A stretch of DNA of 39,810 nucleotides from a virus. Numbering within the stretch: the stretch's first letter is position 1; each line of letters begins with the position of its first letter. This document shows, piece by piece, positions 1-39,810 of this stretch. Both the position numbers and the translations under genes were made by a program. The DNA is taken from positions 1 through 39,810 of IMG/VR virus record IMGVR_UViG_3300009702_000471, one strand, 5' to 3'. The notes beneath the pieces are model-generated. The model did no database searches. It saw only the letters and a list, made by a program, of their open reading frames with translations, and had not been told where the DNA came from.

Positions 1-63
1 ACCAGGGAAGAACGTGACACAATACTACCTCGGGAGACTTCACCTCTAGGAAGACATCCGAGT

Positions 64-382
64 ATGGTCTACTCTCAAGGCCATCAGCACTCCTGATTCC
101 CCAGTCATCATCTGTGATATAGATGGAGTCTTAACTAACGAGACGGAAGGACACTCGTATGCAGAGAGGTCTCCCAATCTCAAACAAGTCCGAGAACTGA
201 ATCAACTCGCGAAGGAAGGAGCTTGGATTGTGCTATACAGTTCTCGAAGAGAGATAGACCGACAAGTGACCAAAGAATGGCTGCGTCGAGAGAGGGTCTT
301 CTATCATGCTCTTCTCCTCGAGAAGCCTCCCTGCTCGCGCTGGATAGATGACCAAGCAGAAGTGTCTTTGTCTCCATTTTGA
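64..382 (+). CDS. HAD-type phosphatase-like protein, readable only with a +1 frame change
   Basis: From base 104 one frame encodes a HAD-like core: DIDGVLTN (motif I with both aspartates), LYSSRRE in the place of motif II, and WIDDQAE as the acidic motif IV. It resembles small phage phosphatases and the 3'-phosphatase half of polynucleotide kinases. No ATG, GTG or TTG precedes motif I in this frame after the TAG at 47-49. An ATG at 64, with AGGAAG at 48-53 upstream, lies in another frame that runs to TGA at 94-96. Its last sense codon plus stop, TCC TGA, is a known type of +1 shift site, and skipping T94 joins it exactly to the HAD frame. A sequence error, or a longer gene entering from the left edge (the upstream frame is open to base 1), are alternatives. 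Function is inferred from motifs only. Confidence 0.5.
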
Positions 383-418
383 GTCGTGAGTTACCTGGGG
401 AATGATGAACCACCATAA

Positions 419-494
419 CGCTTGATTCTGGCTCCGTGCTTAGCCAGTATGGAGATGTAATTCCGAATCCGATGGAATTCATCGGAGTCGGTTG
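419..494 (+). repeat. Dispersed leader element A (hairpin with AUGGA loop)
   Basis: The gap 383-544 holds this element, which sits 51 bases before the cold-shock gene. These 76 bases are identical to the reverse complement of 22678-22753. A 12-base stem (463-474 with 480-491, one mismatch) closes a GAATT loop and places ATGGA at 472-476 at the hairpin top. A second ATGGA lies at 449-453, with 18 bases between the two, just after a 6-bp stem of CTGGCT and AGCCAG. The layout fits a two-site CsrA target. No convincing promoter was recognised. Confidence 0.8.
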
Positions 495-544
495 ACAACA
501 AGCCACAAACGAAGTCCCAACCACCTAACCCTGAAGGAGAAAAG

Positions 545-1069
545 ATGAGTAGCACAGTACACAAGACAGAAGCAATCCTCAAGTTTTTCGATCTGAGCAA
601 AGGTTTTGGGTTTGCTTCCCTTCGAGACGAGAACAAGGATGTCTTTCTGCACATCACTAAGTTTGCTGAGGTGGTGAAAACGGGTAGGTACGAGACCCTC
701 GAGTTCTCCATTCCGTCCGAAGCGAGGCAGAAAAATCTCTTCTCCGAAGGGGCTCCAGTAATTCTATTTGGGACTGCTAACAATGAGAGAGGAGACTTTG
801 CAACAAAGTGGACTACCCCTGAGTGCATGAGCTTCTCTAATCTCTATGTTGTCCTTCGGAAGAAAGTAACGAAAACAATAGATGAACCTCGGGTTGACAA
901 CAAGAAGAAGATGTACCGAGTGGAAGAGCACACAGTCATCGAGTGGATTCCAGTCTTTGCAGGAGATAAGGAATCCACAGAACAATTCTCCGAAGGATAC
1001 AATCACGAGCACCGAGTCTTTGCTATGCAGCATCAGGACGGAGTGTTGTATCCAGTTTCCTTACCATAA
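545..1069 (+). CDS. Cold-shock-domain RNA-binding protein
   Basis: The 174-residue product has a cold-shock domain at its N-terminus, with the RNP1-like run KGFGFASL at residues 19-26 and the RNP2-like run DVFLHI at 32-37. Cold-shock domains bind single-stranded RNA or DNA and melt RNA structure. The domain takes up roughly the first 65 residues; the remaining 110 are unassigned. The start is the ATG after GAAGGAG. It is the first gene behind repeat element A, so an RNA chaperone is itself preceded by a structured leader. The QueD gene follows after 14 bases. An early RNA-level regulator is an inference from domain and position. Confidence 0.75.
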   Translation: MSSTVHKTEAILKFFDLSKGFGFASLRDENKDVFLHITKFAEVVKTGRYETLEFSIPSEARQKNLFSEGAPVILFGTANNERGDFATKWTTPECMSFSNLYVVLRKKVTKTIDEPRVDNKKKMYRVEEHTVIEWIPVFAGDKESTEQFSEGYNHEHRVFAMQHQDGVLYPVSLP

Positions 1070-1083
1070 GAAAGGGATGAACA

Positions 1084-1587
1084 ATGAGAATCACTCGCCG
1101 CCTTGAATTCGATGCTGGGCATAGAGTCCTCGGTCACGAGGGCAAGTGCAAGCATCTTCACGGACATCGCTACGTCGCTGAGATCTCCTGTTCAGCAAAA
1201 GAACTAGATCCATTGAGCCGAGTTATTGACTTTGGTGTCGTCAAAGAATTTGTTGGCCAATGGATTGAGGACAACTGGGACCATAACATTCTCCTCAATG
1301 CCCTCGATCCATTAGTAGACTTTCAATCTAATCATGCTGTCTGGCAAGGGAAGCTTCCCTTCATCCTCCCTCCTGGATTGAACCCTACGGCTGAAGTCAT
1401 GGCAAGAATCCTATTAGAGGAAGCAACAGCTCTCCTCAAAGGGCAGGGCATTATGGTGACTCATGTCCGCTTGTATGAGACTCCTAATTGTTGGGCTGAC
1501 TATTACTTTACTGATAGTTCCCAACTATCGCCAAACTATTATCTCGCTGACAAGGAGGACGATAGTGAACCTTCAACCGAAGAGTGA
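1084..1587 (+). CDS. queD: 6-carboxytetrahydropterin synthase QueD
   Basis: QueD converts dihydroneopterin triphosphate to 6-carboxy-5,6,7,8-tetrahydropterin, the second step from GTP to 7-deazaguanines. The 167-residue product shows the family pattern. Zinc-binding histidines are in FDAGH (residues 9-13) and HLHGH (24-28), the catalytic cysteine is C22, and WDHN (65-68), NPTAE (100-104) and ETPNC (132-136) follow. It is somewhat longer than the usual 120-150 residues because of an insert around 72-95 and an acidic tail. It opens a cluster with QueE, a QueC-like protein, FolE and DpdA. Here the pathway should serve DNA base modification rather than tRNA queuosine. Confidence 0.92.
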   Translation: MRITRRLEFDAGHRVLGHEGKCKHLHGHRYVAEISCSAKELDPLSRVIDFGVVKEFVGQWIEDNWDHNILLNALDPLVDFQSNHAVWQGKLPFILPPGLNPTAEVMARILLEEATALLKGQGIMVTHVRLYETPNCWADYYFTDSSQLSPNYYLADKEDDSEPSTEE

Positions 1588-2272
1588 ACCGGACAGAGAC
1601 GAAAGCAGAATCACTTACATCTCACACTGGGAAACAATCCAAGGAGAAGGGCCTTTTGCTGGAGAGCGAGCTGTTTTCATTCGGCTAGCAGGGTGTAACC
1701 TTCAATGTCCTTTCTGCGACACGGACTACACTTCCCTTCCTATTACGACCATCCCCTTCCAACTTGCCGAAGAAGTCCTTTCTGACTACCCCTCTCACAA
1801 GCTCATAGTAATTACAGGAGGGGAACCTTTCCGACAAGCTGGCCTAACGGAACTGATTAAAGCTCTGCTTGCAGGCTATCGCAATGTGCAGATCGAAACT
1901 AATGGAACTTGCTACATTCCTTCCTTTGCTTTTGCATCGTCAAATGTCACCATTGTCTGCAGCCCAAAGACTGCAAAGTTGCATCCAAGCGTAGAAAGGA
2001 TGATAAAACCTTTCTCTTTCCAGGTAGATCTCAAGTACATAGTAGCAGCAGATCAAATGAACGAGAGGGGATTGCCTTCTCATACTATGGGGCTTATGGG
2101 GAAGGTATGGTTGCCTCCTCTTCCTAATTCTGGTGTGAGAATTTACTTGCAGCCCCTAGATGAAGATGACCCTGTGAGAAACAGAAGGAACATGAAGGCA
2201 GCAGCAGAAGCCTGTATGAAACACGGCCACCGCTTGTCACTTCAGCTTCAAAAGATTGTAGGTTTGGACTGA
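1565..2272 (+). CDS. queE: 7-carboxy-7-deazaguanine synthase QueE (radical SAM)
   Basis: QueE makes 7-carboxy-7-deazaguanine (CDG) from the QueD product by radical SAM chemistry. The N-terminal region has the substrate-binding run WETIQGEG and then the cluster motif with C44, C48 and C51 (CX3CX2C), followed by ITGGEP near residue 83. I place the start at GTG 1565, six bases after the strong site AAGGAGG (1552-1558), giving 235 residues. Starts further upstream would add a non-homologous extension inside queD. The gene overlaps the end of queD by 23 bases, which suggests translational coupling. Motifs look intact, so CDG production is expected. Confidence 0.93.
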   Translation: MNLQPKSEPDRDESRITYISHWETIQGEGPFAGERAVFIRLAGCNLQCPFCDTDYTSLPITTIPFQLAEEVLSDYPSHKLIVITGGEPFRQAGLTELIKALLAGYRNVQIETNGTCYIPSFAFASSNVTIVCSPKTAKLHPSVERMIKPFSFQVDLKYIVAADQMNERGLPSHTMGLMGKVWLPPLPNSGVRIYLQPLDEDDPVRNRRNMKAAAEACMKHGHRLSLQLQKIVGLD

Positions 2273-2301
2273 GTGGGTTTCTAACGAAAAGGAGAGGAAA
2301 G

Positions 2302-2802
2302 ATGAGCGCTGTTGTACGGTTGCAAGCAGATATCACTTCAGTTGTAATGCTTGACTTTGTAATGAAGGAAGAACAGAAAGCAGAAGCGGTGTACTTCCTA
2401 TGCAACAAGAAGAAAGAGGAAAAGGAAGCAGAGAAAGTAAAAGCCTTGGCTGCTCATTACCAGATTCCTCTTCGCATCATAGATCTCTCTCCCTTCACTA
2501 ACCTAAGGAACAACAAAGAAGATCTCTTTGGGTTTATTTGTTGTTCCTTTCTGGCTGCTGGAATCTCGAAAAGAACTAAGATCTATCACAGGTTCCAGAG
2601 CATAGAGAGCATGCTGGCATTCAATGCTTCTATGCAATTTGCCTCGAAAGGAAAAGTATCCATCGCTGATCCTTTTCTTGGAAAAACAAAAGATGAAATC
2701 CTACAAAGAGGATTGCATATAAATGCTCCTCTACATTTAGTATCAACAAAGAAAAGCACCACCAGAAAAACCAAAGAAACGGGAAAAGGAAAGAAAAAGT
2801 AA
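2302..2802 (+). CDS. Degenerate QueC-like protein
   Basis: QueC normally turns CDG into preQ0 with ATP and ammonia. It needs an SGGxDS ATP-binding loop and a C-terminal four-cysteine zinc site. This 166-residue product resembles QueC along its length, with a QueC-like N-terminal strand and helix and SIADPFLGKTKDEIL near residues 120-134. The loop position instead reads QADITS (residues 8-13), losing both glycines and the aspartate. The protein ends in a lysine-rich tail just where the cysteine cluster should begin, so it is about 60 residues short. No missing part was found in other frames. It has a good ribosome site (AAGGAGAGG). A pseudo-enzyme, a partner for a host QueC, or a new activity are all possible. 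Confidence 0.7.
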   Translation: MSAVVRLQADITSVVMLDFVMKEEQKAEAVYFLCNKKKEEKEAEKVKALAAHYQIPLRIIDLSPFTNLRNNKEDLFGFICCSFLAAGISKRTKIYHRFQSIESMLAFNASMQFASKGKVSIADPFLGKTKDEILQRGLHINAPLHLVSTKKSTTRKTKETGKGKKK

Positions 2803-2815
2803 AGGAGCCTTTCAA

Positions 2816-3004
2816 ATGGGAATCGAATTCTATCCCGTAGCTATCGACGAAGTCATCCACACAACAGACTCGGCTGTGCTTGTAGACATAGATGGTGAGG
2901 AGATTTGGATTCCTAAGAGTGCCCTTGAACGTGATGTGATATGGAGTGACATGGAGATATATGTCGCCGAGTGGTTTCTCAATCGAAAAGGAATAGAATA
3001 CTAA
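2816..3004 (+). CDS. Small conserved-looking phage protein, function unknown
   Basis: The 62-residue product is acidic and has the run [15 protein letters not shown] in the middle and an amphipathic end, [14 protein letters not shown] recall similar tiny proteins beside replication genes of other phages, but no function is known to me. The start follows AAAGGAG by seven bases. Its stop overlaps the start of the next gene (TAATG), so it is translated with the phosphoribosyltransferase-FolE fusion and probably belongs to the same operon. Confidence 0.7.
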
Positions 3005-3945
3005 TGCCTCAACCAGTCAATCATGTCTCTTGGAAGCAATGTCATACAAGAGCAAAAGGCTTAGCACACATTATACATAACCTCATTTTATCTTCCTCTG
3101 ATCCTAGAAAGAGAATCCGATTATATGGAATTCCAAGAGGAGGAGATCATGCTGCCTCCTTAGTGATAGCAGAAGCCAATGATTTCCTCCTTCCTCTTGG
3201 ATACACCTTTGAACGAACAGACGACCCTACACAAGCTGATTTCTTCATTGACGACTTAGTTGATTCTGGAAAGACAAAGGAGTGGTATGAAGCTCAATAT
3301 AAAAAACCCTTCCTCACTCTGTTCAACAAACAAACAGAAACCATGCTTACTGATAAGTGGATTGTATTCCCTTGGGAAATGCACCAAGAGAAACAAGGCC
3401 CTGAGGAAAACATAGTAAGGCTGTTACAATTCATCGGAGAAGATCCTAAGCGGGAAGGGTTGAAAGACACTCCGAAAAGAGTAATCAAATCCTATGCTGA
3501 ACTCTTTGCTGGATACAAATTGACTCCAGCTGAAGTGATGAAAACCTTCAAGCACTCAACTTGTAATGAGATGGTAGTGGTAAAGAACATTGAATTCTTT
3601 TCCACTTGTGAGCATCACATGCTCCCCTTCTTTGGGAAAGCTCACATCGCCTACATTCCTAACGGGAAGGTCATAGGAGTGTCAAAGCTTGCTCGCATTC
3701 TTGATATCTATGCTCGTCGCCTTCAAATTCAAGAACGGTTGTGCGAACAGGTTACAGCAGCCTTAGACCAAAATCTTCAGCCAAAGGGTTCTGCTTGTAT
3801 CCTTGAGGCTTCTCATCTTTGTATGAGGTGCCGAGGAGTTAGCAAACAGAACTCAGTTATGGTCACATCTAGTCTCACCGGAGTCTTCTTAGAAGCTCAC
3901 ACTCAAAGTCGGACAGAGCTTCTTCAATTTGTAAATAACAGGTAA
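3004..3945 (+). CDS. folE: Phosphoribosyltransferase-GTP cyclohydrolase I fusion
   Basis: The 313-residue protein has two parts. Residues 1 to about 120 look like a type I phosphoribosyltransferase: [10 protein letters not shown] at 41-50 and the PRPP loop [10 protein letters not shown] at 82-91. Residues 132-313 are GTP cyclohydrolase I, with the zinc ligands in CEHH (202-205) and CMRCRGV (273-279). FolE opens GTP to dihydroneopterin triphosphate, the first step of 7-deazaguanine synthesis, and so supplies QueD. The start is ATG 3004, sharing a base with the previous stop. What the phosphoribosyltransferase part does is unknown; base or nucleotide salvage for the modification is a guess. Both halves look intact. 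Confidence 0.88.
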
Positions 3946-3950
3946 GTGCC

Positions 3951-4880
3951 ATGAAGAAAAAGGAAAGAAAACTAACAAAGAAACTTGCCAAGCACATGGG
4001 AGTAATCTCACCAAAGAAAGCTGCTATCACTTCCTTGTTCTTAGACTCTGGTGCAGTGTCCTTGCTTCACAGGGACATGAAAAACCAAGGAAAAGAATTC
4101 TTTGACTCTGAGGCCTTCTGGTCCTATGTTGATGCTTATGCTTCTTTTCTCAAACGGCATAAGAAGGAGATAGCCCATTATGCTAATGTGGACATCATAA
4201 GAGAACCTGAGCAAAGCTGGAAGGTGCAGCAATACTTGGAGAACAAGTATAAACTAGAGCCTGTTCCGGTTGTCCACAAAGGACCAGATGCTGAGAAGTG
4301 GCTAAGAAGGTACATAGAATTAGGGTACGATCTCATTGGGCTTGGAGGGATGGCTGCTAAGTTTGGAACATCTGCTTCTGGTTCTCGGGACTGGTTAGAT
4401 CGAATGTTCTCCATTGTCTGTGATACTAAAGACAAATACCCAAGAGTAAGAATTCATGGGTTTAGTGTCACAACAGTTTCCTCTATGATTCGCTGGCCTT
4501 GGTGGTCTGTGGACTCCACGAGCTGGAAGAAAATGGCTGCCTTCGGTCAAATTTGGTTGCCTAGAAAACTCAATGGAAAGTTTGAGTTCATAAAGAAAAA
4601 AGCATCCCCTGTGTTCTGCACAAGAGAAGCAAGCGTCCTTCCTCAGCATAAGAGGAAACATCTTTTGTCTTTGTCTTCTCTCAAGAAGAGTCTCTTGTTT
4701 GAATGGTTAGAGGAAGTCCAAGTTCCATTAGGAGGAAAGCATGAATTAGGTATTATCAACTCATACAAAGCAAGACAAACGGTTAATGTCCGATACTACA
4801 TGAAGGTAGTAGAAAACTTACCTGACTGGCCTTGGCCATTTCAGCTTCAACAGCAAAACGAAGGATTTAGTTATGAGTAA
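3951..4880 (+). CDS. dpdA: DpdA-like 7-deazaguanine DNA transglycosylase
   Basis: DpdA is the TGT-like enzyme that swaps guanine in DNA for a 7-deazaguanine. The 309-residue product shows LDSGA (31-35), YANVDII (77-83), PVPVVHKG (104-111), GLGG (130-133), HGF (169-171) and WSVDST (185-190), where D188 fits the catalytic nucleophile position of the TGT family. With FolE, QueD and QueE nearby, this makes a phage DNA modification pathway that should protect the genome from restriction. No QueF or amidotransferase was seen in the window, so reduction to preQ1 is not supported. Which base is inserted depends on the status of QueC. Confidence 0.85.
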   Translation: MKKKERKLTKKLAKHMGVISPKKAAITSLFLDSGAVSLLHRDMKNQGKEFFDSEAFWSYVDAYASFLKRHKKEIAHYANVDIIREPEQSWKVQQYLENKYKLEPVPVVHKGPDAEKWLRRYIELGYDLIGLGGMAAKFGTSASGSRDWLDRMFSIVCDTKDKYPRVRIHGFSVTTVSSMIRWPWWSVDSTSWKKMAAFGQIWLPRKLNGKFEFIKKKASPVFCTREASVLPQHKRKHLLSLSSLKKSLLFEWLEEVQVPLGGKHELGIINSYKARQTVNVRYYMKVVENLPDWPWPFQLQQQNEGFSYE

Positions 4881-5061
4881 AATGAAGCTTTTCTTTTCGG
4901 GAATTGAATCCGATCCTGACTTCAATCCTCCTTCTGTCTTTGGAGCTTGTGATGCTATGAGCTCCTTTTACTTCGCATCGAAAGGGAAGAAAGTCAACAA
5001 ACGGTTCAAACGAATACTAAAACAAGCCAAACGAGGAAGGAAGAGAAATGAAGCTAAATAG
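4873..5061 (+). CDS. Small basic protein, function unknown
   Basis: The 62-residue product starts with a hydrophobic strand (KLFFSGIES) and ends in a very basic tail of lysines and arginines. The start ATG overlaps the end of dpdA by eight bases and the end overlaps the clamp gene, so it sits inside a tightly packed operon. I do not recognise a family. The first 35 residues faintly recall the opening segment of longer TGT-like proteins, which the DpdA next door lacks, but this is too weak to name it. Confidence 0.55.
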   Translation: MSKMKLFFSGIESDPDFNPPSVFGACDAMSSFYFASKGKKVNKRFKRILKQAKRGRKRNEAK

Positions 5062-6058
5062 AGAGAAGGTGTTGAACGAATTGGAGGTAGTGCAATCTGG
5101 TTTATCGCAGAAAGAAATCCTTGAACAATCCTCATGCTTCATTCTCCGCAAAGGAAAAGTTCATACATTCAATGACGAGGTGAGTTGTGTTTATTCCTCT
5201 TGCTTAGCAAAGAGCGGAATAGAAGGAGCAGTTCCTTCAGTTCCTTTGCTGCAGTTATTGCAGCGAATGAAAGAAGAGGAAATCACAGTCGAACAAACTA
5301 AAAGCCAATTAGTCGTGAAAGGAAAGAACAAAAAGGCAGGCATTAAGTTCTACAAAGAAGTGATGCTTCCTATTGACATTATTCCTCCCACTAAACAATG
5401 GAGGCCAATAGGAAAAGGGTTCCAAGAAGGAGCATCCTTAGTAAGTGCCTGTACGAGCAAAGATGCCAGCAAGTTCGTTCTTACTTGTATTCACATCACT
5501 CCTACTTTCGTCGAAGCCTGCGATAGGCACCAAATAGCTCGATTTGAAACCAAGACAGGTTTCAAGGGTTCTGCCCTAATACGGAAAGAGTCTCTACTGA
5601 AGGTCCTTGAAATCGAACCTACCATGTATGGAGAGACAAAATCTTGGGTCTGGTTTCGTAACTCGTCAGGAGTGATGATAGCCGTCCGAATTTCTAAAGA
5701 CGATTATCCTGACTTGAATGAAATCCTCAGCACAAGAGGACAGCCTTCTGTCCTTCCTAAAGGATTAGGAGAATCCATTGAGAAAGCAGAAGTCTTCTCT
5801 GTTGATAATGCCAGTAACAATTCCATAAAGATCCATCTCAAGAAGAACACAATCCTTCTAAGAGGAGAAGGAGAGTTGGGCTGGTATGAAGAAAAGAAAA
5901 GAGCTAAGTATCAAGGCAAAGAGATTTCCTTTAGCATCAGTCCTCGTTTGCTGAAGGACATCATGTCCCAGCACAATGAGTGTGAGATCACACAAAATAT
6001 CCTTCGGATAGCAACAGGCAAGTATGTCTATGCAACCTCTTTAGGAGAAGCCCATTGA
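5048..6058 (+). CDS. DNA sliding clamp (beta-clamp-like)
   Basis: The 336-residue length and alternating beta-alpha pattern fit a DnaN-like processivity clamp. The central part VEACDRHQIARFE (about 164-176) matches the clamp signature where a beta strand ends in A.D.HR(L/I)A, and the C-terminus has the final-domain pattern ISFSISPRLLKDIM. Clamps are loaded on DNA by the clamp loader and hold the polymerase. The clamp loader gene (10266-11189) and the family A polymerase are close by, supporting the call. The start ATG follows GGAAGGAAGAG. Sequence similarity is only moderate by eye. Confidence 0.65.
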   Translation: MKLNREKVLNELEVVQSGLSQKEILEQSSCFILRKGKVHTFNDEVSCVYSSCLAKSGIEGAVPSVPLLQLLQRMKEEEITVEQTKSQLVVKGKNKKAGIKFYKEVMLPIDIIPPTKQWRPIGKGFQEGASLVSACTSKDASKFVLTCIHITPTFVEACDRHQIARFETKTGFKGSALIRKESLLKVLEIEPTMYGETKSWVWFRNSSGVMIAVRISKDDYPDLNEILSTRGQPSVLPKGLGESIEKAEVFSVDNASNNSIKIHLKKNTILLRGEGELGWYEEKKRAKYQGKEISFSISPRLLKDIMSQHNECEITQNILRIATGKYVYATSLGEAH

Positions 6059-6063
6059 TCGAT

Positions 6064-6164
6064 CTCCATACTTGCGTTTTAACGCATCGACGATGGGCTT
6101 CGATGATTCATACGGATTTGAAATCAAAACCCCACAGCGGCTAAGTATGGAGCCAGAATCAGGC
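6064..6164 (+). repeat. Dispersed leader element B
   Basis: The gap 6059-6181 before the glycosylase-exonuclease gene carries the most diverged copy. It shares the opening CTCCATACTTGCGTTTT, then AACGCATCGAC, with elements C and D, and the closing GGCTAAG...GGAGCCAGAATCA with A and D. The AUGGA hairpin is lost. ANGGA motifs instead occur at 6112-6116 and 6147-6151, the second inside a small stem of GGCT and AGCC. A short hairpin TGCGT-tttA-ACGCA lies at 6073-6086. Confidence 0.65.
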
Positions 6165-6181
6165 AATACAAAGGGACTTCC

Positions 6182-7411
6182 ATGCTCAACAAAGGCTTCT
6201 TTTCAGCTTCCTCTTTTTCTTCAAAGAAAACCCTCTCTTCCTTGCCTAAATGTGGAGCTTGTGGGCTATACAAGCATTGTGACTCCCCAAAGATGAAACC
6301 TTCGGGAGACGGGCACAAAAGCATACTAATTGTAGGGGAAGCTCCAGGTAGGGCTGAAGATGAAGAAGGGATTCAATTCATCGGGAAGTCCGGGCGGTTT
6401 CTCGAAGATCAATTAGAGCACATAGGAATCAACATGAGAAAGGATTGCTGGATTACTAATTCCATAGTCTGCCGCCCTCCTCAAAATGCAACTCCCTCGC
6501 CAGCTCAGATAGAGTTTTGCAGACCTTTATTGTTTGCTACAATCAAAACACTTCAACCAAAGGTTATTCTCTTAGTAGGAGGAACCGCAGTCAAATCTCT
6601 AATCGGTCATATCTGGAAGAAAGATCCTGGTGCTATTTCAAAGTGGGCAGGGTGGAACATTCCAGACCAAACACTTAATGCTTGGATCTGTCCGGTCTAT
6701 CATCCTGCTTACATCTTACGTCTCCATTCCAAAGCCGCCGATGTTATTAACCTTAGACACTTGAAAACGGCTTGCTCGCGTAAAGGGAGACCTTGGAAGA
6801 AAGTTCCAAATTACAAAGAGCAAGTTGAAGTGCTCGTTGATACAGAAGAAGCGGCTGATCGGATTCACAAAATTATCAAGCAAGGAGGACGGGCCGCTTT
6901 TGACTACGAAACCAACATGCTGAAACCGGACAATGACCAGGCCCGCATTGTATCTTGTTCCATTTGTCACGAAGGAAAAACTACTATCTCTTTTCCTCTT
7001 GTAAAGAAAACAACCTCCGCTCTCATTTCCTTCCTAAGATCAACAAGGGTGAAGAAGATAGCTGTGAACTTCAAGTTTGAGGACAGATGGTCCCGAGCAG
7101 TGCTTCATACAGAAGTAAGGAAGTGGGAAGCTGATCCTATGCTAAGTGCACACTTCCTTGACAACAGATCTGGGATTACAGGGTTGAAGTTTCAAGCCTA
7201 CGTAAAGTTAGGAATTCCTGATTACTCTACAGACACTCGTCCTTTCTTTACAGGCAAAGAAAAAGGAAGTAACTCAGAGAATAGGATACATGAAGTTGAT
7301 CTTCCCACTTTGTTGCTGTATGGAGGACTCGATTCATTACTTGCTTATAAAGTCTATCAATCCCAAAGGAGAAAACTCAATGAGCCAGAAGAAAAGAGAC
7401 TTCGATTTTGA
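6182..7411 (+). CDS. Family 4 uracil-DNA glycosylase fused to a 3'-5' exonuclease
   Basis: Residues 1-205 are a family 4 uracil-DNA glycosylase. Iron-sulfur cysteines are C24, C27, C97 and C113, GEAPG is at 52-56, and VYHPAYILR (172-180) is the closing motif. Residues 215-409 are the proofreading exonuclease of a family A polymerase: DYET (241-244, Exo I), NFKFED (296-301, Exo II) and Y380...D384 (Exo III). The protein stops where the polymerase domain would begin; that domain is a separate gene at 7972. It may remove uracil or proofread as part of a split polymerase. The start follows AAAGGGA. The end overlaps the MazG-like gene by 32 bases. Confidence 0.88.
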   Translation: MLNKGFFSASSFSSKKTLSSLPKCGACGLYKHCDSPKMKPSGDGHKSILIVGEAPGRAEDEEGIQFIGKSGRFLEDQLEHIGINMRKDCWITNSIVCRPPQNATPSPAQIEFCRPLLFATIKTLQPKVILLVGGTAVKSLIGHIWKKDPGAISKWAGWNIPDQTLNAWICPVYHPAYILRLHSKAADVINLRHLKTACSRKGRPWKKVPNYKEQVEVLVDTEEAADRIHKIIKQGGRAAFDYETNMLKPDNDQARIVSCSICHEGKTTISFPLVKKTTSALISFLRSTRVKKIAVNFKFEDRWSRAVLHTEVRKWEADPMLSAHFLDNRSGITGLKFQAYVKLGIPDYSTDTRPFFTGKEKGSNSENRIHEVDLPTLLLYGGLDSLLAYKVYQSQRRKLNEPEEKRLRF

Positions 7412-7994
7412 AGAACATCCTCCTAAGAATTATATACATCCTATCACTCTCCTACAAGAAGAGGTAGGATTATGGTCAAAGGTTAACTTTGGATTTCAAA
7501 TTTCAAAGACAGAACCAAACCTAACACTAAACTCTCTGGTCCCTTTGTTAGGAATAGTAGAAGAGCTAGGAGAATATGAACGGGCGAGAGATGTTGAAGC
7601 AAGAAAGGATGCCTTAGCGGATGCTGTAATCTTCCTTTGTGACTATACTTCCAGGGAAGGCATTCTGTTAGATCATCTGGTCCGCATGGAATATACAGAC
7701 TACATAAACCTTAGAGGAAAGAATGGAGCTCTCGTCTGCGTAGGTGAAATGTGTCACCTCACTTTGAAGCATCATCAAGGAATTAGAGGAATGGATGATG
7801 AAGAAAAGTATAGGCTGGAACTTCATAAGGTAGTGTTCCGTTTATTAGGATACCTCGATTATGAATGTTGGTTCCAGTTCAATTCTGACTTGTTAGATAT
7901 TACTATTCCTATTTGGAAGAACGTAGTGAGTAAGAGGAACTGGAAAAAGAACAAAAGAACAGGAAGAAAAGATGAAAGATCTAAAGGGGAATGA
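7380..7994 (+). CDS. MazG-like nucleotide pyrophosphatase-related protein
   Basis: The 204-residue, mostly helical product has EELGE followed by KDALAD (in the region 54-82), the metal-binding pattern of the all-alpha MazG/dUTPase-like pyrophosphatases, which clean or adjust nucleotide pools. A second helical half (GEMCHLTLKHHQG) is unassigned. The start is ATG 7380 after AAAGGAG. It sits between the exonuclease and polymerase genes, overlapping both (32 and 23 bases), so it interrupts what in many phages is one polypeptide. The MazG assignment rests on short motifs. Confidence 0.65.
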   Translation: MSQKKRDFDFEEHPPKNYIHPITLLQEEVGLWSKVNFGFQISKTEPNLTLNSLVPLLGIVEELGEYERARDVEARKDALADAVIFLCDYTSREGILLDHLVRMEYTDYINLRGKNGALVCVGEMCHLTLKHHQGIRGMDDEEKYRLELHKVVFRLLGYLDYECWFQFNSDLLDITIPIWKNVVSKRNWKKNKRTGRKDERSKGE

Positions 7995-9348
7995 ACTATT
8001 ACATAAAGGGTCCCTTTGTCTTTCAAAAGTAGAAGCAAACGGAATCAAGATAGATGAGGCTTACTTAAATTCTGCTTTAGCTTCTACGGCGAAAAGGATA
8101 AAGCAGAATGAAGAGACCCTTAGGCATTCAAAGGAGTACAAAGTATGGAGGAAAAACTTTGGGGACAAGACAAACTTAGGAAGTCATGCCCAACTTGCCG
8201 AAGTCTTTTTCAAAGTTTTAGGACATAAAGGAGAAACCTATACAGCAGCAGATAATCTCAAGTCAGATGAGAATGCTTTTGCTCACATTGATTCTCCTTT
8301 CCTAAAGGCATACTTTGAGAATGAAAAGCTCAAGAAAGTAAACGGCACTTACTTGAAAGGGTTGAAAAGAGAAACAATCGATGGTTTGCTTCATCCTATG
8401 TTTGATCTTCACACTGCACGTACTTTTAGAAGCTCGAGCAGTCACCCTAACTTTCAAAACATTCCTATTAGAGATCCTGCCATAGCGAAAATCATTCGCC
8501 AAGCTTTCATTCCTCGGGAAAATCATGTCTTGGTCGAATTTGATTATAGTGGACTCGAGGTTAGGATTGCAGCTTGCTACAACAAGGATCCTAACCTAAT
8601 TGGTTATATCAAAGATTCCACTAAAGACATGCACAGGGATTCTGCTGCTGAGTGTTTCAAATGTAAGCCAAAGCAAGTATCAAAGATTATGCGATACTGC
8701 GCTAAGAATATGTTTGTCTTCCCTGAGTTCTATGGAAGCTACTACAAACAGTGTGCTCCTAACCTATGGGAAGCCTGCGATGTTCATAATCTAACTATAG
8801 GAAAACTCTCAGCCAGGGAACACCTAAGAAAAAAAGGCATCCGTACTCTTGGAGACTGTGAGAATTATAAAGCCAAACCTAAGAAAGGGACGTTTGAGCA
8901 TCACATACAACAAGTAGAAGAATTCCTATGGAAAAGCAGGTTTCATATCTATGCTGACTGGAAGAAAACATGGTATGCTGATTACCTCAAGAGAGGATGG
9001 ATTGAAACTCTTACTGGATTTAGGATTGAAGGGATCTATTCACGAAATGACATCATCAACTATCCGATTCAAGGATCGGCATTTCACTGCTTGTTATGGT
9101 CTTTGATTGAACTTCAGAGGCAACTTGAAAAACGTAAAATGAGATCCCTGATTGTCGGACAGATCCACGACTCAATAGTTGGAGATGTTCACATCAAGGA
9201 ACTTGACGACTACCTTGCTCTGACAAAAAAGATCATGCAGAAAAAGATTAGGAAGGCATGGAAGTGGATCATAGTTCCCCTTGAAGCAGAAGCAGAGGCC
9301 TGTGGTCTTGGTGAATCATGGTATGACAAGAAGGAGGTGGAGATGTGA
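7972..9348 (+). CDS. polA: Family A DNA polymerase, polymerase domain only
   Basis: The 458-residue product is the thumb-palm-fingers part of a Pol I-type enzyme with no exonuclease domain. Motif A is DYSGLEVR (191-198), motif B keeps K245 and the YG pair at 254-255 in a changed sequence, and motif C is QIHDSIVGD (397-405) with HDS instead of the common HDE. NYPIQGSA (363-370) and HTARTFRSS also fit the family. The proofreading domain is encoded separately at 6182-7411. Phage-encoded clamp and clamp loader probably provide processivity. The start ATG overlaps the MazG-like gene; the stop overlaps the next start (ATGTGA arrangement). Confidence 0.93.
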   Translation: MKDLKGNELLHKGSLCLSKVEANGIKIDEAYLNSALASTAKRIKQNEETLRHSKEYKVWRKNFGDKTNLGSHAQLAEVFFKVLGHKGETYTAADNLKSDENAFAHIDSPFLKAYFENEKLKKVNGTYLKGLKRETIDGLLHPMFDLHTARTFRSSSSHPNFQNIPIRDPAIAKIIRQAFIPRENHVLVEFDYSGLEVRIAACYNKDPNLIGYIKDSTKDMHRDSAAECFKCKPKQVSKIMRYCAKNMFVFPEFYGSYYKQCAPNLWEACDVHNLTIGKLSAREHLRKKGIRTLGDCENYKAKPKKGTFEHHIQQVEEFLWKSRFHIYADWKKTWYADYLKRGWIETLTGFRIEGIYSRNDIINYPIQGSAFHCLLWSLIELQRQLEKRKMRSLIVGQIHDSIVGDVHIKELDDYLALTKKIMQKKIRKAWKWIIVPLEAEAEACGLGESWYDKKEVEM

Positions 9349-9527
9349 GTGATTTCTACTATATCTATTCAACCGAGGCTTGTTACAAGTGCAAAAGGTC
9401 AGATGCGGATATAAGGAGGGAGTACTTAAAAGCAGAAGACACAGCAGGTCACACTAAGTCCATTTTGATAAAGAAGGAATGCCTCTCCTGTATAAAGGAT
9501 GCAAAGGAAGCAACTCATGACTTCTGA
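9345..9527 (+). CDS. Small zinc-ribbon-like protein
   Basis: The 60-residue product has two CxxC pairs (CYKC near residue 13 and CLSC near residue 47), which could bind one zinc ion. The start is GTG 9345, overlapping the polymerase stop, with AAGGAGG eight bases upstream at 9330-9336. It overlaps the methyltransferase start by 11 bases. The function is unknown; a nucleic-acid-binding accessory is a guess from the cysteine pattern. Confidence 0.7.
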   Translation: MSDFYYIYSTEACYKCKRSDADIRREYLKAEDTAGHTKSILIKKECLSCIKDAKEATHDF

Positions 9528-10269
9528 ACTCATACAAGGAGATTGTCTTAGACGCATGAAGAAAGTACCAAATGAATCAGTCGATATGGTTCTTGCAGAT
9601 CCTCCCTATGGGAAAACAGCTTGCAAGTGGGATAGTATCATTCCACTGAAACCTATGTGGGAGCAGTTGAAACGAGTTACTAAACCGAATGCTGCGATTG
9701 TGTTAACAGCAAGCCAGCCTTTTACTTCAGCACTGGTAATGAGTAATTTGAAGACATTCAAGCAGTCTTTAGTGTGGGACAAAGGAAAAGGATCAAATCC
9801 CCTGCTGGCGAAAAAGAGGATCATGCAATCGCACGAAGACATACTTGTCTTTTGCTATGGTCGTCTTCCTTACAATCCTCAGATGCGAAAAGGAAAACCA
9901 TATAAAGCTCCTCGAACTGGAGGCAATCGGACAAATAGAATCGTTGGCGCTACGGCAGACTCAAAAGGTTTCAGGCAACAAGATAACAGTGGGTTTCGCT
10001 ACCCGCTGTCGGTTCTGCCTTACTCAATACATTGTGGCTCAAAACTGCATCCTTCACAAAAGCCTGTTGGTCTGATGAAATATCTAATCCTCACATACTC
10101 CAGCAAGAGAGACATTGTATTAGACTTCACAATGGGAAGTGGTACTACAGGAGTTGCTTGTATCCAAACAGGAAGGAGATTCATTGGAATAGAACTTGAA
10201 AAGAAGTTCTTTAAGGTTGCTAAAGCCCGCATACAACACGAACTTCAGCATAAAGGATTTGACCTATGA
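9517..10269 (+). CDS. DNA methyltransferase, beta-class N6-adenine/N4-cytosine type
   Basis: The 250-residue product has the catalytic motif DPPYG at 28-32 before the AdoMet-binding motif DFTMGSGTTG at 203-212, the order of beta-class amino-methyltransferases. DPPYG can serve either N6-adenine or N4-cytosine methylation. TASQPF (64-69) and SQKPVGLM (180-187) also match phage members. The start is ATG 9517, behind AAGGAAG; an upstream ATG at 9499 would add six residues. No restriction enzyme is adjacent, so it looks like an orphan enzyme giving a second layer of DNA protection on top of deazaguanine. The target sequence is unknown. Confidence 0.88.
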   Translation: MTSELIQGDCLRRMKKVPNESVDMVLADPPYGKTACKWDSIIPLKPMWEQLKRVTKPNAAIVLTASQPFTSALVMSNLKTFKQSLVWDKGKGSNPLLAKKRIMQSHEDILVFCYGRLPYNPQMRKGKPYKAPRTGGNRTNRIVGATADSKGFRQQDNSGFRYPLSVLPYSIHCGSKLHPSQKPVGLMKYLILTYSSKRDIVLDFTMGSGTTGVACIQTGRRFIGIELEKKFFKVAKARIQHELQHKGFDL

Positions 10270-11189
10270 CTTCTGAGCTTTACAAGAAGTACAGACCTCG
10301 ATTGTTCAAGCGAGTGATAGGGCAAGAAGGGATTGTCAAGACCCTAAGCAAAATGATTAAATCAGAAACAGTTCCTCATACCATCCTATTCTCTGGTCCT
10401 TCCGGTTGTGGCAAGACCACGCTCGCTCGCATCTTAGCGAAAAAGTTGGATTGTTCAAATGCTGATTTGAATGAGATTAACTGTGCGGACTTCCGAGGCA
10501 TAGACATGGTGCGAGACATTCGGGACTCAAGTGGTCTATGTGCCTTGGCTGGAGGAAATCGAGTGTGGATAATTGACGAAGCCCATCAGCTTTCAAGTCA
10601 AGCTCAACACGCTTTCTTGAAACTTCTCGAGGATACTCCAAGCCACGTTTTCTTTTTCTTAGCAACTACCTCTCCAAACAAATTGCTTCCCACTATCCGA
10701 AACAGATGCACTACGTTTGTAGTCAAGGAACTCTCAACTGAACTGCTGGAAACCTTAGTAGACTCTATTTGCAAAAAAGAACAAATCACGTTAGGAACTG
10801 ATGCTAAAGAGAAGCTGATAGAGATAGCAGAAGGTTCTCCAAGGAAAGCTTTAGTTTTATTAGATCAAGTTCGGCACACAACCGAAGACAACCAACTCTC
10901 CCTACTGGAATCCTCCGATACAAGGCACCAAGCCATAGAATTAGCAAGAGCATTGATTAGACCCAATTCCTCTTGGAATACTGTTGCCAAAATCCTCAAA
11001 GAAGTTGAAGAAGACCCTGAGTCCCTTCGCTGGATGATTCTCGGGTATGCTCGGACGGTTTTACTGGGAGGAGGAAATCTTAGTGACAGAGCCTACCTAA
11101 TCATAGAATGCTTCCGAGAACCTTTCTATGATTCCAAAGCTGCTGGTCTAACCGCTGCCTGCTGGGAAGTTATGAAAGGAATTGAATAG
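10266..11189 (+). CDS. Clamp loader AAA+ ATPase (DnaX/RFC-like)
   Basis: The 307-residue product opens with ELYKKYRPRLFKRVIGQ, typical for DnaX and RFC small subunits. It then has Walker A GPSGCGKTT (44-52), Walker B with DEAH (104-107) and a sensor-like NRC in place of SRC. It should open and load the sliding clamp encoded at 5048-6058. Only one loader-type gene is visible, so the complex is either homo-oligomeric or needs the small helical partner at 11258. Start and previous stop overlap as ATGA. Confidence 0.9.
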   Translation: MTSELYKKYRPRLFKRVIGQEGIVKTLSKMIKSETVPHTILFSGPSGCGKTTLARILAKKLDCSNADLNEINCADFRGIDMVRDIRDSSGLCALAGGNRVWIIDEAHQLSSQAQHAFLKLLEDTPSHVFFFLATTSPNKLLPTIRNRCTTFVVKELSTELLETLVDSICKKEQITLGTDAKEKLIEIAEGSPRKALVLLDQVRHTTEDNQLSLLESSDTRHQAIELARALIRPNSSWNTVAKILKEVEEDPESLRWMILGYARTVLLGGGNLSDRAYLIIECFREPFYDSKAAGLTAACWEVMKGIE

Positions 11190-11257
11190 TCCCTCGATAA
11201 CATGGTGGAAATCCACTCCCACAAACAATGATTTCCTAACACAAGGAACTTAGTGCT

Positions 11258-11740
11258 ATGAAGTATCAAGAGGCAGACAAGTCCTTCTTCGACATTGACC
11301 TCAACAAACTCGAAGAAGAATGTGCTAATCACTCCTTACTTGTCCATGAGTATTCTGTTGCTCATGCAGAGGCAAAAATAGAACTCGACGAACTCACCGC
11401 CGAAAAGGATGTAGTGATAGCAGAACTCTCGAAAGCAATACGAGACGACCCTGCAAAGTACGGAATGGAAAAGTTCACAGAGACGGGCTTGAAGTCCTTG
11501 TTGCCTTTGCAGAAAGGTCTCAAGAGAATTAGTGAACGTATCATCAAGAAAAGGCATGAAGTTGATTTACTTGCAGGAGTTAACAGGGCCCTCGAGCATA
11601 GGAAACGGATGCTCACTAATTGTGTTGAGCTTCACGGTCAGCAGTACTTCGATACTCCCCATGTCAAAACTCAAGCAACAAAGGAGAACATCAGAAAAGA
11701 ACGAAAGAAACGTGTTCGTCGAAAAGGGAAACAAAAATGA
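11258..11740 (+). CDS. Helical protein, possible recombination mediator or loader partner
   Basis: The 160-residue product is mostly charged helix with a coiled-coil look, followed by a basic tail rich in arginine and lysine. Its place between the clamp loader and the gp32-like protein, and its size, recall recombination mediators such as UvsY, but I see no diagnostic motif. The gap 11190-11257 contains nothing I recognise. The start is ATG 11258 with AAGGAA nine bases upstream. It overlaps the next small gene at ATGA. Confidence 0.6.
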   Translation: MKYQEADKSFFDIDLNKLEEECANHSLLVHEYSVAHAEAKIELDELTAEKDVVIAELSKAIRDDPAKYGMEKFTETGLKSLLPLQKGLKRISERIIKKRHEVDLLAGVNRALEHRKRMLTNCVELHGQQYFDTPHVKTQATKENIRKERKKRVRRKGKQK

Positions 11741-11886
11741 TACAGACCTTTTTCCTTATCCTTGTTGCTGCAATCCTAATTCCGATTGTAGTGTATCTGT
11801 CCACCAAGCTCGGAGTATATGCTTACTACCGAGCGAAGTCCCTCTTTGAAAAGGAAACAGAAGATGGCAAAGCGAAAGAGAAGTAA
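11737..11886 (+). CDS. Small single-span membrane protein
   Basis: A 49-residue reading frame starts at ATG 11737, overlapping the previous stop as ATGA. It encodes one strong membrane segment (FFLILVAAILIPIVVYL, residues 5-21) followed by a short charged tail rich in lysine and glutamate. The end runs 23 bases into the ssDNA-binding protein gene. The tight overlaps at both ends support a real gene. Its function is unknown; a membrane protein in a replication operon could tether the replication complex, but that is a guess. Confidence 0.6.
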   Translation: MIQTFFLILVAAILIPIVVYLSTKLGVYAYYRAKSLFEKETEDGKAKEK

Positions 11887-12712
11887 ACGTCAGTATTCAA
11901 GTGCCAAGAAAAGAGCTCAGACTCACGGTTCATTTGATCGACCTTTCTTATTGCTTCCAAAGAGGGAAGGTGGAGGTGATATTGAGTTCCTTCGATTTGA
12001 AAAGAAGGGTCGTTTCCTCATCGACATTCTTCCTTTCCAAGTAGGGAAAGGGAATCCCTATGCTGATGAAGGGGAGCTTCACTATGAGAGGACGTTTTAC
12101 TATCATCCTCGGCTGGGAGCCAACCAAAGACACTATTTGTGTGCAGCGAAGACTCTTGGTGAACCTTGTCCCGTTTGTGATTACAGAACAGAACTGGAAC
12201 AAGACGCGGACAGCGACGAGAAAGTAATCAAGTCTCTCTATCCGAAAGAGAGACAACTCTTCAATGTTATCAACACGGAGGAGCGTGAGAAAGGAGTACA
12301 GTTGTGGGAGTATTCCTATCACAACTTTGGTAAGCTATTAGATCAGCTTATTGAAGAATCCGATGAAGAAGATGGTTATGAAAACTTCTACCATCTTGAA
12401 GGAGGAATGACTCTCAAGTTGAGTGTGTCAGAAGAATCAATGGGAAGCAACAGCTATCTCAAAGTCACTCATATTGATTTCCGACCTCGCAAGAAACCTT
12501 ACAAGGAAAGCATCCTTGAAGAAACCTTCTGCTTAGATGACTTGTTAAAGGTTACTCCCTATGACAAGCTGAAAGCCATTTTCCTACAGGCAGATGAGGA
12601 AAATGAGGAAGAGGAAGAGGAGTCCTCTAGTCGTCCTAAGAAGAAGGGAAAGAAGAAAAAGAAGAAAAAGAAAAAGGATGCCGACTTCGATGAAGATGAC
12701 ATTCCTTTCTAA
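11864..12712 (+). CDS. gp32-like single-stranded DNA-binding protein
   Basis: The 282-residue product has the plan of T4-type gp32. There is a basic N-terminus (KRKRSKRQ), a core with YHPRLGANQRHYLCAAK and a CPVC pair that could hold zinc, and a highly acidic C-terminal region ending DFDEDDIPF, the usual partner-binding tail. A run of lysines interrupts the tail. It coats ssDNA for replication and recombination. I chose ATG 11864 (AAGGA at 11851); an in-frame ATG at 11819 would overlap the membrane protein gene further. The recombinase gene follows. Confidence 0.8.
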   Translation: MAKRKRSKRQYSSAKKRAQTHGSFDRPFLLLPKREGGGDIEFLRFEKKGRFLIDILPFQVGKGNPYADEGELHYERTFYYHPRLGANQRHYLCAAKTLGEPCPVCDYRTELEQDADSDEKVIKSLYPKERQLFNVINTEEREKGVQLWEYSYHNFGKLLDQLIEESDEEDGYENFYHLEGGMTLKLSVSEESMGSNSYLKVTHIDFRPRKKPYKESILEETFCLDDLLKVTPYDKLKAIFLQADEENEEEEEESSSRPKKKGKKKKKKKKKDADFDEDDIPF

Positions 12713-12737
12713 CAACAATCCTGAGGGGATAGGAATA

Positions 12738-12764
12738 AGGGACAAGGAGGTCCCTATTTTCTTT
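12738..12764 (+). promoter_or_regulatory. Hairpin with CsrA-consensus loop, or weak terminator
   Basis: A 6-bp perfect stem (AGGGAC at 12738-12743, GTCCCT at 12750-12755) closes the loop AAGGAG and is followed by ATTTTCTTT. The upper part reads ACAAGGAGGU, one base off the CsrA SELEX consensus ACARGGAUGU, with the GGA in the loop as required. It ends 24 bases before the recombinase start. The T-rich tail also fits an intrinsic terminator after the ssDNA-binding gene. Both roles could coexist. Confidence 0.65.
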
Positions 12765-12779
12765 GCATAGGAGAAACAA

Positions 12780-13865
12780 ATGGGAGCTAAGAAACTCAAA
12801 AGGAAGCTACTAACAAAGAGAAAGAAAACAAACATCCCTAAAGAGGATCTCCTTTCCTCAGGTTCAACCCTCCTCGATCTTGCTTGTTCGGATAGCATAG
12901 CAGGAGGCTTTGCTAAAGGCCAATTTATTTTCCTCGTAGGTGATAGCCGGTCAGGCAAAACTTTCCTTTCCCTCACCTGTCTTGCGGAAGCCGCCCACAA
13001 CCCTCAATTTGAAGATTACCGTTTCATCCATGATGATGCTGAGAATGGGGCTCTCATGGACTTCACTAAGTTCTTCGGACGGCGGACGGCTAAACGTATT
13101 GAGCCACCTAACAAGGACGAGGACGGGACTCCTTTGTTCTCCACTACGGTTGAAGACTTTTACTTCAACCTAGATGATGCTTTCCAAGAGGATGAACCCT
13201 TCATCTACATCCTTGATTCAATGGATGCCCTAACGGCTACGTCAGACGACCAGAAGTTTGACAAAGTGAAAGCCGATTCAAAAGCAGGCAGGAAGTCAAC
13301 GGGAGACTACGGCACATCTAAAGCCAAGCTCAACTCAGTTCATATCAGACGAGTGATTCAAGGGCTAAAGCGAACAGGGTCCATCCTAATTGTAATCTCT
13401 CAAACAAGAGACAACATAGGATTTGGTTCTCAATTCAATCCTAAAACAAGAGGAGGAGGCAGAGCCTTACGTTTCTACTCTCATGTTGAAGTATGGTCTT
13501 CAATCAAAAAGACCCTCAAGAAAACGGTCAAGGGGAAACAAAGGAAGATAGGAGTTGAGTGTCAACTCCGAGTCAAGAAGAATCGAATTTCTGGCAAGGA
13601 AAGAGATGTCATAGTTCCTATTTACTACAGCTATGGGATGGATGACATAGGATCTTGTGTTGACTTCCTTATAGAGGAAAAGTTCTGGCCGAAGCGTGGA
13701 AAGAAAATCCACTGTCCTGACTTCGACCTAACAGCTACGAGGGATACAATCATCGAACATATTGAGGACGAACAAGGACAGTTACGGCTGAAGAAGATCA
13801 CACAGCGGGCCTGGAATGAGATTGAGAATGCCTCTAAGCTGAAAAGGAAGAAACGCTATGAGTAA
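12780..13865 (+). CDS. RecA/UvsX-like recombinase
   Basis: The 361-residue product has Walker A GDSRSGKT (54-61), a Walker B-type strand YILDSMD near residue 140, and VISQTRDNIG, where the glutamine fits the RecA sensor that couples ATP state to DNA. It should form filaments on ssDNA for strand exchange and recombination-dependent replication, with the ssDNA-binding protein and the Mre11/Rad50-like set. Start ATG follows GGAG. The leader holds the CsrA-like hairpin at 12738. The stop overlaps the next gene by eight bases. Confidence 0.87.
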   Translation: MGAKKLKRKLLTKRKKTNIPKEDLLSSGSTLLDLACSDSIAGGFAKGQFIFLVGDSRSGKTFLSLTCLAEAAHNPQFEDYRFIHDDAENGALMDFTKFFGRRTAKRIEPPNKDEDGTPLFSTTVEDFYFNLDDAFQEDEPFIYILDSMDALTATSDDQKFDKVKADSKAGRKSTGDYGTSKAKLNSVHIRRVIQGLKRTGSILIVISQTRDNIGFGSQFNPKTRGGGRALRFYSHVEVWSSIKKTLKKTVKGKQRKIGVECQLRVKKNRISGKERDVIVPIYYSYGMDDIGSCVDFLIEEKFWPKRGKKIHCPDFDLTATRDTIIEHIEDEQGQLRLKKITQRAWNEIENASKLKRKKRYE

Positions 13866-14751
13866 GAAACGTTCCCCTTTACTTCTGATTGATACTCATT
13901 ACTTAGCCTATCGTGCCTATCACACTGCAAACATCCGAACACTATCCCACAAAGGCATCAAAACAGGCGTAGTGTTTGGGATTCTCCGTGACGTTCAAAA
14001 GCTTATGAGCCAGTTTGAGACAAAGGACATTTGCTTTTGCTTCGACTCTGCCTCCTCTTTGAGGAAGGAGATTTACCCTGAATACAAAAGCAACAGAAAA
14101 GCATCCAAAGAGTCTCCTGAACTAACATCTGAACAACTAGAAGAACTCAAACTGTTTCAGGCCTTCCGAAAACAAGTCTCTCGGCTGCGAAAGGGATACC
14201 TCCCTGCCATAGGGTTCCGCAACATCTTCCGGGCGGAAGGATACGAAGCAGATGACATCATTGCTTCCTTGTGTGAAACCACTCCGAGCGAGAAGAAGGT
14301 TATTATTGTTAGCGCTGACCACGACTTATACCAGCTCCTCAGTGGTTCCGTCTCAATATGGCAGCCAAGAAAAGGAAAGCTTTACACACTGCAATCATTC
14401 AAGAACGAGTTTGGAATCCTTCCTAACAAATGGGCTCTCGTTAAAGCCATTGCCGGTTGTTCCTCCGATACTATTCCTGGTGTACCGAGAGTAGGGGAGA
14501 AGACGGCAATAAGATATCTCAACAAGGATCTAAAAGAGGACAGCAAAGCATGGAGGAGCATTGAGGAGCACAAGGAGTTGTGGACTTCTACTTACCTTCC
14601 TCTTACCGTTATCCCTTTTGAGGGATGCCCCTTCTTTAACATCAGAAAAAACAAGTTTAGCGAATCAGGCTGGAAGTCTGTCCTAAAGCAATTAGGTCTC
14701 AAGTCATTGAGAAAGAATACATCCTTTCTTAAAGGGAGGAAAAATGCCTAA
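13858..14751 (+). CDS. 5'-3' exonuclease (FEN/Pol I N-terminal type)
   Basis: The 297-residue product matches the 5' nuclease family: LLIDTHYLAYRA (7-18), CFCFDSA near residue 60, the acidic cluster EGYEADDIIA, SADHDLYQLL, and the helix-hairpin-helix run IPGVPRVGEKTA. It removes RNA primers and flaps. In cellular Pol I this is the N-terminal domain; here it is a third separate piece besides exonuclease and polymerase. The start ATG overlaps the recombinase end by eight bases. Confidence 0.9.
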   Translation: MSKKRSPLLLIDTHYLAYRAYHTANIRTLSHKGIKTGVVFGILRDVQKLMSQFETKDICFCFDSASSLRKEIYPEYKSNRKASKESPELTSEQLEELKLFQAFRKQVSRLRKGYLPAIGFRNIFRAEGYEADDIIASLCETTPSEKKVIIVSADHDLYQLLSGSVSIWQPRKGKLYTLQSFKNEFGILPNKWALVKAIAGCSSDTIPGVPRVGEKTAIRYLNKDLKEDSKAWRSIEEHKELWTSTYLPLTVIPFEGCPFFNIRKNKFSESGWKSVLKQLGLKSLRKNTSFLKGRKNA

Positions 14752-15346
14752 GAGGAGAGTAACTAAAAAGAAGGCACCACCAAAGCGAAAGAGAAGGAGG
14801 AATAGCAAAAACAAAGGAGGAGCTTTTGAGCGTCAGCTTTGTAAGCAGTTCAGTCTTTGGTGGTCTGAAGGTAAGCGGGATGACTTATTTTGGAGAACTT
14901 CTAATAGCGGAGGCCGAGCAACTTTTGCCAAGCGGAAGAACCGAGACATCAAAGGACAGTATGGAGATATGGGAGCAATAGATCCACTCGGTCACGACTT
15001 GGTCTCTTTGTTGACTTTCGAGTTCAAACGAGGTTACAATAAGAACACAATCCAAGATCTCCTTGATAAGTCCTCACCAGCAAAACAAGAATATGAGAAA
15101 TGGATTGAACAGGCAGAAAGATCCTACGAACAAGCGGGAAGTTATGCCTGGTTCCTTGTAGTGAGAAGGGATAGGCGAAAGACCATAGGAATTGTTCCTC
15201 GTTACTTCTGGAAGGACTCTCAATTGAAGTTGAAACTAAAGACTTCCCTTACCCTCAATATGAAAGGAGGAAACAAGGTAGTTGCTTTCCTTATGGAAGA
15301 CTTCTTTGATACTGTGGAACGAAAGCATTTGATCTCACTCGACTAA
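14744..15346 (+). CDS. PD-(D/E)XK-type nuclease, possible Holliday junction resolvase
   Basis: The 200-residue product begins with about 25 very basic residues. It then has GGAFERQLCKQF (E in the first helix), a DDLFWRT strand, GDMGAID, and FEFKRG, together forming a plausible PD-(D/E)XK metal site. Phage proteins with this pattern often sit in recombination modules as resolvases or branch-cutting enzymes. The start ATG follows AAAGGGAGGAAAA and overlaps the 5' nuclease by eight bases. The exact substrate cannot be told from sequence. Confidence 0.65.
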   Translation: MPKRRVTKKKAPPKRKRRRNSKNKGGAFERQLCKQFSLWWSEGKRDDLFWRTSNSGGRATFAKRKNRDIKGQYGDMGAIDPLGHDLVSLLTFEFKRGYNKNTIQDLLDKSSPAKQEYEKWIEQAERSYEQAGSYAWFLVVRRDRRKTIGIVPRYFWKDSQLKLKLKTSLTLNMKGGNKVVAFLMEDFFDTVERKHLISLD

Positions 15347-15355
15347 GGAAGAACA

Positions 15356-15763
15356 ATGAAAGTCAAAAAGAAACGAAAGAAAGGACTTCGACCGAAGAGA
15401 AAGGTTGTAAGGCCGAAGAGAAAGGTCAAGTCCAATTTTGACGGCCCTCAACTTGAGATGGCTGTAGTCAAAGAGAAAAGCTGGACTGATAGGTACTTCC
15501 GCTTCGAGTTGTTTGGAAAGATGTATTGTGCTGGACAATATCTTGCTGGTCTTGGAAGTCACAAGAAAAGGATTGTAATTCAGCAAGATCCTACGCGCTG
15601 GTATGCTTTCACTAAAGAGGATAAGAAGCATCTCAAGTCCCGAGGGATCAAGAAAAAGAGCTGGAGAAAAACTGATGAAACCGTCCCCCAAGAAGTCCTC
15701 AACTTCTTCCTACGAAAACGTCCCACTAAAAGCAAAAGCAAAGGGAAAGATAATCGGAAGTAG
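15356..15763 (+). CDS. Basic protein, function unknown
   Basis: The 135-residue product has lysine- and arginine-rich ends around a central mixed alpha-beta part (DRYFRFELFGKMYCAGQYL). The start ATG follows AAGGAAG, nine bases after the nuclease gene. The charge suggests DNA or RNA contact. No family is recognised. Its 3' part overlaps the next gene in another frame by 89 bases, a long overlap for this genome. Confidence 0.6.
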   Translation: MKVKKKRKKGLRPKRKVVRPKRKVKSNFDGPQLEMAVVKEKSWTDRYFRFELFGKMYCAGQYLAGLGSHKKRIVIQQDPTRWYAFTKEDKKHLKSRGIKKKSWRKTDETVPQEVLNFFLRKRPTKSKSKGKDNRK

Positions 15764-15908
15764 TTTTACTCTCACCGATGGAAGTAAAACAACAAAGCCC
15801 ATTCCTTTCGATGCCTCAAAGGAGGAAGTGGTAAAGGCTTTGAAAGAAAGCGGAATAGTGCCACCTGTCATACTGTGTGACAACAAGCAAAAATGTGAAG
15901 AAAAATAG
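15675..15908 (+). CDS. Single FTL-repeat domain protein
   Basis: The likely start is ATG 15675 behind GGAG, giving 77 residues; a TTG or ATG further upstream in the same frame is less likely. The core GSSFTLTDGSKTTKPIPFD followed by AS.EEVV.AL is the same pattern as the repeated domain of the big tail protein at 22758-25688 (GGTFTL, then INY-like strand, then an AL helix). Unlike that protein it lies in the early, rightward block. It overlaps the previous gene by 89 bases. Role unknown. Confidence 0.6.
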   Translation: MKPSPKKSSTSSYENVPLKAKAKGKIIGSSFTLTDGSKTTKPIPFDASKEEVVKALKESGIVPPVILCDNKQKCEEK

Positions 15909-15910
15909 GA

Positions 15911-16000
15911 TCTTCATACTTGCGTTTTGACGCATCGACAACCGAATCCGATGGAATCATCGGATTCGGGATCGAGACGTGTTAAATCGAGCGTCATGCA
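15911..16000 (+). repeat. Dispersed leader element C, in front of csrA
   Basis: This copy has the strongest hairpin: a perfect 12-bp stem (15942-15953 with 15958-15969) and loop GAAT, placing ATGGA at 15951-15955 on top. It opens with CATACTTGCGTTTTGACGCA, itself a small hairpin, shared with D and in part B. It ends with ACGTGTTAAATCGAGCG, shared base for base with element E. It lies 45 bases before the csrA start codon, within the 136-base gap 15909-16044. Confidence 0.85.
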
Positions 16001-16028
16001 GTGTAAACACCACTTCAACACCACTTCA

Positions 16029-16047
16029 GTGGAAGGAACCCACAATG
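16029..16047 (+). promoter_or_regulatory. csrA ribosome site inside an AAGGA-loop hairpin
   Basis: GTGG (16029-16032) can pair with CCAC (16040-16043), leaving the loop AAGGAAC, which is the ribosome-binding site. The start ATG follows one base later. A competing hairpin CCACT-TC-AGTGG lies at 16021-16032. CsrA commonly represses its own mRNA by covering such a GGA at the ribosome site, so self-control is likely. The 4-bp stem is short. Confidence 0.5.
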
Positions 16048-16233
16048 TTAGTTCTCTCAAGAAAAAAAGAACAGTCCATTATAGTAGGAGACCTTGTAGA
16101 AATTAGGGTGCTTGCTATCCATAGCGATCGAGTCTTCTTGGGGATTAAGGCCCCTAAAGAGGTTCCCGTTCACCGAAAGGAAGTATTCCTGATGCTGAAG
16201 GAAAAGGAAGATGCTGAAACGCCTAATCCTTAA
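16045..16233 (+). CDS. csrA: CsrA-like translational regulator
   Basis: The 62-residue product matches CsrA from the first residue: MLVLSRKKEQSI, then IRVLAIHSDRVFLGIKAP and EVPVHRKEVF, where the arginine after VH fits the RNA-binding R44 of the E. coli protein. CsrA dimers bind GGA in hairpin loops, usually blocking ribosome sites. I chose ATG 16045 behind GGAAGGA, because an upstream in-frame ATG at 15979 would add 22 residues from the repeat. The gene overlaps the Rad50-like gene by 23 bases. It is preceded by leader element C, one of four with AUGGA hairpins in this window. Confidence 0.93.
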   Translation: MLVLSRKKEQSIIVGDLVEIRVLAIHSDRVFLGIKAPKEVPVHRKEVFLMLKEKEDAETPNP

Positions 16234-17110
16234 AAACTTCCAGTGCCATAAGAAGATCAAGATTAAGCTCGGTCCAGTGACTACAATCATAGGGCCTAGT
16301 GATGTTGGCAAGTCTGCTATCATCAGGGCACTGAGATGGGTCTGTTTGAACAAGCCATCAGGAATGGAGTTCCTCAAGAACGGCGAAGCTGTTGTATCTG
16401 TTTCAATCGACGCTGAAAAGAAACGGACACAACGCAAACGATCCAAGTCAAAGAATGCCTATTCTATCGACGGGAAAGAGTTTAAAGCCTTCGGCAATTC
16501 CGTTCCTGAGGAAATTGAAAATCACTTGAATGTTGGTACTATCAATTTCCAGTGTCAGCATGACCCTCCTTATTTGTTTCATGCTTCCCCTGGGCAAGTG
16601 AGCCGAGAACTGAATTCAATCGTAAGCCTTGACTCCATTGACCTGACTCTTAGCCGGATTGTATCTGTAGTGAGGAAGACAAAAGCAAGTCTCGAGGTGA
16701 CCAAAGAGCGTCTATCGGAAGCGAAGCGGGAGATGGATGAACTCCGACCTATTGTGACCCTCAAGAAAGAGTATGAATCCCTTGTCAAGCAACTTGTGAA
16801 GCAAAAGGAAATGGAAGAAAAAACAAACACTCTCAAGGGCTTGGTTGATTCAGTACACAAGTTGGAAGATAAACTTCCTAAAGAAATGCCGGACGTTCAA
16901 GGGCTCAAGCAAAAAGAAAGGAGGTTTTCACAGGCAAGGAAACAACTCCAAGCATTAAAGGAACAGATAAACAAGGTAAAGCAACTCAAAATCCAAATGA
17001 AATGGGAGCAAGAACGTTCCCGTTTGGCTGAGAAGAAATTAGCTAAGCTCCAAACAGGCAAGTGTCCTATTTGTGAGCAGCCATTCAAAGGAAAAGGAAC
17101 CAATGAGTAA
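16211..17110 (+). CDS. Rad50/SbcC-like ATPase, N-terminal half ending at the zinc hook
   Basis: The 299-residue product has Walker A GPSDVGKS (28-35), the N-lobe of an SMC-type ATPase (phage gp46, SbcC), then about 130 residues of coiled coil. It ends with the zinc-hook motif CPIC at 285-288, only 11 residues before the stop. The returning coil and the Walker B lobe are missing and are encoded at 18106-18928. With the Mre11-like nuclease between them it would process DNA ends. The start follows AAGGAAG and overlaps csrA. Confidence 0.87.
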   Translation: MLKRLILKNFQCHKKIKIKLGPVTTIIGPSDVGKSAIIRALRWVCLNKPSGMEFLKNGEAVVSVSIDAEKKRTQRKRSKSKNAYSIDGKEFKAFGNSVPEEIENHLNVGTINFQCQHDPPYLFHASPGQVSRELNSIVSLDSIDLTLSRIVSVVRKTKASLEVTKERLSEAKREMDELRPIVTLKKEYESLVKQLVKQKEMEEKTNTLKGLVDSVHKLEDKLPKEMPDVQGLKQKERRFSQARKQLQALKEQINKVKQLKIQMKWEQERSRLAEKKLAKLQTGKCPICEQPFKGKGTNE

Positions 17111-18134
17111 CAAGAGAGTCCTGGCTATTCTGTGTTCCGATCTTCACTTGTCACACAAACCACCTATCGCCCGTTCAAAGGAGGACTGGTATCAGGTGAT
17201 GAAACGATACTTGAAGCAACTAAGAATTCTGTGCTTTCGCAATTCTTGGGATAGTTCAGGAGGAAGATACTATCCTAAAGTAATTTGTGCAGGAGACATC
17301 TTTGACAAATGGAACTCTCCTCCTGAACTCATCAACTTTGCGATTGAACAACTACCTTCCATGTATGCCATTCCTGGCCAGCACGACTTACCAAATCACA
17401 ACTACCTAGACAGAACCAAATCAGCCTATTGGACGTTAGTACAAGCAAGAAAGATCACGAATTTGTGGCCGAAGGAACCCTGCGTGATTCTGACGCCTGA
17501 CGGCGTACCTTGCTTGCGCTTGACGGGATTCCCTTGGAGTTACACTATCACTCCTACAAAGGGTGAACTGGACAATGCAATAAACTTAGCCGTAATCCAC
17601 CAGTACATCTGGAAGATTGGTTATGGTTTCTTAGGAGCACCCTCTTGCTCTATTGTTGGAACCAAACTAAGGAAGGAGTTGCGGAGTTTTGACGCAGCCA
17701 TCTTTGGGGACAATCACATAGGTTTCCTTTCTCAATTTGCTCAAAATAACTGTGAAAAGAAGCCTTGGCTCAATAAAAAGAAGAGCATACTAAACTGTGG
17801 AGGATTCATTCGCCGCAACTCGGATCAGGTTGAGTATTGTCCTATGGTAGGACTCCTCAAGGAAGATGCAAGCATTGAAACAGTCCAACTTGATACGTCA
17901 AAGGATAAGATGGAATTTGATCTCCCAGTGAAAAAGGAAAACCCTGAACTATGTTCAGCCGAGTTCATTGCTTCTCTGAAAAATGTGATCTCGATAGGAA
18001 GGGATTTCAATGAAACTATCCGCCTCCTCCTTGACAAACAAGATGAAATGATGGAAGGAACTCGTTCCCTTATCAAAAGTGTTCTTCAGGAAACAGGAGC
18101 AAAAAGTGAAAGAGAGTCAACAGAAGAAGATTAG
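17103..18134 (+). CDS. Mre11/SbcD-like nuclease
   Basis: The 343-residue product has the metallophosphoesterase motifs in order: SDLHLS (12-17), CAGDIFDKW, PGQHDLPNH (Q instead of the usual N in GNHD), and FGDNHIG, then NCGGFIRRN. This is the nuclease partner of Rad50-like ATPases (phage gp47). It lies between the two halves of the Rad50-like gene. I chose ATG 17103, overlapping the previous stop by eight bases. The C-terminal 90 residues are helical and charged, probably the Rad50-binding part. Confidence 0.87.
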   Translation: MSNKRVLAILCSDLHLSHKPPIARSKEDWYQVMKRYLKQLRILCFRNSWDSSGGRYYPKVICAGDIFDKWNSPPELINFAIEQLPSMYAIPGQHDLPNHNYLDRTKSAYWTLVQARKITNLWPKEPCVILTPDGVPCLRLTGFPWSYTITPTKGELDNAINLAVIHQYIWKIGYGFLGAPSCSIVGTKLRKELRSFDAAIFGDNHIGFLSQFAQNNCEKKPWLNKKKSILNCGGFIRRNSDQVEYCPMVGLLKEDASIETVQLDTSKDKMEFDLPVKKENPELCSAEFIASLKNVISIGRDFNETIRLLLDKQDEMMEGTRSLIKSVLQETGAKSERESTEED

Positions 18135-18384
18135 TGAGTATGAAAAGATCCTTGCCGATGTTGATTCCTTCAAAAGAAGAATCAGTGAAATTCAAGGAGT
18201 GCTAAAAGAAAAGAAAAAGATCCTAAAGAAATCCTATGGCTGTGATTCTCTCAAACAAGCCACCAAGCTTTTGAAGAAGTTTGAGAAGCAAGTGGAAAAG
18301 ACAAGAGGAGAGTTTGAGAAGGCTATGCTGACTTTTGCAGAAAAGTGGCAAAATGGATTTGACAGACTACAAGACGAAGGTTGA
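18106..18384 (+). CDS. Coiled-coil protein, probable part of the split Rad50-like complex
   Basis: The 92-residue product is one long charged coiled coil with no catalytic motif. I place the start at GTG 18106, six bases after AGGAG; GTG 18079 is an alternative. It overlaps the nuclease gene by 29 bases and the following ATPase half by 32. In an intact Rad50 the returning arm of the coil would lie here, so this may be that arm as a separate peptide. This is an inference from order and composition. Confidence 0.6.
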   Translation: MKESQQKKISEYEKILADVDSFKRRISEIQGVLKEKKKILKKSYGCDSLKQATKLLKKFEKQVEKTRGEFEKAMLTFAEKWQNGFDRLQDEG

Positions 18385-18928
18385 GGAGAAGTGGCTCCTA
18401 TTCCGTCAAGCAAAGAAAACTTATGCTAAGGAAAGACAAAGGACCATAGAACTCGAGGATCGTTTATTCTGTGCAGAGGAAGCCCAAGTCTTCCTACAAC
18501 AAGCAGCAGAGACATTCCAAGCAGAAGCTCACAAGCAGATTGCCACTATTGTCTCAGAATGCTTGGAAGCTATCTTCGATGAACCTTATGAGTTCAAAAT
18601 CTTGTTTGAGCGAAAGAGAGGGAAGACTGAGGCTCGTTTGGTGTTCTTGCGGGAAGGCCTCGAGTATGATCCTATGAGTGCGAGCGGAGGAGGTGTAGTA
18701 GATGTGGCTTCTTTTGCCTTGCACTTATCATGCCTGATGTTGACACAACCAAGCAAACGGAAGCTTCTAGTTCTCGATGAACCCTTCCGCTTTGTCTCTG
18801 CTGAGTATAGAGGAAGGATTGCAAGTATGCTTGAAACACTCGCCGAAGAACTTGGAGTTCAGTTCCTCATAGTAACTCACATGGAAGAACTAAAAATCGG
18901 GAAGGTAATTAACCTGGGAGGAGAATGA
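18353..18928 (+). CDS. Rad50/SbcC-like ATPase, C-terminal half
   Basis: The 191-residue product starts with coiled coil and then has the C-lobe motifs: signature SASGGG (109-114), Walker B LLVLDEP (138-144) and a switch-like VTHMEEL near the end. It complements the N-terminal half at 16211-17110. The two together make one ABC-type ATPase. ATG 18353 is my chosen start, with TTG 18335 possible; neither has a strong ribosome site, so coupling to the upstream gene is likely. Confidence 0.83.
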   Translation: MDLTDYKTKVEEKWLLFRQAKKTYAKERQRTIELEDRLFCAEEAQVFLQQAAETFQAEAHKQIATIVSECLEAIFDEPYEFKILFERKRGKTEARLVFLREGLEYDPMSASGGGVVDVASFALHLSCLMLTQPSKRKLLVLDEPFRFVSAEYRGRIASMLETLAEELGVQFLIVTHMEELKIGKVINLGGE

Positions 18929-18929
18929 A

Positions 18930-19151
18930 GTGAAAGGGAGCAGCCCAATTCAATCCGCTTTGACTGTAATCGAATGGCTGGAAGGATCTTTACTAACGAT
19001 GGCAAGGAGGACCGTACAGGAAACATTAGCAAAAGCGAGCTGTGATGCTTCATTTTGGGTAAAGCATCTGCTCGGGAACAACTACGCAGTAATGAGAGAT
19101 GATACTATCGTGACAACCTTTACTTTTCCACCAGAAGAGGATGAAGCATAG
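18930..19151 (+). CDS. Small protein, function unknown
   Basis: The 73-residue product begins at GTG 18930, six bases after a strong GGGAGGAG site, one base after the ATPase stop. It has an N-terminal amphipathic helix and an acidic C-terminus (PPEEDEA). No family is recognised. It is the last gene of the rightward block, just before the shared terminator. Confidence 0.65.
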   Translation: MKGSSPIQSALTVIEWLEGSLLTMARRTVQETLAKASCDASFWVKHLLGNNYAVMRDDTIVTTFTFPPEEDEA

Positions 19152-19161
19152 TAAGCAAAGA

Positions 19162-19232
19162 CCCTCCGAGAAACAAGTCGTGGGAGACCAGACACAACTT
19201 GTTGAGGAGTTCTCGGAGGGCCTATTTCTTTT
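19162..19232. terminator. Bidirectional terminator between convergent blocks
   Basis: A perfect 11-bp outer stem (19162-19172 with 19210-19220, CCCTCCGAGAA and its complement) contains an inner 6-bp stem (ACAAGT with ACTTGT). Downstream on the + strand is CCTATTTCTTTT; on the - strand the stem is followed by GGTCTTTGCTT. It lies exactly in the 70-base gap between the convergent genes ending at 19151 and 19222. Confidence 0.85.
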
Positions 19233-19863
19233 GTTGAAGCAGACTCATCCTTTCCATCCAATCTTGGCTAATATCATCTGCTAAACAAATGTGACTTCCT
19301 GTCTGCAATGGAACGTCTGTCGGCAATTTTAAAAACTGCAGAATATCCTTCACAACTCGCTCAGCATTGTCCACAAGGTCCTCATACCAAACTTGAATAA
19401 ATGGCACTTCGTGGCCATGAAGCCAACGGCCAAGTTGCTGATCTTGTGTTTCCAAATCCCAATAGTGAGCCATAATTCGCTCAGCATCAAAATGGACGGT
19501 TCGGTGTGATTGAGGAATCTCTTGGCCCCTACGATGGCTCCAACAATCAGACTCTCTTGCTCTATACATGCTAACGGCTTGAGCCATACGGTCCTTACGC
19601 CGCATCCATACTATATGACAAGCGATCCGATCAGCCGAGGTAAGAATCTTCCAAATTTGAGTGAGTTCCCCATAGACCAATTTTGTACCGAATGGATAGG
19701 CTTCGTCAAATTTAGACCACTCACGTTTCAAGTTCTCCCCACTGAAACGATACCAAAGATGTTCTCGTGGGCTTCCAGCAACTCCAGTTGAAGTTAGCAT
19801 ATCACATAGCCAACTTGATCCTGTTCTAGCTGTAACAGCTATCATATAAAAGTTACGAGGCAT
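19222..19863 (-). CDS. Stf0-like sulfotransferase
   Basis: The 213-residue product resembles PAPS-dependent sulfotransferases of the Stf0 type. ARTGSSWLCDML near the start fits the 5'-phosphosulfate loop, and WMRRKDRMAQAVSMYRA fits the 3'-phosphate site. GSPREHLWY and VWYEDLV also match. Such enzymes move sulfate to sugars or other small molecules. The start is ATG 19863 (GTG 19875 possible), overlapping the glycosyltransferase end. Next to that gene it suggests a sulfated sugar, perhaps on the virion or the host surface. It is the last gene of the late block. Confidence 0.8.
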   Translation of the reverse strand: MPRNFYMIAVTARTGSSWLCDMLTSTGVAGSPREHLWYRFSGENLKREWSKFDEAYPFGTKLVYGELTQIWKILTSADRIACHIVWMRRKDRMAQAVSMYRARESDCWSHRRGQEIPQSHRTVHFDAERIMAHYWDLETQDQQLGRWLHGHEVPFIQVWYEDLVDNAERVVKDILQFLKLPTDVPLQTGSHICLADDISQDWMERMSLLQQKK

Positions 19864-21211
19864 TGATCTTCTCACGGTAAACGGAGGACAAATAGCGGTC
19901 CCAGTGGCGAATCATAACATCTGATGTTCCATGCAATCTTGCCCAATACTTTGCCCTGCGTGTGATGTCGCTTTTGCGTCTTGCGAGGAGAATTCCTAAT
20001 GCTACACTATCAGCAGAAGGATTGATGTCCAAAGGCACAACAACTTGTCCAACATCCCGTTCAATCTCTGGAATTGCTCCAACACGAGTCGAAACTACAG
20101 GTTTCCCAAGATACCATGCTTCGATTGTAGCTAGACAGCATCCTTCACTTTGCGATGTTGAGACAATAACATCAGCGGCAGTGAAGGCATTCCCAACATC
20201 CGATACTGCTGAGTGAATGATTGCACGGTCTCCTGCTGTTTTTTGAATCTTAGTTACAGCTTTCTCACGCCAACCACCATCTCCACAAAAGAAAGCTGTC
20301 CATTTGTCAGGCAACTTGCTAATAGCCTCAGCTAATACTTCGCAGTTTTTATCAGGAGAAAGACGGCCAATGTATGCTGCAATCTTTCCTTCAAGTGGAA
20401 GTCCAAATCGTTTGCGAGCTTCCTCCTTTGAACCATGAGCTAGACGGTTCTTATCTATTCCATTCAAAATGACGGACGTTCCAGGAGGACATAGTTCAGA
20501 GACCGCTTCTGAAACTGCAACATAGTGCGAGCAAATATGAGACTTGAAAGAATCACGGAGGGTCTGCTTTGTCCATTCGCAGCAACCGTGAGCCACACCG
20601 ATTGTAGGGTTGGCACTTGCAGATTGTGCAATTTCAACCATGCCTTGTAAAACACCAATTGCTGGTTGGCTTGTCGGTAATTTTATTTTTGAAGTACCTC
20701 CCCAACAAACCACTACATCTATGTCTGTTGTTGCTATGCGAAAAGCTTCTTCTTGTGTTGGATAAGACAAAATGTTTTTCTCATTTGTGTCCCAACTAAT
20801 CATAGGCGACAAAACTGCATTGGTGATGATCTCGGAACTTCCATTAGGAAATACAAGTATCTTCCAATTATGTTTTGATCCATTTGTCAAGACCCTGATC
20901 CATTCCTCGGCTCCACCTAATCCTAGACTACCAGTGAACATCAGGCAATTCAAAGGCCGATCATAGTCAATATCAACCGATGGTTTAGGAGGAACTGGTC
21001 TCTCTTCATTGGGCCAAAGATATTCAGGACATCTACCTATTTTATCGCGACCTACTATAGATACTATTTGATTTGAAAGTGTACACTTATTGAAAGTGCG
21101 ATGTTCACATTCTTGGCAAACCAGCATCCGCTCTTTAAACAAATCAGTTGCTGCATCTGTTGGACTGGATTGCTTGTATCTCTTGATTGCCTTTTTTGCA
21201 TTCCAAATCAT
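19853..21211 (-). CDS. GT4-type glycosyltransferase with N-terminal cysteine motif
   Basis: The 452-residue product has the GT-B fold pattern: GSLGLGGAEEW (donor-side glycine loop), VAVSEAV, ILNGID, YIGRLSPDKN and a C-terminal SEGCCLATIEAW that holds the EX7E-type pair. The first 75 residues carry a cysteine cluster (CQECEHRTFNKC ... CPEYLW) that may bind zinc. The start is ATG 21211, six bases after AGGAGG. It follows tail genes and overlaps the sulfotransferase, so both probably act on the same glycan. The sugar and acceptor are unknown. Confidence 0.85.
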   Translation of the reverse strand: MIWNAKKAIKRYKQSSPTDAATDLFKERMLVCQECEHRTFNKCTLSNQIVSIVGRDKIGRCPEYLWPNEERPVPPKPSVDIDYDRPLNCLMFTGSLGLGGAEEWIRVLTNGSKHNWKILVFPNGSSEIITNAVLSPMISWDTNEKNILSYPTQEEAFRIATTDIDVVVCWGGTSKIKLPTSQPAIGVLQGMVEIAQSASANPTIGVAHGCCEWTKQTLRDSFKSHICSHYVAVSEAVSELCPPGTSVILNGIDKNRLAHGSKEEARKRFGLPLEGKIAAYIGRLSPDKNCEVLAEAISKLPDKWTAFFCGDGGWREKAVTKIQKTAGDRAIIHSAVSDVGNAFTAADVIVSTSQSEGCCLATIEAWYLGKPVVSTRVGAIPEIERDVGQVVVPLDINPSADSVALGILLARRKSDITRRAKYWARLHGTSDVMIRHWDRYLSSVYREKINAS

Positions 21212-21222
21212 CTTATCCCTCC

Positions 21223-21909
21223 TCAAGGATAGTAAGGTTCAATCGTCAGTTTCTTAGTGTGGTCAACTTGCCAGTCACTCTCAGCGGTCTGGTCCGATGC
21301 TCCTGGGAATTCATTCTTTCCTAAACAGTGAAAGAATTCACCTGCTCCGTTTGGATTTTTTAGTAGCCAAAAGGTGCTAGTATCAAACTGCTTTACCGAC
21401 TCAAAATCAAAAGATCGTGGAACTGTGGACAAGCTCCACTTACTGTTAATTGTTCCTGCTCCGAAAATGTTTCCATAGGCTAATTCTATTCCTACAAAGC
21501 GAACATCTAAGATCAAATCGGAAATATCTACAAACCAAATCCAACTACAAGGATTGAAATTTCCAATTGAAGGGCCTGGTCCAAATCCTCCATCAAGAGC
21601 TACAGGGAAAGCAGGAAATGTTTGATTAAAAAATTCACGAGTAAGTATATGCTCTCCGTTCATCCTCTTAGCGGCTTTTGCTGAATTCCCCGGACTGGCA
21701 TCTATTGATGCAAGTCTAGTGAAAAACGTATCAGGAGGAACAGTCAATTTCCAGTGGGATGGAACACACTTACAGTTTCCACACACTCCTTGCAATCCTT
21801 GTATAGCAACATCCTCTCCTCCAAAAGGCTTTGTCTCGCCAAACTTAATTTCTTTTCTTGTTGCAGGATTGCAGCAAGGTTCAGGAGGGTTGAAATGCCA
21901 GATACCCAT
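21223..21909 (-). CDS. Probable tail or baseplate protein, function unknown
   Basis: The 228-residue product has a cysteine-rich N-terminal part (PEPCCNP, then CGNCKCVPSHWKL) and a long aromatic, beta-like remainder. I do not recognise the family by name; similar cysteine-start proteins occur near tail genes of planctomycete-like phages in my memory. The start ATG follows a GAAGGGA site. Position between the FTL-domain protein and the glycosyltransferase suggests a virion component. Confidence 0.55.
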   Translation of the reverse strand: MGIWHFNPPEPCCNPATRKEIKFGETKPFGGEDVAIQGLQGVCGNCKCVPSHWKLTVPPDTFFTRLASIDASPGNSAKAAKRMNGEHILTREFFNQTFPAFPVALDGGFGPGPSIGNFNPCSWIWFVDISDLILDVRFVGIELAYGNIFGAGTINSKWSLSTVPRSFDFESVKQFDTSTFWLLKNPNGAGEFFHCLGKNEFPGASDQTAESDWQVDHTKKLTIEPYYP

Positions 21910-21921
21910 TATTGATTCCCT

Positions 21922-22641
21922 TCAGGAGTAACTGCCATAACTAGAAACAAACTCAATTTGTCTACACTCAAGAGCAACTACAATATAGCCTGCTCCGGCT
22001 ACGGGAACACAAACAACAAGAGCCCCTTTCTTAGCGGGAGTAGGAGCGGCCACAGGGATAGGAAGACGGACATCAACTACGGTTCCGGTATCAACCCACG
22101 ACTCGTTAAGAACCTCAATGTCTCCTACCTGTCCACTTGCCTTTTTCAAAGGAGTGCCTACAACTCCCATAACAGGAAGATCGACATCCCTATAATTTCC
22201 TCCAAAGCTGACAATCCAGCAACCCGGTAACTTTTCTACCAGAACATCTCCTGGAGAGAGACTCGGCAATGCGAGTAAGGCATCCCGCACATCTTGATCT
22301 GTAGCATCCCATTGAATATCTACAGAGACCTCTGCTGGAGTAGTATCCTTTTTATCCGGTTTGAAAGATAAAGTAAAAGAACCTCCTATTATGGAACCAA
22401 GGAGACGAACGTACTGAATCGAGCCCACTGGTTCTAAGGATAAGAGGGACGCTCGAGCAGTCCCTACGTTTGTCAGGTCTTCCAGCAAGATAGCAACAAT
22501 GTTAGTAAGCCCAGAAGCCTTTCGGGAAGGAGCCGAAGAAGAGCCATTTCCTCCGAGAGCCCCTCGCAAGTAGTCTTTGCTCATTCTTGTCAGGAGGGAA
22601 ACAAAGGAATCACTGAGGCGATTACCTATTTCTTCTGCCAT
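21922..22641 (-). CDS. Tail-associated protein with one FTL-type domain
   Basis: The 239-residue product contains one copy of the repeated domain of the upstream large protein: IGGSFTLSF, then VSVDIQWDA, VRDALLALPSLSPGDVLV and WIVSFGGNY (about residues 85-165). The N-terminal half is helical and serine-rich and the end is beta-like. It is the first gene behind leader element D. It probably belongs to the distal tail or its fibres. The start ATG 22641 follows GGGGAG. Confidence 0.6.
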   Translation of the reverse strand: MAEEIGNRLSDSFVSLLTRMSKDYLRGALGGNGSSSAPSRKASGLTNIVAILLEDLTNVGTARASLLSLEPVGSIQYVRLLGSIIGGSFTLSFKPDKKDTTPAEVSVDIQWDATDQDVRDALLALPSLSPGDVLVEKLPGCWIVSFGGNYRDVDLPVMGVVGTPLKKASGQVGDIEVLNESWVDTGTVVDVRLPIPVAAPTPAKKGALVVCVPVAGAGYIVVALECRQIEFVSSYGSYS

Positions 22642-22650
22642 TTGTCAGGT

Positions 22651-22753
22651 CTCCCCACTTGCGTTTTGACGCATCGACAACCGACTCCGATGAATTCCAT
22701 CGGATTCGGAATTACATCTCCATACTGGCTAAGCACGGAGCCAGAATCAAGCG
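22651..22753 (-). repeat. Dispersed leader element D
   Basis: Read on the - strand it stands before the gene starting at 22641. Bases 22678-22753 are identical to element A, in the same sense relative to the gene that follows. Hairpin arms are 22681-22692 and 22698-22709; ATGGA (- strand) lies at the top (22696-22700) and again at 22719-22723, with 18 bases between. The part 22657-22678 adds the TGCGT/ACGCA hairpin shared with C and B, but on the opposite side of the ANGGA hairpin relative to transcription. Confidence 0.85.
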
Positions 22754-22757
22754 ATTG

Positions 22758-25688
22758 TCAACGTGCAATCAACTCGCCACTCATTGTTACCTTGTCCCCT
22801 GTCAATGTGCCTCCATTCTTGGTGATATTAGTCAGAGTCACTTCACCAAGATCAATAGATCCTTCATGCTGTACGATCGAGCGTAGTATTGCCGTTTCAG
22901 CGGGAAGCTTCGCTGCTCCCACCTCACCAGTATGAACTTCAAGGTCTGCTGTCGCCTTGTCAGTCAAAAGAAGCAAGGCAGGAATGCCTGGTTCGGTTCC
23001 TCCCCCTGTGTCAATGACTTCGATGTCCGGCTCCGATCCATTGAGGTCAACCCGTAGGCGACCAGAACCTGCCCCTTCCCCTTGACCAATTAGAACTTTC
23101 TTATTGATTCCACTAACAGGATCCAACAAGCCAATCTTCAAATAGATATCTCGGTATTCAAAGTACTCTGAGTCATTGTGTTGAGGCAATCCAAGAGCAC
23201 CAGTAAATCTTTGGCCAAGCAGGAGCGAATTGAGTTCAACTCCTACTGTATGAGTCCCAGTTCCAGCGGAGGTGAGGGTGATAGCACTACCTGCCTTTGT
23301 CAAAGAAAGTTGGCAAGTCTTTGTGTCTCTATCAAGATTGATAATGTAGTAGTCAGTTGCAGCAGATAAGCCGCCAGGTAAGGCTCCGCCACTATTTCTC
23401 ACTCGAACGATCTGGTCATTCCTAAAGTGAGAACGATTAGCAAATGTGAGTTTGTCTGTTGAAACGTCCGCTGTGAAGTCCACTCGCTGGGAAAGGCCAT
23501 AAAGAAGGTCAATTTCATTGGAGTCCACTATGACATCATCCCCTGAGTTCGGAATTTGATTCAATGTCCAGTTCCGAGGAGAATCCCAGTGATTAGGTCC
23601 CTCTGATCTTGTGTTCTCTGTAATGACGAGGTCTTGGGTTCCTGTGTTAGTAGTCAAGTTAGTCCCGTCAGCAGTCATTAACACAATGTCGAGGGCAGCA
23701 TTGACTCCTTGGAAGGTAACAACCCAAGGACCAGTGCTTACCACTGTGACCAGATCGATATTGCTCAACAGTTCAAGTTCCGTCTTGATTGTTGCAGCCG
23801 AAGCATTATAAGCAATAGCATTAGTAGGCCCTTGTCCATCGTAAGATAGAGTAAAGGTTCCTCCATCAACATCATCGGCCAGTGTGATAGTCTGTTGCTC
23901 ATTTACAGGAGTCACAGAAGCAACAGATGTGTTGATTGTAATAGAACCACCAGTCAGGTTCGTCCCGTCTCCTGTTGTCTGTTGCTGATTACTATCTGCA
24001 AGTGTTCCTATGAATGTTGCAACATAATTTGGCGATGCTCCACTCACCACAACATTTCCAACACCAATGGTAGAAAGACCTTCAAGTGCTGTTTGTATCG
24101 TAGCAGAACTTGATCCATATGCTAAAGCACCTGTTGTTTGACCTTTGAAAGTCAAAGTGAAAGTTCCACCATTTCCTTGTACAGAAATTGATTGAACTTC
24201 ATTACCTGTTCCTGTTCCCCCTTGATTAACAACAACCACAGAAGCAGGAGCAAAGGAACCTGTCAAATTAGTTCCATCAAGGATGAATGGATTATGTGGC
24301 TTTCCCGCCAAACTTAAAAAGGTTGTCCAATCTCGTTGTCTGATAACAAAAGAACCAATAGTTGAAACACCATTAGCTTCTCCGCCTAGACTACCGCTAT
24401 CTATCCAGAAAGGAAAAATAAGTCCATTATATCCTCCAATACCTAAAAGTGTTGTTGCATCATCAACTGTCAAATACCCAGCACGCACATATAATGCTAG
24501 AATTGCATGTAGTATTTGATCTGAAAAAGTATAAGAGTTTTGTGCAACAGGAGGAACAACTGTTCCGATACCTTGAATACCTCCCATGAGTTGTGTGCCT
24601 TGCACATAGATAGGCCCAAAAGTTTCAACAGCAGTGCCGGTGTCAAGACTCATCGTCATTGAACCACCAGTAGGATTACCAACAATAACAAGTTGATAAG
24701 TATCAAAAGAAGGTAGTCCACCATTTTGATATTGAGCATTATCGAAACCAATTTGCATGCTTCCTGATGTGATGTTTGTGGAGTCAATCACAATCTCATT
24801 GACATGTTGACCGCCCATATCTCTTGTAAAACGAATTAAATTAAATCCGCGATATCCTGTAACAACTACATTTCCGATACCCACATTCGGCAAACTTTCT
24901 AGAGTCGCTTGAATTCCAGCCGCCGTAAAATCAGAACTTGGTGCAGAAAAGATATTATCTAATCCAAGACGATATGATCCTGCGTTAGCAGTAACAAGCA
25001 TTTTTTGAATCTGATCTGATCCAGCAAAACCATCAATAATTGTATTTGTAATTACTAAATTAGTGCCTGTTAAATTGCTACCATCAGGGATGAGCATAGA
25101 AACATCAGTAGCCGCATAAGCTCCTTTGAATTCAACCACCCAATCAGGTGATGCTCCTGTAACTGCTACATCTCCAATTGCGATATTACTCAAACCTTCA
25201 AGTGCTGTTTGAACCGCAGCAGCAGTGGCATTGTATGCAATAGCGGCTGTTGTCTGGCCATTAAAAAACAAAGTAAATGTGCCGCCAGTATAAGACCCAT
25301 CAAATTTGACTTCCTGCATCTCATTGACGCCAGTAACACCTTTGACTGTTTCTGTAACTGTAACAAGCGTAGCAGTCGTAGTGTTGCTAGTGGATGCTAT
25401 GACCTCAAAAGGAATGCCAGCAGTGTTTGCAGTCAAGATCACAAACGAAGTACCATCAGACGCAGTGCCTTGAGCCGCAGTAATTTCTTTGAATTCAGGC
25501 ACAGTAGAGGCCAGCCAAATTGATACCAGGTTGCTGACTACATCTGCAGGCGTACCAACCTCAGCTGTATAACTAATGGACTTCCCATTGATTGACAACG
25601 TAAAGATGTCCCCTACTTGCACATTAGCCGGAATGACATGAGTCACTTGAGCAACGGGAACTGCGTCACCTCGAAAAACAGTTTTCAT
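22758..25688 (-). CDS. Large repeat-containing tail fibre or baseplate protein
   Basis: The 976-residue product has four copies of a roughly 95-residue domain at about 121-217, 223-316, 495-590 and 594-691. Each follows the plan GGTFTL, a short strand with AIAYNA, a helix TALEGLSNI, then IG(D/N)V.V(T/S)G and DGTNLT. The first 110 residues form another beta domain. Residues 700-976 start with WDSPRNW..NQIPNSGDDV and look like a beta-helix region, common in adhesins. It probably contacts the host surface. The start ATG follows AGGAG. Residues 320-490 have no repeat. Confidence 0.7.
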   Translation of the reverse strand: MKTVFRGDAVPVAQVTHVIPANVQVGDIFTLSINGKSISYTAEVGTPADVVSNLVSIWLASTVPEFKEITAAQGTASDGTSFVILTANTAGIPFEVIASTSNTTTATLVTVTETVKGVTGVNEMQEVKFDGSYTGGTFTLFFNGQTTAAIAYNATAAAVQTALEGLSNIAIGDVAVTGASPDWVVEFKGAYAATDVSMLIPDGSNLTGTNLVITNTIIDGFAGSDQIQKMLVTANAGSYRLGLDNIFSAPSSDFTAAGIQATLESLPNVGIGNVVVTGYRGFNLIRFTRDMGGQHVNEIVIDSTNITSGSMQIGFDNAQYQNGGLPSFDTYQLVIVGNPTGGSMTMSLDTGTAVETFGPIYVQGTQLMGGIQGIGTVVPPVAQNSYTFSDQILHAILALYVRAGYLTVDDATTLLGIGGYNGLIFPFWIDSGSLGGEANGVSTIGSFVIRQRDWTTFLSLAGKPHNPFILDGTNLTGSFAPASVVVVNQGGTGTGNEVQSISVQGNGGTFTLTFKGQTTGALAYGSSSATIQTALEGLSTIGVGNVVVSGASPNYVATFIGTLADSNQQQTTGDGTNLTGGSITINTSVASVTPVNEQQTITLADDVDGGTFTLSYDGQGPTNAIAYNASAATIKTELELLSNIDLVTVVSTGPWVVTFQGVNAALDIVLMTADGTNLTTNTGTQDLVITENTRSEGPNHWDSPRNWTLNQIPNSGDDVIVDSNEIDLLYGLSQRVDFTADVSTDKLTFANRSHFRNDQIVRVRNSGGALPGGLSAATDYYIINLDRDTKTCQLSLTKAGSAITLTSAGTGTHTVGVELNSLLLGQRFTGALGLPQHNDSEYFEYRDIYLKIGLLDPVSGINKKVLIGQGEGAGSGRLRVDLNGSEPDIEVIDTGGGTEPGIPALLLLTDKATADLEVHTGEVGAAKLPAETAILRSIVQHEGSIDLGEVTLTNITKNGGTLTGDKVTMSGELIAR

Positions 25689-25698
25689 TTTGTGTCTC

Positions 25699-26625
25699 CT
25701 ACTTCAAAGGAAGTACGGAAAAAGGCAGTTTGTCATAAAGCATTACTTTGAGAATTATTATCTCTTCCGGTTTCGGAAGTCGAATGCTATTATCCTCATT
25801 CCTAAAGGCATGTCCTTCCTTGTCAAGCCAAACAGGATCACTGGGAGGCTCTGGAGGCTTTCCTACTAAGATTTTCTGCAACCTGGTTCGCTTACCGATC
25901 ACATCCCCAAACGTCACGAGCGTCTTGTCTGTGACTTTGACTACCTCTGTTACCTTCTCATTGAAACCTCGATTAGGAATCAAGTCTTCCCAACCTTCCT
26001 TCCTATGATGAAGCTCAAAGGAAAGAGTGAAGTAAGCAATCTTATCCTCTGTGATCTCAGTCGATGGAATACTCAAATTCTTGAACTTCAATGTCCCCGC
26101 TTTCCAAGTCCTTCCTCTCAGCCGAATTGTATCACTATTGACTGCATCATTGTACTTGTCTATCCAATTAGGAACGGATCCTACGTTCTTTTCGACAACA
26201 ATAGTAAGACGACTATCGTCCTTTGTAAGACCCTGAACAAGATCCCCCGCTGTATTGAGAATGGGCTTGCCTTTCGCATCAACAAGAGTAGGACGATCAA
26301 ACTGTTCAGTCTTGATTGATACCTTTGCAGGACGTCTGAGCGGGTTCTTATCTTCCTTCGGTTTCTTGATCTTGGAAGAATAGCTTACTCGAACTATCCA
26401 GCGGAAAGGATCGGAGTCGTCCTGTGATGCTTGTGGTTTGTCAGCGAGGGCCCTTGGATCTGTTGGATGTACTTCAAAAGGAAGAGGAACCTCAGGCAAA
26501 GCAAGCACTTGAGGGGCTGTTAGTAGAGTAGTTGTGACAACTTCAAATCGCCGAACATAGTTGTTAGTTCGTTCACGATCTGTAGATCCTCTTTGACCAG
26601 ATAGTTCGTTGAAGGTATAGCTCAT
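25699..26625 (-). CDS. Probable distal tail protein
   Basis: The 308-residue product follows the tape measure gene directly (ATGA overlap), the place where distal tail and baseplate hub proteins are encoded in siphoviruses. The sequence is beta-rich with RGRTWKAGTLKFKNL and ends in LPFSVLPLK. I do not see a motif that fixes the family, so the call is from position. It starts at ATG 26625. Confidence 0.55.
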   Translation of the reverse strand: MSYTFNELSGQRGSTDRERTNNYVRRFEVVTTTLLTAPQVLALPEVPLPFEVHPTDPRALADKPQASQDDSDPFRWIVRVSYSSKIKKPKEDKNPLRRPAKVSIKTEQFDRPTLVDAKGKPILNTAGDLVQGLTKDDSRLTIVVEKNVGSVPNWIDKYNDAVNSDTIRLRGRTWKAGTLKFKNLSIPSTEITEDKIAYFTLSFELHHRKEGWEDLIPNRGFNEKVTEVVKVTDKTLVTFGDVIGKRTRLQKILVGKPPEPPSDPVWLDKEGHAFRNEDNSIRLPKPEEIIILKVMLYDKLPFSVLPLK

Positions 26626-29570
26626 CCTGTTGGGGCCTCCACAACTTGAGGCTTCTCGGCCAAGGAATCGTTGACATCAGACAACTGCATATTAGTAGCC
26701 TTAGCAATGAGGACAAGATCGGCTGTGTTCTTGCCAATCTTTTCTTGGACTCCTTTAGCAGCAGAGCCTCTGAATACTTCCGCAACAGCGGCAAGACCTT
26801 CCGCTGATCCTAATTTGACTGCCGTATTTGTTTGTGTGTTGACTTCCGGTCCTCGGCGGCTTAACTTTGTTCCGAAACGTCTGTTCAAATCAGCATTGGC
26901 CTTGGCAAAAGTCTCCTGAGAAATTACGCCAGCATCCAGTTGTTTCTTGAGTGCTTTCTGTTCCCTTTGGAACTTGACAATAGGAGCTAAGAACTTTTCG
27001 GTTGTGGCTCTCCCTGCTTCTTCAAGTTTCTTCCTTGCTTCAAGAACGTCTAATTGTTTCGATGCTTTCCTTGCTGCTATTAGGTTGAGTTCCGTTCTTA
27101 TTAACTCTGGATTATTCTTGTCCTTCTTTTCAAGTTCTTTCTGCCTCGCCTCAAGTTTCTTGATTGTTAAGGCACGGCCACTCAATCCAAAGAACTTGAC
27201 TTGATCCTTCAAAGACTTACTAAGGGTCTCTGTATCGTCCGCAAGTTTCTTATTAGCAGCGGCGAGTTCAAGCACGGCTTGTTTCTGTTTGTTGAGTTTA
27301 TCTACTGCCCTTGCAGCGACTCGAGCTTCAAACAAAGTTGCTTCTGAGGCTCCTTGCTGCTTGAGTTTATAAATCTCCAAAGCAGAGCCTGCTTCCTCCC
27401 CTACTGCGATCTGAGCTTGCAGTTCCTTCGCTTGTTTCCGCAAAGCGTTTGTGAGGGTGACTGCGTCCTTAGTTGATTGAGAAAGTTGAATGGGACTTCT
27501 GCTGCCACTACTATCACTTTCCTTTTTTAGTGATGCCCTTTTACTTTTGACCAAATCTAATGCTGCCAGCACAGCATTAGTTTCTTTCTTCACTATAGCA
27601 ATCTCACTCTTTGCTCCTGCTACTTCGGCCTGTAAAGTGAAACGACCAACAACTTCTCTCTTGCCTTTTTTATTCTTCCTCGTTCCGACAATAAACCCAG
27701 TAGTAGAGTCAAGGGTTCCTTGAGAAGATGTTAATTGTTTCTTAGCCGCTATGCTCCTTCTATCAAGTTCCGACAACCTTCTCTTCAATCGAGCTTCTTG
27801 TGTGTCCAATTCCTTTTGAGTTGTTGTGGACTCGATTACACTACGTTGAACTCCTGCTGCTCGATCTACGGCATTGTTCAAACGATTTTGAGCTTCTGCT
27901 GCACTCTCTGCTGCCTTACCGAAGAGTCCCATAGCATCAGCAGCAGCAACCATTGCAACAGCTATAGCTCCGATCCCTAATCCAGTCATAGCAAACTTGA
28001 GAGCAGTTACGGCTACGGCAGTAGCTCCGGTCGCAGCGGCAGCCGCCGTTTGTGCAGCCGTATAAGCCCCGATTGCCACAGTCGCGGAACCGAAGAAAGC
28101 AATCAACGGGCCTACTACAGCTACCAAGCCTGCAAAGATTGCTAAGGCTCTTTTCGTTCCATCACTCAAACTGGAGAACCAAGCTACTGTATTTTTCAAA
28201 CTGTTAGCAAGTGACTCAACAAAGGGAGCGAGTTGTTTGCCGATTTGAATAGCTAACACTGTCACTTGATTCTTTGCCACAGTCAGTTGCTTAGCAAAGG
28301 ATTTCATCTGCTCCTCTGCTACTTTCTTTGTTGTCCCTCCAGCAGCATTTAGTTGCTTCTCATACTCCTCAATTTGACCAGAGAAACCGAGCAGTGCCTT
28401 CAAGGCAGAAACTGATCGGTCTTGGAATCCTAATTGGGCAAGAGTGGCTCCTTTCGTTTCGTCAGACATGCCTTTGAGCTTGCCTTCAAATTGTTTAATG
28501 ATTGCACTGATTTTCAGCATCTTGCCCTGGCTATCAAAGATTGATAGCCCTTGCTTTATCCACTCTTCCTTATTCTTCCTAACCGAGCGTTGAAGGTCTC
28601 TCAAAACAATAGAGAGCTTCTCGCCCGCTCGCTGTCCTTTGATTCCTTGGTTTGCAAAGACCGCAAGAACCGCCACACCCTCCTCTATGGGCTTCTTCAA
28701 GTTCCTCAAAGCATTCGCCGCCTTTGTTGTCAATGCCTCTGCAAACTGACGGGTTGAAGCATTGGCAAGGACATTTGCTTTGATAAGGACATCAGAAACA
28801 CGAGTAAGGTTTATCAAGTTCTTCGCTGCATCTTTGGAGCCTAATCCTAACGCCTTCTGGCTGTCACTCAAAAGTGAGGTTGCGTCTGCCATATCAAAGG
28901 CACCCGCTGTTGCAAACTGTTCAACAGCAGGCAGAGCCTTGATAGATTGAGCGGCATTCAATCCCGCAGATGCCAAGAAGAAGAACGACTTAGCAAGCTC
29001 TGCTGGTCCCGTAGCGGCCGTGGCTGACAAGGACAACGCAACATCAGCCATCTGCTTTTTCGTCTCTTCTCCAAGTCCAGTCATAATTGCTGTAGACTCA
29101 GCCATAGCATTGTCAAACTTAGAGAAGGAGCGAAGGCTAACAGCAGCCATCGCTGCAATAGGAGCTGTCACAAACAAAGACACCTTCTTGCCAAATGACT
29201 GCATCTGGTTTCCGATTGCCTTGATCCTATTGGCCTGAGTATCCGCTGTCTTCGCAGCTTCCTTCATGTCCTTCTTCAATTTGCGAGTGGACCGAGCCAT
29301 AGTCTCGGCACTAAGAGCTCCCATATTCTGAAGCTTCCGCAAATGAGCAAGCTTGCGGTTGTATGTTTCCGTAGGAGTTGCTACCGACTTGGTAATAGCA
29401 GCAGCTTCAAGGAAAGAGGCCTTTTGAGCAGCTAAGGACTTGGCTGCTTGGCCTTCAAAGAATCGGACGGACCTCGCTGTCTTCTTTTCCCCTTCATTGA
29501 GAACCTTGATTAGCTCTGTTCCATCACCTGTGAGCTTTACCTTCAGTTCATCAATTTGTTGCTCGGCCAT
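26622..29570 (-). CDS. Tail tape measure protein
   Basis: The 982-residue product has the usual plan. There is a helical N-terminus (residues 1-100), then a conserved region with AMAESTAIMTG, GPAELAKSFFFLASAGLNAAQS and GKQLAPFVESLAN. Hydrophobic, alanine-rich membrane-like segments follow around 480-565, and long coiled coil to the end. It sets tail length and probably helps DNA entry. Using about 1.5 angstrom per residue, the tail would be near 150 nm, an estimate only. It starts one base after the chaperone gene stop, behind AGGAGA. Confidence 0.9.
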   Translation of the reverse strand: MAEQQIDELKVKLTGDGTELIKVLNEGEKKTARSVRFFEGQAAKSLAAQKASFLEAAAITKSVATPTETYNRKLAHLRKLQNMGALSAETMARSTRKLKKDMKEAAKTADTQANRIKAIGNQMQSFGKKVSLFVTAPIAAMAAVSLRSFSKFDNAMAESTAIMTGLGEETKKQMADVALSLSATAATGPAELAKSFFFLASAGLNAAQSIKALPAVEQFATAGAFDMADATSLLSDSQKALGLGSKDAAKNLINLTRVSDVLIKANVLANASTRQFAEALTTKAANALRNLKKPIEEGVAVLAVFANQGIKGQRAGEKLSIVLRDLQRSVRKNKEEWIKQGLSIFDSQGKMLKISAIIKQFEGKLKGMSDETKGATLAQLGFQDRSVSALKALLGFSGQIEEYEKQLNAAGGTTKKVAEEQMKSFAKQLTVAKNQVTVLAIQIGKQLAPFVESLANSLKNTVAWFSSLSDGTKRALAIFAGLVAVVGPLIAFFGSATVAIGAYTAAQTAAAAATGATAVAVTALKFAMTGLGIGAIAVAMVAAADAMGLFGKAAESAAEAQNRLNNAVDRAAGVQRSVIESTTTQKELDTQEARLKRRLSELDRRSIAAKKQLTSSQGTLDSTTGFIVGTRKNKKGKREVVGRFTLQAEVAGAKSEIAIVKKETNAVLAALDLVKSKRASLKKESDSSGSRSPIQLSQSTKDAVTLTNALRKQAKELQAQIAVGEEAGSALEIYKLKQQGASEATLFEARVAARAVDKLNKQKQAVLELAAANKKLADDTETLSKSLKDQVKFFGLSGRALTIKKLEARQKELEKKDKNNPELIRTELNLIAARKASKQLDVLEARKKLEEAGRATTEKFLAPIVKFQREQKALKKQLDAGVISQETFAKANADLNRRFGTKLSRRGPEVNTQTNTAVKLGSAEGLAAVAEVFRGSAAKGVQEKIGKNTADLVLIAKATNMQLSDVNDSLAEKPQVVEAPTG

Positions 29571-29571
29571 C

Positions 29572-29862
29572 TCACTTGTCTCCTAAGTAGCCCGCTGCTC
29601 CAAACCAGAACATCTTTGACTTCTGCATCCTATGCTCTTCGGATTCCTCCTTTTCTTCCTCTTTTGGTGAAAAGTCAAACTTGAACCTGAAGTAATCAAG
29701 TGGGATAGAATCAGGGTTGCCAAGCACTCCCCTAATCTCTCTGGCAATTTGAGCAAGGTAATAATCCTCTCGGTGAAACTTGTTGGCTTCACGTTGAAGG
29801 AAAATCTTCCAAGCAATGAACTCACTTGAAGTCACCTCAAGTTTACAACGAGCAACGGACAT
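29572..29862 (-). CDS. Tail assembly chaperone, second frame (T part)
   Basis: This frame encodes SEFIAWKIFLQREA and a charged C-terminal part, typical for the short T extension of siphovirus tail chaperones. It is in the -1 frame relative to the gene ending at 29907 and is open back past the slippery site at 29913-29919. It is therefore most likely made as a fusion by -1 frameshift and not from ATG 29862, which has no good ribosome site. The fusion joins the tape measure protein during tail assembly. Confidence 0.75.
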   Translation of the reverse strand: MSVARCKLEVTSSEFIAWKIFLQREANKFHREDYYLAQIAREIRGVLGNPDSIPLDYFRFKFDFSPKEEEKEESEEHRMQKSKMFWFGAAGYLGDK

Positions 29863-29906
29863 ACCTAATCGTAGGGCGAGAGAGAACCATAACTCCTCCT
29901 CGCCCT

Positions 29907-30272
29907 CTAATCGTTTCCCGCTGTGTCCTCTGCCTCTTTGTCAAGACCTGACAACTTCCGAGCGGCATCGAACAAAGCCGACTGAGTACCTGAAGGAAAG
30001 GATTGAATCTCTTCTTCACTAAGAAGTTCCAACTCTCCCTCTCCTGTCTCCTCATACAAACAACGCTTGAGCAGGTTTGACTGAAGCCCAATGAAGCTCT
30101 TGATTCGTTCCTCATCAGCAGTCATAGCCCTCTTTAGACTATTCAGATACTTGTCTCGGGCGAGCCCGTCAAGTTCCAATAGGAACAAGGTTCGTTCACT
30201 TTCTGATACCGGATCCTCAAGCACTACTTTGATTTTCTTCTTTGCTTCACTCAGCCGCAATTCTTCAGACAT
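29907..30272 (-). CDS. Tail assembly chaperone, first frame (G part)
   Basis: The 121-residue product is helical (FLLELDGLARDKYLNSLKRAM) and acidic, as expected for the G protein upstream of the tape measure gene. I chose ATG 30272, eight bases after GAGGAGA; the frame is open further up to 30311. The end of the gene holds the slippery sequence GGGAAAC with the right phase. Normal termination gives G; slippage gives the G-T fusion. Confidence 0.75.
   Translation of the reverse strand: MSEELRLSEAKKKIKVVLEDPVSESERTLFLLELDGLARDKYLNSLKRAMTADEERIKSFIGLQSNLLKRCLYEETGEGELELLSEEEIQSFPSGTQSALFDAARKLSGLDKEAEDTAGND
29913..29919 (-). other. -1 programmed frameshift site GGGAAAC
   Basis: On the - strand the last codons are GCG GGA AAC GAT TAG, which contain the slippery heptamer G GGA AAC (X XXY YYZ). 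A -1 slip continues in the frame that runs into MSVARCKLEV of the T part. The lambda counterpart is GGGAAAG. The phase and place are exactly as expected for tail chaperone G/GT. Confidence 0.85.
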
Positions 30273-30314
30273 TGAGAAGGTCTCCTCAAAGGTTTTCCAG
30301 AAACTAATCACTTG

Positions 30315-30737
30315 CTATGGTGTATAAACAGGAGCAGTTTCAACTCCCGAGGCGTTTTGGTTAGACGGAATGATTGTAACAGCCGCCTCCGGCTGGGCAC
30401 CTTCCGCATTTTCACCAGGAGTGAACTTATCAAGCCATCCCCAAAATGCCAGGGTAGAGGCATCAGGAAAGGTGATAGTAATGAGATTGTTGACACCTGC
30501 CAGTGCCTGAATCTCAGGGTACACTGCAGGATCATACGCTGCTGTGAAGGACGATTCACTCAATGTCTTCAGCTTCTTCGGACTACGAGTCCGCCAAACT
30601 GTGTTAGCCATGAGTGTAGTGTCATTTTCTCCTCCTGCGTCAATGCCAGGCGGAGTTACGTTCTTCTCGTATAGCTTAACAGCAGGATTTGAAGCAAAGG
30701 AAATTGTGGTTGAATGTCCATCATCCATTCTTGGCAT
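30315..30737 (-). CDS. Probable major tail tube protein
   Basis: The 140-residue product lies just upstream of the tail chaperones, the usual place of the tail tube gene. It is beta-rich, with NTVWRTRSPKKLKTL, a typical strand-turn region, and a proline- and alanine-rich tail. The size fits small tube proteins. The call rests mainly on position. The gap 30738-30787 holds only the ribosome site TAGGAGA. Confidence 0.65.
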   Translation of the reverse strand: MPRMDDGHSTTISFASNPAVKLYEKNVTPPGIDAGGENDTTLMANTVWRTRSPKKLKTLSESSFTAAYDPAVYPEIQALAGVNNLITITFPDASTLAFWGWLDKFTPGENAEGAQPEAAVTIIPSNQNASGVETAPVYTP

Positions 30738-30787
30738 GATAACTTTCTCCTAATTGGAAGATCGTTGAAGGAAAGGTTTGTTGTTTG

Positions 30788-31393
30788 TCAGTTGTAGCTG
30801 ACTGCCAACTTCATCGTCTGAGCGTTCACAGCATCATCGTGAGTGAGATAGGCTTTCGCAATCGTCTGACCTGTGATAGGATTAACATCCCCATTGTTGA
30901 GATACCAAATGTCAGCTCCGTTTGCTTCGATAACTCTGGCATACTTTTCAACGTCTCCTGAGTCAGTCAAAACCAAAGTCCCTTTTGCTCCTCCAGTCGA
31001 GAACACAATGGCTTGAGCGTTGGTCCCGTTCACGTCAACAGGAACAGACGAAGCAATCGCCACAGTGACTGCAGTCGTGGCAGCAGGAAGAATATCACCT
31101 GCTCCAGCACTGATAGGAACTGAAGTCCCTGCAACAGTACCAACAGTCACGCCTCGTCGGCTTCCTCCAGACCAATACAAGTCAATGCGATCTCCCGTTG
31201 AAACCGTATGACTCCCTGAGTCCATTGTAATCGTACCTACAGTATCAGAGGTACGAACCGACAACACGCCAGTCTGAGCAGCAGGAACACTTCTCTCTCT
31301 GATAATAGCCGCATCAGGAGCAACTTGCTTTTGTTCCGTGAAGGTCTTTCCTCCGATACTGAATGTCTTGGCAACTGTCAAAGGAACTGTCAT
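30788..31393 (-). CDS. Structural protein, tail or decoration type
   Basis: The 201-residue product is rich in threonine, serine, valine and glycine with many short beta strands and no cysteine, typical of virion proteins. It lies between the tail terminator candidate and the tail tube candidate. It may be a second tail or tube protein. No recognised motif. Confidence 0.6.
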   Translation of the reverse strand: MTVPLTVAKTFSIGGKTFTEQKQVAPDAAIIRERSVPAAQTGVLSVRTSDTVGTITMDSGSHTVSTGDRIDLYWSGGSRRGVTVGTVAGTSVPISAGAGDILPAATTAVTVAIASSVPVDVNGTNAQAIVFSTGGAKGTLVLTDSGDVEKYARVIEANGADIWYLNNGDVNPITGQTIAKAYLTHDDAVNAQTMKLAVSYN

Positions 31394-31395
31394 AA

Positions 31396-31827
31396 CTAAA
31401 CCTCCGTTCTGGTCAAAGTTCCACCAATAGTAAACAAGTACAAACCTGTCTCCGGATCTTTGCCAAGAAACAAGGTTGGTCCTCGGGAAACTGAGTGTAA
31501 AGTGATTGCTTTAGAGTCTATTACAAGAAATTCCTTATCCACTCCATCGAGCAAATCACTAACGTCAGTTGCTTTGTTGTTCCCAGCCAAATAGTCAGGA
31601 GAGACAACTCGAATCTGAAAGCCTGGATGCTCAATCACTTCTCCGGTTGAAAGTCTCCCGTCAGGCTTTGCAGCAGCATCATATACAACCAGCATTTTCC
31701 TTTTCGTCCTTAAAGGATCAGGCATAGTCATAATGAAGACAGGCAAATCTAAACCAGAAGAAGGGTCCGTTCCTTTTCCTTTCGAGATCAGCAACTGCTG
31801 CAACACAAGTGACGTAGGACTACTCAT
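31396..31827 (-). CDS. Probable tail terminator/completion protein
   Basis: The 143-residue product has the run EHPGFQIRVVSPDY in the middle, close to the HPGVQV.VR pattern common in tail terminator proteins of siphoviruses. Its place after the gp10-like gene and before the tail tube is right for this role. The start overlaps the previous stop by eight bases. Confidence 0.6.
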   Translation of the reverse strand: MSSPTSLVLQQLLISKGKGTDPSSGLDLPVFIMTMPDPLRTKRKMLVVYDAAAKPDGRLSTGEVIEHPGFQIRVVSPDYLAGNNKATDVSDLLDGVDKEFLVIDSKAITLHSVSRGPTLFLGKDPETGLYLFTIGGTLTRTEV

Positions 31828-32272
31828 GGAAAACGTCCCTAACGATCTTCCTTATTTCTGCTTGTTTGGTTCTTGCAGGAAACTCGAGGAATCCAGGCTG
31901 TTGATTCTTTCCTCTCCTTGCGAACTTCCTCTTCTGTTTAGGGGTCTTTGCTTTCTTCCGATCCTCAGCGTGTTTGATATTGAAGGCTTCTCCGTGAGCA
32001 TTCCCGAGGATCTCATGGACAAAGATTGCATAGGAAGCAGCATAAAATACTTCTACTACAACCTTACCTCGCTGCAATGAAGTCTTATCCATACGAGTGC
32101 CTGCACTGGCTCTCAAAGCTCCTGTGTCAACAGGAACAATCTTCATGCTCTCCCGTTGTAAGAACCGTCCTGCTTTGTTCAATCCTTTTGCTAAGCGTTT
32201 GAGTTTGTCCTTCTTAGTGGCCTTGAACCTTGCTTGCAAATTCCTCAATCCTAATACTTTGACACCAGCCAT
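31820..32272 (-). CDS. HK97 gp10-like neck protein
   Basis: The 150-residue product matches the HK97 gp10 family: VPVDTGALRASAGTR (46-60), YAASYAIFVHE (76-86) and PGFLEFPAR near residue 125. These proteins join head and tail or complete the tail. A basic insert (KKAKTPKQKRKFARRGK) is longer than usual. It lies in the standard neck gene order. Confidence 0.8.
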   Translation of the reverse strand: MAGVKVLGLRNLQARFKATKKDKLKRLAKGLNKAGRFLQRESMKIVPVDTGALRASAGTRMDKTSLQRGKVVVEVFYAASYAIFVHEILGNAHGEAFNIKHAEDRKKAKTPKQKRKFARRGKNQQPGFLEFPARTKQAEIRKIVRDVFHE

Positions 32273-32282
32273 GACTCCCTCC

Positions 32283-32615
32283 CTACAGCATTGCAGTTCG
32301 GAGGTATTCGGTTGCTTTGAAATTCGGGAGCTTCTCGAACTTACGGATTAGGTAAGCGTCCTTCTTAGGATCCAGTGGTGCAACACCGATATTCCCTAGC
32401 CATAAGTATCCTCCTACCGCAAGGTTGGAATCAACAAAGACCACAGCATTGCTCACAACCGTCTCTCCTTGTGAGTCGATGAACTCGTCATGCTTGTCCT
32501 CCCAGCGACACTTGACTTCCGTAGGGATTCCAAGTTGAATCTCACCGAAAGCATTGACTGAACCTGGAGCCCAGTATACTGCCTTCTGCCTCAACATTTT
32601 AGTAATTACGCTCAT
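32283..32615 (-). CDS. Probable head closure (stopper) protein
   Basis: The 110-residue product starts at ATG 32615 behind AGGGA; a TTG at 32636 would add seven residues. It has the beta-barrel-like pattern CRWEDKHDEFIDSQGETV seen in head closure proteins that sit below the connector. Its place between adaptor and gp10-like genes supports this. It overlaps the upstream gene by four bases. Confidence 0.65.
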   Translation of the reverse strand: MSVITKMLRQKAVYWAPGSVNAFGEIQLGIPTEVKCRWEDKHDEFIDSQGETVVSNAVVFVDSNLAVGGYLWLGNIGVAPLDPKKDAYLIRKFEKLPNFKATEYLRTAML

Positions 32616-33025
32616 GTGCTTGCCGTCCCTAACCAAGTAACTTCAGCCTTCTTAGTAGTTCCTTTCTTGATCTGGTTATTCAGACGGGCGAGGCTGCCGT
32701 TAGTGTCCAGCCTCATAGCCGTCTGTCCATAGTGAGAAGTGTCAAAGCCAAGACTCACAGCCGATTGAAAGCTTTGACCAACAGGACCTGCAGATTCACT
32801 TGTTGGACGAGGGTCACGGACAGCATAGAAATGACAAGCAAGCCAACGCTCGATCAGCTCAAGTCGAACAGTGGTATACGAGGTTGCAGGTCCTTCAGAT
32901 CCCGTACACTTCTCAGTCACCAGTTCATTAGCTACGTCGATGAAACCCTGAATATCCGAGTCCGTGATATTTGGGTCTGTTTCGATTGTAGCCTTTACTA
33001 GTGCTGGGGTTGTCCGAGTTGCCAT
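32612..33025 (-). CDS. Head-tail adaptor/connector protein
   Basis: The 137-residue product is helical with LELIERWLACHFYAVRDPRP near residue 54 and a tail with YGQTAMRLDTNGSLARL, a pattern I associate with phage head-tail connector (gp6-like) proteins. It follows capsid genes and precedes head closure. Its leader (33026-33147) is element E and carries further ANGGA motifs at 33035-33039 and 33028-33032 around the ribosome site. Confidence 0.75.
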   Translation of the reverse strand: MATRTTPALVKATIETDPNITDSDIQGFIDVANELVTEKCTGSEGPATSYTTVRLELIERWLACHFYAVRDPRPTSESAGPVGQSFQSAVSLGFDTSHYGQTAMRLDTNGSLARLNNQIKKGTTKKAEVTWLGTAST

Positions 33026-33054
33026 TGTCCGTTCTCCATATCATCTCAGTACAA

Positions 33055-33147
33055 TGCATGGCGCTCGATTTAACACGTTTCGATTTCAAATCCGATGAAT
33101 TCCATCGGCTTCGATTGTCGGTCCGTTATAAACCAAGTATGGAGATT
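33055..33147 (-). repeat. Dispersed leader element E
   Basis: Read on the - strand it opens with CTCCATACTTGG, has a hairpin of at least 6 bp (arms 33091-33096 and 33103-33108, CCGATG/CATCGG) with ATGGA at the top (33101-33105), and ends with ACGTGTTAAATCGAGCG as in element C. A second ANGGA (ACGGA, 33122-33126) lies 16 bases upstream in transcript sense. It precedes the adaptor gene. Confidence 0.8.
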
Positions 33148-33480
33148 CTATTCTTCCTCGGACTCGGACTCAAATTCAGCCAGGAAAGCCGTCATATCAG
33201 CCTTCTTGATAGGCGAGTCGTTCAAGAGTTCTCCATTGTCATAGGCATTGTAGCCTTTGGTTGTTTTGAAAACCTCAATTTCGATTGCAACAGCAACCGG
33301 AAACTGCTTAGTGACTTCCTTTCCTCGTTCATCTGCAGGAGCCGATTTCGCCTTGCTTTTAACCGGCTCAAACTTATTGACAAATACTTCTGCTAGATTC
33401 AACTTGGACTCAACAATGTCTCCTGCTGAATAAGAAACACCAGCCTCAACGTGTCTTCCGGAAAGCAATCGAAATTTCAT
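33148..33480 (-). CDS. Small head-region protein, function unknown
   Basis: The 110-residue product follows the capsid gene and has a small beta N-terminus (FRLLSGRHVEAGVSYSAGD), resembling short proteins that often stand after major capsid genes, and an acidic C-terminus. No definite family. The ribosome site is TAGGAGA. Transcription from the capsid gene must pass the hairpin at 33514-33565. Confidence 0.6.
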   Translation of the reverse strand: MKFRLLSGRHVEAGVSYSAGDIVESKLNLAEVFVNKFEPVKSKAKSAPADERGKEVTKQFPVAVAIEIEVFKTTKGYNAYDNGELLNDSPIKKADMTAFLAEFESESEEE

Positions 33481-33513
33481 CTCAGTCTCCTAATGTTTAG
33501 TTTCTGTTTGGTT

Positions 33514-33565
33514 GAAAAGAATCTGGTGAGAGGATCAAAGGAAGGAATTATCACCTCCCACCAGA
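33514..33565 (-). terminator. Terminator behind the major capsid gene
   Basis: On the - strand TCTGGTGGGAGG (33554-33565) pairs with CCTCTCACCAGA (33522-33533) in a 12-bp stem with one G-U pair, followed by TTCTTTTC. It lies in the 101-base gap downstream of the capsid gene and would limit read-through, setting the capsid mRNA apart from the neck genes. Confidence 0.8.
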
Positions 33566-33581
33566 GCGGCCAGAGAATTCA

Positions 33582-34640
33582 CTAAGCATGAGTTCCGTGA
33601 ACGATACCAGTGTTGCTATTGTGATCTGCTCGAACTTGTGGGAGCAGGATAGCCATCACTTTGTAGTTCAGCTCCAAGCCACCTTGACTCTCCCACTGAG
33701 CTGTAGTAATGTCCATTCCGACAACAGCACGAGCCACATCCCCAGTCTTCTGCACAAGCAAAAGCGTTTTCGCGGGAAGGTAATCAAGAGTAACAGGACG
33801 ATCAATTCCTTCGATCTTTTCAATCCGATCTCGAAGAGTATTGTCACCCTTCGCTGTCGAATAGTCTTCATCCATGAATTCATCCCAAGACGTTGAGCAG
33901 TAACAAAACCAAGGACCATAATGCTTGGCATCCTGTGACTGCGTCTTCATTGCCAAAATCTCAGCAACCGTAGTTGCATGATTAGCTGAAGTCGGAGCAG
34001 TCATAGTCTTAGTCAACCGACTCGGGAAGTTGGTATAACCGTAGACTGTTCCTCCGCCAAACGTATAAGCAGAAGCCGTTCCCAAGGTCAACTTTTCAAC
34101 CTCTTCCGCAACCCGACGCCCTGCAAGCTCAGCAGTAGTCGTATCCAGCGGGCTGCCTCCGTTCCGTGACGTCTGAATTTGACGAGCGGAAAAGGAGAAG
34201 TCCTTGTGGATAATGGGAAGGGGCATATTGACCAAGTTGAACTCAGGACGATCCTGGTCCGACTTTCGCAAGCCATCCATCGAGATCGTAGCCGGAGAAA
34301 TATCCGACTGTGTCTCGTGCTCAAGGACGGTCTTTCCCATTCCGTTAGGAATGACAAATTGAAGACCAGCACTTCTCAGATCGGCAAAGGCTCGCAGCCG
34401 CTGCTTGGCGGCTTTGATAATTGCCTCGTCAAGAAGTTTCCAGTCATCTTTCCGAAGAGTAGCGGTTGCGTTCTGAATCAAAACGGACTTCGGTTTTCCG
34501 TTCTGAATCACAGTTCGGTAAGAACGGCCGTCTCGCCCGATGTAAGGACGGAGACAGTTAGGGTCGAAGTTGTTAGCAATTAGCACATTCGCCAACTGCC
34601 CACTTCCTCCTCCCGCAAGAGTCACAAAATCAGGTTCCAT
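33582..34640 (-). CDS. Major capsid protein (HK97 fold)
   Basis: The 352-residue product has the region PLPIIHKDFSFSARQIQTS..GGSPLDTTTAELAGRRVAEEVEKL, the pattern of encapsulin-like HK97-fold capsid proteins, with a late VDY-like strand and ILLPQVRAD. I chose ATG 34640, seven bases after AAAGGAG; the frame is open upstream to 34676. It follows protease-scaffold and decoration genes in the standard order. It is enclosed by a leader hairpin and a terminator, suggesting its own strong mRNA level. Confidence 0.88.
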   Translation of the reverse strand: MEPDFVTLAGGGSGQLANVLIANNFDPNCLRPYIGRDGRSYRTVIQNGKPKSVLIQNATATLRKDDWKLLDEAIIKAAKQRLRAFADLRSAGLQFVIPNGMGKTVLEHETQSDISPATISMDGLRKSDQDRPEFNLVNMPLPIIHKDFSFSARQIQTSRNGGSPLDTTTAELAGRRVAEEVEKLTLGTASAYTFGGGTVYGYTNFPSRLTKTMTAPTSANHATTVAEILAMKTQSQDAKHYGPWFCYCSTSWDEFMDEDYSTAKGDNTLRDRIEKIEGIDRPVTLDYLPAKTLLLVQKTGDVARAVVGMDITTAQWESQGGLELNYKVMAILLPQVRADHNSNTGIVHGTHA

Positions 34641-34662
34641 TAGTAAACTCCTTTCAAAGGTC

Positions 34663-34698
34663 AAGGGAACTATCAAATGGGAACAACACAGTTCCCTT
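34663..34698 (-). promoter_or_regulatory. Leader hairpin before the major capsid gene
   Basis: A perfect 9-bp stem (AAGGGAACT at 34690-34698 complement, AGTTCCCTT) with an 18-base loop lies between the decoration gene and the capsid ribosome site. No T tract follows, so it is more likely an mRNA processing or stabilising hairpin than a terminator. Confidence 0.6.
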
Positions 34699-34700
34699 AA

Positions 34701-35147
34701 TCACACAAGTCGAGTGGAAAGAAAACCGTCAGCACCGGAAGGACTCAAAGCCTCTTCCGCATATCCGATGATATGAAAGTCGTCACCAGCAAGCGTAGGT
34801 GCAGCATACTTCTTCAACTTGCCGTCAGCGTTGCTTGTCACAGGGTCACCAATGACAATCACCTGACCGTCTTTGAGGACAAGATCAAGCACATCACCAG
34901 GCAAACCTACGTGAATAGATACAGGATCACCAATAGCATAATCCTGAGTACGAGTCTTTCCTTGCAAAGCATCCTCCTTTGCAAAGAGTCTCTGGTGAGG
35001 TCCACTGGCAGTGGCATGAGCCTTCACCTTACCAGCAGAATCCGTTTCAAGAAGCATTCCAGGAGAAACAATGGCGACTGCCACCTTTTCATCATGCTGT
35101 CCTTCTCCCGACTGGGATTTGAGGACAATCGTATTCGCCGAAGACAT
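34701..35147 (-). CDS. Head decoration/stabilising protein
   Basis: The 148-residue product is a small beta protein with VSPGMLLETDSAGKVKAHA, FAKEDALQGKT, YAIGDPVSIHVGLPGD and VIGDPVTSNADGK, the pattern of capsid decoration proteins found directly upstream of the capsid gene. It probably binds outside the capsid. The start follows AGAAGGAG. Confidence 0.75.
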   Translation of the reverse strand: MSSANTIVLKSQSGEGQHDEKVAVAIVSPGMLLETDSAGKVKAHATASGPHQRLFAKEDALQGKTRTQDYAIGDPVSIHVGLPGDVLDLVLKDGQVIVIGDPVTSNADGKLKKYAAPTLAGDDFHIIGYAEEALSPSGADGFLSTRLV

Positions 35148-35210
35148 AAGAAACTCCTTCTTTTCAAGGGTCGGTTGTTAGAACAAAGGAACTCAAATCA
35201 AACTCAAATA

Positions 35211-36581
35211 CTAAAACTCCATAACAGGAGCGAGCAGTGGTTCTTCCTCTTCCTCATTTTGCACTACGCCACTACCAACAGCACCAGCATAGTTCTGATG
35301 TGAACTGGCTGATCTCTCTTTCACTTTTGCAAGAGCAGAAAGACCCTTCAACTCCTCGGCGGACTTGGCCTCGAGTTGATCTTGAGTGAAGATGTTGTTT
35401 TCGTTAGCAGTGATTGTGGAAATCAACTGCTCCCGTTCCTTCTGGTGAGCGGTGAGGCCGGCTTGCAGCATATCCCGAATCTCCGGAGGAGCATTCTGAA
35501 CATAGGTTGCTGCATCGACCGGAGTTTCCTCTTCACCTTCCTCAGGCGTAGGCGTAGGATTCAATCCTGCAGCACCTGTCTCCGCTGCATTCTGAACCGG
35601 AGTCGTTTCCGGTTCCTTTTCTTGAGGAACAAACTTCGCCAGAACATCCTCGTCTTGAGATTCAAGGAACTCTCGGTCCCCTTCCTCAAACAAGGAAAGT
35701 TCATTGGCAATCAGACCATCAATCAATTCTTTTTTCTTCGGCATAACTTCCTCTCTTTCTTGATACGGGAATTCAGCATTCCCTACAAGGGTTCCATCAG
35801 TAAGACGATACTGAACATTTCTTGTTACTTCCACAGGGTCTTCTTCGCCAAGGACTGCTACGTTCTTGGTGACGGTATAGCTCAACTTGAAGAGTTTGTT
35901 TGCTCTCTCGAAAACCACGGACTTCGGGAAGATATCCATAACAAAGACAGCGGTCGGATCAAACCTATCCTGCAAGCTTGCACTCAAGGAAGTGTAGATG
36001 TCTCCATGAGCAAGTGCATTGATCTGAAGCAAACCGGCTCCATCTTCGACTGAACAGGCTCCCGTCTTATCAGGCAGGATAGCCAAATGATCGGGCCTGT
36101 AATTCCGAGCAATTCCTACGTAGTGTTCACCATTCCAATCTCCTTCCTTAGCTTCATTGTCCGTGAAGACTCCCGTTGATACCTCCATGACTTCTTGTCG
36201 CTCGATTGTATCCAGCACCCTATTGTCCACAAGTTCGGCTCGGTCCTTTTCAATCCAAGCCTCGGCTCGGAGCTTGGCTGCTTTCGGATCATACTTGGTA
36301 TTCATAACTAAACCAATTTTTCTGCTTGTGATGACATCAGGATCACAAGCAGAAATACCCACTCCGTTCATTGTCGGATGATACACCACGATAGGTTTGT
36401 GATTCCATGCTTCAGGAGTCTTTGCGAGTTCCTCCCGAGGATAGTACATCGGACCACTGCTTCCTGCATGAACTCCTTCTGTCAACATGACCATAGGAGC
36501 TACGAGGAAGTCGCGTCCTTCCATCTGGTCATGCCTGACCAGATTGCTTGTCAGGTTGAGTATAATCTGTTGAATAGGCAT
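35211..36581 (-). CDS. Prohead protease-scaffold fusion (DUF2213-like)
   Basis: The 456-residue product begins as a DUF2213-type prohead protease: MVMLTEGVHAGSSGPMYYP, WNHKPIVVYHP and the signature NYRPDHLAILPDKTGACS near residues 159-176. Residues about 290-456 are acidic, proline-rich and helical, like a scaffold. One polypeptide would therefore guide capsid assembly and then be cut. It stands before decoration and capsid genes as usual. The start ATG lies behind GGAGGAGA. Confidence 0.8.
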   Translation of the reverse strand: MPIQQIILNLTSNLVRHDQMEGRDFLVAPMVMLTEGVHAGSSGPMYYPREELAKTPEAWNHKPIVVYHPTMNGVGISACDPDVITSRKIGLVMNTKYDPKAAKLRAEAWIEKDRAELVDNRVLDTIERQEVMEVSTGVFTDNEAKEGDWNGEHYVGIARNYRPDHLAILPDKTGACSVEDGAGLLQINALAHGDIYTSLSASLQDRFDPTAVFVMDIFPKSVVFERANKLFKLSYTVTKNVAVLGEEDPVEVTRNVQYRLTDGTLVGNAEFPYQEREEVMPKKKELIDGLIANELSLFEEGDREFLESQDEDVLAKFVPQEKEPETTPVQNAAETGAAGLNPTPTPEEGEEETPVDAATYVQNAPPEIRDMLQAGLTAHQKEREQLISTITANENNIFTQDQLEAKSAEELKGLSALAKVKERSASSHQNYAGAVGSGVVQNEEEEEPLLAPVMEF

Positions 36582-36646
36582 ATGTCATCTCCTCCATTTC
36601 AATCCCTGATAACAAAGAACCAAACTTGCTGTCTAGATCAATTTTA

Positions 36647-37240
36647 TTACTTTTCTCCAATTTCCTTTCTTACAAAGTGATTCTTCTCGGCCCAGTCAGC
36701 CAACGGTCTGAAAACATAGCGCCCAGCTCTGTCTACTTCCCCTACAAATATCAGAGCGAAGATCCTTCCATAAGCGTCTCTAGACATTGACAAGGGAGTA
36801 ATATAAATGTGCTTTCCTTTGAGATAGGAAATCAAGGCAAGCTTTGCCTCTTTCCCCTTCCTAAGTTCCTCGTCAGTTATGTGAACTGTCCTTCTCTTTC
36901 GACTAACTTCCCAAGCATCAAACCCAGCGGCTCTAATGCTTTCATCTACAAGTGCTACATTCCAAGGGAAGCGGATTGTTCCTACAATCGTATCAGCATC
37001 CTTCACTCGAGTCAGAGTGACTTTATAATAAGAGATAGGTACATGAGAGCCACCAAGTAACGGACCACTGACCCTGTTAGTAGTAGGGCGGGAAGACCAC
37101 AGGGGGATCGACGTTACTTGGTGGCTATGATGAAGATCTTCCTGTTTTTGATTCCAAGAAGAAAAGTAAACAATGGAAATGAGCAGAAGAGTAATAATAC
37201 TTAACAGAGCACTAAGTTCTACTTTTGTTCTTTTTCTCAT
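36647..37240 (-). CDS. Membrane-anchored thermonuclease-like protein
   Basis: The 197-residue product has a membrane segment at about 9-27 after a positive start (MRKRTK). A staphylococcal-nuclease-like domain follows: VKDADTIVGTIRF, IRAAGFDAWE, GKEAKLALISYLKGK and SMSRDAYGRI. The orientation rule puts the nuclease outside the cytoplasm. It could degrade host or rival DNA, or act at lysis. I chose ATG 37240 behind AGGAGA. It overlaps the holin candidate by 29 bases. Confidence 0.78.
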   Translation of the reverse strand: MRKRTKVELSALLSIITLLLISIVYFSSWNQKQEDLHHSHQVTSIPLWSSRPTTNRVSGPLLGGSHVPISYYKVTLTRVKDADTIVGTIRFPWNVALVDESIRAAGFDAWEVSRKRRTVHITDEELRKGKEAKLALISYLKGKHIYITPLSMSRDAYGRIFALIFVGEVDRAGRYVFRPLADWAEKNHFVRKEIGEK

Positions 37241-37496
37241 CCTCTTCTCCTGGGGGCTTATGTGCAAACTGAAAGACGTGGCTGAACCAAACTCCAATAA
37301 GGAAACCTCCGAAGGCGATGTAGATCGACTTTTGATCTACTGCTAAGACTTCCCTGAGGGTTGCCGACAACGTAGCCTCTGGTCCTACTCCATAGTACAT
37401 AGCCAAGTCAACAAAGAAGAATATAGTCAATCCGATGGCTGTTCCAGCAGCCCAATAGAACTTTGGATTCTTTTTTATTCGAGACCAGAAGCTCAT
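37212..37496 (-). CDS. Two-span membrane protein, holin candidate
   Basis: The 94-residue product has two membrane segments (about 15-35 and 58-75) and a charged C-terminus (PPGEEDEKKNKSRT), the plan of class II-type holins. It overlaps the small membrane protein upstream as ATGA. Without a clearly identified endolysin beside it the role stays a guess. Confidence 0.55.
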   Translation of the reverse strand: MSFWSRIKKNPKFYWAAGTAIGLTIFFFVDLAMYYGVGPEATLSATLREVLAVDQKSIYIAFGGFLIGVWFSHVFQFAHKPPGEEDEKKNKSRT

Positions 37497-37648
37497 CTTA
37501 TTTCCATCCTACCATTATTCTTGCCTTTGTTTTCCTTGTTCCACTCATCTACTTCTTTCTCAAGTTTTGTGACATGTAAGTTCACAAGATAGATGGGAAC
37601 AATTAGAAGGAATATCAGCACGGAGAAAAACACAACAATACTCAACAT
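37493..37648 (-). CDS. Small single-span membrane protein, spanin-like candidate
   Basis: A 51-residue frame starts at ATG 37648 and encodes one membrane segment (IVVFFSVLIFLLIVPIYLV, residues 4-22) and a charged helical tail (KLEKEVDEWNKENK). Its stop overlaps the holin candidate start as ATGA. The plan resembles short inner-membrane spanins, but no partner lipoprotein of that type is adjacent. The gap 37649-37729 shows nothing else. Confidence 0.6.
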   Translation of the reverse strand: MLSIVVFFSVLIFLLIVPIYLVNLHVTKLEKEVDEWNKENKGKNNGRMEIR

Positions 37649-37729
37649 TTTCAGTCCTTCCTATACAAAAGGCGAGTGCTAATTATCTTCAAAAGACCAC
37701 AAGAAATGAAACAATGTAAAACCACACCA

Positions 37730-38014
37730 TCAGCAAGACCTCCATTCACCGTCTGTTAGAAATCCATGCCATCCGCAGCCACCTTTTTCCTTTGTATGAA
37801 ATACTGATGGGGTAATTGTCAAAGGTTCCTCACTGGCCAGGTTCCAACCCCTATTGTCTCCAACTGGTAAGTAGCTTTTATTTCCACAACCTGGACAGCA
37901 AATAGCAAGTCCTACAACGCCATTACCTAATTGAGCATTGGCTGACTGGTACCTTATTTCAACACTACCAGGTTCAGTGGCATCGTCTATATCATTTACA
38001 ACTACTACATTCAC
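37730..38014 (-). CDS. DUF6527-like zinc-binding protein
   Basis: The 94-residue product carries CCPGCG (about residues 39-44), a strand LTITPSVF and a closing GGCGWHGFLTDGEW, which together match the DUF6527 pattern of phage-associated small zinc proteins. I chose GTG 38014, eight bases after AGGAG, since the longer frame would need a TTG at 38047 without ribosome site. The function of the family is not known to me. The gap up to 38113 holds no recognised element. Confidence 0.65.
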   Translation of the reverse strand: MNVVVVNDIDDATEPGSVEIRYQSANAQLGNGVVGLAICCPGCGNKSYLPVGDNRGWNLASEEPLTITPSVFHTKEKGGCGWHGFLTDGEWRSC

Positions 38015-38113
38015 TCTACTTACTCCTAAAAGGGGAGGAGCAGCCAATGGAATTTGGGACTAGTTTCGCATCACGCAAACTCACACTGACGAGCGGTGGC
38101 TCCTCCCCATAAT

Positions 38114-38518
38114 TTACATGGTAATAAGAACATCTCTGGCTCCCTTGACTTCAACTTGAATCTTGTCCCTCTGAACGTCTGAACCAAAGAGACCTACGTC
38201 AACTACAAACAAACCAAGAACAGTTGCTCCAACTTGGATAGGAGGATTACATTCCAATTCTACCCTGTCCCCTTTCGGGTTGATTGTGATTTGTGTCCCA
38301 GGCAGGATCTTTATGGAGTAATCCTTTTTCTGAATTCCACCATTTGCTGCCTCGATGAAATCTTGAACGTAGTCTTTGAGTTCAGGCATGTGAACCACCT
38401 TTTGCTTCATTACCCCTCTTGCTATTTGAAACAAGAATGAGAGCAAGGAAAAGATTAGAGAGATTGTTAGGGGGTCAATCCCAACCAGAGGCTTTTCAGT
38501 TACTTTTCTATCGGTCAT
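38114..38518 (-). CDS. Membrane protein of the lysis region, function unknown
   Basis: The 134-residue product has one membrane segment at about 14-36 (PLTISLIFSLLSFLFQIA) and then a soluble beta-rich domain ending DVLITM. It stands among other membrane proteins. No family is recognised. Confidence 0.6.
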   Translation of the reverse strand: MTDRKVTEKPLVGIDPLTISLIFSLLSFLFQIARGVMKQKVVHMPELKDYVQDFIEAANGGIQKKDYSIKILPGTQITINPKGDRVELECNPPIQVGATVLGLFVVDVGLFGSDVQRDKIQVEVKGARDVLITM

Positions 38519-38545
38519 GGTAGACCACCATGCTTTCGGTTAGCT

Positions 38546-39037
38546 TCAACCAGGAACCATTCGGCGAGGAGCTTCACGCTTAGGAGGAGCCTCGCTCACA
38601 CCTTTAACAAACTCACCTACCTGCCAACGATCCAGATATCCTATATTCTTGCGGATCACCTCCCCTCTTTGGTTCAAATAGACCCAGGCAGGAATAGTTC
38701 GTATATCATACTTGTTTGTTAGGTCAGATTCCTTGTCAACATCTACCTCTTGAATCTGCCAGCCATTTTCCTTGAGAGCGTCTAGTTCAGATCGTTCTTG
38801 CTGACAAGCATTGCACCACTCAGCACCGAAGTACAATAAGGTAGGAGCTCTTTGGGGAATTGCCCCTGTGTCATCTGACGTGGCTTGCGTTGTGGGCTCC
38901 GTATGCAGCGGCACAACGCAGGCAATCATCGCTGCGATTGAATCATCGTCCTCGGAATCATCTTGCGTTGTACGGCATCCTGCGAGCAAAATGACAGAGA
39001 TTGCAAACACGATTAGTTCACCGATCAGAACTTTCAT
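38546..39037 (-). CDS. Lipoprotein with thioredoxin domain
   Basis: The 163-residue product has a lipoprotein signal (hydrophobic run, then LLAGC with C21 as the lipid site), an acidic linker, and a thioredoxin fold with AEWCNAC (72-78; redox CxxC at 75 and 78) and the cis-proline site TIPAW (114-118). It should sit outside the cytoplasmic membrane and act on disulfides. I chose ATG 39037 rather than GTG 39055, with GGGGAGA upstream. It overlaps the peptidase-like gene by four bases. A virion or lysis protein partner is possible. Confidence 0.8.
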   Translation of the reverse strand: MKVLIGELIVFAISVILLAGCRTTQDDSEDDDSIAAMIACVVPLHTEPTTQATSDDTGAIPQRAPTLLYFGAEWCNACQQERSELDALKENGWQIQEVDVDKESDLTNKYDIRTIPAWVYLNQRGEVIRKNIGYLDRWQVGEFVKGVSEAPPKREAPRRMVPG

Positions 39038-39810
39038 AGGTAGTTGTCTCCCCACATTTTCGACCAGTCTGCTCGGTCGGGTTTCCAGCCTTCGACTTGA
39101 CTAAAGGCAAAGGAATCTCCTTGCCTACAAATCTTAGTAACGTCTTCAGCAGGAATCCACCAGCTACAACCAAGAATAGCTTCCGGAGTCCCTCCTGGTG
39201 GAAGGTTCTCGGTATACTCGTCCCCACTCGGACCAGATGCTACGTTAGGTCCCCAAGATTGCACACATAGTGCAGCAGGACGTTTTCCAAATCGCACAGC
39301 AGCAAGCATCATCTGATGTCCCCAAGACCCGGACCATCGACACTCACCATACTTGTTTCTTCGCATAGAGCAACCGTAGTCACTCGCGATGGTAACAGGA
39401 CACTTAGCGACTGCAATAGCTGCGGCTACATCCTCAAAGTTGTTAACTTGAGATGTAGTCTTGACGGGATGCTTACGAGCAACTTTATCAAGCTTGCCTT
39501 TGTCGTTCTTTCCTCCACAGCCATAGTTCCCCCAGTTCCTTGCACGATCTCCCGAATAGGAACGAATGTCGTGAGCTGGATTTCCTGTTTCTGTAGAGTA
39601 GTCTTTACGAAGGAGAACTCCATACTTCCTCACCCAGTCAGCAGCGGCACTGCCGTAGGAACCGTCAGACCACCCTCCTCTATTTCTGCCCACGGCTTCA
39701 ACTCTTGAACCTCCATAGATCGGCTCAGTTGCAGTCTGGAGCATAGACTTGCGACGAAGTTTTGCAAATGCTTTTGCTACGAGCATATCACAGGCGAAGG
39801 CCGCTCCCCA
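39034..39810 (-). CDS. Peptidase-like phage protein, 5' end outside the window
   Basis: The frame stays open through the right edge, so the ATG at 39786 need not be the start. The visible 258 residues include GGWSDGSYGSAAADW, HPVKTTSQVNNFEDV, a cysteine-rich middle, SGSWGHQMMLAA and VQSWGPNVASGP, then QGDSFAFSQVEGW. The GHQM and SWGPN runs resemble the histidine and asparagine parts of papain-like folds, but the nucleophile is not certain. It could be a lysin or a virion peptidase; I recall the pattern from planctomycete-type phages. Confidence 0.55.
   Translation of the reverse strand, partial: WGAAFACDMLVAKAFAKLRRKSMLQTATEPIYGGSRVEAVGRNRGGWSDGSYGSAAADWVRKYGVLLRKDYSTETGNPAHDIRSYSGDRARNWGNYGCGGKNDKGKLDKVARKHPVKTTSQVNNFEDVAAAIAVAKCPVTIASDYGCSMRRNKYGECRWSGSWGHQMMLAAVRFGKRPAALCVQSWGPNVASGPSGDEYTENLPPGGTPEAILGCSWWIPAEDVTKICRQGDSFAFSQVEGWKPDRADWSKMWGDNYL

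What the first reader, a model, noticed from the sequence alone, without database searches (positions are those of the whole stretch)
2302..2802. QueC homologue without ATP loop or zinc cysteines inside a deazaguanine DNA modification cluster
FolE, QueD, QueE and DpdA look intact, but the QueC-like protein has QADITS instead of SGGxDS and ends before the cysteine cluster. Three outcomes are possible: the phage relies on host QueC for preQ0; the DNA carries CDG or another base instead of preQ0; or the degenerate protein has a new role such as channelling the base to DpdA. The frame is open and has a good ribosome site, so it is not simply dead.
Basis: partly seen in the sequence, partly recalled or inferred. 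Interest (0 to 1): 0.72.

Follow-up and report, generated by a model that had tools for sequence, protein, structure and literature searches.

The report
Dead QueC relative in phage DNA-modification cluster
An uncultured phage that carries genes for an unusual DNA base makes a cut-down copy of the enzyme QueC in which every known catalytic site is gone but the fold and reading frame are kept, so the protein cannot do QueC chemistry yet does not look like a dead gene.

Summary
ORF 2302-2802 is a real QueC relative (Pfam QueC 5e-7, 29.8 bits, above its cut-off). It lost SGGxDS, the Tyr and His of YxQxHxxE, VPxRN, YPDC and the zinc cysteines. It keeps 4 of 19 conserved QueC columns, while the same contig keeps 10/10 (QueD), 22/23 (QueE), 37/37 (FolE) and 17/17 (DpdA). 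Among QueC hits in 240 related viral loci it is the only one with no trace of the ATP loop. Relatives carry an intact QueC in the same gene order, so the change happened in place.

It is not a neutral relic. The frame, codon bias, ribosome site and hydrophobic core are kept. Simulated neutral decay never left an open frame at this divergence.

Phage-encoded chemistry therefore stops at CDG. Across relatives the QueC slot is swapped: QueC, or a QueD-like paralogue, almost never both. The window has neither. Its DpdA also has rare residues (V36, S172) at two positions that best separate DpdAs of QueC clusters from those of paralogue clusters.

Best reading: a QueC-derived pseudoenzyme beside a DpdA that inserts CDG or a CDG-derived base. 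Host-made preQ0 is the main rival. The base and any partner are untested; the contig is incomplete.

The parts
1084..1587 (+). QueD (6-carboxytetrahydropterin synthase), intact
   Evidence: PF01242 1e-31; keeps 10/10 conserved columns
1565..2272 (+). QueE (CDG synthase, radical SAM), probable GTG start at 1565, intact
   Evidence: PHROG 2076 2e-44; CxxxCxxC present; keeps 22/23 conserved columns
2289..2294 (+). Ribosome-binding site AAGGAG, 7 nt before the ATG of the QueC-like gene
   Evidence: sequence
2302..2802 (+). QueC-derived protein without catalytic sites (166 aa)
2323..2340 (+). Codons of residues 8-13, QADITS, at the place of SGGxDS
   Evidence: alignment
2587..2598 (+). Codons of residues 96-99, HRFQ, at the place of YPDC
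   Evidence: profile alignment
2749..2799 (+). Lys/Thr-rich tail replacing the zinc Cys region
   Evidence: profile alignment; low model confidence at residues 152-161
2816..3004 (+). 62-aa phage protein between the QueC-like gene and folE, function unknown
   Evidence: PHROG 8389 1e-5
3004..3945 (+). FolE with an N-terminal phosphoribosyltransferase-like region, intact
   Evidence: PF01227 1e-69 at residues 134-309; weak PRTase match at 80-128; 37/37 conserved columns
3951..4880 (+). DpdA (DNA base exchange enzyme), intact but with rare V36 and S172
   Evidence: PHROG 887 4e-34; 17/17 conserved columns; V36 and S172

Best explanation
The gene descends in place from a working phage QueC. It lost its ATP loop, substrate motifs and zinc site, but is still made as a folded protein with a non-catalytic job (a pseudoenzyme). 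FolE, QueD and QueE still make CDG (7-carboxy-7-deazaguanine), and phage-encoded chemistry ends there. DpdA, changed at two positions that track cluster type in its relatives, then most likely puts CDG or a CDG-derived base into phage DNA instead of preQ0. The protein probably acts as a scaffold or regulator of QueE or DpdA. Shown here: loss of all known QueC catalytic motifs, descent in place, and an open, coding-like, fold-compatible frame. Inferred: that the protein is made and useful, the identity of the base, and the partner.
For: Loss is specific to this gene: 4/19 conserved columns kept against 10/10, 22/23, 37/37 and 17/17 in the neighbours. Intact QueC sits in the same order queD-queE-queC-folE-dpdA in L164, L172/L198, L115, L002 and L040. 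Selection: 30 of 36 aligned core columns stay hydrophobic against 14.7 expected, 0 of 20,000 random draws as high; codon score 0.219 in frame, negative in the other frames, as in neighbouring genes; neutral decay of four intact genes to 27% identity left 0 of 1,600 frames open, and to 50% at most 0.75%. AlphaFold2 with 39 relatives gives the Rossmann-like core at mean pLDDT 84; nearest solved folds are Cap9 (TM 0.73) and B. subtilis QueC (TM 0.71). DpdA position 36 is F/Y in 105 of 106 non-redundant DpdAs of QueC clusters and V only in the window; position 172 is G/A in 157 of 159 rows and S in the window and one other. Essential residues Y35, R99 and Y131 of E. coli QueC: PMC13329287.
Against: No close relative of the protein was found in viral, phage or genome collections, so selection cannot be measured by dN/dS. 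The structural model used an alignment of intact QueCs, which favours their fold; without an alignment the model is poor (pLDDT 44). The DpdA link rests on few independent events (6 pairs on supported branches; direction consistent, not significant), and intact-QueC L167 carries a DpdA with the paralogue-cluster residues (H, A). The base in the DNA is unknown. The old CDG-contact residues are gone, so a role that still binds CDG is doubtful.
Confidence: 0.48

Rival explanations
1. The phage uses host QueC: phage FolE, QueD and QueE raise the CDG pool, host QueC turns it into preQ0, and DpdA inserts preQ0. The phage QueC became redundant and its remains drift or serve a minor role.
For: Many phage hosts encode the whole Q pathway, and host precursors are thought to feed phage DpdA; E. 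coli expressing only 9g DpdA had preQ0 in plasmid DNA (PMC6884629).
Against: DpdA lacks the F/Y36 found in 105 of 106 DpdAs of QueC clusters. A redundant gene would not keep frame, codon bias and core.
Confidence: 0.27
2. A pseudogene late in decay that by luck kept an open frame; it does nothing.
For: Conserved QueC columns mostly lost; Lys-rich low-complexity tail; no close relative to prove conservation.
Against: Neutral simulations leave 0 of 1,600 frames open at 27% identity and at most 0.75% at 50%; core hydrophobicity and in-frame codon bias kept.
Confidence: 0.1
3. A working tailoring enzyme (second QueC or the QueD-like paralogue) lies in the missing part of the genome and this copy is a spare.
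For: The contig lacks recognisable terminase and portal genes, so it is incomplete; L221 carries two QueC-like genes.
Against: In 193 of 194 loci with a tailoring gene and at least three core genes, that gene does not lie more than 1,083 bp upstream of the cluster; downstream the window holds 35 kb without one (for the paralogue; ORFs for others).
Confidence: 0.1
4. The protein is a decoy or inhibitor aimed at host QueC-fold defence proteins (Cap9 of type IV CBASS, QatC of Qat).
For: Best fold match is Cap9 in complex with its partner; both defences use QueC-fold enzymes (PMC13329287).
Against: B. subtilis QueC matches almost as well (TM 0.71), and the profile match is to the general PADLOC QueC model, with no QatC match; position inside the deazaguanine cluster points to a local role.
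Confidence: 0.05

Closest known systems
Canonical QueC (PF06508 cluster 1; 7-cyano-7-deazaguanine synthase)
   Same: Homology, place in the queD-queE-queC-folE-dpdA order, core fold
   Different: No ATP loop, no YxQxH, VPxRN or YPDC, no zinc site, 166 aa instead of about 222-230
Cap9 (type IV CBASS) and QatC (Qat)
   Same: QueC fold reused for another task; Cap9 is the top fold match
   Different: Both keep SGGxDS and a zinc motif (PMC13329287); the window protein keeps neither and is not in a defence operon
Phage clusters with FolE, QueD, QueE, DpdA and no QueC, such as Mycobacterium phage Bipper
   Same: CDG core and DpdA without a working QueC; proposed to carry the QueC substrate CDG (PMC6884629)
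   Different: Bipper has no QueC-like gene in its cluster; its DpdA has H at the position of V36 and G at that of S172
Phage clusters with a QueD-like paralogue (PHROG 17812) instead of QueC, such as Cellulophaga phage phiST
   Same: FolE, QueD, QueE and usually DpdA, no QueC
   Different: The window lacks the paralogue. From memory, unverified: Cui et al. 2023 (NAR) named a CDG decarboxylase DpdL, and this paralogue may be it

Membership tests
QueC (7-cyano-7-deazaguanine synthase) | Homology to PF06508 | tested here: met
   29.8 bits, cut-off 22
QueC (7-cyano-7-deazaguanine synthase) | NCBIfam QueC equivalog score | tested here: not met
   29.6 bits, cut-off 150.3; relative L040 scores 191
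QueC (7-cyano-7-deazaguanine synthase) | SGGxDS ATP loop | tested here: not met
   QADITS
QueC (7-cyano-7-deazaguanine synthase) | YxQxHxxE, VPxRN and YPDC motifs (Y35, R99, Y131 essential in E. coli, PMC13329287) | tested here: not met
   C34/K38 with E42 kept; VPxRN loop deleted with RN as KE; HRFQ
QueC (7-cyano-7-deazaguanine synthase) | C(x)8CxxCxxC zinc site | tested here: not met
   K150, T160, then the chain ends
QueC (7-cyano-7-deazaguanine synthase) | Makes preQ0 from CDG | not testable with these tools
   needs complementation or an enzyme assay
Phage 7-deazaguanine DNA modification cluster | FolE, QueD, QueE and DpdA together | tested here: met
Phage 7-deazaguanine DNA modification cluster | 7-deazaguanine in virion DNA | not testable with these tools
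   uncultured virus, no DNA at hand
Cap9 / QatC defence proteins | SGGxDS plus a zinc motif, in a CBASS or Qat operon | tested here: not met
   motifs absent; no PADLOC match to QatC

The most novel reading that the evidence does not exclude
A QueC-fold pseudoenzyme that has traded catalysis for binding: it partners DpdA or QueE and helps direct CDG, or a base made from it, into phage DNA, together with a DpdA whose base specificity has shifted away from both preQ0 and the product of the QueD-like paralogue clusters.
Probability: 0.25. Interest if true: 0.72.

Novelty: new variant of a known kind. Interest (0 to 1): 0.5.

Why it matters
The QueC subfamilies for which the recent survey reports motifs keep an ATP loop (PMC13329287), so a folded QueC descendant with no catalytic site would be the first pseudoenzyme of this fold that I know of. 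It also makes a testable link between a lost tailoring enzyme and changed positions in DpdA, which could show how phages choose the modified base they insert.

Tried and rejected
Sequencing error or frameshift: rejected, because changes are spread over the whole gene and no other frame restores a motif. Regression of QueC identity on neighbour identity over all loci was too noisy to use; the conserved-column comparison replaced it. Searches for close relatives by the QueC-like, DpdA, clamp and polymerase proteins found none in IMG/VR, nor did the QueC-like protein in phages or genomes. The DpdA tree does not settle the base: the smallest well-supported set around the window mixes QueC and paralogue clusters. 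No solved DpdA structure was found by sequence (its MHC hits are chance), so the place of residues 36 and 172 in the pocket is inferred from their motifs only. Folding without an alignment was uninformative. One search was a query typed by mistake and means nothing. The paper on dDG, dCDG and DpdL (Cui et al. 2023) is not held.

Full report
What is there. The window is one virus record of IMG/VR, 39,810 bp, linear. Its first part carries, all on the + strand, a cold-shock-like gene (545-1069), queD (1084-1587), queE (probable GTG start 1565, to 2272), the QueC-like gene (2302-2802), a 62-aa gene (2816-3004), folE with an N-terminal phosphoribosyltransferase-like region (3004-3945), dpdA (3951-4880) and a sliding clamp (5048-6058). 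The contig is probably incomplete: the 5' end cuts a gene and no terminase or portal was recognised.

Is it QueC? By homology, yes: Pfam QueC 5e-7, PHROG QueC-like 2e-8, PADLOC QueC 5e-10. By the NCBIfam equivalog test, no: 29.6 bits against a cut-off of 150.3, where the intact relative L040 scores 191. The motifs that define working QueC, including residues shown to be essential in E. coli (PMC13329287), are gone: SGGxDS is QADITS, the Tyr and His of YxQxHxxE are C34 and K38, the stretch before VPxRN is deleted and RN reads KE, YPDC reads HRFQ, and the zinc cysteines are K150 and T160 followed by the end of the chain. The finding named only the first and the last of these.

Is the loss special to this gene? 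In alignments with 118-173 relatives per family, the window keeps 10/10 conserved QueD columns, 22/23 QueE, 37/37 FolE and 17/17 DpdA, but 4/19 QueC; the poorest other QueC keeps 12. Among all QueC hits in 240 loci fetched by FolE, QueE and DpdA, the six others without a textbook SGGxDS have close variants (TGGxDS or SSGxDS); only the window has no trace of the loop. L164, L172/L198, L115, L002 and L040 carry an intact QueC in the same gene order, so the window gene most likely changed in place.

Is it dead? Four results say no. The frame is open over 166 codons with a good ribosome site. Its codon score is 0.219 in frame and negative in the other two, like its neighbours. Of 36 aligned columns that are hydrophobic in intact QueCs, 30 stay hydrophobic against 14.7 expected, with 0 of 20,000 random draws as high. 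Neutral decay of four intact genes to 27% identity left none of 1,600 simulated frames open, and at 50% identity at most 0.75%, even without indels. AlphaFold2 with 39 relatives gives the core fold at mean pLDDT 84, with a disordered tail, and Foldseek returns Cap9 and B. subtilis QueC first (TM 0.73 and 0.71). That model leans on the relatives; without them it is poor (pLDDT 44). With no close relative, dN/dS could not be measured.

What base is made? FolE, QueD and QueE lead to CDG; QueC would be needed for preQ0 (pathway: PMC13329287). In related loci the step after CDG is swapped. Counting loci with DpdA, 132 have QueC only, 61 have only a QueD-like paralogue placed after folE, 1 has both (the QueC match there is weak, 22 bits), and 20 have neither. 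Loci were not dereplicated for this count, some are cut short, and the 132 include the window itself (as L001). The paralogue is PHROG 17812 and occurs in Cellulophaga phage phiST. The window has no paralogue. In L034-L037 a carbon-nitrogen hydrolase, and in L056 and L060 a methyltransferase, sits between queE and folE.

DpdA gives a hint. Of the conserved positions, 36 (LDSGA-x-S) and 172 (HGF-x) separate the two cluster types best: F/Y36 in 105 of 106 DpdAs of QueC clusters, H or P in 33 of 39 of paralogue clusters; G172 in 94 of 106 against A172 in 35 of 39. The window has V36, seen in no other of 159 rows, and S172, seen in one other. The trend never runs the other way on independent branches, but only 6 such pairs exist and it is not significant; L167, with QueC, has the paralogue-type residues. 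This was noticed after the fact and is a lead.

Verdict. The best-supported mechanism is a QueC-derived pseudoenzyme in a cluster whose own chemistry ends at CDG, with DpdA inserting CDG or a derivative; host-supplied preQ0 is the main rival. Mycobacterium phage Bipper is a precedent for a CDG core and DpdA without QueC in a host genus without the pathway (PMC6884629). The identity of the base and the job of the protein need experiments.

Noticed in passing
L003, L006, L023, L025, L055, L057, L058, L068, L069 and other loci: QueC and a QueD-like paralogue (PHROG 17812) are almost mutually exclusive in phage clusters with DpdA (132 vs 61, 1 both, 20 neither). The paralogue may be the DpdL of Cui et al. 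2023, which I could not check.
   Followed up: partly
L003:9027-10181, L023:8715-9953, L026, L057 and others: A group-1 glycosyltransferase lies between the QueD-like paralogue and DpdA in many of these clusters; the base may be glycosylated.
   Followed up: partly
L006:8111-9427, L025:8261-9400: An extra radical SAM protein, not QueE, lies between the QueD-like paralogue and DpdA.
   Followed up: no
L034-L037, about 6021-6956 in L034: A carbon-nitrogen hydrolase (nitrilase family) sits between queE and folE where QueC often lies; no QueC or QueD-like paralogue was found.
   Followed up: partly
L056:6133-6999, L060:6090-6950: A class I methyltransferase sits between queE and folE in clusters with neither QueC nor the QueD-like paralogue. 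L060's DpdA carries a long insertion that looks like an intein.
   Followed up: partly
DpdA residues 36 and 172 (window 4056-4058 and 4464-4466): These positions separate DpdAs of QueC clusters (F, G) from those of paralogue clusters (H/P, A); possible base-specificity markers.
   Followed up: partly
window 3004-3945: FolE carries an N-terminal phosphoribosyltransferase-like region; FolE searches found relatives that align over it.
   Followed up: no
window 19222-21226, - strand: A Stf0-like sulphotransferase overlaps a glycosyltransferase gene; an unusual pair for a phage.
   Followed up: no
L221:3497-4854: Two adjacent QueC-like genes with SSGLDS and TGGMDS loops.
   Followed up: no
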